From: Candidatus Altimarinota bacterium
Lineage (GTDB): Bacteria; Patescibacteriota; Gracilibacteria; BD1-5; UBA6164
Length of the DNA: 48,827 bases
NCBI GenBank assembly: GCA_002749055.1
Contig: PDTW01000028.1
Location: 1-48,827 of the forward strand
Direction: 5' to 3'
Shown here one piece after another: positions 1 through 48,827 of this stretch; the first letter of the stretch is position 1, and every line of letters begins with the position of its first letter. The position numbers were made by a program, and so were the translations under genes. Below the pieces are notes generated by a model. The model searched no databases and had not been told where the DNA came from. It was given only the letters and a program-made list of their open reading frames with translations.

Positions 1-18
1 TATTTAAGTTTTCCATTT

Positions 19-336
19 TTATAAATTTTCAATTGATAGTAGTAATTTATTTGTTGATTCTTCTAAGTTTCTATTTTCAGATTGTTCCATTCTCTGCATC
101 TGTTTCTTTGTAATTCTCTCTTTTATAGTTTTTATTTCTTCATAACTTAAATCTCAAGATTTCTTTAGATTTTTTAGAAAACCTAAAAGCATAGTTTTTT
201 CTACACTTAGTGCTTGGTATATAGCTTCTAATTGTTTTGTATTCAGTTTATCAGCATATATTTCAATTTGTTTTTTTATCTTATAAGAAAATAACTTTGA
301 TTTTTTAAGTAATATAAGAATTTCTTTTTTTTTCAT
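19..336 (-). CDS. Unknown small lysine/glutamate-rich protein (105 aa)
   Basis: I do not recognise this protein. It opens MKKKEILILLKKSKLFSYKI, has no membrane segment or signal peptide, and is dominated by Lys, Glu, Leu and Ile, so it is probably helical. One in-frame TGA at 154-156 must be read as Gly; the frame then continues to a TAA at 19-21. I chose the ATG at 336; a GTG 21 bases further upstream is in frame but less likely. It points away from the + strand genes that follow. Gene reality is moderately supported by length and an intact frame only. Confidence 0.5.
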
Positions 337-452
337 TTTAAAGAAAAAGTAATACACTAAATTTATATTTATTTTAGCATATTGTTTAATGTTTTACAAG
401 GAAATGAAAAGTTTCAAAAAGAATAAGTTTGTTTTTATTTTATAAATACGTA

Positions 453-480
453 TTGACTGATGTATCTTATTATATATAAT
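453..480 (+). promoter_or_regulatory. Putative sigma-70 promoter for the small gene at 569
   Basis: TTGACT (453-458) and TATAAT (475-480) are separated by 16 bases in the 200-base gap between the minus gene and the first + gene. The rest of the gap (358-568) is A/T-rich with no other structure that I see. In such A/T-rich DNA chance matches to TATAAT are common, but the paired -35 raises confidence. Confidence 0.5.
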
Positions 481-568
481 ATACATCCTAATTATTTTTG
501 TCTTAAATTTATAATTTACGGAAGTTATAAAAATAATTAAATATTTTATTAAAATTTTAAACTAAAAC

Positions 569-754
569 ATGAAAAATAAAATAGCTGTAGATTTTTCTAT
601 AAATCAAGAAAAACGAACTTTTACAATACCTGTTACCCCAGAAGAATATTCAAAATACAAAAAAGCAAGATGAAGTCAAAGAATTTCATTTGCATTAAAC
701 TTAACCTCTTTAAAAATCAGTAGAATAGTTGATGACAGAAAAATTATATTTTAA
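569..754 (+). CDS. Unknown small protein (61 aa)
   Basis: A 61-residue frame, MKNKIAVDFSINQEKRTFTI..., with one TGA read as Gly and a TAA stop. No recognised domain; it is mildly basic, soluble, and contains Pro-Val-Thr-Pro-Glu-Glu-Tyr in the middle. It follows a plausible promoter by about 90 bases and precedes another small unknown gene. It might be a small regulator, but nothing in the sequence shows this. Function unknown. Confidence 0.45.
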
Positions 755-822
755 TAAAAAATATTTTATATTAATTTACTAATATGTTATTATTTAAGTA
801 TATATTAAATAATAACATAACT

Positions 823-1017
823 ATGGATAATAATAAGGAAATTAATAATGAGCTAACGAAGTATAAAAAAAGACTGCTTAGAGTTTTGTATTTTCGTGAA
901 AGTTTATTAGGTAGATTTCTTTCTTTTTTAAAATGATGAGAAAAGCCAGCAACTATGGTTAATGATTTGATAGTTTATAGATGAGTTAATTCAAGAAGAA
1001 TTCATTCTTTTAATTAG
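823..1017 (+). CDS. Unknown small basic protein (64 aa)
   Basis: Starts MDNNKEINNELTKYKKRLLR and ends at TAG 1015-1017; three TGA codons (two adjacent) are read as Gly. It is rich in Arg and Lys (RESLLGRF, RGVNSRRIH) and has no membrane segment, so a nucleic-acid-binding role is possible but is inference from composition only. The following 112 bases (1018-1129) are A/T-rich leader without visible structure. I do not recognise the family. Confidence 0.45.
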
Positions 1018-1129
1018 AAAATATTTTTTATATATGTAAAGAATATAAGTTATTAAAAAATTGATTTATCAGATATTTTTAATAAAATAGCCTCTACTCT
1101 ATTATTATAATATTTAAGAATTTATATAT

Positions 1130-1459
1130 ATGAAAAATACTATTGTGTTGTTAGTTTCATTAGTTTTATTTCTATCATCTTGTACTTGAAATACTCCAAA
1201 AGAAGAAGTAAAAAATAATAAAGAAAATAATGTAGTTGAACAAAAAAATAAAGAAAATAAAGAGGATGTTATTAAAAACAATAAAGAAAATGAACCTATT
1301 AATGTTGAAACTAGATCTTGAGCTTTAACTTGAACTTGAGTTGATTCTTGAGATAATACTTGAACTTGAGAAAATATATGAAATTGAGAAAATACTTGAA
1401 CTTGAGAAGATGAAGAGGTTGGAGATCTTATAAAGGAATTTGATGATGGTAATGAATAA
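1130..1459 (+). CDS. Putative lipoprotein with Gly/Thr low-complexity tail (109 aa)
   Basis: Residues 1-18 form a signal peptide ending in a lipobox-like LSSC (Cys 18), so the mature protein is probably lipid-anchored outside the cytoplasmic membrane. Residues 20-60 are Lys/Asn/Glu-rich; residues 60-95 are a run of Thr-Gly, Asn-Gly and Gly-Glu units encoded by ACT-TGA and GAA-AAT repeats, readable only with TGA as Gly. The tail is acidic. It overlaps the next gene by 8 bases (ATGAATAA), so the two are probably co-transcribed. No known domain; the repeat tract could vary in length by slippage. Confidence 0.65.
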
Positions 1460-2156
1460 TATAGAATTATTAAATGAAATTGTTTTGAAAATAAAAAGTG
1501 GAGATAGTATTTCTCCATTTTTGTTTTTATGAAGAAATCAAGATTTAGTAAATTCAGATGTTTATAATTTATGATTAAATGTATTAAAAGAATTTGATAT
1601 ACCTAAAAACTACTTATATAGACTGGAAGATAATTGAGAAAATATAAAGATTGAGGATATTAAAAAATTTTTAGATAAGTGAAATTTGAGGTCATATTAT
1701 AAATGCCAAATTTTCCTTATAGAAAATATTTCAAGATTTACACTTAGTGCTTCTAATAATTGTTTAAAATTTTTTGAAGAGCCATGAATATGAAATATAA
1801 TTTTTCTGACTAATTCTTCTGAAAGTCAGATACTAGATACTATAATATCTAGAGTAACGGAAATTAATTATTCTTGAGTCATAAAAAATATAAGTAATGA
1901 ATTTTATATTTCATTATTGGATAACTATATTAAAAACAAAGATTATTCACTTTTTTCATATTTTTTTAAAGAAAAATTAGAAAAAAAAGACTATATTTCT
2001 TTTTTAGATAATATTATTTTTTATTCAAAAGAAACAGGAATGTTTGATGATATACTTTCTTCTCTTGAAGAAGACATAAATGCGATAAAAAATAATAATG
2101 TTTCGGCTAAATTTATAGTTGATAAATATTTATTAGAAATAAAGTTGAAAAAATAA
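1452..2156 (+). CDS. holB: DNA polymerase III delta-prime-like subunit (clamp loader, 234 aa)
   Basis: The signature is the central part: SNNCLKFFEEPG followed by NIIFLTNSSESQILDTIISR, matching the HolB/DnaX pattern in which a KxxEEP loop precedes a sensor strand ending in Ser-Arg (SRC-like motif, here without the Cys). In the family this subunit is a non-catalytic clamp-loader component that helps load the beta clamp. The N terminus is short, and no Walker A motif is visible, as expected for delta-prime. Start chosen at the ATG that overlaps the lipoprotein stop; two in-frame ATGs lie 6 and 9 bases upstream. Divergent, so assignment to delta-prime rather than another clamp-loader AAA+ protein is moderate. 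Confidence 0.7.
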
Positions 2157-2203
2157 AAGTAAATAGTATAATTTACGCAAGTTTAAGAACAAAATAATAT
2201 AAA

Positions 2204-3367
2204 ATGAAAAAGATAACATTTTGGTTTACAATTTTTATTGGGCTGATTTTTTGATATTCATTAGTTTTGGCAGATTTATGAAATAGTCCACAGTTAAAGT
2301 TAGAACATTCATTTAAAAGTGGTGATAATATTTTTTTAGATTCTAAAAATCTTAATTCTATTATTATTTCTTATGAAAGTAATATTGATTTGTCAAAATA
2401 TAGTTTGTATTCTGTTTGCGATAGTAAATCTCAATTTTTGGATTCGTCAAGAAGTCAATATTTTTTTAAATTCAAATATAAAGATAAATCTTGTTCAAAT
2501 CCAAATATAGTTTTGAAAGATGATTTGTGAAATGTTATAGTTGATAGTTTAATAAAAGTTAGATTAATAAAAAATACAGATTTGTACAATGTTTTTTTGG
2601 ATTATTCAGATAAGGATTTGAAAGTTCTTTATAAAAAAGTTTATGAAAATGTAAAAAAGTACTCAATATTTTCTAATTATGAAAAAAATAATTCAAAAAA
2701 AGTTTTATCATTTTTAAAAAAGAGTAGAATTTATAAGGAATATTTATATAGTTTAGCAATTATAGAGAATATTATTAATAATAGAAAACAAAAATATATT
2801 TTGCCTGTTAAAGGTTATAAATTATCAAATCTGAATTCAAAACTTCCAAATGCAAATAGGTGATATAGAAAAGAGTATACTGATTGAATCCACCATTGAT
2901 GGGATATTGACGCTCCTTACTGAACTGAAGTTGTTGCATTAGATGATTGAGTAATAATAAGAATAGTTGACGGTTTTAAATCAAGCGAGTTAAATAATAT
3001 AAAAAGATGAAAATCACTTACATATTTAGAAGAGCTTCATAATTTGGATATATTAAGATGAAATCAAGTTTGGCTGAAAACAATGAAATGAGAGCTTATA
3101 TTTTATAGTCATTTAAGTGAAGTCTCCCAAAATTTAAAAGAATGAAAAATGGTTAAAAAATGAGAAAATTTATGAAAAATTTGAATTACTTGAATTCCTT
3201 GAAAGAATTATACAGATTATCATTTACATTTTGTTATTCATGAGAATCCTTATTATAAAAATAAAGCTTGAAAATATAGTTTTGATGACTATATGTCTTG
3301 GGATTGGAAATTTAAATGAGAGAAGGTAGATTATATTAAAGAAAATAGTTATACTATTTTTGAATAA
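2204..3367 (+). CDS. M23 (LytM-type) metallopeptidase, secreted/anchored (387 aa)
   Basis: N-terminal signal sequence or membrane anchor (residues 1-23, MKKITFWFTIFIGLIFGYSL). The C-terminal third is an M23 domain: HHGWDID near residue 230 (zinc-binding His and Asp), the GTEVVALDDGVIIRI strand, and DYHLHF near residue 338 with the HxH zinc/catalytic pair. The family cleaves peptide cross-bridges in peptidoglycan or activates amidases. The middle (residues 25-210) is a Lys/Asn-rich unknown region. Immediately upstream of smpB (13 bases). A cell-wall remodelling or prey-wall-degrading role are both possible; the sequence does not separate them. Confidence 0.85.
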
Positions 3368-3380
3368 GGATAAATATACT

Positions 3381-3827
3381 ATGTTAGTTGCAAAAAATAA
3401 AAAAGCTTATTTTGATTATGATATTATTGATTCTTGGGAAGCTTGAATCGAATTAAAATGATATGAAGTAAAAAGTATTAGATGAAAACAAGTAAATTTA
3501 AAATGATCTTATGTTATTTTTTCTTGAGAAGATATTTATGTAAAATGAATGCATATTTCAGCATACAAAGTTTTAGCTAATAAAAAATCTATTTTAGTTG
3601 AGAGAGAAAGAAAATTATTTTTACATAAAAAAACTATTTCTTTTTTAAAACAAAAAACAAAAGAATCCTGATTTTCATTAATTCCTTTAGAAATCTATTT
3701 CAAATGAAACCTTATAAAAGTAAAAATCGCACTTGTTAAGTGAAGAAAAAATTATCAAAAAAAGCAAGTTTTAAAAGAAAGGAGTATGGATAGAGATGCA
3801 AAAATGGCTATGAAAAAATATTTATAA
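3381..3827 (+). CDS. smpB: SsrA-binding protein SmpB (148 aa)
   Basis: The N-terminal NKKAYFDYDIIDSWEAGIEL, the EVKSIRGKQVNLKGSYV stretch, the AYKV..RERKLFLHKKTI region and the basic tail DRDAKMAMKK are typical of SmpB over its usual length of about 150 residues. SmpB binds tmRNA and brings it to stalled ribosomes for trans-translation. All family glycines in EAGIELKGYEVKS are TGA. It lies between an M23 peptidase and serS with a 15-base gap to serS; no tmRNA gene was seen in the window. Confidence 0.95.
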
Positions 3828-3842
3828 ATATATAATAAAAAA

Positions 3843-5102
3843 ATGTTAGACATAAAAATAATAAGACAAAACCCTGACCTTGTTAGGGATAATATTAAAA
3901 AAAGAAATTTAAATCTTGATTTAGATAAATTTCTTGATTTAGATAAAAAGAAGTTAGACTTGATAGTAAAGGTAAATGAACTTAGAGCTATAAGAAATAA
4001 AGTTAGTAAAGAAATACCAACATTAAATAATGAAGAAAAACCTTCAAAAATAGCTGAAATGAAAAAGTTATGAGAAGATTTGAATGTTCTTGAGAAAAAG
4101 CAAAATGAAGTAGAAAGCTCTTGGAACTCTTTGTATTATCAATTTCCTAATTTGCTAGATGAAACTGCTGCCATTTGACTTACTGACGAAGATAATGAAG
4201 TTGTTTATACTTTTCTTGAGCCTACTAAATTTGACTTTGAACCTAAAGCTCATTATGAAATTGGCGATAAAAAGTGATGGATAGATACAGAAAAAGGTTC
4301 AGAAGTTTCATGAGCTAGATTTTGGTATTTAAAATGAGATTTAGTACTATTACAGTTTGCAATTATAAATTATGCACTTACAAAGCTTGTTTCTAAATGA
4401 TTTAGTCCTATTCTCCCTCCTGTTTTAGTTAGAGAAAGGGCTATGTTTTGAACATGATTTTTCCCTGCATGAGAAGATTGATTATATAGAGTAAACCCAG
4501 AAGATGATGATTTACACCTAGTTTGAACTTCAGAGGTCCCAGTTACTTCTTATCATTCAAATGAAGTATTGGATTTAGCTAATCCTAAAATGTATGTGGC
4601 CTATTCTTCTTGTTTTAGAAGAGAGGCATGATCTGCATGAAAAGATACAAGATGAATATTAAGATGACACCAATTTGATAAATTAGAAATGGTTGTTTTT
4701 TGTAAGAATGATGAAAGTCAAAATATGCATAATTTTATGGTTTGAATAGAAGAAGATATATGGAAATGATTAAAAATCCCATATCAAAAGGTAAATGTTT
4801 GCTCTTGAGATCTTTGAAATCCTGCTATGAAAAAATTTGATTTAGAAGCATGGATGCCTTGACAAAATAAGTATAGAGAGGTTACTAGTTGTTCAAATGT
4901 TGGAGAATACCAATCTAGAAGATTATCAATAAAATATAAAGATAATGAATGAAATTCTCAATATGCACATACTCTTAATGGTACTGTAGTTGCTATGGGT
5001 AGATGTTTGATTTCAATTATAGAAAATTACCAAACAAAGGAGTGAAATGTAAGAATTCCAGAAGTTTTGATTCCTTTTATGTGAGGAAAGGCAGAAATAT
5101 AA
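3843..5102 (+). CDS. serS: Seryl-tRNA synthetase (419 aa)
   Basis: Residues 1-105 are the coiled-coil tRNA-binding arm (starts [20 protein letters not shown]). The class II catalytic core follows, with motif 2 FRREAGSAGKDTRGILRGHQ and motif 3 [19 protein letters not shown]. It charges tRNA-Ser with serine. Length is normal for the bacterial enzyme. Many core glycines are TGA, including those in motif 2. Eighteen bases separate it from the next gene, so it is probably part of the same run of genes as smpB. Confidence 0.97.
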
Positions 5103-5120
5103 TATCATTTATATAGTAAT

Positions 5121-6101
5121 ATGAAAAATAATAAAATAAATATCACAACAATTTGATGATGAACTTGAACATTCAATGTTTTGAATTGATTAAAGAATAA
5201 TGAGAATTATAATCTTGCTGCTGTAATAAGTATGTTTGATAGCTGATGAAGTACATGAGTTTTAATGGACGAATTTTGAGTATTGCCACCTTGAGATATT
5301 AGAAGATGAGTATTAGCTCTTAGTGAAGAAACTACTCTCCTTAGAAAATTATTTGAATATAGATTTACCAAAGACTCTTCAGTTAATTGACATACAATTT
5401 GAAATTTGTTGTTAACAGCTATGAGTGATATAACTTGAAGCTTTGAACAAGGTCTTTGAGAGGTATGTAAAATGTTTAGAGTAAAATGAAAAGTAGTTCC
5501 TGTCAGCTTAGAAAAATCAGATCTTTGTGTTAAGCTTGAGAATTGAGAAGAGATTGTTTGAGAAAAAAATATTGATAGTCCATTACATGATCCAAATTTG
5601 CTTATAGAAAAAGCATATTTGTCTCCTAAGGTAAAAATTAACCCAAGAGCTAGATCAGTTTTAGAAAATTCTGATATTATTATTATATGACCTTGAGATT
5701 TATATACTTCAATAATACCAAATTTACTTGTATCTTGAGTTTCTGAGGCCATTCATAGAAGTAATGCAAAAGTTGTATATTTTTGTAATATTATGACTAA
5801 ATATTGAGAAACTAATAATTTTGAAGTTATAGATTTTGTTGATGTTATAAAAAAGTATTTAAAAAAATGAGAGCTTGATTACTTAGTAGTGAATAGTTGA
5901 CATATAAGTGACTATATGATTAGAAAATATAAAAAACAAGATAACAAAAAACCAGTTAAAATAAAAAACATAGATGATTTTAAGAGAAAAAAATATAAAG
6001 TTATAGAAAGAGATATGCTGAACGATAAAGATTTTGTAAGACATAGTTCAGAAAAACTAGCATCTGTTATAGATGATATTGTAAATGGTTGGATAAAATA
6101 A
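5121..6101 (+). CDS. yvcK: YvcK/CofD-like (UPF0052) protein (326 aa)
   Basis: The N terminus ITTIGGGTGTFNVLNGLK is the glycine-rich nucleotide-sugar-binding loop of the YvcK family, followed by MFDSGGSTGVLMDEFGVLPPGD, the most conserved block of these proteins. In Firmicutes YvcK binds UDP-GlcNAc and is needed for growth on gluconeogenic carbon sources and for cell-wall homeostasis; CofD, a distant relative, transfers phospholactate in F420 synthesis, which is unlikely here. The TAA stop lies directly at the edge of a palindromic repeat (6102-6200). Glycine-loop residues are almost all TGA. Confidence 0.9.
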
Positions 6102-6200
6102 AGGAATATCTAAAAAACTCCTTAGTAAGAATAAAAATTTAAGGAAAAATTAGCAAAAAAGATTATTTTTTCTAGATTTGGAGTTTTTTCGGATGTTTCT
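6102..6200. mobile_element. MITE-like palindromic repeat, copy A (99 bp, internally deleted)
   Basis: Left end AGGAATATCTAAAAAACTCC and right end GGAGTTTTTTCGGATGTTTC form an imperfect inverted repeat. The same sequence, inverted and with about 65 extra internal bases, occurs at 36030-36192; a right half occurs at 22669-22707. Shared internal blocks include GTAAGAATAAAAATTTA and TTAGCAAAAAAGATTATTTT. The element starts on the base after the TAA stop of the YvcK gene. Transcribed, it would fold into a long hairpin and may act as a terminator. It has no coding capacity, so it would depend on a transposase elsewhere. Confidence 0.75.
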
Positions 6201-6226
6201 AAAGTGTGTCTTATAATTTTTAAAAT

Positions 6227-6883
6227 ATGAAAGTTCATTTAATAACTATTTTTCCTGAATCTTTTAACTCTTATTTCTCAAGTAGTATAATTTGAAGGGC
6301 AAAAGAGAAAGGTTTTTTTTCTCCTTTTTTTTATAAGTTAAATGATTTTTCTGATAAAAAGTATAAACAAGTAGATGATAAAGCTTACTGAATGCATTGA
6401 CAAGTTTTATCTCCCAAACCTCTATCCAAGGCTATAGAATATATTTTTGATAAAGTTTGAAAAAAAATTCCTGTTGTTTTTATGTCTCCTAGATGAGATT
6501 TATTAACTCAAGAAAAGTTAGAATCATATTATAAAATTTTAGATTGAGAATTTATTGTTATTTGTTGACACTATGAGTGAATTGATCAAAGAATAATTGA
6601 TATATATGTTGATTATGAGATTAGTATATGAAACTATGTTATATCTAGCTGAGAATTAGCAAGTCAGGTTTTTTTAGATGCTTTAGTTAGAAATATTCCA
6701 AATGTTTTGTGAAATTCAAAATCTCTTATTGAAGATAGTTTTTCAAAGAAATTTAATAGACAAAAAGAATATCCTATATATACTAGACCTAATAATTTTT
6801 TATGAAGAAAAGTCCCTCATATTTTAGTTTCTGGTAATCATGAAGCTATTGAAAATTGGAAAAGAGACAATTTAAAAGTTTAA
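6227..6883 (+). CDS. trmD: tRNA (guanine-37-N1)-methyltransferase TrmD (218 aa)
   Basis: The knotted SPOUT methyltransferase motifs are all visible: VFMSPRGDLLTQ, GHYEGIDQRI, YVISSGELA, and the C-terminal YTRPNNFLGRKVPHILVSG with WK near the end. TrmD makes m1G37 next to the anticodon and prevents +1 frameshifting, using S-adenosylmethionine. Length is slightly below the usual 230-250 residues. Glycines of the AdoMet-binding knot are TGA. The gene begins 27 bases after MITE copy A and is followed 13 bases later by a zinc-ribbon membrane protein. Confidence 0.96.
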
Positions 6884-6895
6884 TATAAAGGTTTT

Positions 6896-7462
6896 ATGGA
6901 TAAGTTTTTTTTTAAAAATAGTGAAATACTCTCTTCGTTATGGGATAATACAACTTTTGAGATAGTGTTGAAATTTTTTCTAGTTTATTTTATTATAGTA
7001 TGGATAGCTTTGGTTATATGGGTTATTAAGGATATAACAAATAGGACAAGTAGTTTAATTTTTCAAATTTTCTCTATTTTTTTGGTTATATTTTTAAGTC
7101 CATTATGATTATTAATTTATTTAGTTATAAGACCTAGAAAAACTCTTTTTGATCTTTATTACGACGAAATTGACTTTAATTTAGATACATTTTGAAGTAT
7201 AATAAAAGATAAGCTTGAAGGTGATTTAGAAAAAATACATTGTTTTAACTGTAAAAAACCAGTTTGAATTGATTTTAATTATTGTCCTTATTGTAAAATT
7301 TGTTTATCTAAGGAATGTTACAATTGTGAGAAAAAATTATATTCTTGATGGGAAAGGTGTCCTTATTGCTGAGAAGAGTGTAGTAAAGATAACAAAAAAA
7401 CCACTTGATTTATTAAACAGAAGTTAAAAAAAATAAGCAAAAAAAAGAAGAAAAAAAAGTAA
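6896..7462 (+). CDS. Membrane protein with C-terminal double zinc ribbon (188 aa)
   Basis: Two hydrophobic segments (about residues 20-45 and 55-78) are followed by a cytoplasmic-type tail with four Cys pairs: CFNC, CPYC, CYNC and CPYC/C (residues 121-165), the pattern of a double zinc ribbon. The extreme C terminus is poly-lysine. Similar two-TM plus zinc-ribbon proteins are common in CPR genomes but I cannot assign a function. It shares a bidirectional terminator with the convergent trigger factor gene. Confidence 0.65.
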
Positions 7463-7480
7463 TTTTTTTCTTCTTTTTTT
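7441..7480. terminator. Bidirectional terminator between convergent genes
   Basis: A run AAAAAAGAAGAAAAAAA is followed after a 5-base loop by TTTTTTTCTTCTTTTTTT: an A/T-only stem with T runs on both strands. It overlaps the poly-Lys end and stop of the zinc-ribbon gene and the stop codon of the trigger factor gene, so it can end both transcripts. Confidence 0.7.
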
Positions 7481-8777
7481 ATTCAAAGAAACTATCTATT
7501 AATTTTCTATAAATCATTCTTTGCCTAAGTTCCTCAAATTGTTTTGTTCAGGGGATATATAATTTTTTTAATTTTTCAAGAACCTTTTCTGACTCAAATT
7601 TTGACATTATGTTTTTTATTTCAATATCTAGTTCTTCATCTTTAACTTCAGTTTTTTCTATTTCATGAAGTTTATTTAAAATTAATTCTCATTTTAGTCT
7701 TTTTTCAGCAGTAGCTTTGATATTTTTTTCTTTATACTCTTCTTCAGACATTTTTAATGATTCTAAATAATCAGACATTTTTACTCAGTCTCTTGATATA
7801 TTTTGCTTTACTTGATTAAAAATTATTTCCATTTGTTTTTTTAACATTCAATCTCATAAGTCTATTTTTGATACCTTTAATAATTCATCTATTAATTGCT
7901 GTTCTTCTTCAATTCTTTTATTAGATTCTTTAGTTTCCAATATTTCTTTCTTTATCAAGTCTTTAAATCACTCTAAATCTAACTTTTTACCTCTTAATTT
8001 TTCAATAAATTCAGGAGTAAATTCTGGTTTTATATGTTTTTCTATTTTTTTTATAGTAACATTAAACTTTGTTTTTTTTCACGCGAAATCTTTATTGTGA
8101 TAATCTTTAGGAAATGGAATATCAAGTTCAAGTTTATCAGATTTTATAGCTCAAATTAATTGTTCTTCAAAACCAGGAACCAAAATATTAGAGCCTATTA
8201 TAATAGGATAATCAATCATTTTTGTTGTTTCTAGTTCTTTACCTTTTTCATCATATCATTGTGTATCAATAGTTACTCTATCTAACATTTCTACTTTAGT
8301 TTTTTCGTCAGATTTTTCTTCATAAGTAGTGAATTTTTTCTCTATTTCAGACAAAGCATTTTCTACTTCTTCTTCAGAAACAGAAATTTTATCTTTTTTA
8401 AGTTTTATTGATCTATATTTTTTATCGATAATTACTTCTGGAAAGACTTCAACTTTAATTTTAAAAATTAATGGGCTTTGAGAAACAATTTCGCTTATTT
8501 CAGATTGTGAAACAGGTATAATATTTTCTTTTTTTAGTGCTTCTTTATATAAATTATCAATTGCTGACTCTATAGTCATAGCTCCAATATGATCTTCTCA
8601 ATAATGTTTTATTATTATATTTTCAGGTATATTTGCTCATTTTCTAAAACCATTGATTTCTGTATTTTTCTTTAAATAAGATATAGTTTTATTTCTATAT
8701 TTAGCTACATTTTCAACAGTTTCTTCAATTGTTAATTCAATAATTGATTTAGGTAATACTTTTTTGTCAATTTTCAT
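7479..8777 (-). CDS. tig: Trigger factor, ribosome-associated chaperone/PPIase (432 aa)
   Basis: N-terminal ribosome-binding domain with the signature-like NGFRKGANIPENIIIKHYG (residues 42-60), then residues 80-145 (KIKVEVFPEVIIDKKYRSIK) typical of trigger factor, a PPIase region and a long helical C-terminal domain ending LIDSFFE. It binds nascent chains at the ribosome exit and assists folding. Length matches the family. The ATG at 8777 is the only start consistent with the N-terminal domain. Transcribed alone, convergent with the zinc-ribbon gene. Confidence 0.92.
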
Positions 8778-8863
8778 GTTATTTTATAAGTAATAAATAA
8801 AAGTGGAGATATTATATAAAAATTATAATAATAGTAAATACTTTTCTTAAAAGAGTTTAATTT

Positions 8864-10018
8864 TTAATTATCATATTTTCACATTTCATAATCAAAAAAT
8901 CAAGTATCTGGATTATATTCATATATTATTCATTGTTCTTCATATTGTTGAAAATCAATGGGTAAATAATCAATATATCATTGGTTAAATAATACTTTTG
9001 CGTTTCTAGCACTTAATCAGTTATTATTTTTCTTGAATTTTTCATTAGCTTTCTCTAGATAATACAAATTAAGTTCTCTTACAGCTTTATTTATATAGTT
9101 ACTACATTTAGTGTCTGATAATTCTTCAAGTTCTTTATCTGGATTAAATTTTCAAAATAATTTATTCCTCCAATCACCCATATCTTTTATAAATTTTCAA
9201 TTAAGAGGGTAATTTTTTTTAAATATTTGTACTCATGCTTTTTCTAAATCAGAACTAAATTTATTACAAGTTTCATTTTCATTCTCAATAGTTCTTGCTA
9301 TATTTAAAAACATAAAAAAAGATTTTTCTCTATTTCATCATTTTCATTGCATTATTGCTGCCATTACTTTTATTCAATCTAACTCTGTATTACTTGCACT
9401 TGCAACTTTGTAATATAAAGAAGATTTTAGAGGATCTTTTTTATAAAAATAATATATATATGCTAAATAGTATGGTATTTGGTAATTTGAACAAGGTTTT
9501 CTATATTTATCAAGAATCCATATTTTATTTAAATCGTATTCATCTTTGATTTTTTCTATTTTCTCTTCGTCACAAAAATTTTTAATTCATTTTAGTCATA
9601 TTTTCTCTGCTTCATTTATATGTTTTTCTACAACATCTACATTTAATGATTCATTATGATTTGTGCTAGGAAGCAAAAGTTCAGAGACTATATAAGGGTG
9701 TTTAAAGTTAGGATTTAGTTCAGTAATTAAATCAGTTATGAAATATAAATATTTTTTATATTCTGATGAAACTGCATTTGATCATATATATTGTATTGTT
9801 TTTAGCCGATAAATATCTGCTCTAACATTTTTAAATCAGAAAGAGGTTTTAAGTGCAAATTCTTTTGTAGGTAAGTTCTCTGGATGTTTAACAAGGTTAT
9901 CTTGTATTTCTTTACTTTTAGAGTAATTTGATAAATTTATTTTATAAAAATTAAATAAAATAAATATCAACATTAATATAAATAGTATTTTTTTCATTTT
10001 TAGGCTTAATTTAAACAT
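8864..10018 (-). CDS. Unknown membrane-anchored protein (384 aa)
   Basis: A single N-terminal hydrophobic segment (ILFILMLIFILFNFY) anchors an otherwise soluble domain of about 350 residues, probably outside the membrane. The domain has Tyr-, Lys- and Asn-rich helices (for example NYQIPYYLAYIYYFYKKDPL) and may be helical-repeat-like, but I could not fix a repeat unit or a known family. The start at 10018 lies 2 bases after the stop of the Jag-like gene, suggesting an operon; an alternative start is ATG 9997. Function unknown. Confidence 0.65.
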
Positions 10019-10020
10019 TT

Positions 10021-10602
10021 TTAAATATCATTTCAATTAATATCTATGGATAATTTTGTTTTTTGGCTTTTTTTTGTTTTTTCAGGTTCTTCAAATCAGT
10101 TTTCATAACAAATGTATAGTTTTCTCTCCTTTCATTTTCACCTACTTTCTGTAAATACTCAGATAGCTTCGTCAGCTACATATGAGTGCACTTTTTTTCT
10201 TTCATATGAAGACAAAAAAGGCAATCATACATCTTTTTTTATTTTTTTAACTAAATCTATTTTTTTTGATACGAGTTTTATAAGCTTATCATCTTTGCTT
10301 TGTAAATAATCATTTACTTCTAAATGTAGTATTACATTTTTATTTAAATTTTTACTTATAATAAGCTTTAGCAAACTTTTAATAAATTCAAGATTTTTTC
10401 AATGAGGTCAAATTATCAGAGATGATTCTTTTTTATCATCAGTTTTTATTGTTATTAAAAAAATATTTTCTTTTTCTTTTTTTAACTCAATAGAATTAAT
10501 GTTTAAATTAAGTTTACTAAAAAAAACATTTATAATATTCTCAATTTCTTTTTCCACTTTAAAAAATTTAAATATATCTAAAATATTGTTTAATTTAATC
10601 AT
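10021..10602 (-). CDS. jag: KH-R3H RNA-binding protein, Jag/SpoIIIJ-associated type (193 aa)
   Basis: A KH-like domain carries the GxxG-type loop IIGPHGKNLEF (about residues 64-74), followed by an R3H domain with YERKKVHSYVADEAIGVFTE and SRGKGKERKLYI. This KH-R3H order is that of Jag, a single-strand RNA-binding protein often encoded beside yidC. YidC is not a neighbour here. The N-terminal 60 residues replace the usual Jag-N domain by a helical, Lys/Asn-rich segment. Divergent from infB, with a shared intergenic promoter region. Confidence 0.8.
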
Positions 10603-10633
10603 ATTTTTAAATATTACAAGTTTTTATATTTTT

Positions 10634-10661
10634 TTGACATTATCCAAAAAAAACTTATACT
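10634..10661 (+). promoter_or_regulatory. infB: Putative promoter of the infB-to-rpmA run
   Basis: TTGACA (10634-10639) and TATACT (10656-10661) are 16 bases apart, 58 bases before the infB ATG; a TATAAT at 10679-10684 is a second possible -10. It lies in the gap between the divergent Jag-like gene and infB and is the best -35 match in this part of the window. Confidence 0.55.
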
Positions 10662-10718
10662 TTTTTAGAATTTTCTTTTATAATTCAAGAAATTTATTAG
10701 TTTTTTTAAACAAGTTAG

Positions 10719-13145
10719 ATGACAGACAAAAAAATAGTTGATGATTATTATTCTAATATAACTTCAAAAGATTTTAGCGAAGAGAAAAAACCTACTACTG
10801 TTAAGAAAAAAATTAGGATAAAAGCAAAAAAGGTAACTTTAAAAAAGGAAAAAGAAGAGGATATAGAAACTTCAGGTGGTTTAAGTGTAGACAAAAACAC
10901 AGAAAAAAAGAAAGTTAAATTTAAAAAAGTTATAGAAGTTTCTCCAGAAAAAAAATCTGCTAAAAAAACCATTAAGAAACCTTTTGCTAAAACTTCGTTA
11001 GAGAAAAAACCTTTAAATTTTTCTTGATCTACAAATAAATCTATTAAAAAACCTAGTGATAAAAAAGACGATTTTAAAAAACCTTTGTCAATAATAAAAG
11101 AAGATAAATCTCCAATAAAGTCAGAAAGTGTAGATATTTCAAGTAGCGAAACAAAAGAAAAAAAATCTTTTCATAATAAGCAAAAGTCAAATTTTAAGAA
11201 TAAAGATTCATTAGAAGAATGAAAAGTGTCACATAAAAAAAATAAATTTACTGTTTGAAAAACAAGGGGTAGATTTAGATTTCCAGAAAAAGAAGAAGAT
11301 GTAGTTTTTACAAGATCTAAAAAAGTGAATAAAAAAGCAGAGAAAAATATAGAAGATATTAAGCAAGATTTAGTAAGCCATAGTTGAGAAACAATAGTTG
11401 TTTGAGATGTTTTGAGTTTGAAAGAATTATCAGAAAAAATATGAGTTCCTTTGACTCAACTTATGGCTGAATTTATGAAAAATTGAATGATGGTTAACAT
11501 TAATTCAAAAATAGATTTTGACACAGCTCAGATTATAGCAGATTGATTTGATGTTAAGCTTGAGAGATGAGAATCTTCTTGAATAAAAATAAAAGATTTA
11601 CTTTGAGGTAAATTAGATGAGTTATTGAAATGAGATGATGATTCAAAACTTGAGACTCGTTGTCCTGTTGTAAGTATAATGTGACATGTTGATCATGGGA
11701 AAACTTCAATATTAGATTTTATTAGAAATTCAAAAATTACCTCATGAGAAGCAGGTTGAATTACTCAAAGTATATGAGCATATCAAATTACAAAAAACTG
11801 AAAGAAAATAACATTTTTGGATACTCCTTGACATGAAGCATTTACAATTATGAGAGCTAGGTGAGCTAAGTCAACAGATATTGCAATTCTTGTTGTTGCT
11901 GCTGATGAATGAGTAAAACCTCAAACTATTGAAAGTATAAATCATGCAAAAGAAGCTTGAATACCTGTTATTGTTGCAATAAATAAAATGGATAAGGAAT
12001 GAGCTAATCCAGATTTTGTAAAATGACAGCTTGCTGAAAAATGATTGTCTCCTGAAGATTGGTGATGAGATACTCCTATGATACCTGTTTCAGCTCATAC
12101 TTGATTTTGAATAGAAGATTTATTAGAAATGATTTTGCTTATTTCTGAAATGAAAGAATTAAAAGCAAATCCAAATAGGTTGTGAATAGCTACTGTTATT
12201 GAATCTCATTTAGATTTGAAATTATGACCTGTAGCAACAGTTTTGATTAATGCTTGAACTATAAATAAGTGAGATAATATAGTTTGTGCTGGTTCTTTTT
12301 GAAAAATTAAGGTATTAAAGAATTTTGAATCAAAAAATATTTTAACTTCTCTTCCGTGAGATCCAGTATTAATTGTTTGATTAAATAATGTAGTAGAATG
12401 ATGAGATATAATGCAAGTTGTTTCTTCAATAGATATTGCTAGGAATAAATCATTAGAATACAATGAATTTATTTCACTTAATAAAGCTGCTAATTTATCT
12501 TGAATAGATATACTTATGTCAAAGATAAAAAGTTGAAGCTTAAAACAATTAAAAATTGTTTTGAAAGCTGATACTAACGGTAGTTTAGAAGCAATAAAAG
12601 CTTCTCTAGAGAAGTTGTCTACACCTGAAACAAATGTTGTAATAATTCATTCTTGAGTTTGATGAATTACTGAGTCTGATGTAATTATGTGTGAATGAAG
12701 TTTGGCTATTCTTGTTTGATTTTGAGTTGATGTTTTGTCTACAGCAAAATGACATTTGGATAACTCTTCTATAGAGTTTATAAATTCAAAAATTATATAT
12801 CATATAACTGAAAGAATAGAAAAAATTATAACTTGAATGCTTGATCCTAAAGAAGTAGAAGTATTTTTATCAAATCCTAAAGTATTGGCGATTTTTTATA
12901 CTTCAAAAAAATTTATGGTAGTTTGATTGAAATTAAAATCTTGAGAGACAATTGAGCCAAATTCTTTAGTTAGAGTTATTAGGAAAGACAAAATGGTCTG
13001 ATCTTGAAAAATTATATCTATGAAACAATGAGTAGAAGAAGTAAAGCTTCTACAATGACCTACTGAATGTTGAATTAAATTTTCATGAAATGTTATTATA
13101 GAAGAAAAAGATGAGTTAGAAATATATAAATTAGAAACTCATTAA
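10719..13145 (+). CDS. infB: Translation initiation factor IF-2 (808 aa)
   Basis: Residues 1-215 are a Lys/Glu/Ser-rich, low-complexity N terminus. Residues 225-285 form the IF2_N helical domain ([20 protein letters not shown]). The GTPase domain has G1 GHVDHGKT (about residues 322-329), G3 DTPGHEAF and G4 NKMD, followed by domains II-IV ending in [16 protein letters not shown] and the C2 domain (GPTECGIKF). IF-2 brings initiator tRNA to the 30S subunit. TGA encodes Gly in most motifs; the G1 loop uses both TGA and GGG. Confidence 0.97.
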
Positions 13146-13171
13146 AATTTATTTTTTAAATTATTTAGAAA

Positions 13172-13606
13172 ATGTGAATATTAAAATGACTTTGATTATT
13201 AGAAGTTTTGTCGGATAATGAATTGCAAGATTTGGAAAAATTTTGTCAAGAAAGAAAAGTTCTTAAATGAGAAAAGTTATTTAATGAATGAGATGATGCA
13301 AATTCTTTGTATTTTTTAAAAGAATGATGAGTTTCTATATATAAAAATGTCAATGGTTCTGAAATCTCTATATGAGAGGTTTTGGCAGAGGATATATTAT
13401 GAGAGATGGCTATTTTTTGATGATCATGAAAAAGAAGCGCTACTGCTATTGCTAACCAAGATACAATATTAATTGTTATTATGTCTTTTTCTATAAAAGA
13501 AATTTCAAATAAAAATCCTGCATTGCTTAAAAGAATACAAGAAGTTATTGAACATAGAATAATGATTAATAAAACAATTTTGTCAAAAAAGTGAAAGAAA
13601 GTATAA
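13172..13606 (+). CDS. Cyclic-nucleotide-binding-fold protein (144 aa)
   Basis: A stand-alone cNMP-binding domain: LEVLSDNELQDLEKFC opens the fold, KGEKLFNEGDDANSLYFLKEGGVSIY is the beta-roll, and GEMAIFGGSGKRSATAIA is the phosphate-binding cassette with the Arg that contacts the cyclic phosphate in the CRP family. There is no C-terminal HTH and no membrane or enzyme domain, so it may be a sensor subunit acting on another protein. It is very dense in TGA codons, starting at codon 2. It sits between infB and infA, an unusual place for such a sensor. Confidence 0.85.
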
Positions 13607-13685
13607 AAAAAGTATAAAAAAGTTTTGCATTTATTTAAAAAACTATATACTTCTACATATTCTTAATTATAAAGTTCTAAGAAAT

Positions 13686-13913
13686 ATGTCCAATAAAGAG
13701 GATAAAATAGAGGTAGAGTGAGTTGTACTTAAGGCTTTACCCGGTCTGGTTTTTGATATTCAATTACCAGAACAATTTTGATGATGAGTGATTCAGTGAT
13801 ATCTTAGCTGAAAAATGAGAAATAATTACATTAGGCCGATAGAGTGAGATACAGTATTAGTTGAATTAAGTATTTATGATTTAACAAAGTGAAGAATAAT
13901 TTTTAGAAAATAA
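13686..13913 (+). CDS. infA: Translation initiation factor IF-1 (75 aa)
   Basis: Matches IF-1 over its full length: MSNKEDKIEVEGVVLKALPG at the start, then the OB-fold core VIQGYLSGKMRNNYIRPIEGDTVLVELSIYDL and the end TKGRIIFRK. It binds the A site of the 30S subunit during initiation. It opens the ribosomal-protein run infA-rpmJ-rpsM-rpsK-rpsD-rpoA-rplQ, which keeps the usual bacterial order. Eight TGA codons fall on family glycines. Confidence 0.95.
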
Positions 13914-13942
13914 TTTATTTATAATTTTATATTAGAATTACT

Positions 13943-14056
13943 ATGAAAGTTAGAGCATCAGTAAAAAAAATTTGCAACGATTGTAAGGTTGTGAAAAGAA
14001 AATGAATAGTTAGAATTATATGTAAAGTCCCTAAACATAAACAAAAACAAGGGTAA
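13943..14056 (+). CDS. rpmJ: 50S ribosomal protein L36 (37 aa)
   Basis: Complete 37-residue L36, MKVRASVKKICNDCKVVKRK then GIVRIICKVPKHKQKQG. The CxxC, Cys and His zinc ligands are all present (C+ form). One TGA encodes Gly. Located between infA and rpsM as in most bacteria. Confidence 0.97.
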
Positions 14057-14102
14057 TATTTATAGTTTATTATTATTTAATTTATAATTTGTATTTAAAA
14101 GT

Positions 14103-14471
14103 ATGGCAAGAATTGCTTGAGTAAATTTACCAAATGGTAAACATGTAGAAATAGCGCTAACATATATTCACTGAATATGAAGAAATATCTCAAATGATAT
14201 TTTAAATAAGGTGTGAATAGTTGCTACTAAAAAAATTGAGACATTGAGTGAAGATGAATTAGATAAAATAAGGGATGAAATTAAAGCATCATATATAGTT
14301 GAATGAGATTTAAGAAGAGTAGTTTCATGAAATATAAAAAGATTGCAAGAAATTAATTGTTATAGATGACAAAGACATAGAAAAAGACTTCCGCTAAGAG
14401 GTCAAAGAACAAAAACTAATTCTAGAACTAGAAAAGGTAAATCTGTTGCAATAGCAGGTAAAAAGAAATAA
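14103..14471 (+). CDS. rpsM: 30S ribosomal protein S13 (122 aa)
   Basis: Full-length S13: [20 protein letters not shown], the helix-two-turn-helix [14 protein letters not shown], and the C-terminal tail [20 protein letters not shown] followed by TRKGK. S13 lies in the 30S head and contacts S19 and the P-site tRNA. The leader is A/T-rich without a Shine-Dalgarno sequence. Confidence 0.97.
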
Positions 14472-14497
14472 AATTTTAATTTTAAATATATATTTTT

Positions 14498-14887
14498 ATG
14501 GTAAAAGCAGTTAAGAAAACTAAAAAAACTAGAGCTATTATCCAACATTGACAAGCGCATATAAAGGCTTCATTTAATAATACAATAGTTACTATTAGTG
14601 ATGAAAAATGAAATGCTTTAACTTGGGCTACAGGTTGATCAGCTGGTTTTAAGTGAGCTAGAGAATCTACTCCATATGCTTCTCAATTAGCAGTAGAACA
14701 AGCAGCAGCAAAAGCTAAAACTCTTCATTCTATGGAATCAGTAGATGTATATATTAAATGAATAGGTATTTGAAGAGAACAAGCTATAAGATGATTAATA
14801 ACTTGATGAATAGAAATAAAGAGTATATTTGATATTACTCCAGTTCCTCATAATTGATGTAGAAAAAAGAAAATAAGAAAACTATAG
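14498..14887 (+). CDS. rpsK: 30S ribosomal protein S11 (129 aa)
   Basis: Typical S11 core: IKASFNNTIVTISDEKGN, WATGGSAGFKGARESTPYAS and the C-terminal DITPVPHNGCRKKKIRKL. It forms part of the 30S platform near the 3' end of 16S rRNA. TGA glycines occur at the conserved GGSAGFKG motif. Ends with TAG. Confidence 0.97.
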
Positions 14888-14926
14888 TAATTTTCAAATT
14901 TTAATTTTTAATTTGTAAGCAGTTTT

Positions 14927-15553
14927 ATGCGTTATACATGACCAAAGAAAAAACTTTGTAGGAGAGAATGAGTTAACTTATTCGGTACAGAGAAATATAA
15001 TATACAAGATTCAAAAAAGACCTTTTTTAAATGAGGTAGAAAGTTAAGTGAGTTCTGATTTCAATTAAGAAAAAAACAATTAGCTAAAAGAATGTTTTGA
15101 TTGTCAGAAAAACAATTTTCTTCTTACTTTAAAAAAGCCCAAAAGTCGAATTGAGAATGAACTACTTGAGAGAAAATGTTAAGATTAATTGAGTTAAGAC
15201 TAGATAATGTTATATTCAGAGCAAATTTTGCTAGAACTAGAATGCAGGCTAGACAATTTGTTAATCATGCACATTTTACTGTAAATTGAGTTAAAGTTTC
15301 TATTCCTTCTATCTCTCTTAAAGAGTGAGATATAATTTGTCTTAGAGATAAATTAAAAGAAAGTCCTTTATACAAATCTTTATTAGAAGAATTAGAAGAG
15401 TTTTCTAAACAAAATAAAGGTAAAGTATCAGGATGTAAATGGATAGAAATAGATTCTAAGAATTTAAAAATAACTGTTAAATCATTGCCAGTTAAAGAAG
15501 ATTTTGAACAAATAGTAGATATACAGAAGATAGTAGAATTTTATTCAAAATAA
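14927..15553 (+). CDS. rpsD: 30S ribosomal protein S4 (208 aa)
   Basis: [20 protein letters not shown] opens a normal-length S4; the S4 RNA-binding domain is [20 protein letters not shown] then [20 protein letters not shown]. It nucleates 30S assembly and in many bacteria represses its own operon; no control element was recognised here. Only one Cys in the N-terminal region, so no zinc knuckle. Confidence 0.96.
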
Positions 15554-15581
15554 TTTATTTTATTATAATCTTTTTAATAAT

Positions 15582-16562
15582 ATGCATATTATCCATAAAG
15601 AAACTTGAGCACCAAAAATTTTCAAGAAAGATATATCTAAAAATACATCTTCGTTTACAATATCTCCTTTACCTAGATGATATTGAGTTACTATTTGAAA
15701 TTCATTAAGAAGAACATTATTGTCTAGTATCCCTTGAACAAAAGTAACTTGAATTAAGGTTTCATGAGTTACACATGAATATTCTACTCTGCCTTGAGTT
15801 AAAGACTCAGTAATAGACATTATGTTAAACTTAAAAAATCTAGTTATAACTAAAGTAGACAATTGAGTAGAATGGATGAAATTGCAAGTTTCTAAGTCAG
15901 GTGTTGTCACAGCTAAAGACATAAAAAAAGTAGCATGAATAGAAATTTTAAATGAAGATTTATATATAACAGAAATTGATAAAGATTGATTAGAGTTAGA
16001 TATTGATATTAGAGTTGAGAAATGAGTTTGATATTTGACAGTAGAAGAATTGAAGGAAAGAGAAGAAGATACAGAGGTTTTATTAATTGATACTAATTTC
16101 TCTCCAGTATCAAATGTTCAATATAAGATTACAAATACTAGATTTGAAGATATTATTAATTTAGATTCTCTTGAACTAGTGATATCAACTTCTTGAGCTA
16201 TTTCTCCAGTTGATGCACTTAGATTTTCTTGAGATATGATGGCATCTTACTTTTGATTGTTCAATGAAGAATCTTTACAAGTTGAATGAGAATTTATTAC
16301 AGATATTAAAGATGTAATAAAAAAAGAAAAAGAAGAGGTAAAAGAAGAATTAGAAAAAGAAACATATACTCCAATTGAGATTATGTGACTTTCTCCTAGA
16401 ACTCTTAATGCTTTGATAAATTGAAGTATTCTTTCAATAGAGCAATTAGTAAAATGTACTGAAACAAAACTTTCTTCAATTAAATGATTTGGTAAGAAAG
16501 CAATGGTTGAGATTAGAGCTTCTCTTAAAGAAAGAGATTTGAAATTATTAGGTGATGACTAA
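15582..16562 (+). CDS. rpoA: DNA-directed RNA polymerase alpha subunit (326 aa)
   Basis: The N-terminal assembly domain is clear (FTISPLPRGYGVTIGNSLRR then TLLSSIPGTKVTGIKV) and the C-terminal domain carries two helix-hairpin-helix stretches (MGLSPRTLNALINGSILSIE, LSSIKGFGKKAMVEIRASL) that bind UP elements and activators. A Lys/Glu-rich linker joins them (about residues 247-265). Normal length and normal place between rpsD and rplQ. Confidence 0.97.
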
Positions 16563-16592
16563 AAAATAATACTATATTAATAATTACTACAA

Positions 16593-16955
16593 ATGAGACA
16601 TAGAGTTAGAAAACATTTAAAGTTTAATAAGAAAAACTTTTCACATAGAAAAACTATGGAGAGAAATCTTTTAACATCATTTTTTCTTCATAAAAGCATA
16701 AAAACTACTGAAAAAAAGGCTAAATTTATTGTACCTATGATTGATAAATTGATTAATACAGTTAATACAAAAGATGAGATGAATGCAATCAGATATGTAA
16801 TGACATATTTATTTACAAAAGAATCTTCTCAGGAGCTTTTTGAAAATGTTGCTACTAAATATAAATGAAAAAAAACATCTGGTTTTACTAGAATTACACC
16901 AATAAAATATAGAGATGGTGATAATGCAAAATTAGTATTATTAGAATTAATTTAA
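16593..16955 (+). CDS. rplQ: 50S ribosomal protein L17 (120 aa)
   Basis: MRHRVRKHLKFNKKNFSHRK followed by TMERNLLTSFFLHKSIKTTE is the L17 signature, and the C terminus GFTRITPIKYRDGDNAKLVL closes a full-length protein. It directly follows rpoA (30 bases). Located near the peptide exit tunnel of the 50S subunit. Confidence 0.97.
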
Positions 16956-16975
16956 TTGTATAAATAAGTTGAAAA

Positions 16976-17404
16976 ATGAAAACTTTTACTCCTTCACAAA
17001 TATCTTGAGGTGAAAGAAAATGGTATATCATAGATGCAAAATGACAAAATTTATGAAGATTAGCAACTAAGATATCTGTTTTACTTAAATGAAAAGATAG
17101 AGTTGATTTTGTTCCTTATATTGATAATGGTGCAAATGTTATTGTTATAAACTCAGACAAATTTGAAGTTACTTGAAATAAAATGGAAGATAAAATCTAT
17201 TATAGACATACAGGTTATCTATGAGGATTAAAAGAAACTTCACTTTGAGAATTGTTAAGAAAGAAACCAACTAAACCGCTTGAACTAGCAGTTAGTTGAA
17301 TGTTACCAAAGAACAAATTAAGAAGCAAAATGATTTCTAGGTTGAAATTATTTACATGAGAAGAGCATTCTTATGTAGCACAAAAACCTGAATTAATTAA
17401 ATAA
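16976..17404 (+). CDS. rplM: 50S ribosomal protein L13 (142 aa)
   Basis: KWYIIDAKGQNLGRLATKIS and YIDNGANVIVINSDKFEVTG are typical of L13, as is RHTGYLGGLKETSLGELL; the end MLPKNKLRSKMISRLKLFTG is conserved too. Early 50S assembly protein. Paired with rpsI downstream (22-base gap), the standard rplM-rpsI pair. Confidence 0.97.
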
Positions 17405-17426
17405 TTTATTAAGATAACTTTGAATT

Positions 17427-17819
17427 ATGGCAAGTAAATATACTTATTCTGTTTGAAAAAGAAAAACAGCATCTGCTCAAGTAAAAATATTTGAATGAAC
17501 TTGAAAAACTACAATTAATGGTAAAAATATATCTGAATACATAAATAGATCAGATTTATTTGAAAAAGTTTATGAACCATTAAAATTATGCAAAGTTAAA
17601 GATAAAATTTATTTTGATGTTAATGTATCGTGATCTTGAGAATCTGCTCAAGCAGAAGCTATAAGACATTGATTGTCTATTGCATTAGTTTCTTATGATG
17701 TATCTTTTAGAAAGATTCTGAAAGCAGCTTGATTATTAACAAGAGATGCAAGAAAAGTTGAAAGAAAGAAACCATGAAAACATAAAGCTAGGAAATGAAT
17801 GCAATGGTCAAAAAGATAA
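17427..17819 (+). CDS. rpsI: 30S ribosomal protein S9 (130 aa)
   Basis: YSVGKRKTASAQVKIFEGTG and the basic C terminus KPGKHKARKGMQWSKR match S9; the terminal Lys-Arg normally reaches the P-site tRNA. SGSGESAQAEAIRHGLSIAL is the central conserved block. Glycines are mostly TGA. Confidence 0.97.
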
Positions 17820-17846
17820 TATTTATTATAAACATTATTTTACTCT

Positions 17847-17866
17847 AATGTGTATTAATATACATT
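17847..17866. promoter_or_regulatory. 20-bp near-perfect palindrome upstream of rpsL
   Basis: AATGTGTATTAATATACATT is symmetric except for one position pair. It lies in the 83-base gap between rpsI and rpsL, the widest gap in this ribosomal gene run. It could be an operator for a dimeric regulator or a weak RNA hairpin; A/T-rich DNA makes such palindromes more likely by chance, so the assignment is tentative. Confidence 0.3.
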
Positions 17867-17902
17867 AAATAATTTTAATTTAGAAATTTTAAGAATTGAA
17901 AA

Positions 17903-18313
17903 ATGCCTACTATTAACCAATTAGTAAAAAAGTGAAGAAGAACACCTTCTACAAAAAGTAAATCACCAGCTTTACAAGTTACAAAAAATTCTATATTAGG
18001 GAAAACAGTTGATATAAGTTGTCCTATGAAAAGATGAGTTTGTGTTAAAGTTACTACAATGACTCCTAAAAAACCTAATTCTGCCTTAAGAAAAGTTGCA
18101 AGAGTTAGACTTACAAATTGATATGAAGTTAATGCATATATTTGATGAGAATGACATAATTTACAAGAACATTCTGTTGTTGCAATTAGGTGATGAAGAG
18201 TAAAAGATTTACCATGAGTTAGATATCATGTTGTTAGATGAGTTCTTGATTGTGAGTGAGTACAAAACAGAAAACAATGAAGAAGCTTATATTGAACAAA
18301 AAAACCTAAATAA
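17903..18313 (+). CDS. rpsL: 30S ribosomal protein S12 (136 aa)
   Basis: MPTINQLVKKGRRTPSTKSK starts S12; the decoding-site loops TTMTPKKPNSALRKVARVRL and [20 protein letters not shown] are intact. S12 lies at the decoding centre. It is about 12 residues longer than the commonest bacterial form, with extra residues near the C terminus (QNRKQGRSLYGTKKPK is otherwise normal). Paired with rpsG as in the str operon, but without fusA or tuf downstream. Confidence 0.97.
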
Positions 18314-18402
18314 TAAGGTCTCATTTATTTAATGGCAGTAAGTTAGCAATTACTGAAAAAGCTGTTAAATAGACTATATATTAATTGTTAAAAAAATAAA
18401 CG

Positions 18403-18855
18403 ATGTCAAAACAAGAGTTATGAAGATTTGATACGATAGTAGAGAAATTTATAAATTATGTTATGCTTGATGGGAAAAAAAGTATAGCTATTTCTATTAT
18501 GAATGATACTTTCTCTGAAATTAAATCAAAAGGTCAAAAAGATCCTAATGGAGTTTTTATAAAAGCATTAGAGAATGTAATGCCTAAAATTGAAGTTAGA
18601 CCTAAAAGAGTATGATGATCTATATTTCAAGTTCCACAAGAAGTTGCTGAAAAAAGACAAATGTTTTTAGCTTCAAAATGGATAATAGATTCTGCTAGAA
18701 GTAAAAAAGGTGCTAAATTTTCTAAGTTTTTGGCTGATGAATTAATTGATGCTGCAAATGAAACAGGTAATGCTTATAAAAAGAAATTAGATGTATATAA
18801 AATGGCTGAGGCTAATAAGGCATTTGCTAGATTTGCTAATAAAAAAAGAAAATAA
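18403..18855 (+). CDS. rpsG: 30S ribosomal protein S7 (150 aa)
   Basis: Full-length S7: FINYVMLDGKKSIAISIMND, ALENVMPKIEVRPKRVGGSI and the end KMAEANKAFARFANKKRK. It nucleates assembly of the 30S head. The 89-base rpsL-rpsG gap contains a short stem (CAGTAA ... TTACTG, 18342-18361 region), in the place where S7 binds its own mRNA in E. coli; whether it does so here is unknown. Confidence 0.97.
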
Positions 18856-18885
18856 AATATAAATTTATAAATTAATTTTAGAAAA

Positions 18886-19158
18886 ATGGCTCATAAAAAA
18901 GCTCAATGATCTACTAACAATGGTAGAGATTCAAATGCCAAAAGACTTGGTGTAAAACTTTTTGGATGACAAAAAGCAATTTCTTGAAATATTATAGTAA
19001 GACAAAAGTGAAATAAATACTGGCCAGGTGAATGAATATCTCAATGATCAGATTTTACACTTTATGCTACTAAAGATTGAATTGTTACTTTCTCTGAGAA
19101 GAAAAGAGTAAAGTTTGATGGTAGAGTATATAAAGATAGAATAGTTTCTATTAAATAA
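18886..19158 (+). CDS. rpmA: 50S ribosomal protein L27 (90 aa)
   Basis: MAHKKAQGSTNNGRDSNAKR followed by LGVKLFGGQ is the L27 N terminus, which reaches the peptidyl-transferase centre; the remainder (GNIIVRQKGNKYWPGEGISQ) is typical. There is no cleavable N-terminal extension of the Firmicutes type. L27 is usually beside rplU (L21), absent here; it instead closes the ribosomal run and is followed by a strong terminator. Confidence 0.97.
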
Positions 19159-19189
19159 AAAGAGAATAAGCTTAGCTTATTCTCTTTTT
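19157..19189. terminator. Bidirectional terminator after rpmA
   Basis: AAAAAGAGAATAAGC, a 3-base loop TTA, then GCTTATTCTCTTTTT: a perfect 15-bp stem with a T run on each strand. It closes the infB-rpmA run and the convergent acetyltransferase gene. Confidence 0.9.
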
Positions 19190-19190
19190 A

Positions 19191-19793
19191 TTATTCATAA
19201 TAACAGTAAACTATTCTTGTTTTTCCTTTAGATTCAACTGTTTTTTGGTTTTCTCATATTCATATTCTTTTATATCACATTTTTTCATAACTTTTTTGAG
19301 AAGGAATATTTTCTTTGTTTATATCGACAGACATTATAGAGTTAGGATATATATTTTTGTAATATTTATGAGACAAGCTTAATAATATCCTAGAAAGTCA
19401 TTTAGATCTAAAATTAGGGTATATTCTTATTCAATTAGTATGAATAAGATTTTTATTTGATAATAATTTATTGTATAATTCTTTATCTTCAACCAATTTT
19501 ATTATTGGTTCTTTTGAAGGTCTTGATTGCCAAAATCATATTATTTCAGAATTTTCTCACAACAAAGAAAATACAAAACGTCAGTCATAATTATACCATT
19601 TTTCAAATTCGTCTAATGAAGAAAATCTTTTTGAGTCAGAAGTGTTTTCTTGCAATGATTTATCACTAAAATCATTTGAGTATTTTATAATTTTTTTAAT
19701 TTGATTTTCTGGTATTCAAAGTCAAAAACAGTATTCTCATATTTTTTCTAGTTCGTGAAACTCTCACAAATTTGTTTTTTTGAGCTTTTTCAT
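19191..19793 (-). CDS. GNAT-family N-acetyltransferase (200 aa)
   Basis: The acetyl-CoA-binding motif A is visible as NGIRIYPNFRSKGLSRILL (R-x-x-G-x type loop) and the motif B region as NIPSQKSYEKMGYKRIGIG, the common GNAT pattern of Asn, SxxxYEKxGF-like. Residues 1-110 form a variable substrate region. The substrate is unknown. It starts 2 bases after the upstream sugar nucleotidyltransferase gene (TAAAAATG), so the pair is probably co-translated; a sugar-nucleotide or protein substrate are both possible. Confidence 0.75.
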
Positions 19794-19795
19794 TT

Positions 19796-20974
19796 TTATT
19801 TAATAAGTTCTCAAGGAGATGTATAAGTATCATTCTCTATAATTCTTCAAGGAAGACAATAAGTGTTTATTCATGTCTTTACATTATCTCAAATTATTAC
19901 TCAGAATTTTCTTCTTTCAGAATTCATTAATTTTCAGTTTATCATTACTTTTACAGATTCTTCATTATGATTTAGATTCTCGCTTATAAATCAACTACCA
20001 ATATTTATATTATTTCATAATATACTATCTCATAAATAGCTAATATTCGGTATCTTTACATTATTTCATATGTTAGTATTTTTTATTTCTACTGCATTTC
20101 ATATTTTACAGTTATCTCCAATTACTGTTCATCATCTTATGTAAGTATTTGGTCAAATAATACTATTTTTTCATATATAAACATTTCATTCTATATATGT
20201 TCAAGATTTTAAAATAGCTCATTTAGATAGTATAATTTCTCATTTTATAGTTACTCCTTCTTCAATTTCTCATTTTATTTTAGATTTTTCTAATTTATCT
20301 AAAAAGTAATTATTAGCAATTAATATATCTGAACAAACTCATACATCAATAAATTTTCCTTTTATATTTATAAGTTTAAATGGATTTTGTCAACAAAATG
20401 CATTTATTGCATCTGTTATCTCATATTCTCATCTTATAGAAAGTTTTATTTCCTTAGCTAAATCAAATATATCTTTATTGAATTTGTATACTCATAAGTT
20501 GGCAAGATTTCAAATATCTTCTTTAGGCTTTTCAACAATTTTTTCTGCAAATCATTTACTAGATTTTTTGAAAATTCAATACTTTTCAGGGAATTCAACT
20601 TCCTTAACCAAGCATCAGTAACCGTCTAGTTCAATAATTTTGTCTATGTCATCTTTATCAAAAATACTATCTCAATTTAATAGTATAACATCATCTTCAA
20701 TATTTATTCATTTAATTGCTGCTCCAGTTCATTTTTCTGAAGATTGAATATGGTATGTTATCTTTGTTCATTTAAAATCATATCATAGTTTTTCAAAAAA
20801 CTCTTCTTTTTTGTAGTTTACAACTATTATGATTTCATCAACCTTTTTATATAAATTTTTTAAATTATGTTCTATAATAGTTTTTCAATATATCTTTATA
20901 AGAGGTTTAGGTGTAGTATTTGTCAAGGGTCTAAGTCTTGTCCCTTTTCAGGCTGCTAGTATAATTGCTTTCAT
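19796..20974 (-). CDS. Sugar-1-phosphate nucleotidyltransferase with left-handed beta-helix (392 aa)
   Basis: The N-terminal pyrophosphorylase domain begins MKAIILAAGKGTRLRPLTNT and has TPKPLIKIYGKTIIEHNL, with LLNGDSIF as the metal-binding Asp region. The C-terminal half (from about residue 240) consists of hexapeptide repeats (GVTIKGEIILSKGAILKSGT, IGDNCKIGNAVEIKNTNIG), a left-handed beta-helix. This architecture is that of GlmU-like bifunctional enzymes of the archaeal type or of glucose-1-phosphate thymidylyl/uridylyltransferases; an acetyltransferase activity of the helix is possible but not shown. Likely provides nucleotide sugars for the envelope. Confidence 0.88.
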
Positions 20975-21043
20975 TTTATTTTATGTTGAAAAATAATATA
21001 TATCATTATACTTATTTTATATTAATTTTCTAATTTTTTTTTG

Positions 21044-22258
21044 ATGAATATAAAATCAGATTTTCCAATATTCAAAAATAATCCATGACTTGTATATATG
21101 GATTCAACAGCCACATCTCAAAAACCTTCATATGTTATAGAATGAATAAAACAATATCTAGAAAATTATTATTCAAATATTCATAGATGAAGTTATGATT
21201 TATCAGAAAAGTCAGAATTGTTATATGAAGAATCAAAAAAAGTGATAGCTAAATCTATTTGAGCTAGTAGTTGGAGAGAAATTATTTATTCTTTCAATTC
21301 TACATATGCATCAAATTTATTTATATATTCATTAAAGAGAAGTAATATTTTAAAATCATGAGATAAAGTCTTACTTAGTATGGTTGAACATCATGCAAAT
21401 ATTGTTCCTTGGTTAATCCTGCAAGAAGATTTATGAATAGAAATAGATTATGTTGGTCTTAATGATGATTATTCACTTAATTTTGATGATTTAAAGAAGA
21501 AATTAACTCCAAATGTAAAGCTAGTATCATTTACTCATGTATCAAATATTACTGGAGAAATATTTGATTTAAAAAGAGTTTGAAAAATATTAGATAAACA
21601 GAATGAAAGACCACTTTTTTTAGTTGATGCTTCTCAAAGTATTCCTCATATGAAGGTTGATGTGAAAGATTTGTGATGTGATGCTATGTTTTTTACTTGA
21701 CATAAGGTCATGGCGGATAGTGGAATATGAGTATTATGGTGAAAAGAAGAATTACTAAAAAAATTAAAACCCATATTTTCTTGATGATGAGCGATATCTT
21801 GGGTCAAAAAAGATTCTTTTAAAGAAGCTTGACTACCAGATAAATTTGAGCCCTGAACTCCTAATTTAACTTGAGCAGTAAGTTTACTTAGAGCATTTGA
21901 ATATTTAGAAAATATATGATGATATGAAAAAGTTTTAGAAATTGAAAAAGAACTAAATGTAGAAGTCATAAAAAAATTTAGTAATATAAAGTGAGTTAAA
22001 CTTATTTGATGAATTAATCCAAGTTCAAGAGTCTCAGTTTTTAGTTTTGTTGTTGAATGAATTCATTCTCATGATATAGCTGATTATTTAGCTGATAATA
22101 ATATATGCATTAGAGCATGACAGCATTGTGCTGAACCTTATATGAGAGAGTTATGACTAAATCACACTTGTAGAATGAGTTTATATATATACAATACTCT
22201 TGAAGATGTTAATAAATTTTTTGAAGTGTTAGAGAAAGCAATTAAAATTCTAAAATAA
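21044..22258 (+). CDS. sufS: Cysteine desulfurase SufS type (404 aa)
   Basis: PLP-dependent class V fold: VYMDSTATSQKPSYVIEGIK at the N terminus, VEHHANIVPW, DASQSIPHMKVDVKDLGCDA, the PLP lysine in FTGHKVMADSGIGVLWGK, and the catalytic cysteine in RAGQHCAEPYMRELG. Motif spacing is SufS rather than IscS. It removes sulfur from cysteine for Fe-S cluster assembly, passing it to the scaffold encoded 7 bases downstream. Preceded by a weak TTGAAA/TATACT pair at 20986-21012 with a short 15-base spacer. Confidence 0.95.
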
Positions 22259-22265
22259 TAAAATA

Positions 22266-22667
22266 ATGTACAATGAAACAATAGTTTTCTATTCAAAAAC
22301 ACCTCCTAATAAATGAATATTATGAGATTTTGATATAGAGTTTTGGGAAAAGAATAGGACTTGTTGAGATGATTTAAAAGTTTATTTAAAAATAAATTCT
22401 GATAATACTATAGCTAATTGGTCTTTTGAATGAGATACAGCCATAATTACTACTGCTTGTGCTAGTATTTTTTGAGAGTCCATTATTTGAATGAAATTAG
22501 AAGAGGTTTTAACTTTAGATTATGATTATATAGAAAATCTTATATGAATGCCTGTAAGTAGTAGAAGAAAAAATGCATCTGTTCTTTGATTATTAACTAC
22601 TAGAAATGCTATTCATAAATATTTATGAGATAATAATCTAGATACATTTGATGATCTAGTAAAATAA
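22266..22667 (+). CDS. sufU: SufU/IscU-type Fe-S scaffold or sulfurtransferase, lacking the third Cys (133 aa)
   Basis: Recognisable from the first Cys block NRTCGDDLKVYLKI (Cys and Asp ligands as in SufU CGD) and the second TACASIFGESIIGM. In the third block, where SufU/IscU carry a Cys in the pattern SRxKCA, this protein has SRRKNASVLG: Asn (codon AAT) replaces the Cys. The family insert is retained. Paired with sufS. Zinc/Fe-S ligation and acceptance of sulfur should therefore differ from the standard enzyme, or another residue substitutes. A MITE remnant follows the stop codon at once. Confidence 0.85.
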
Positions 22668-22668
22668 A

Positions 22669-22707
22669 TAATTTTTTTCTAGATTTGGAGTTTTTTCAGA
22701 TGTTCCT
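22669..22707. mobile_element. MITE-like repeat, copy B (right-end remnant, ~39 bp)
   Basis: TTTCTAGATTTGGAG and TTTTTTCAGATGTTCCT match the right half of copy A (6166-6200) and the reverse complement of the left end of copy C (36030-36060). The left part is missing. The flanking trinucleotide is TTA (22708-22710), the same as on both sides of copy C. It begins just after the sufU stop codon. Confidence 0.7.
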
Positions 22708-22812
22708 TTAGATAGAATTTATTGAAAGTATTTCGTTATTCATAATAATAATTATTATTTCCTTAAAAATAGTAAATATAAAAAATTATTATAATTACTA
22801 TTTTTACATTTT

Positions 22813-22854
22813 AATTAAAAAACTGCCAATTTAATGTTTGGCAGTTTTTTAATT
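22813..22854. terminator. Intrinsic terminator of rplA (and of sufSU from the other side)
   Basis: AATTAAAAAACTGCCAA (22813-22829), an 8-base loop, and TTGGCAGTTTTTTAATT (22838-22854) give a 17-bp perfect stem with a T run on each strand, centred between the convergent sufSU and rplA transcripts. Confidence 0.9.
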
Positions 22855-22864
22855 ATTTTCTAGT

Positions 22865-23563
22865 TTATTTTTCTTCAGTATTCATATTTAGTTTTATAGA
22901 AGGTCCCATAGAATTACAAATATAAACAGAATTTATATATTTACCTTTTGATCAACTAGGTTTTACTTCATTTACAACATTTAAAAAGTGTTCTAAATTT
23001 TGAACTAACTTATCTTTTCCAAATGATAATTTTCAAAATATAGAGTGGATATTTCATTGTTTATCAGTTTTAAATTCAAATTTTCAAGCTGCTATTTCTT
23101 TTACAACAGCTAATAAATCTTCTCAAACAGTTCAAGTTTTAGGATTTGGCATTAAACCTTTTGGTCATAAAATTCTAGCTATTTTTCATAAATTTCTCAT
23201 CATTGAAGGAGTTGAAACACATATATCAAAATCAGGACTAACATTTCATTTTGCCAAATCTTCTATATATTCTTCATCTCATACTATAGAAGCTCATGCA
23301 TTTTTTAATTCTTCAGCAGATACATTATCTGTAAATGCACATATCTTAGGTACTTTACCACTTCAGTTTGGTAAAGTTATTGTAGTTCTAATCATTTGAT
23401 CTTGATATTTAGGATCAAGATTTAGATTTAAATGAATTTCTACTGTAGGGTCAAATTTTACAGTATTAGTTTTTTCAAGTAATTCAACAGCCTCATTTAT
23501 GCTGTAAGCCATATCTTCTTTTATAAATTCAACAGCTTTTTTATATTTTTTTCCTCTTGCCAT
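22865..23563 (-). CDS. rplA: 50S ribosomal protein L1 (232 aa)
   Basis: MARGKKYKKAVEFIKEDMAY begins a full-length L1; conserved blocks are VEIHLNLNLDPKYQDQMIRT, STPSMMRNLGKIARILGPKG and LMPNPKTGTV. L1 forms the mobile stalk at the E site. It stands alone: rplK, the usual upstream partner, is not present. L1 is one of the ribosomal proteins reported missing from some CPR lineages, so its presence is useful for placing the organism. Confidence 0.96.
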
Positions 23564-23642
23564 AATAATTTTTTAATAATAAAAAGGTAATAATGAGTCT
23601 CTTATTGGAGATTCTTCCTTAAAATGTTGATTTATTATATAA

Positions 23643-23677
23643 AAAAAAATAAAAAAGTAAAACTTTTTTATTTTTTT
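23643..23677 (-). terminator. Terminator overlapping the stop of the HARE-HTH gene
   Basis: AAAAAAATAAAAAAGT, loop AAA, ACTTTTTTATTTTTTT: a 16-bp A/T-rich stem. The TAA stop of the upstream minus-strand gene (23668-23670) lies inside the stem. The rest of the 104-base gap to rplA shows nothing else I recognise. Confidence 0.65.
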
Positions 23678-24726
23678 ATTTGATAATAATTTCTTCAGAC
23701 CCTTTCAATTAACTTTTTATTTTGTAAGTTCATATATATGGTTGTCTTTTTTACATTTCTAGTTTTTAAAACTTCATTAGTGATTTCTTCAGTAGTCATT
23801 GGGGCATTTTTCTTTTCCATCACACTTAATATAACATCAATTACATTTCAAGGTTTATATCACCACTCCTTTAATGCATATATTCATCTACCAATAAGAA
23901 CAAATTCATCATTTCTTATAAGCTCATTATGAATTGTGTTAAGTTTTACCTTATCTCAAAGTACATTTGTTATTTTATTAGATATATCAATAAAATGCAT
24001 TGGTAATTTTTCCTTCTTCATAACATAAATAGCTTTATGTTTTAGTGTTTTAGGATTTAAAATTTTCCATTTAGTTAATGCTACTAAGTTTTCTTCTCAT
24101 TTAACCACATCCTCAAAAATACTAAGTACAGAATCTATTAGTACTATATTTAGATTTTTTATATTTGTTCTTAGATTCTTAATTATCAATTCATATAAAT
24201 TTTCTTTTTTCATAACATCCTTTTTCTTTCTAAGGATATTATAAGCTTCTTTATGAATAAGTTCAATATCTTTTTTTGATGTTATACTTGGTAAAAAGAA
24301 ATAAGTTTTAGCTCAAAGTTTAGGTTTTGATTTAACTATTTCAAAGTCAGATTGTATTATTATATCTAAGATTGAAGAATTTATATTTTTTGTTAATTCC
24401 AAATCTTTTATAACCAAAGAAAGTAGTAATTCCCTAGTTATTACTCATCAATGTGTCTCAATTATTTTTTTAGTACTTTCTTGTATAGGATACAAAATAG
24501 TAGTTTTTACAATTCTTCATATTTTCTTTATTCAAGAATCTTCAATTTGTCTAATTCTTTCTCTAGTTACAGATGGACTAAAAGAATCTCCAATATTTTG
24601 TAGAGTTTCCTTTTCTCAATTTATTCATAGTCTTCTCTCCATAACATTTCTCTCTTTTTCAGACAGAGATAAGAGTATTTCATTAAAAGAATTAATAACT
24701 TTTGTTTTATTTAATGCTAATGACAT
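23668..24726 (-). CDS. Sigma-70 region-4-like / HARE-HTH regulator (352 aa)
   Basis: The N terminus resembles sigma region 4: LSEKERNVMERRLGINGEKE then TLQNIGDSFSPSVTRERIRQ IED, the -35-binding helix-turn-helix of sigma-70 factors. The C terminus (about residues 245-352: MHFIDISNKITNVLGDKVKL, FVLIGRGIYALKEWGYKPG and NVKKTTIYMNLQNKKLIERV) looks like a HARE-HTH domain, as in the RNA polymerase delta subunit. No regions 2 or 3 are visible. Such region-4 plus HARE-HTH proteins occur in CPR genomes and are likely transcription factors acting at RNA polymerase; target genes are unknown. Confidence 0.75.
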
Positions 24727-24820
24727 TTTTTTATGTATTTAAGTTATATTTGTGTTTTTCGTCATGGAAAACTCAGACAAGTATTATATAAGATATAGTT
24801 ATTTTATATAAAAAGTCAAA

Positions 24821-25411
24821 TTAAAATGGTAATTTCATATTACTATTTTTATTTCTATTATTGCTATATTTACTTTTGTCTTCTGCTTCATTTATATATG
24901 ATGCATTTTCTTTGTTATAATCTTTTTTCATCATAATTCATCATACTATAATTATAATGCTTCAAGTTAATCATAATATAGATCATTTTCATAAAATTAT
25001 ATCTTTTGAAAATGATAATAATGATTTTATAAATATAATAGAGTGAATAGATAAAATTGCTATAAAAAATCAAATAAATATTATTATAGTATAGTCTTTA
25101 ATTTGTAATCAAGAATACATTTTTATTTTTTCTTTTTTATTTATAGATAAAACTATAAATATAAGAAATAATATTCAAATTAAACTTGTAAATCAAACAT
25201 TTCAAGCCAAGCTTGAAAAAGAATTTTCAAATCATAAATTTTCTAGAAATACTATCCGAGGAGAAAATATTCATATTATAGAGATAATTAATCAAAATAA
25301 TACTACCTTTCAAGGTAATTTTATATTTCAGGTTTTAAATTTAAATATGTTAAGTAATGTAATTATATCTTTTTTTAATCTTCTATTTCTTGCTCTATCT
25401 TTATAGTTCAT
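24821..25411 (-). CDS. Unknown membrane protein, about four TM segments (196 aa)
   Basis: Basic N terminus (MNYKDRARNRRLKKD), then hydrophobic stretches VVLFGLIISIIGIF, FTSLIGILFLIFIVLSI, YTIIIFIGFFIAILSI and LGLTGSIIIIVGGIMM. The hydrophilic C-terminal tail is Asn/Lys-rich. No recognised motif. Transcribed in the direction of the HARE-HTH gene with a 94-base gap, so the two may share a transcript. Function unknown. Confidence 0.6.
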
Positions 25412-25487
25412 TTTTTAATTAATTATTTATTAATAATTTATTATATCCTTTTTACATAATTTTTAGTATAAGTAAAGTTTAATAATA

Positions 25488-25515
25488 TTTACTATTTGGA
25501 TAATTTTATTATAAT
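25488..25515 (+). promoter_or_regulatory. Putative promoter of the pseudopilin operon
   Basis: TTTACT (25488-25493) and TATAAT (25510-25515), 16-base spacer, 32 bases before the first ATG of the operon, in the 135-base gap between divergent genes. Confidence 0.45.
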
Positions 25516-25546
25516 AATTTAATAGCATATTATTTATATATTATTA

Positions 25547-25816
25547 ATGAAAGATAATAAGCCTAAAATAGATAATTTATTCTTTGATTTAATTTTTTTT
25601 CTATTAAGTTTCATTTTTTGAATATTTAAAAGTATAAAAATATTTTTTTCCAGTCAAGGCTTTAAAGGAAAATATAAAAACTATTTTTATGATTTTTTAA
25701 ACTTTATATTTAAATTATGGCCATCTTATTTTTGGAAAGAACCAAGTTTCTCTAAAATAATCAGTTTTTTTTGAGATATGATAAATTATGTTTTTTTATC
25801 TAGTAAAAAAAAGTAG
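25547..25816 (+). CDS. Unknown small protein with a hydrophobic segment (89 aa)
   Basis: One hydrophobic helix (residues 10-32, FDLIFFLLSFIFGIF) followed by an aromatic, Lys-rich tail (KYKNYFYDFLNFIFKLWPSY). Two TGA glycines; stop TAG. It leads the pseudopilin operon, 24 bases before the pseudopilin gene, and may be an accessory assembly protein; that is inference from position only. Confidence 0.5.
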
Positions 25817-25840
25817 AATATTATTTTTAGTTAATTTTTT

Positions 25841-26995
25841 ATGATTTACAACAAAAGTACAAAACTATGATTCACTCTTACAGAAATCATGACTTGAATA
25901 TTGATATTTTCTATAATTATAGTTTCAAGTTTTTCTGCTTATTTTGGTATATTATGAGCAAAGTCAAAGCTTATAGAAAGAACAACAATAGAGAAAAGTG
26001 CATTTTACTTTTCAGAGAAGTTGTTTGAAACCATAAAAAAGTGATGAAATATAGATTATGAAGAGTATTTTAATAGGAGAGTTAGAGGTAATTCTAGTTA
26101 TATGTCTTGACACTATTCTTTACCAACTTGATTTTGAAATTTCTGACATAATTGAATTTTATGAACTTCTTCTTATTGAGCAGGGCATTATTATTGCATA
26201 AGTTGAAATTGAGCATCAAATAAAATTTGAAGTGATTGATGTTTTAACAGTACAAAAAATAATATATCTACCAATGTTTCAAATACAGCTCAGAGATATT
26301 GACAATATTATCTTAATTTTATTGATTATAATTATGATTATGACTCAGATTGATGAGATTATGATTGAGATTGAAACTTTAGAGGTGATGATGATGATGA
26401 ATTTACTTGAGAAGGACCAATTGTTTTCACTTCTTGAACAGATGTAAAAGAATTATATCTGATAAGTAATGATAAAAAAACAAGAACATTTTTTAGGTGG
26501 AATGTTAAACAAGATCCCAATCATCCTAGTTTTCCAGCCACAAGTTGTGATTTTTCATCTCCAGAAACACCTACAGGTTCTTGATGTCTTTGAACAATAG
26601 AATTTCTAAAATTAGATTGAAAAGACTGATGAAATGATCATATAAGTTGAAATAATGATTCTACAGAATATGATTGAGTTGTCGATACATGGCTAATTAA
26701 CGAAGATTTTTCTTCAGTTTCTAATGTTGTTGCTTGAAGCAATAATAATAATTATCGGATACAATTATTTCCAGATGATATTAATGTAAAAGATTTTAAA
26801 TTATTTGTTTATCCAAACAAAGATAGATTAAATGCTTGGAAAGACATTTCTCCAGATGTGAACATTTCTCCTTATATAAAAATCCAGATGATATTGACTC
26901 CTAGTTGGAAAAAAAGAGCGAAAATGAAATCAAAAATTCCAGAAATTCCGCTAAATATGACAATATCTTTATGAAATATATTAAATAACAATTAG
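25841..26995 (+). CDS. Type IV pseudopilin-like protein with Asp-rich insert (384 aa)
   Basis: MIYNKSTKLGFTLTEIMTGI followed by LIFSIIIVSSFSAYFGILGA is a class III signal: short basic leader, Gly-Phe cleavage site and Glu at +5. Prepilin peptidase (encoded at 47588) should cut and methylate it. The large extracellular domain contains Asn/Gly-rich stretches, Cys residues (YYCISGNG, GCFN, SCDFSS, GCLGTIEF) and an acidic run around residues 167-190 (DSDGGDYDGDGNFRGDDDDE) resembling EF-hand-type calcium loops. Much longer than major pilins, so it is a minor or tip pseudopilin or adhesin. Very rich in TGA. Confidence 0.8.
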
Positions 26996-27001
26996 TTTTA
27001 T

Positions 27002-27853
27002 ATGAAAAATAACAAAAAATGATTCTCAATAGTTTTTGCGTTGGTGTTTGTAATTCTTATAACTCTTCTTGTGATTTATATATTAGAATATATAATCCCG
27101 TTTTGAAAAGATGTTAAATGAATAGAAAATTCTTCCAAAGCTTACTATGAAGCTAATAAATGAGTTGAAGATTCTTTATTTTATGCAAGGGAAAATAAAT
27201 TTTTAAATAAAACTGATTCAGCTTGAAATTATGAATATGTTTTAAAAGCAAAAACAGACCCAACTAATACGACTATCCCATTTTTAGCAAAGGGAGATAG
27301 TGACTATGATAAAGATTTTAATATAATAAGTTCTTGAAATCCAGTACAAATGGAAATATGAAATTGAGCTATTTCAAATTGGTCATGAGTGAAATTGCAT
27401 ATTAGAGCACCAAATATTGATTGATGAGGTAATAAGATTCTTACTGGTCCAACAGTTTTGGTCACTTGGAAGCTAATTTCTCCTTCTTGAGTTTTGGACT
27501 GAAAATTATCAGCTTCTGTTCAAACTGAGGTTTACAATGGTAGTTTATGAAGTTTATCCTGAAAGGAGCTAGATTGAACTCCTTGAACTTTAGAAACATA
27601 TTATAATACAAATTGTTCATTTTGAAATAAATGTTCATTAAAATTGTCTGTAGTAAATGAAATTAAGAGCTTGAGTTGAATAATTCTTCCTTATTTAGAA
27701 TGGAAGATAGATTTTACTAATTCTAATACATTGCCCACAAGATTTTTTAGAGTTATTTCTTCTGGTAAATCTTGAACATTTAAGAAAACTTTAAAAATTA
27801 AAAAACCCCAACAATCAGTAATTGAGGCATTCGACTTTACAATAATCCAATAA
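27002..27853 (+). CDS. PilX-like minor pilin / pilus assembly protein (283 aa)
   Basis: MKNNKKGFSIVFALVFVILI and LEYIIPFGKDVKGIENSSKA YYEANKGVEDSLFYARE match the N-terminal helix of PilX-type proteins, in which an Ala/Tyr-Tyr-x-Ala motif follows the hydrophobic helix. The Glu at +5 of true pilins is not present (GFSIV). The remainder is a beta-rich domain of about 200 residues. It follows the pseudopilin gene by 6 bases and probably works with it in pilus initiation or adhesion. Confidence 0.7.
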
Positions 27854-27860
27854 TAACTAT

Positions 27861-28871
27861 ATGAAAATATTTAAAATAGAAGAAAATGATTCTGGTCAGA
27901 GATTAGATAAATTTTTAAAGAAATTATTTCCATCAGCAACAAGAAGTCTTATTTATAAGTTTAATAGAAAAAATAAAATAAAAGTCTTATGAGATGATAC
28001 TTTATGAAAGTACAAGAAAAAGGATAATGATTATAAATTATCTTTATGAGATGAAGTAAAAGTTTTTTTAACAGATGAAGATTTTGAAGAGTTTAAAAAA
28101 GAGCCTAAAAAAAATAAGATTGAGGTAAACAAAAAGTTTGATAAATCTCAAATAATTTATGAAGATAAGTATTTACTTATTGTTAATAAGAATTCTTGAG
28201 TTAATGTTCATCCTTGAGATTTTAAAACAAAAGAAATTTCTTTGATAGATCAGATTCAAGATTATCTTTGAAATAAGTATGATAGTCTTACATTTAAACC
28301 ATCTCTTGTTCATAGAATAGATAGAGATACATCATGAGTACTTTTGATTGCAAAAAATAAAAAACTTTTAATCAAATTAGTAGAAGATTTTAAAAACCAT
28401 AATAATATAAAAAAAACTTATATAGCATTGGTATTATGAAAATTACCTAAAAGACATTGAAAAGTTAGAGATAAATTACTTAGAATTAAAGATTCTAAAG
28501 ATGAAAATAAAGTTAAGATTTCAGATGAATGAAAAGAAGCTTTGACTCATTATAGAGTTTTGAAAGAATATAAATTAAAGACAAAAAATGGTTTTGAACT
28601 TATTTCAAAAGTTGAAGTAGAAATTGAAACTTGAAGAATGCACCAAATAAGAGTTCATTTAGCATACTTGTGAAATCCAGTTATTTGAGATAAAATTTAT
28701 TGAAACAAATCTTTTAACTCATATTTATCAAAAGAGTTTTGATTTTCAAGGCAAGCCTTACATTCATCAAAATTAGAGTTCTTTCACCATATTTTAGATA
28801 AAAAAATGACAATAAAAGCCAATTTAAAAGATGATATGACAAAGTTTTTATCAAAAATGAAAGAAATATAA
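27861..28871 (+). CDS. rluD: RluC/RluD-family rRNA pseudouridine synthase (336 aa)
   Basis: An N-terminal S4-like domain (SGQRLDKFLKKLFPSATRSL) precedes the RluA-family catalytic domain with the active-site Asp in HRIDRDTSGVLLIAKN and the conserved ETGRMHQIRVHLAYLGNPVI GD block. It converts uridines in 23S rRNA to pseudouridine; the exact positions cannot be read from sequence. Only 7 bases after the PilX-like gene, hence probably in the same transcript although unrelated in function. Confidence 0.93.
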
Positions 28872-28895
28872 TTATTAATATATATTCACTATTTT

Positions 28896-30293
28896 ATGAT
28901 TAGCAATAAATTAAATAAAGTATATTCACTATATGAATCTTGAAGGTATAAAGAGGCATTAGATTTGAATAATGAGATTTTAAAGTCTGATCCAAACAAT
29001 ATTTATGCTAAAAGATATTCTTCAATACTAGCTAATAAAATATGAATTTCTTCAAAAAAAGAAATACCAAGAGTTAAATGAAAAAGACTTTCTTGTCCTC
29101 ATTGTAACTCTGCAATATCTGTTACTTGATTAACACAAGAACAACAAAAAAAATTAAAATCAAAAAATTATTCATGATTAGAAATAAAGTGTCCTTATTG
29201 TCATAAAAACTTTGTTTTACAAACTAAAAAAGCTAACTCTATTTTATGAATAAAAGTTTGAGATATAGCAACAATTTGATGAAAAAAATACAGAGTTACT
29301 TGATATGTAGAGTACGAATGAACATGGAATGAATATTATTCTTGAACATTATCAGAATATTGAGAACTAAATTATTTAGAATGGATTCTTGTATGAGATG
29401 ACAAATCATATATATATTTTTCAGAATGAACCTCTTATTATGATTGATGAGAAGAAGAAGAATTCGAAATCTCAAAAAAATATATTCCTCGACACAAAAT
29501 AGTTTCTGATTATGAAAGAAAGTTTACAATAATCTGAAATTCAAAGAAATATTTTGTAGAAATAGATAATGTTAAAGTTAAATCAGTTTATTGAGAAAAT
29601 GCTAAATCATACACTGTATGAGAGAAAGTTGTTTTGTATGATAATTGATTGTTTATAATAGAAAAAGAATGAGCTTGAAGCCAAGAGGAAGTAGGATTTT
29701 ATAAATGAGAAAGTATTACAAAAAAAGAAGCTTGAGAAATTTTTTGAGAAATCGATGCTGTAGATTATACTCTTTGAATGTTAGCATTTTTCTTTGCTTT
29801 ATGATATTTTTGAACAATTGCTGATATAGTTCCTATAAGAATAATTATTTATATAATTTCTATATTGATTTTGTCAATATTTTTATATTTCTATTTTGGA
29901 AATAATAAGAGATTTTCTAAAAGAACAAATATTATTATGTCTTGAATAATAATAATTCCTATACTATGATTTTGAATATTCCATTCTTTTTTTAATTCTA
30001 TATTAGAGAAAAAAGAAAAAGTTTTACTTGAAAATATTTGAATTTCTAGTAAATATGAATTAGATTATTTATATTTACTATCGGATAAAAAAGTTACTTG
30101 AACTACTAGATATGATTATTGATGAGTAAGAACTTTTTATTCAGCTGTTTATTGATTAAAGTTTTCAGTAAAAAATGAAAATGATTTAAAAATTATTGAA
30201 AAAATTAGAGATTTAAAAAATAAAAATTCTTTAAATTTGAATGAAAAAGATATAAATGAAAAATTTTCTTGAACAATTTATAAATTAAAGTAA
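28896..30293 (+). CDS. TPR-like + zinc ribbon + DUF4178-type + membrane protein (465 aa)
   Basis: Order of parts: residues 1-35 TPR-like (LYESGRYKEALDLNNEILKS), residues 64-108 zinc ribbon (CPHC ... CPYC), residues 120-280 DUF4178-type domain (VGDIATIGGKKYRVTGYVEY, YLEWILVGDDKSYIYFSEG, and a second half), then three hydrophobic segments around residues 290-370 and a Lys-rich C-terminal part. DUF4178 proteins have no proven biochemistry; in other bacteria they are found beside DUF350, SpeE/SpeD-like and SPFH or PspA-type genes, which is exactly the context here. Likely a membrane-surface component of that module. Confidence 0.7.
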
Positions 30294-30300
30294 CTTATAT

Positions 30301-30522
30301 ATGTCTAAATATATTATTTTATTTGTTTTACTATGAGTATGAGTTGGATTTGTTTCATCTAAAGTCTCATCCTATACTCCAATATCAAAACAAATAGATT
30401 TAAAAACAATGAGTTTGAAGAAACCGGACTATATTTATAAAAGGTGGAGTGAATGTAAATGAACATGTATAAATTATAGTTCTAGTTCTAGTTATGGTTG
30501 AGGCTCTTATGGTTGAAAATAA
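30301..30522 (+). CDS. Small exported protein with Ser/Gly-rich tail (73 aa)
   Basis: Hydrophobic N terminus (MSKYIILFVLLGVGVGFVSS), a short middle with two Cys (ECKGTC), and a tail SSSSSYGGGSYGGK. It lies 7 bases after the DUF4178-type gene and 25 before the DUF350-type gene. In Actinobacteria a small membrane protein with a Gly/Ser-rich end (DUF4247) occupies a comparable place, but similarity is too weak for me to equate them. Function unknown. Confidence 0.6.
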
Positions 30523-30547
30523 TTTTATATAATAATTACAAAAAAAA

Positions 30548-30763
30548 ATGGATACTGCAGATTTAATTAAAGGTTTAACAGAAAGTATAATTTATTCTCT
30601 TTTGTGAATTTTGATTATGGTTTTATGTTATAATATAGTTGACAAATTTACTAGTTTTTCTATTAGAAAAGAATTAGTTGAAGATGAAAATATAGCATTA
30701 TGAATAATGTTTGCTGGCTTTTTTGTAGCAATTGCTATTATTGTTGCTGCGGCTATTAAATAA
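30548..30763 (+). CDS. DUF350-type small membrane protein (71 aa)
   Basis: Two hydrophobic helices: IIYSLLGILIMVLCYNIVDK and IMFAGFFVAIAIIVAAAI, separated by FSIRKELVEDENIALGIMFA. The KELxxDENxAxGI motif is characteristic of one DUF350 repeat; most relatives have two to four repeats, so this is a half-length version that may pair. The family is linked to envelope stress genes and polyamine-type enzymes but has no established activity. Confidence 0.75.
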
Positions 30764-30786
30764 TTTACTTTTATAAAAATAAAAAT

Positions 30787-31821
30787 ATGTGACTACTTTG
30801 AAATTTGTTTAAAAATCAATGAATTGATATTATTAGATGGGAAAACCCTTCTAGTGAAACTTTAGTATGGAAATTTCCACAAAATTTGGATCAAATTGAA
30901 AATGATTCTAGTTTAATAGTTGATCCAGGTTTAGCTTCTATTTTTGTACATAATGGTAAAATAGAATCTATTCAAACTGAATCTGGTAAATGGAGTTTAG
31001 AAACTGATAATATACCTTTTATTTCAGCTTTGAAAAATATTATGAGTGGTTTTGAGACTCATGATAAGGCTCAAATTTATTTTGTGAAAATTAATGAATT
31101 AACAAATAATAAATGGTGAACTCCTAATTCTATAACTTATATTGATCCAATTTATGATTTTCCAGTTGAGTTAAGAGCTTTTGGTAATTTTACTTTCAAA
31201 GTTATTAATGTAGAAAATTTTTGGATTAATTATGTGGCAAATAAACAAGAAGTTTCAATTGATTCTATTAGAATGATGATTGTTGACAGATTAGTTGGAC
31301 AAATAGCCTCACTTTTTGCTAAGAAAAAGATAAGTTATAATGAAATAGATGCTCATACTTATGATATTTCTCAAGAATTAATGAAAGAAACAAAAGTAGA
31401 ATTTGAAAAACTTGGTTTAGAATTAACTGATTTTAGAATAGAAGATCTTAATTTTACTGAAAAAACAGAAGAATTTATTTCTAAAATTACTAGTAAATCT
31501 GCAGATGTTGCAGCTATAAAGAAAACAGGTGATATTGATAAACAATCAATGTCTAATTATTCTCAAATTGAACAGCTTGGCGCTATGAATAAAGCTGCTG
31601 AGGCTTGATGAAGTGCAGGTGATATGATGGGAGCTTGAGTATGAATGGCTATGTGAATGAATATGTGAAACCAAATGAATAATATGTCTAATCAAAATAA
31701 TTCTTCAAAAGAGAATTCGCTAGAAGAAAAATTAATTAAAATAAAATCTTTATTAGATAAATGATTAATCTCTAAAGAAGATTATGAAGCTCAGAAAGTA
31801 AAAATTTTATCTGAGATGTAA
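30787..31821 (+). CDS. SPFH / virion-core-like protein with C-terminal SHOCT domain (344 aa)
   Basis: MGLLGNLFKNQGIDIIRWEN then SSETLVWKFPQNLDQIENDS SLIVDPGLASIFVHNGKIES matches the YdjI-type SPFH family (often named virion core protein). The SPFH body ends in helices (GQIASLFAKKKISYNEIDAH ... ELMKETKVEFEKLGLELTDFRI), followed by a Gly/Met-rich linker (GAGVGMAMGMNMGNQMNNM) and a SHOCT oligomerisation motif near residues 309-338 (LEEKLIKIKSLLDKGLISKE). In Bacillus the relative is encoded with PspA-type membrane-stress genes. It probably scaffolds a membrane complex with the DUF350 and DUF4178 proteins. Confidence 0.85.
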
Positions 31822-31824
31822 TTG

Positions 31825-31863
31825 AAAAAGAAGTTAAATAAATTTTAACTTCTTATTTTTTTA
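31825..31863 (+). terminator. Intrinsic terminator after the SPFH gene
   Basis: AAAAAGAAGTTAAA, a short A/T loop, then TTTAACTTCTTATTTTTTT. It begins 3 bases after the SPFH stop and ends the DUF4178-DUF350-SPFH transcript. Confidence 0.75.
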
Positions 31864-31907
31864 ATAAAAAACTATGAAAAAGTATTTAATATTATAACTA
31901 CAAAATT

Positions 31908-32606
31908 ATGGAATTATTAAATATAGAATTTTTAAGACATTGAATTTTTTTGTGTGAGATTTGAAATACAAATTTATGACTATTATGAGTTAATTGTGAT
32001 TTTATATATGAAAAATTTTTATATTTATTACTTTCAATTTCATCAGTTGCAGATAATTCAATAATGGTAATAATTATATATATTATATTATTGTGATTAT
32101 ATATTTATATTCCATATAAATATATGACAAACAAAAAAGTAACTTATTTTTTTGTAATTTTATTTCTAATATCTCTATATTTTTTAAATATAAAGTACTT
32201 ACTTTTTGTTTTAATATTAGACACTATATTATACTTTTTATGATATATTTTTAGAAAAAATAATAATTTAACAAAATTATCAAATAAGCAACTTAGTTAT
32301 TATTTTATGTATGGAAAATTTATACCTATTTTAGGTTACTTTTATAGTTTAAGGATTTGACTTACAAATAAACTTACAGCAAAACAACTATTTTGATGAC
32401 TTATTGTTTCAAATATAAATTTACTTATTTGATTTATGTTTATTTTAGGATTTTTAGTTCAACTTAATTGGTTTTATCGTGTAGAATTTTTAAATGATGA
32501 ACTATGATGGCAAAATGAAAAATTATTATACACTGAAATATGAGCCTTTCTTATAGTATACATAATTTGAATATCATTATATTTTTTAAGGTATAGAAAA
32601 ATATAA
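31908..32606 (+). CDS. Polytopic membrane protein, possibly DedA-like (232 aa)
   Basis: About five hydrophobic segments. The stretch YGKFIPILGYFYSLRIG then LTNKLTAKQLFGGLIVSNIN LLIGFMFILGFLVQ resembles the GRFIPxxRxxxxxxAG ... F ... lGy pattern of DedA/SNARE-associated membrane proteins, flippases and transporters of the envelope. The N-terminal DedA motif is not clear, so this is tentative. It lies between the SPFH terminator and a convergent Bax-inhibitor-like gene. Confidence 0.5.
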
Positions 32607-32664
32607 TACTAAATTAAGACATTTCAAAAACTCAGAAAACATATTAGAGTATAAAATAAAACTT

Positions 32665-33381
32665 TTATTTTCTTGATTTTGAAAGTAATTTTAATATTTC
32701 TAAATATAGCCATACTAAAGTAATTAAAAGTCAAAAACTTGTATACCATTCCATATATTTTGGAGCTCTCATTTCTACTCAAGTTTCTATATTATCAAAA
32801 TCTAGTACTAAGTTTAAAGAAGCAATTGATACAACAAACAAAGAAAAAAGTATTCAAACCATTCAAGATTCATGTATCATAGGAACATTAAACCATCAAG
32901 TTAAACTTCAAACTATACTTATAATATAAATAAGTGCTATTGCTCAAGTTGAGGCAATTACTCAAGTTTTAAAATTCTCAGTAACTTTTATTAATTTTGA
33001 TTTATATAAAAATAACATGATAAGAAAAACTCAAAATGTTAAACTTACAGCTTGAATAACAATTCAAGGTAATTCTCTTTCATAAAATGCTGATATAACT
33101 CAGATAGCTAATCATTCTAAAACAGCATAAATAGGAGTTAAAAAAGGAGAGCTTTTTTTGAAAAAAATAATTATTAATGCTAATATAAAGGCGATTAAGA
33201 CTATTGGAAGTAAATAAGGAATAAACATATCTGCATGACTCCATACTCAAATAGCTGTTAAGATAAGTATTCAAACTAAAATTAGAGATTTATTTATAGC
33301 TCATTCTAGAGTCATTAAATCGTTACTATCTTCTGTCAGTGCTTCTTTAAACACTTCTTCTTTCATAAGTGGGTTTGCCAT
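32665..33381 (-). CDS. Bax inhibitor-1 / YccA-family membrane protein (238 aa)
   Basis: Seven hydrophobic segments, and a C-terminal signature PKYMEWYTSFGLLITLVWLY LEILKLLSK that is typical of the BaxI_1 branch of the BI-1 family; NLVLDFDNIETGVEMRAPKY carries the paired acidic residues of the pH/calcium-sensing site in related proteins. Family members are calcium leak channels or membrane-stress proteins. It is transcribed after speD (91-base gap) on the minus strand, adding to the membrane-stress flavour of this region. Confidence 0.88.
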
Positions 33382-33471
33382 GTTTTTTTATTAAAAAATC
33401 AAAATATTGTGAGTATTATATAATAAATTAACTTTTAATCAACATTTAATATTTTTCATTAAAATTTCTAT

Positions 33472-33828
33472 CTAAAAATTTCTATCTAAAAATGTTTCTT
33501 CTACTTCCTTAGGATTAAAAAAATTTTTTAATTCTTCATAAATTTTTTTGGCTTTTTGAGTATTATCTTTTCATAAGTTGCATACAAAAATATCCAAACT
33601 TACATATTTTTTTTCTGGCCAAGTATGAATAGAAATATGACTTTCTGCCAAAGCAAAAACTCAAGTTATTTCATTTTTATTAGAAAAAGTATGAAAGTAA
33701 TTTCAAAGTTCAGAAAGATTGTACTTTTTAATTAATCCTGAAACATAATTTCTTAATATATTTTCTGATAATTCTATATTATCAAAATTAACTCATTTAA
33801 AATCTGAGATTATATGTAATCAAATCAT
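33472..33828 (-). CDS. speD: S-adenosylmethionine decarboxylase proenzyme SpeD, class 1B type (118 aa)
   Basis: The cleavage/pyruvoyl motif is intact: AESHISIHTWPE, where the Ser of the ESH-x-S/T block becomes the pyruvoyl group, followed by YVSLDIFVCN with the proton-donor Cys. Length is normal for the short bacterial form. It makes decarboxylated AdoMet, the aminopropyl donor for the enzyme encoded divergently 71 bases away. The stop codon lies in a 14-base tandem repeat (AAATTTCTATCTAA, 33465-33492). No arginine or ornithine decarboxylase gene is visible in the window. Confidence 0.93.
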
Positions 33829-33899
33829 TTTTATTGCATTTATTAATATTTAACATAGTATATATACTAATAATTATTTATCCAGATTTTATAAAAAAT

Positions 33900-35384
33900 A
33901 TGCTTTTATTTTTTACTTTAATTATAGCCATTTGTGGTATTTTATACCAACTTTTGATTTGAACTATGAGTTCATATTTAATAGGTGATAGTGTAAGACA
34001 ATTTAGTTTTACTATTTGATTTTTTATGAGTGGTATGTGAATTTGAGCATATTTTACCCGTTTTTTAGAAAAAAATGCTTTATATAATTTTGTTAGAATT
34101 GAATTATTACTATCAATTATTTGAGCAAGTAGTGTAATAATACTTAAATTAGCTTATATTTATTTAAGTATGAATCACTTAAGTTTTCAATTTATATATT
34201 TTTTTCTAACTATATTTATTTGATCTTTAGTTTGAGTCGAAATTCCTATGATTGCGGCTCTTTATAAAGAATTAAAAATAAAAACAAAATCTGTTATAAG
34301 TGATATTTTTACTTTTGATTATATTTGATGACTTTTATCTGCTTTACTTTTTCCTTTAGTTTTATTGCCTTATTTATGATTATATAATATTTCAATTTTT
34401 GTATGAATGTTAAATTTAATGGTTTGATTTTTGTACTTAAATTATATAAGAACTAAAAAAATATATTTAACTAAATATTATTTTATAGTTTTAAGCATAT
34501 TTCTTTATTTTATTTTTCTTATATTTATTTCTTCTAAATTAGAAAACTTTTATTTAAAATTTTATTATAAAGAGCCAATTTTACAATCTTATCAAACTGA
34601 TTATCAAAATGTTGTTTTGACAAAAAGATGAAAAGACTTTAGGATGTATATAAATTGAAATATTCAATTTCTTAGTTTAGATGAAAACAGGTATCATGAA
34701 GCTTTAGTTGATTGGCCAATAAAATATTTAAAATGAAAAGAAAATCTAAATGTACTAGTTCTTTGATGAGGTGATTGATTAGCTGTCAGAAATTTATTAA
34801 ATTATAATAATGTTTCAAATATTACTTTGGTAGAGTTAGATCCTAAAATTATTGAAATAGCCAAAAATCAAAGAGATATGAAAGCTTTAAATAAAAATAG
34901 TTTAAATAACTCTAAAGTAAAAATTATAAATACTGATGCTTTCAAATATATTGTTGAAACTGAAGAAAAATTTGATTTTATAATTGCAGATTTTCCAGAT
35001 CCTAGAGATGTTCATACTTCAAAACTTTATAGTAAAGAGTTTTATATTTCTCTACATTGAGCTCTTGTAAAAGATTGAATTTTTGTAACTCAGTCATCAA
35101 ATGCTTTCTTTGCAACAAAAGCATTTTGGAGTATTGATAAAACTATAAATAATATATTTGGAAACTCAAAAGCATATCATAGGTATTTGCCCAGTTTCTG
35201 AGATTGGGGTTTTGTTTTAGCAAAAAAATGAAAACTTCAAGATTTGGATATATGCAATCAATTATGATGTGATAAATTTGATGAAGAATATTTATGAGAA
35301 AATAAAAATGTAAAAGAAAATACTTTAACAAAACCTGTGATAATTGATTATTATTTAGATTGATATTCAAAATATAATTTGTAA
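33900..35384 (+). CDS. speE: Membrane-fused SpeE-like aminopropyltransferase (494 aa)
   Basis: Residues 1-215 form about seven hydrophobic segments (MLLFFTLIIAICGILYQLLI at the start), typical of the long, membrane-fused SpeE group. The C-terminal half is a spermidine-synthase fold: QNVVLTKRGKDFRMYINGNI, NRYHEALVDWP, NVLVLGGGDGLAVRNLL (AdoMet-binding), ITLVELDPKIIEIAKN and IADFPDPRDVHTSKLYSKEF (catalytic Asp region). With SpeD it would transfer aminopropyl groups, though the acceptor in this group is unproven. Gly codons in VLGGGDG are mixed TGA and GGT. Confidence 0.88.
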
Positions 35385-35419
35385 AATAAAATTGCTATTA
35401 AACATAAACCTACAAAAAA

Positions 35420-36067
35420 ATGATAGAAATTTTTATACCTACAGAAATAAAATGATATTTAGAAGTTAATTGTTTTTCAAAGAAGTTAGAAAATATTTTA
35501 AAAAATACTTTCTTTTGAATTATTATAAAAGATTTTGAAAGTGCTTATTTTTTATGAAAATATATTTATTTAAAAAATTTTGATGAAGATTTAATTATAT
35601 TTTGTAATTGAGAATTTTGAAAAAATTATTTTTTAGATTTTGATTTTTCAAAATATAATATTTGATATTTATGAACTAAAATATTATCTGAAAATGATAT
35701 TTGAAATAATGTAAATGATATTGATAAAAAAATATTAAAAATAATTACAGATTTAAAATCTAACAAGCTTCTGACCAATTCGAAAAAAGATTTAATTATA
35801 AAAGAAATTAAAAATATATTTTTTGGTTTATCTTGAATTTCTTTTTTACTTGTATCTCTTAGAGAAAAATCTATTTCAAATATAGATGAATTATCACAAA
35901 TAAAATGAAAAATTGATTTAGAATCACAAGCAACCTTACTTAAAGAAACATCAAAAACAAAGATTTTAGAACTAGATTTATTTATAAAAAAACTAGATAA
36001 TAAATTAAACTTATTTATAAATACTATTAAGGAACATCTGAAAAACTCCACATCTAGAAAAAAATAA
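35420..36067 (+). CDS. Unknown protein whose C terminus is encoded by a MITE (215 aa)
   Basis: MIEIFIPTEIKGYLEVNCFS opens a soluble protein: a probable beta-rich domain (residues 1-95), then helices with coiled-coil character (residues 100-205, NIDELSQIKGKIDLESQATL). The frame enters the inverted-repeat element at 36030, and the last 13 codons, ending EHLKNSTSRKK, come from the element before its TAA. Lies between speE and a second DUF4178-type gene, in the place where other bacteria carry accessory genes such as DUF2617; I could not confirm that similarity. Function unknown. Confidence 0.65.
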
Positions 36068-36192
36068 TCTTTTTTGCTAATTTGTTATTAAAATTTTTTC
36101 CCTATGCAAAGGCATAAGTAAAAAATTTTGCAAAAAAATTATCTAAAAAATCTAAATTTTTATTCTTACGAAGGATTTTTTCAGAAGTCCCT
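36030..36192. mobile_element. MITE-like palindromic repeat, copy C (163 bp, most complete)
   Basis: Left end AGGAACATCTGAAAAACTCC (36030-36049) and right end GGATTTTTTCAGAAGTCCCT (36173-36192) match as inverted repeats at 17 of 20 positions. TTA stands immediately on both sides (36027-36029 and 36193-36195), a likely 3-bp target duplication. The interior includes CCCTATGCAAAGGCATAAG, a small secondary stem. Inverted relative to copy A (6102), which lacks part of the interior. Ends and TNA-type duplication recall IS5-like families; that is inference, and no IS5-type transposase is in the window. Confidence 0.85.
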
Positions 36193-36213
36193 TTAAATCA
36201 TTAATAAAATAAT

Positions 36214-36441
36214 ATGTTTAAATATAAAAAAGATAAATTTGGATATTGGATAAGCTCTGATAAAATAAATGGAGAATTTTGACCATTTTCTTGAGTGTTT
36301 GTTAAAAATAAATATTTATGAAATATAGATAAATCTAAAGTTGATGAACTTAAATATCCTTGATATAAATATAGTTTATGAATATGAAAGAGTAAATTAT
36401 TCATAATTTGACTAAATTGAATAGAAAATATTATTAATTAA
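36214..36441 (+). CDS. Unknown small protein (75 aa)
   Basis: MFKYKKDKFGYWISSDKING begins a glycine-, tyrosine- and lysine-rich small protein without membrane segment; eight TGA codons are read as Gly. It begins 21 bases after MITE copy C and ends 9 bases before the second DUF4178-type gene, so it is probably part of that operon. No family recognised. Confidence 0.5.
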
Positions 36442-36450
36442 TTTAAAAAA

Positions 36451-37038
36451 ATGAATTGTCCAAGTTGTTGAAGACCAATTAGTTTTGAGGAAAAATATAC
36501 AAAAATATTAGCTTGTGGTTATTGTAATTCTATTTTAGAGTTATGACGAAAAGAGCTTAATAAAATATGAGAGCAATCAGAATTTATTGAATTTCCAAGT
36601 ATTTTTAAAGTTTGAAAAAGTACAGAGTGGAAAAATAAAGAAATTTATGTAAAATGACAAATGCGTTATGAATATGATTGAGGTTTTTTTGATAGATTTT
36701 TTGTTTTAATAGATTGAAAAGAATTTTTGATAGAAGAAGATGATTGATTAAAAAAAGTTTTAGAATCTGGTAAATGGCAAAAATCAAGTGATACAATTTT
36801 AGATAAACCAGTTTGAGAAAATGTAGTTATTTGATGACAAGAAGTTTTTATTCAAGAAACTTGAATTTTTAAGTTAGTAAATATTAAATGATTTGTAAAT
36901 ACTGATTTAATAGTTTGAAAAGATTATGAATATTTGGACTGAATTGTTGAATGAAAAAAGATAATTATAGAAAAAGAACTTTGAAGCAATAGAATAAAAG
37001 TTTTATCAGAAGCAGATATTTTAGAAGACTGAAAATAA
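36451..37038 (+). CDS. Second DUF4178-type protein with N-terminal zinc ribbon (195 aa)
   Basis: MNCPSCGRPISFEEKYTKIL then ACGYCNS supplies two Cys pairs (CPSC, CGYC) for a zinc ribbon; the rest resembles one and a half DUF4178 units: VGKSTEWKNKEIYVKGQMRY, then EYDGGFFDRFFVLIDGKEFL IEEDDGLKK and the later VGENVVIGGQEVFIQETGI. Soluble, no membrane segment, in contrast to the DUF4178-type protein at 28896. It closes the SPFH-polyamine-type block and is followed by a terminator. Confidence 0.7.
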
Positions 37039-37048
37039 ATATTAATTC

Positions 37049-37088
37049 AAAAAATCTAGATTATAAAATCAAATCTAGACTTTTTTTT
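37049..37088 (+). terminator. Intrinsic terminator after the second DUF4178-type gene
   Basis: AAAAAATCTAGATT and AAATCTAGACTTTTTTTT form a stem with one mismatch, followed by eight T. It starts 11 bases after the stop codon. Confidence 0.75.
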
Positions 37089-37114
37089 GATTAAAAATCT
37101 AAAATTATTATAAT
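37087..37114 (+). promoter_or_regulatory. Putative promoter of the repeat-protein gene
   Basis: TTGATT (37087-37092) and TATAAT (37109-37114), 16-base spacer, 32 bases before the ATG at 37146 and directly after the preceding terminator. Confidence 0.45.
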
Positions 37115-37145
37115 AAAAATTATATTATTTATTAAATAAAAAGTT

Positions 37146-38918
37146 ATGAAAAGATTAATAATTATATTATTATCAACTTTTTTATTTCTTGGGAATGCTT
37201 CTGCAGAAGAAACTTGTAAGTTTGAAAAAGTTTGATGAAAATATAATCATATTGATAATATTAAGTATTCTTCTGATGGAGAAGATTTTACTTTTAGGGG
37301 AAGCGAAGGAAAAGAAGTTTTTGTAATAAAAAATGGGAAAGAAATTTTTAAAGGTTATGGTCGTATAAATAACTTTTGGTATTCAAAAGATTGAAAACAT
37401 TCTGCTTTTGTAATTTATAAAAGTTGAATACAAACAACAATAAGCGATGGTGAAAAAGTTTGAAAAAATTATCGCACGGTTTGAGATTTTCAATACTCAC
37501 CAGATAATAAAAGTTCTGCATTTAAAGTAAAAACTAAGGACGGAAAATCTTTTATAGTGAAAGATGGAAAGGAGATTTGAAAGGAATTTGACGAAATTTG
37601 AGGTTTTGAATACTCTCCTGATGGTAAAAGTTTTACTTTTATAGGAATAAAAGAGTGAAAAAATTTTAATAACAAATATTTTATAATCAAAGATGGCAAA
37701 GAAATTTGAAAAGAATATGATAAAGTTTTAGAGGTTGAATATTCACCAGATGGTAAAAGTGTTGCTTTCATAGCAGAAAAAGATGGTAAAGAGTTTTTAG
37801 TAAAAGATGGTAAAGTAATTTGAAATAAATATGATAGTATTTATAGTTTTAAATATTCTCCTAATGGTAAAAGTATAGCTTTTTGGTGAAAAGAAAATGG
37901 TGAAGAGTTTATAGTAAAAGATGGTAAAGAAACTAAATATGATTATATTTATAGTTTTGAGTACTCTCCTGATAGTAAAAGTTTAATTTTATTAGTAAAA
38001 GGAGATAAAGCATTTATAGTAAAGGATGAAAAAGTAATTTGAAATAAATATGATGATATTTATATTTCTAAACATTCTTCTGATGGTAAAAGCTTTGCTT
38101 TTGTAGCAGAAGAAAATTGAAAAAGGTTTCTAGTAAAAGATGAAAAAGAAATTTGAAAAGAGTTTGATTATATTTATGATTTTGAATATTCTCCCGATGG
38201 TAAAAGCTTTGCTTTTTTAGCAGAAGAAAATTGAAAAAAGTTTCTAGTAAAGGATGGAAAAGTGATTTGAGATAAATATGATTATGCCTATAATATAAAA
38301 TATTCTCCTGATGGTAAAAGCTTTGCTTTTTTGGCAAAGAAAGATTGAAAAAAATTTCTAGTAAAGGATGAAAAAGTGGTTTGAGATAAATATGATGATG
38401 TCTATAATTTTAAATATTCACTAGATAGTCAAAGTTTTGTTTTTATAGCAAAAAAAGATTGAAAAGTGTTTGTAGTAAAAGATGATAAAAAGATCTGAAA
38501 AGAGTATGATAATGTTTCAAGACTTGAATATTCATCAGATGGTCAAAGTTTTGCTTTTATAGCAGAAAAAGATTGAAAAGTGTTTGTAGTTAAAGCAACT
38601 TGCTTAAATAATCAAAAAACAATAAAAGAAAAAATCAATAATAAGGTAAAAAGTGATTTAAGTCTAAAATCAAAGAAAATACTAATGAAACAATTAATGA
38701 TTTCAAAGATAAAACTTAAAAAATCAAATTCTAAATATTTAAGTAATTTAAATAAAATAAACAAAGTAATTTCAAAATTAAAAAAAGAAAAATTAGAAAC
38801 TCTTTATTTAAGGATACAAAAAGTAAAATCAAAAAATCTTTGAAAGTATGAAGATATTGTGAATTATTTACAAGCAAAAGTAGGCTTAGAAATTTATAAA
38901 AGAGAAGCAAAACAATAG
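37146..38918 (+). CDS. Exported protein with about ten tandem propeller-like repeats (590 aa)
   Basis: Signal peptide at residues 1-20 (MKRLIIILLSTFLFLGNASA, cut before EET). Residues 30-480 consist of about ten repeats of 40-45 residues with the core YSPDGKSFAF ... GKKFLVKDGKVIG ... YDYIY, similar to WD40-like/PD40 beta-propeller blades. Later repeats are nearly identical at DNA level. Residues 485-590 form a Lys-rich helical tail. It should act in the periplasm or at the cell surface, probably as a binding scaffold; ligand unknown. Repeat identity suggests recent duplication and possible length variation between strains. Confidence 0.75.
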
Positions 38919-39009
38919 TTAAATTTACAAAAGTTTTTACAAAAATTTGACTTAAAAAGTTAAGTATATAATATAAAGAGTATATTTTATATATATTAAC
39001 TTAGTTTTA

Positions 39010-40554
39010 ATGATTTCACATGTTCATTCAATAACAGTAAATGGTTTAGAATCTACTGTAGTTGATATAGAAGTAGACATAAATAATTGACTTCCAGCTT
39101 TTACAATAGTTTGATTACCAGATCAATGAGTTCAGGAAAGTAAAGAAAGATTAAGATCAGCTATGAAATCAAGTTGAGCAAAGTTACCATTAACTAGAAT
39201 AACTGTAAATCTTGCTCCAGCAGATATAAAAAAGTCATGACCAAGTTTTGATTTATGAGTTGCTGTTTGAATACTTTTAAATGATAGATGGATTAATAAT
39301 GATGATTTAATAAAGGATTCTATTTTTCTTTGAGAATTATCTTTGGATTGAAATCTTAGAAAGGTATCTTGAGTTCTTCCAGCTACAATTTGAGCAAAAG
39401 AAAAATCTTATAAAAGAATATATGTCCCTAAGGAAAATGCTTTAGAGGCTTCAATAATACCATGAATAGATATTATAGCTATTAGTAATCTAAAAGAATT
39501 AATCTCTATTTTGAATAAAGAAAAAGAAATTGTAGTACAAGAAAAGTTAGATTTTAAAAAGTATTCTTTATCTTGAGAAAAGAATATTCAAGAAAAAAAT
39601 GATTTTAAATATATTATATGACAAGAACATTGAAAAAGGGCATTAGAAATAGCGGCTTCAGGTTGACATAATATAATTATGAACTGACCTCCTTGAAGTT
39701 GAAAAACGATGTTGGCAAAGGCTTTTTCTACTATACTTCCAGAATTAACAGTTGAAGAGTCAATTGAAATATCAAAAATCTATTCAATATCGTGATTATT
39801 AACAAATGACCAACCAATAATAAAAAAAAGACCCTTTAGAGTTGTTCATCATACATCAAGTTGAGTTAGTATTATTTGATGATGAAGAAATGCTAAACCT
39901 TGAGAAATAAGTTTAGCACATAAATGAGTTTTATTTTTAGATGAAATTTTAGAATTTCAAAAGTGAGTATTAGAAGTTTTAAGACAACCTTTAGAAGATT
40001 GAAATATAACAGTTACTAGGGTTAATGCTAGTTATGACTATCCAGCTCAATTTACTTTAGTGTGAGCTATGAATCCTTGTCCATGTTGATATTTAACTGA
40101 TCCAGATAAAGAGTGTCAATGTAAGCCTAACCAAATAAAGGCTTATTCATCAAGGCTTTCTTGACCACTGCTTGATAGAATTGATATATTTATTGAAGTA
40201 CCAAAGGTAAAAACAAATAAATTTAAGGTATGAGATGATTATGATTGACAAGAAACTTCTTCTCAAATTCAAAAAAGAGTTTCAAAGGCAAGAACTATTC
40301 AAATAAATAGATTTTCTTGAACAAATATTACATCTAATTCAGAAATGACTACGAAAGAAATTAATAAGTATTGTAAACTAGACGATGAAACAGATAAATT
40401 ATTAAAACAGGCAGTAAATACTATGAATTTATCAGCAAGAGCATATTATAGAATATTGAAATTAGCAAGAACTATAGCTGATTTAGATTGAGTATCTGAT
40501 ATAGAAACAAAACATATTTTAGAAGCTCTTAGTTTTAGAAAAAAAGAAGACTAA
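39010..40554 (+). CDS. comM: ComM / YifB-family Mg-chelatase-like AAA+ ATPase (514 aa)
   Basis: N-terminal Lon-like domain (MISHVHSITVNGLESTVVDI, PAFTIVGLPDQGVQESKERL, FDLGVAVGILL), then the AAA+ domain with Walker A GPPGSGKT near residue 226 (all three glycines are TGA), Walker B VLFLDEILEF, and the Cys cluster CPCGYLTDPDKECQC; the C-terminal helical domain ends ILEALSFRKKED. ComM is a branch-migration helicase needed for integrating transforming DNA. With pseudopilins and a prepilin peptidase in the same window it supports natural DNA uptake. Confidence 0.94.
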
Positions 40555-40658
40555 ATTAATAAAAATTTGTTTATAAAAAGTTTTGTTATTTTATATTTTT
40601 CTTTATACTAATTTTGGTTATAGAGAAAAATATAATTTTTATAAAATTTATAATAAAT

Positions 40659-42563
40659 ATGTTTGATTTTAGTTCTAAAATATTAGATTTTTGAAAAAAG
40701 AATATCATAATAAATAGAAACATAAGTTTAGATGAGTGATTAGAATGTTTTTTATTAATTAGTTCTTCTGACCTAACATTAGCAGACAATGTATTAAATA
40801 AAATTTTAGATTTAATAATTGATAAAATTTGAAAAGAAGATTCTTATTCGGATTTTTCTTTGGCACTTCAAAATATAAACTCTTTTTTGAAACAATGGAA
40901 TAAAGACCTTGAGAAGGAGTTAAAAATAAATATAATTATATGACTTCTTGATGAAAATACTTTTTTATTCTCTGAAATATGAAAAGTATCATGTTATCTA
41001 ATAAAAAATAACAATGAACTTTTAGAAGTAACTGACAAAAAGTATAATAAAAAACAGTTTTGATTTATCTCTTCAGGTGAATTAAGTGAGTGAGAAATAA
41101 TAGTAATGTGAACTCATAAGTTATTAAATTATCTTTCAAATAGTGATTTTTTAGACTGAGCTAGATTAGATACTTTAGAGGCCTTTAATGAAAATATAGT
41201 TGATATACTTAATTCTGAAATAATTGAAAAAAATCTTTGAATTACTTCTATTAAGTATAAATCAAATTGAGTTTTAAATAATAAATCAAGTAAATTTTTA
41301 TTTATTAAAGAATTTTTCATAAAACTTTTAGATAATAATTTTTCAAAGAAGATAATTGCATCATATTTTGTTTTGAAAGACAAAATAAGTAAAAAATCAA
41401 AAACTATAAAAAATATTATTTTTATTTTATGAATAATTATTTCTTTCTTTTTGTTGTATTCTATTATTTTGAATATAGTTTGAAATAATAGTTACATGGA
41501 AAAAAAGGTAGAATACACTAAAGATTTAGAAAAAGCAAAATCATATGTTGTTGTTGCTAGTGAAAATATTAACAATCCAGATTTATTTAATTTGAATATC
41601 AATAATGCTGAGAAAATTATAGAAACTATAAAAAAAGAAAAACTTTTTTTAAATGATCTTAATAAGATGAAAGATGATATAAGTATATTAAAAAAACAGT
41701 TTAATTGAGTAGAGATATTTGAAGAAAATTCTAACAATAAAGTTTTTGTTGGAGAGATTCCTTGAGCAGTAAAAATACTTAAAAAAGATAAAAAATTATA
41801 TGTTATTGGTAAAAATTGAGTTTATCTTTTAGATCAAGAGAACCTTAAAATGCAACCATATATATTTGAGAAATTAGATATTGATGAAGAGTATTTTATA
41901 GATGCTACAGTTTTGGTAAGTGATATAATCTTATTAACTAATAAATCAAAAATAGTTAAATTTAATAAATGATATTTTAATTTTGTTGATGTAAAGTGAC
42001 AAAAAGTTTGGCAAAATTCAAAAAACATTGAATCATATTGAAGAAATATTTATTTGTTATGACAAGAAAATAATCAAATATATAAACATTCTAAATCATG
42101 AGCTAGATTCAATTCTGCTTTAAATTATTTAAAAGATGAAGATGTAAAGAATATCTGAAATATAAGATCTATTGCTATTGATTGATGAATATATATACTG
42201 AAAAATGATTTAAGTATGTTGAAGTTTTTTGCTTCTCCAAAGTATAGAATAGAAAAACTAATTCTTAATAAACTTCCCAAAAATTATAATGTAGAAGTTG
42301 ATAATAATATAGAAATAAAAACAAGAGCAAACTTGAATTATGTTTATATGCTTTTGAATAATAAAATATTTATTTTTAAACCAAACAGGAAAGTATATAA
42401 TGATGTCAAAAGTCTTATGTATTTATGACAAATTGAGTGAAAAAGTTATAAAATTATAGATTTTTACCCAAGTCATGACTGAGAGATAATTGTTTTAAAT
42501 GAATCATGATTATATAAACTGAATTTTGATGTAGATGAAGATGATAAAATAATCCTTAGATAA
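40659..42563 (+). CDS. Unknown single-pass membrane protein, phosphatase-like N domain and propeller-like C domain (634 aa)
   Basis: Residues 1-235 contain FSLALQNINSFLKQWNKDLE then NIIIGLLDENTFLFSEIGKV SCYLIKNNN, reminiscent of a PPM/PP2C-like phosphatase fold, but no metal-binding Asp-Gly motif is visible, so it may be inactive. A single TM helix (about residues 250-270, IFILGIIISFFLLYSIILNI) is followed by a coiled coil and a beta-rich domain with repeated strands such as KLYVIGKNGVYLLDQENLK. Large, probably surface-exposed. No assigned function. Confidence 0.6.
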
Positions 42564-42591
42564 TTAAATAATTTAAAATTAACAAAAAAAT

Positions 42592-43362
42592 ATGTGAAGA
42601 GGTCCAGTTGTAGCAAAAAGGAGAGATGCAGTTAATGCTGTTAAGTGAAAAGTTTTTTCACTTCATGCAAAGTTGATATCAATAGCAGCACAAAAATGAG
42701 GAGATCCTGATTCTAATCCATCATTAGCATCAGCAATATATAAGGCTAAAAAAGATTGAGTTCCAAATGATAATATTGAAAGATCAATAAAAAAATGAAC
42801 AGGAGAAGATAAATCATGAAATCAAATTGTAGAAGTAGTTTATGAATGATATGCTTCTTGATGAACAGCCGTTATGGTTTCAGTTTTGACTGACAATAAA
42901 AATAGAACAGTTTCATCTATAAGACATATTTTTTCTAAATATTGATGAAATATGTGAGAATCTTGAGCAGTGTCATGGATGTTTCATAGGAAATGAGTTA
43001 TATTTATTAGTTCCGAAAAATATGATTATGAAAAGATAGAAGAGCTAGTATTTGAAACAAAAGCTGAAGATATAATTAAAGAAGATTCTTATATAAAAAT
43101 AATAACTCAAACTTGAGATTTGCATGAAGTTGAGAAATTCTTTGAAGATAAATGAATAGAAATAATAGAATCAAAATTAGACTACATCCCTGATACAGAA
43201 GTAGAAATTACAGAGTTTGATAAAGCATTAAAATTTAAAAAAATGATAGAAGCATTTGAAGAAGATGAAGATGTACATATAGTTTCTACAAATGAAATAA
43301 TATCAAAAGATTTAGAAAAGCAAGTAGATGATTTTATTGAAAAAAATAAATTTAGAACTTAA
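42592..43362 (+). CDS. yebC: YebC/PmpR family (TACO1) translation or transcription factor (256 aa)
   Basis: MGRGPVVAKRRDAVNAVKGK is a variant of the usual MAGHSKWxxIKHKK start; the body is standard: AAQKGGDPDSNPSLASAIYK AKKDGVPNDNIERSIKKGTG, VVYEGYASGGTAVMVSVLTD and GNMGESGAVSWMF. The family has been linked to transcription control and, more recently, to relief of ribosome stalling at polyproline. It ends 39 bases before the direct repeat that bounds the mobile island. Confidence 0.93.
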
Positions 43363-43400
43363 AAGATTCCAATTTCACTCTATTTCTTTCTCGAATAAAA

Positions 43401-43425
43401 TAATTATGAAAAATAGCAGCATATG
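43401..43425 (+). repeat. 25-bp direct repeat, left copy (edge of the island)
   Basis: Exactly the same 25 bases (starting TAATTATGAAAAATAG, ending CAGCATATG) recur at 46413-46437 in the same orientation, 3012 bases away. The left copy ends precisely where the insertion sequence begins. The other bases of the 43363-43425 gap show no gene. Confidence 0.9.
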
Positions 43426-43510
43426 GGCATAATCTAAATTTTAGTGGAGAAAAAAAATAAATATAATATGTTAGAGATTAAATTTTAACATATTTTTAAA
43501 ATAAAAAATT

Positions 43511-43885
43511 ATGGAAAATATAGCCCAAGAATTATTAGAATTATTTTTACCATCAGAAATAGATTGGAAAAGATATAAACTGTCAAAAGTAGAAGAAATA
43601 AAAGATGAAAATATTTCACCATTTGTATGAAGACTAGAATTTCATCTAGAAGAATTAAATATAATACCAAATAATGAAGAATACAAATGAAAACAAATAA
43701 TATCTAAATGATTCTATCCATCAAAAAAAATACATGATTTTGCAGTGAGAGATAAATTATCAACATTAGTAGTTAAGAGAAGAAAATGGCAAGAAAAAGA
43801 ATGATGAAAAATAATAAATTCAGAAATAAATTGTAACTATCCCTGAACACAAACATCAAAAAGTTTGTTGTCTTTTTTAAAATAA
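43511..43885 (+). CDS. ISAon1-type transposase N-terminal ORF (124 aa)
   Basis: MENIAQELLELFLPSEIDWK followed by FHLEELNIIPNNEEYKGKQI and ISKGFYPSKKIHDFAVRDKL matches the separately encoded N-terminal part of ISAon1-like ISL3 transposases. It includes the basic strand STLVVKRRKWQEKEGGK. The frame ends TTA-AAA-TAA; the catalytic ORF is in the +1 frame and is open from 43881, so the two parts are either separate proteins or joined by frameshifting at that site. Confidence 0.85.
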
Positions 43886-43916
43886 ACTCATTGAACAATG
43901 AGATATAAGTAATTCA

Positions 43917-44954
43917 ATGCTTTCAACTTTGTACGGAATAAATGAAAAAACTTTATCATATTATTTCATAAATGTAATATCAGATTTTGCGTTAGAAAAA
44001 GAAAAAGAAGAAAGTGATGAAAAACTTTTTATGTGAAAAAGAAATACCTGCAGACCCCAATATATATCTAAGTATTCAAAACTAAAAAAAGAATGATACT
44101 TTAATTCTTCTAAACTTTGAAAAAATCTTTGTGTAGATGAAAAAAATATAAATTGAAAAGTATATACAATATTTTCAAATCCAGATTTAAAACAAGGTTT
44201 AGTATGAATAATACCTTGAGTAAAATCTAAGAATGTTACAGAATTGGTAAGAAAGAAATCAAAATTTAAAGACAGATTAATAGTAAAAGAAGTAGCTTTA
44301 GATATGGCTAGAAATATGGAATGGATAGCAAGAGAATTATTTCCTCAAGCAAGGCAAGTAGTGGATAGATTTCATGTAATGAAAAATGTATTATGAGATA
44401 TACAAGCTGTAAGAATTAGATTAAAAACAGGAATAATAAAAGAAGAGTTAGATTTAGAAACTAAATCAAAAATAGAGAGAATAAAATATTCTCCTAAAGA
44501 GTATAAATTAAATAACAATCTTTCTGAAACAAAAAAAGAACTGATAACTAGAGTTAGATATCAACTCTTTAAAAGAAAAAAAGACTGGAATGATAATCAG
44601 AAAGATAGATGGAAGATTATTAAAAAGTTAAAAAATCTGGAAGAACTAGTTTTTTCTTATGAAGTAGTATCAGATTTATTTGATATATTTGATGAAAAAA
44701 AAGGAGCATTATCTTTTCAGCAATGGTTTAGCAAAATATCTAAAAGAGAAAATATTATTGAAATGCAAAATTCTTGAAGGATAGTACAAAACCATTTAGT
44801 GAGAATTTTAGCTTATTTTGATAATAAATTTACTAATGCTTTTGCCGAATCTTTAAATTCTAGAATCAAAAGATTTATTAGTAATTTAAGATGATTTAAA
44901 AATCAGGATTATATGATTTACAGGATTATTAGAAAATTTGATTGAAATTTTTAA
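43917..44954 (+). CDS. ISL3-family DDE transposase catalytic ORF (345 aa)
   Basis: Starts MLSTLYGINEKTLSYYFINV; the DDE triad candidates are the Asp in LCVDEKNINGK, the Asp in VALDMARNMEWIARELFPQA and the Glu in NAFAESLNSRIKRFISNLRG. RQVVDRFHVMKNVLGDIQAV is the conserved block of the IS204/IS1001/IS1096/IS1165 group. The frame is intact, so the enzyme may be active. It is in the +1 frame relative to the first ORF, with an ATG 32 bases after that stop codon; fusion by frameshifting is an alternative. Confidence 0.9.
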
Positions 44955-44993
44955 TCCACCAAAATTTAGATTATGCCAAAAAAACATTTAAAA

Positions 44994-45021
44994 TTGACAA
45001 CAATACACATATGTCTACAAT
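44994..45021 (+). promoter_or_regulatory. Consensus sigma-70 promoter of the foreign cassette
   Basis: TTGACA (44994-44999), 16 bases, TACAAT (45016-45021). It lies 16 bases inside the DNA that follows the IS right end and 52 bases before the ATG. A short inverted repeat (GAGTTTAAATTCCTAGACTC, 45027-45046) follows in the leader. Confidence 0.65.
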
Positions 45022-45062
45022 GTTCCTGAGTTTAAATTCCTAGACTCAAAAACCAAAACAAA

Positions 45063-45068
45063 AGGAGG
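45063..45068 (+). promoter_or_regulatory. Perfect Shine-Dalgarno AGGAGG
   Basis: AGGAGG ends 4 bases before the ATG at 45073. This is the only canonical Shine-Dalgarno sequence I found before a gene in the window; host genes have A/T-rich leaders. It supports the start codon and a foreign origin. Confidence 0.8.
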
Positions 45069-45072
45069 ACTT

Positions 45073-45399
45073 ATGTCCCAGTTTATAAAACTATTAGCAT
45101 CAGCTTTTTTGTCTATATCTATATTTAGCTCTGTGAATGCTGCCAGTCTAGTTCCAGGTAGTGCTATTTGCGAAGCTTATTCAGACCATGCTTATGCACA
45201 GGTGCATAGTGACTTTATTCCAGTAAAGATTCACTTTGTTATCTTCAGACCAGCTACTAACTCTGTTAGTACTATCAAGTGGGGTGGTTGGAATCAAATA
45301 GTTACATTTAGTAGCTATGGTGTTTCAATTAGTCCAGGAGATAAACTGCTAATCTGGGATGATAACTACACAATGTATGAAGACATCACTTGTAGTTAA
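45073..45399 (+). CDS. Secreted small protein of apparent standard-code origin (108 aa)
   Basis: Residues 1-23 are a clear signal peptide (MSQFIKLLASAFLSISIFSS, then VNA before ASL). The mature 85-residue protein is beta-rich in look, with Trp in IKWGGWNQIV and LLIWDDNYTMYED and two Cys (AICEAY and the C-terminal ITCS) that could form a disulfide. No family recognised. Its five glycines are GGT or GGA with no TGA, while its neighbours use mainly TGA; hand count gives 120 G+C of 327 (37%). With its own promoter, AGGAGG and GC-stem terminator it looks like an intact gene from a bacterium with the standard code. Confidence 0.8.
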   Translation: MSQFIKLLASAFLSISIFSSVNAASLVPGSAICEAYSDHAYAQVHSDFIPVKIHFVIFRPATNSVSTIKWGGWNQIVTFSSYGVSISPGDKLLIWDDNYTMYEDITCS

Positions 45400-45418
45400 T
45401 CTTTCCTAAAGTAACAAG

Positions 45419-45445
45419 CAACCCTTTTTAAAGGGTTGTTTTTAT
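45419..45445 (+). terminator. GC-stem terminator of the foreign cassette
   Basis: CAACCCTTT, loop TT, AAAGGGTTG, then TTTTTATT: a 9-bp stem with five G/C pairs at most, quite unlike the A/T-only terminators of the host genes. The stop codon of the convergent minus-strand gene (TAA, 45428-45430) lies in the loop and stem. Confidence 0.9.
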
Positions 45446-46255
45446 TGGGAAACACCTGATATCTATATTTTTTAAAAAGTTAATTTTAGTAGCTTTATCT
45501 TCTTTTAAAAAACTATCAATAATATTTTTTACATAATAATTTGTAAAAAGTTCTTTTGATGGTACTGGCAAATACACACTTGGCAATGTATCATATATAA
45601 GTATTGAATATAGATATGCTTTTTTATAATTCTCTATAATTGAGAAGTTAATGATGAGAGGTATATTTAATCTTTTATTAATATTACTATTTTGGATTAT
45701 GTATTCATTTTTATCAGTTTTGCAGTATTTATTCTCAACAGCATCTGTTTCTGAATACCTAAATGACATAATTTCATTTCAATTATTATAAGAAAAAATA
45801 TCAGGTTGAACATATGGAACTTGAGGTGAACTTAGTATAAAAATATATGTAAATATTATGATTCACCATGTAGTTAGAAAGTTTTTACTAACTTTTGGTA
45901 ATTTCAATAATAGATATGTGGAGTATAAAAATATTATAATAAAAAGAAAAATTATAAGAAAATGACTTATACTTTCTGCATATAGTTGATAATTTTGTAA
46001 TACAAATAAAAATGAAAATAACACTACAAAAACTATTCAATTAGCTCTATATAGAGAATTCTTTTTAGATTTAATTGCAAGAATAGAGTATATTATTGTT
46101 GAACATATCAATAAAACAATATTGAGTCATATTATTATGATAGAAGAGTTTTCATGATAAGGCATATCTTGCACTATAAGTATATAGATTAATATTGCTA
46201 TATATATTCAATATTTTTTCAGAAAATTTAATATATTTATTTTAACCATACTCAT
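45428..46255 (-). CDS. Unknown polytopic membrane protein with extracytoplasmic C domain (275 aa)
   Basis: About five hydrophobic segments (for example IYIAILIYILIV, IGLNIVLLICSTIIYSI, VVLFSFLFVLQN, HFLIIFLFIIIFLYSTYL, WGIIIFTYIFILSS) followed by about 120 residues rich in Tyr, Asn and Ile. Uses TGA for Gly at least five times, so it is a host-code gene. Its last eight or so codons (ending PIKTTL) come from the terminator of the foreign cassette, so the original 3' end has probably been replaced. Function unknown. Confidence 0.65.
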
Positions 46256-46542
46256 TATTATTATTGTAATACAACAGTTATTATATCATATAATATATTG
46301 ATAATGCAAATTTAACTGAATTTTTCTCGTCCATTGGGGAAAATACTCAAAAAATTAAGCTGTTTTTCACTTTTATAATCATCGATTTAGCAAAGCAATT
46401 TAACATCTCTCCTAATTATGAAAAATAGCAGCATATGTTATGAACTCACACAAAAAAATGAAAAAATCTTGCTAAATTAAATTTTTTATATACAATTCTT
46501 TAGCTTATAAATATAATATATATCAATTATTAAAAAATAACA
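46256..46542. other. Intergenic region before rplY with right direct repeat
   Basis: This 287-base gap holds the right copy of the 25-bp direct repeat (46413-46437) and a 9-bp inverted repeat ATTTAGCAA / TTGCTAAAT (46385-46393 and 46471-46479) that encloses it. The sequence just left of the repeat (CAATTTAACATCTCTCC) loosely resembles that left of the first copy. No convincing ORF. The rplY leader (46480-46542) is A/T-rich. Confidence 0.6.
46413..46437 (+). repeat. 25-bp direct repeat, right copy (edge of the island)
   Basis: Identical to 43401-43425. After the repeat the sequence continues TTATGAACTC, whereas the left copy is followed by the IS end. If the two copies recombined, the island of about 3.0 kb would be removed and yebC would lie next to rplY. 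Confidence 0.9.
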
Positions 46543-47169
46543 ATGAAAAAACTAGAATTAAATGCTGAAATAAGGGAAAAGGGGGAAGATTTAAAAAAGC
46601 TAAGAGCTTCAAAAATAATTCCAGCTGTAGTTTATTGAAATAATCAAGAACCTATATCTTTTAAGATGAATAACTCAGATTTTTTAAGAACTTTTAGAGT
46701 ATCTTGAGAAAGTCATATAATTAATTTAAAAATTTGAAAAAAAACTATTGAAGTTTTGGTTCATCAAATTCAAAAAGATCCTGTTACATGAGCTTTTTTA
46801 CATGTAGATTTTTATGCAATTACTAAAGGTGAGAAACTTACTACTAAAATTCATCTTAATTTTGTTTGAGAATCTGAAGCTGCAAAACTTTGAGCTATTA
46901 TCGAGGAAAATATGAAAGAAATTGAAGTTAAGTGTTTACCAAAAGATTTGGTAGATAGTTTTGATGTTGATATATCTGTTTTAAAAGAATTTGGTGATTC
47001 TGTAAAAGTTTCTGATTTAAACATTAGTGATGCTTACCAAGTTAATGCACCTGCTGATGAAATAGTAATAAGTTCTTCTAAACCAGCTAAGGCAGAAGAT
47101 TTAGATGCTCCAGTTGTTGCACCTGAAGTTGAGTGAGAAGAGGCTAATGCTAGTGAAGAAACAAAATAA
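46543..47169 (+). CDS. rplY: 50S ribosomal protein L25/TL5/CTC family (208 aa)
   Basis: LELNAEIREKGEDLKKLRAS KIIPAVVYGNN is the L25 domain that binds 5S rRNA; VLVHQIQKDPVTGAFLHVDF YAI and the CTC-type C-terminal beta domain (residues 95-185) follow, ending in an Ala/Glu-rich acidic tail. The long form is a general-stress protein (Ctc) in some bacteria. Followed at once by a strong terminator. Confidence 0.95.
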
Positions 47170-47185
47170 AAAAATTTACAAACAT

Positions 47186-47224
47186 AGACTTATCATTAAA
47201 CTAATGGTAAGTCTTTTATTTTTT
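47186..47224 (+). terminator. Intrinsic terminator of rplY
   Basis: AGACTTATCATTA, a 3-base loop, TAATGGTAAGTCT (13-bp stem with one G-T pair) followed by TTTATTTTTT. Confidence 0.85.
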
Positions 47225-47238
47225 ATACAATTAAATTT

Positions 47239-47568
47239 ATGATTATAAAAATATTTTGAAAGGAAGATGTAACTAAAAAGTTATTTACAAGTGTTCAAAA
47301 CTCTATTGAAGATTTATGACTAACAGATTTTATACCTTTAGAAAAAGTTACAAAAGATGACGAATTAAAAAAAGAACTTGGTATAAAAAAAGAACCTGCT
47401 TTAATAATAGAAGAAGAATCTATAGATTTTAAAGATGTTATTTTTGAATGAGTAACTTTAAGTGATGAGGAAATTAAGTCTATGCTTATAAGTATAGTAG
47501 GTTGATGAGAATCTTGAGGATGAAGTTGTTGAACAGATGGTTCATGCTGAACTTGTAGTGCTTGTTAA
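47239..47568 (+). CDS. Thioredoxin-fold-like protein with Cys-rich tail (109 aa)
   Basis: MIIKIFGKEDVTKKLFTSVQ, then DFIPLEKVTKDDELKKELGI and KKEPALIIEEESIDFKDVIF suggests a small thioredoxin fold like the redox-active disulfide protein 2 group (pattern ... V..Palvi....). There is no CxxC in the N-terminal half where the active site normally lies. Instead the C terminus, GGGESGGGSCGTDGSCGTCSAC, has four Cys, nearly all other residues being TGA-encoded Gly, Ser and Thr. It may be a redox or metal-binding protein. Confidence 0.55.
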
Positions 47569-47587
47569 TAATTTAATAAAAAAATAA

Positions 47588-48616
47588 ATGAATAATCTTT
47601 TTTATATATGTCTTTTTATATTATGAATGATGTTTTGAAGTTTCGCTTCAGTACTCATCTATAGACTAAAATCTTGAGAAAAATGAATTTTAACTTGAAG
47701 AAGCCATTGTAATAGTTGTTGACATGTACTTAATTATTTAGATTTAATACCTATTTTTTCTTATTTATTTAATTTTTGAAAATGCAAATATTGTAAGAAA
47801 AAAGTTGCTAGTGTTTATCCACTTTTAGAAATTAGTTCATGATTATTATATTTACTTATATGATATTTTTTGGTAGATTTTTCTCTTCTTTTATCTTGAA
47901 ATATCCTTGAAATAACTAGGTTATTATTTTTTCTTATTATATGACTTTTGAGTATTATTTATACTTTTTATGATGTGTTATTCCTTGAAATTCATGAAAA
48001 AGTACTATTAGTTTGAGTAATCTTTAGTCTAATAATTTTGTCTCTACAAACACTCTTTCCATCATTTCAGGTAATATCCTTTCTGCCTATTATGTCCGAA
48101 AGTTTAAGTACTTGATTATTATCTATATTATTGTCATTTATTATTGTGTGACTTCTTTATACAATAATGTTAAAATGATTGAAAGAAATATACGATATTA
48201 TAATTATAGTGTGAATAATTTTATCATTACTATGATTTAAATATTTTTTTAATGTTGAATTGTCAAATATTCCAATTTTTAGTTGAATTATATGATCATT
48301 ATGATTATTTACATTTTTCTTTTTACAAATATTAGTTTCTCGTTGAGTTTGGATGTGATGAGGGGATTTAAGAATAGCTATACTTATAGGTAGTATTTTA
48401 TGAATTCCTTTGACATTTGCTTGAGGAATGATTACATATTTAGTTTGAAGTGTTATATGAATTTCTCTTATAATTTATTCAAGACTAAAAAAGCTAAAAA
48501 ATTGAACAAAAATGGATACCCAAATACCTTTTTGACCCTTTTTGGCAATAGGCTTTTTCCTGACTCTTTTTTATCAAAATGAGATTTTAAATTTTATAGA
48601 AATATATTTTTGATAA
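47588..48616 (+). CDS. pilD: Prepilin peptidase / N-methyltransferase, A24 family (342 aa)
   Basis: Residues 1-90 show the methyltransferase part: MNNLFYICLFILGMMFGSFA SVLIYRLKSGEKG, with two zinc-binding Cys pairs CNSC and CKYC (residues 41 and 66). The peptidase Asp residues are in FYDVLFLEIHEKVLL (about residue 128) and GGGDLRIAILIG (about residue 257), matching the aspartyl protease pair of the family; eight TM helices are likely. It would process the pseudopilins encoded at 25841 and elsewhere. Some TGA codons are in the Gly-Gly-Gly-Asp motif. Confidence 0.93.
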
Positions 48617-48697
48617 TTGTAAACATAAAATTATTTACTTATTTTTATTTTTAGAGTAAAATGTTTTATATAACTAGTTTGTAAATAAAATAAAAAA

Positions 48698-48827
48698 ATG
48701 GAAAATAAAAAAACTATTATAGCAATTAAAGATTTTATATTAACTGCTGAAAAATCTATAAAGAATGCAAAAACTCTTTTAAAAGACTTAATAGAGGATA
48801 ATAATTTAAATCTTGAACAAGATATTG
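48698..48827 (+). CDS. Start of an unknown gene, cut by the window end (at least 43 aa)
   Basis: MENKKTIIAIKDFILTAEKS then IKNAKTLLKDLIEDNNLNLE QDI: helical, Lys-rich, no TGA yet. Runs off the end of the window, so neither length nor function can be judged. The 81-base gap before it is A/T-rich with no clear structure. Confidence 0.5.
   Translation, partial: MENKKTIIAIKDFILTAEKSIKNAKTLLKDLIEDNNLNLEQDI

Follow-up and report, generated by a model that had tools for sequence, protein, structure and literature searches.

The 48,827-nt window, which is the whole stretch of DNA that was analysed, contains a segment of about 480 bp beside an ISL3-family insertion sequence (IS), and the composition and codon use of this segment are outside the range of its TGA=glycine host. 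The segment, termed here the cassette, probably represents a standard-code transcription unit that was acquired recently and encodes a small secreted protein; the IS was probably involved in its arrival or its trimming (Table 1). A preliminary description had proposed a foreign, standard-code origin, and this part of its interpretation is well supported by composition, codon use, and the Shine-Dalgarno (SD) sequence as compared with the 16S tails of the family. It did not notice the IS next to the cassette, the island flanked by conserved genes, or the altered anti-SD sequence.

Signals and composition of the cassette

The expression signals named in the preliminary description are present. 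The promoter, TTGACA-16-TACAAT, which had been called a consensus promoter, agrees with the consensus at 11 of 12 positions; four matches of this quality, including the cassette's own, occur in the 12.8-kb stretch scanned, and the promoter alone is therefore weak evidence. The "perfect AGGAGG" forms part of a 7-nt AAGGAGG, four bases 5' of the ATG. The open reading frame (ORF) was borne out, with 108 codons, a TAA stop, five GGN glycines, and no TGA, and its G+C content, estimated earlier at about 37% by hand count, was computed as 36.7%. By inspection and hydropathy, the N-terminus of the protein looks like a Sec signal peptide, as had been suggested. The GC-stem terminator was recovered as a hairpin with a T-run; the terminator scan listed this hairpin on the minus strand only, and the plus-strand T-run was read from the sequence. 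Two Rfam matches over the terminator were below the gathering score and were rejected as a plain hairpin. With regard to an integron attC site, the strong one after the ORF among the inverted repeats listed is the terminator.

Table 1. Coordinates of the cassette, the insertion sequence, and the surrounding island in the window.
Feature	Position	Strand	Basis or remark
yebC, conserved left flank	42592..43362	+	Pfam PF01709, PF20772; synteny
25-nt direct repeat, left copy	43401..43425	+	ends one base before IS
ISL3-family insertion sequence, 1552 bp	43426..44977	+	PF01610, E 3.4e-37
IS terminal inverted repeats	43426-43455 and 44948-44977		inverted-repeat search
Transposase ORF1, 124 aa	43511..43885	+	6 TGA read as Gly
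Transposase ORF2 (DDE domain), 345 aa	43917..44954	+	10 TGA read as Gly
Putative foreign cassette	44978..45457	+	G+C profile, codon use; left edge uncertain within 16 nt, right within about 20 nt
Promoter TTGACA-16-TACAAT	44994..45021	+	11/12 consensus matches
8-bp hairpin, likely 5' end of mRNA	45027..45048	+	RNA fold z = -2.0, 8/200 shuffles as stable
Shine-Dalgarno AAGGAGG, 4 nt before ATG	45062..45068	+	sequence; AAGGAGG-4-ATG = 45062-45075
108-aa ORF	45073..45399	+	residues 1-23 signal-peptide-like; mature part modelled as beta-sandwich
Intrinsic terminator, hairpin + T-run	45416..45446	+	RNA fold z = -4.2, 0/200 shuffles as stable
Orphan ORF, table 25 (6 TGA)	45428..46309	-	putative membrane protein by inspection
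25-nt direct repeat, right copy	46413..46437	+	within dispersed intergenic repeat
rplY (ribosomal protein L25-like; name presumed), conserved right flank	46543..47169	+	synteny

The cassette was compared with 161 further ORFs, each of 90 aa or more, drawn from the window and from eight stretches of 20 kb each, which together make up about 209 kb of the 1.06-Mb assembly. As claimed earlier, it is exceptional relative to host ORFs, being an outlier in TGA use, G+C content, and the 7-nt SD sequence. TGA accounts for 3219 of 3970 glycine codons (81%) in the control ORFs, in agreement with the earlier statement that the neighbours encode most glycines by TGA; a single control ORF lacks TGA, and it has fewer than four GGN codons. 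With GGN at 19%, the chance of observing five GGN codons out of five is, by arithmetic, about 2.4e-4. The highest G+C content of any control ORF is 0.304, compared with 0.367 for the cassette ORF. The codon-usage comparison that had been proposed gave a log-likelihood per codon of -1.24 for the cassette vs. a median of -0.70; two control ORFs scored below the cassette, and both were judged on inspection to be antisense shadows of real genes and were kept among the 161. Among 4105 windows of 400 bp, the cassette ranks first in G+C content, narrowly (0.3625; the next, at 0.355, falls within an ORF on contig C2), and G+C changes abruptly at both of its sides. A tRNA with the anticodon UCA was found in the host, and the 751 GGN codons of the control ORFs imply matching tRNAs, so the host also reads GGN.

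No 7-nt SD match was found among the 161 control ORFs, and SD-like matches in their leaders are roughly as scarce as in shuffled leaders, apart from two minor exceptions. Six-nt matches of the family type occur in four control ORFs (about 0.35 expected), and six-nt canonical matches occur in two (0.25 expected). SD-like leaders in the host are thus rare rather than absent. The pattern AAGGAGG-N(3-9)-ATG has five occurrences in the assembly as a whole, compared with four for the reversed control; only two of the five sites start an ORF of more than 25 aa, namely the cassette and one ORF on contig C26.

The 16S gene of the window genome itself was not found in its assembly. It was found in seven of nine family genomes asked (L079-L085), all seven tails end TCTCCTTA / ...GACTATCTCCTTA, and the anti-SD core in each is TCTCC in place of CCTCC. 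The cassette leader has a predicted pairing energy of -11.6 kcal/mol with an E. coli-type CCTCC tail vs. -8.7 kcal/mol with the family tail, and it ranks first of 162 leaders with either tail. According to these predictions, the cassette SD would fit a foreign ribosome best, yet remain usable with a family-type tail. Passages of one paper (PMC10783764) list two SR1 genomes (Absconditabacteria) as SD-scarce and without CCUCC.

The insertion sequence and the island between yebC and rplY

The IS shares with ISL3 elements the DDE domain (DDE_Tnp_ISL3, 129 bits vs. a cut-off of 23), terminal inverted repeats, and a length of about 1.5 kb, but differs in having a transposase over two frames, no target duplication, and the cassette lying outside its terminal repeats. 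Its ORFs contain 16 in-frame TGA codons, which indicates that the IS works only under the recoded code. A relative from another genus of the same family (G003) contains five partial matches to the IS at 82-86% DNA identity, one sharing its left end and four its right end, and these common termini fix the IS boundaries. The -35 box of the cassette begins 16 bp beyond the IS terminus, and the 16 nt between them could be host DNA. The possibility that the cassette is a passenger gene within the IS was rejected, given that it lies outside the terminal repeats and that no third terminus (fewer than 5/17 mismatches) was found in 42000-48000. The target duplication of the ISL3 family is 8 bp in length. 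No 8-bp duplication surrounds this copy, its flanks AGCATATG and AAAAAAAC being different, which suggests that one flank was probably altered after insertion and that the copy is rearranged. The 25-nt direct repeat, whose two copies are close to either end of the island, was also considered as a target duplication and was rejected, because its right copy sits in an intact dispersed repeat.

The gene to the right of the island, which we take to be rplY, had a match in 58 of 60 genomes; of the 30 loci obtained, one is that of the window itself, and the loci of 29 relatives were thus compared. The yebC gene is visible in 11 of these, always on the strand opposite rplY, so that yebC of the window is inverted relative to all 11. 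Seven loci have a homologue of the upstream 649-aa gene adjoining rplY, and 11 have neither this gene nor yebC. The gap between yebC and rplY is 3,180 bp in the window; among the 11 relatives' loci, it is about 1.2 kb in one and 167-383 bp in the other 10. Given the wider gap and the turned yebC, the cassette forms a lineage-specific, rearranged island of 3.2 kb together with the IS and the orphan ORF. Judged from the loci compared, the cassette is absent from relatives at this conserved locus. The orphan ORF reads in frame into the cassette terminator, and its original 3' end seems to have been displaced; it has no Pfam match above cut-off and no homologue in the 59 relatives.

Predicted protein and origin of the cassette

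The preliminary description had held that homologues in other table-25 genomes using TGA for these glycines would speak against a foreign origin; no homologue of the 108-aa protein was found in 59 relatives (E up to 0.001) or in 352 other genomes of the class (E up to 0.01), two sets that overlap. In the phylum, 19 of 378 other genomes gave a match at E up to 0.1, and the best two were inspected and rejected: one (2.7e-5) runs antisense to a ribosomal-protein operon and is interrupted by a stop, and the other (0.003) spans a short segment of a large repeat-containing protein. The remaining 17 have E values of 0.014 to 0.09. Pfam and PHROGs contained no family for the protein up to E 10, FN3/Ig-like profiles included, and PADLOC, PDB sequences, plasmid records (by protein), E. 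coli genomes (by DNA), and two genome-contig scans, a method that needs a shared 8-residue peptide, yielded nothing convincing. The protein had no match in 50,697 phage records, DNA searches of phages and plasmids gave only short chance matches, and two viral-contig scans gave nothing. The immediate neighbours tested with Pfam and PHROGs include no phage gene.

A single-sequence structure model of the protein (pLDDT 71, pTM 0.61) suggests that its mature part is a small Ig/FN3-like beta-sandwich; of five models, two scored near 70 and three at 36-41. The likeness to fibronectin type III and Ig-like domains thus lies in the modelled fold, without a profile match. A BFVD fold search returned no match with E up to 0.001, the best (2.6e-3) being to a section of a 727-aa protein from an archaeal virus, with 18% identity.

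These data are best explained by the horizontal and fairly recent acquisition of a whole standard-code unit comprising promoter, leader, canonical SD, ORF, and terminator. Such a unit would be usable unaltered, as it has no TGA, ends in TAA, contains GGN codons that the host reads, and has an AAGGAG core that is predicted to pair with a host-type anti-SD. The foreign DNA would most likely already have been within a code-25 cell when the IS acted, and insertion of the IS, or a deletion or rearrangement next to it, would then have left only the cassette unit. Because the IS has no target duplication, its role is one that we infer. The product would probably consist of one Sec-exported domain with an Ig/FN3-like beta-sandwich fold, and it might serve as a binding or surface protein. 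A more elaborate version, in which the unaltered unit works despite the changed code and anti-SD, was trimmed and fixed by an IS that functions only under code 25, and supplies a secreted binding protein that is used against, or was taken from, a partner bacterium, is improbable when taken as a whole.

An assembly chimera, in which a piece of roughly 480 bp from another organism was joined at the IS end and at the terminator, is unlikely, although it would account for the sharp G+C shift on either side, the position of the left edge at the end of a repeat, where assemblers err, and the lack of a homologue in the 59 relatives. It would require two independent joins around one complete transcription unit, and the near-coincidence of the foreign stretch with exactly such a unit makes a random chimeric fragment unlikely. 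The junction lies no more than 16 nt from the terminus of a code-25-dependent IS, which points to a code-25 cell. A mistaken exit from the IS during assembly would still place the cassette beside an element that needs this code. A search of the assembly with 44950-45460 showed no recurrence of the gene; 25 nt at the IS end were all that recurred. Contig C26 (3.7 kb; L048) of the same metagenome-assembled genome bears on this question, as it looks standard-code and makes foreign DNA in the bin likely; its G+C content of 25.5% is unlike that of the cassette, so that by composition it is not the cassette source. This contig, which contains four long frames with 22 GGN codons and a single TGA, and in which an AbiP2-like reverse transcriptase carries that TGA at its probable gene end together with an AAGGAGG leader, probably represents contamination or a defence island.

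Delivery by a code-11-compatible phage instead of a partner bacterium, as a moron-like unit, would be a route within the horizontal acquisition described above, and its probability overlaps with that of the acquisition; it is quite improbable. The architecture, with its own promoter and terminator, is moron-like, and passages of PMC10746230 report that 34 of 38 predicted Gracilibacteria phages over 20 kb are free of in-frame TGA, so that their ORFs, like that of the cassette, are readable under both codes. On the other hand, the same passages describe prophages in these hosts as dense in in-frame TGA, and the searches above provided neither a phage homologue nor a phage neighbour for the cassette. 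A native or old lineage gene that by chance is low in TGA and has a strong SD is very improbable. In several relatives, rplY contains at most one TGA, which indicates that TGA use varies within the group, but only one of the 161 control ORFs lacks TGA, none reaches the G+C content of the cassette, and the class search found no homologue.

Horizontal acquisition thus remains the preferred explanation, and, since published work already documents inward transfer for this group, to which the window was assigned by its genetic code, the cassette adds a clear case to a class already known. The general argument made earlier, that the code change does not bar the inward transfer of such DNA, is already in print (PMC10746230; PMC8080830). 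Passages on Vampirococcus lugosii (Absconditabacteria) report 126 horizontally acquired genes, which likewise entered a TGA=Gly lineage (PMC8080830). Those genes are described there as found by phylogeny and as having homologues, whereas the cassette is a whole unit that shows no amelioration and has no known homologue. Passages of one study (PMC6851277) describe a Gracilibacterium that co-occurs with Colwellia. A literature search, judged by listings and passages, returned nothing resembling this cassette. Whether the reassignment of TGA to glycine isolates the lineage from incoming genes is debated, and the cassette offers one clean, testable case; the altered 16S tail would be a second barrier for an incoming unit to cross. 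If real, the cassette would be a natural reporter of foreign gene expression in these uncultured cells.

Transposase frame change and repeated sequences

A +1 frame change at TTTTTTAAAATA(A/G) divides the ISL3 transposase in two (43858-43917), and matching sites are present in L035, L036, and L037. The frame change was computed for the window and L037, and the L035 and L036 sites were read by eye. It was seen in four genera, with protein identity down to 44%, and has the appearance of programmed frameshifting or transcript slippage. Contig C17 (L002 1494-1523) carries a solo ISL3-type terminal repeat that is not accompanied by a transposase ORF. The dispersed intergenic repeat to the left of rplY (46385-46450) is about 65 nt long (AGCAAAG..TTATGAACTCACAC), is also found in L004, L005, L006, and L007, and recurs across the genome at 71-91% identity.
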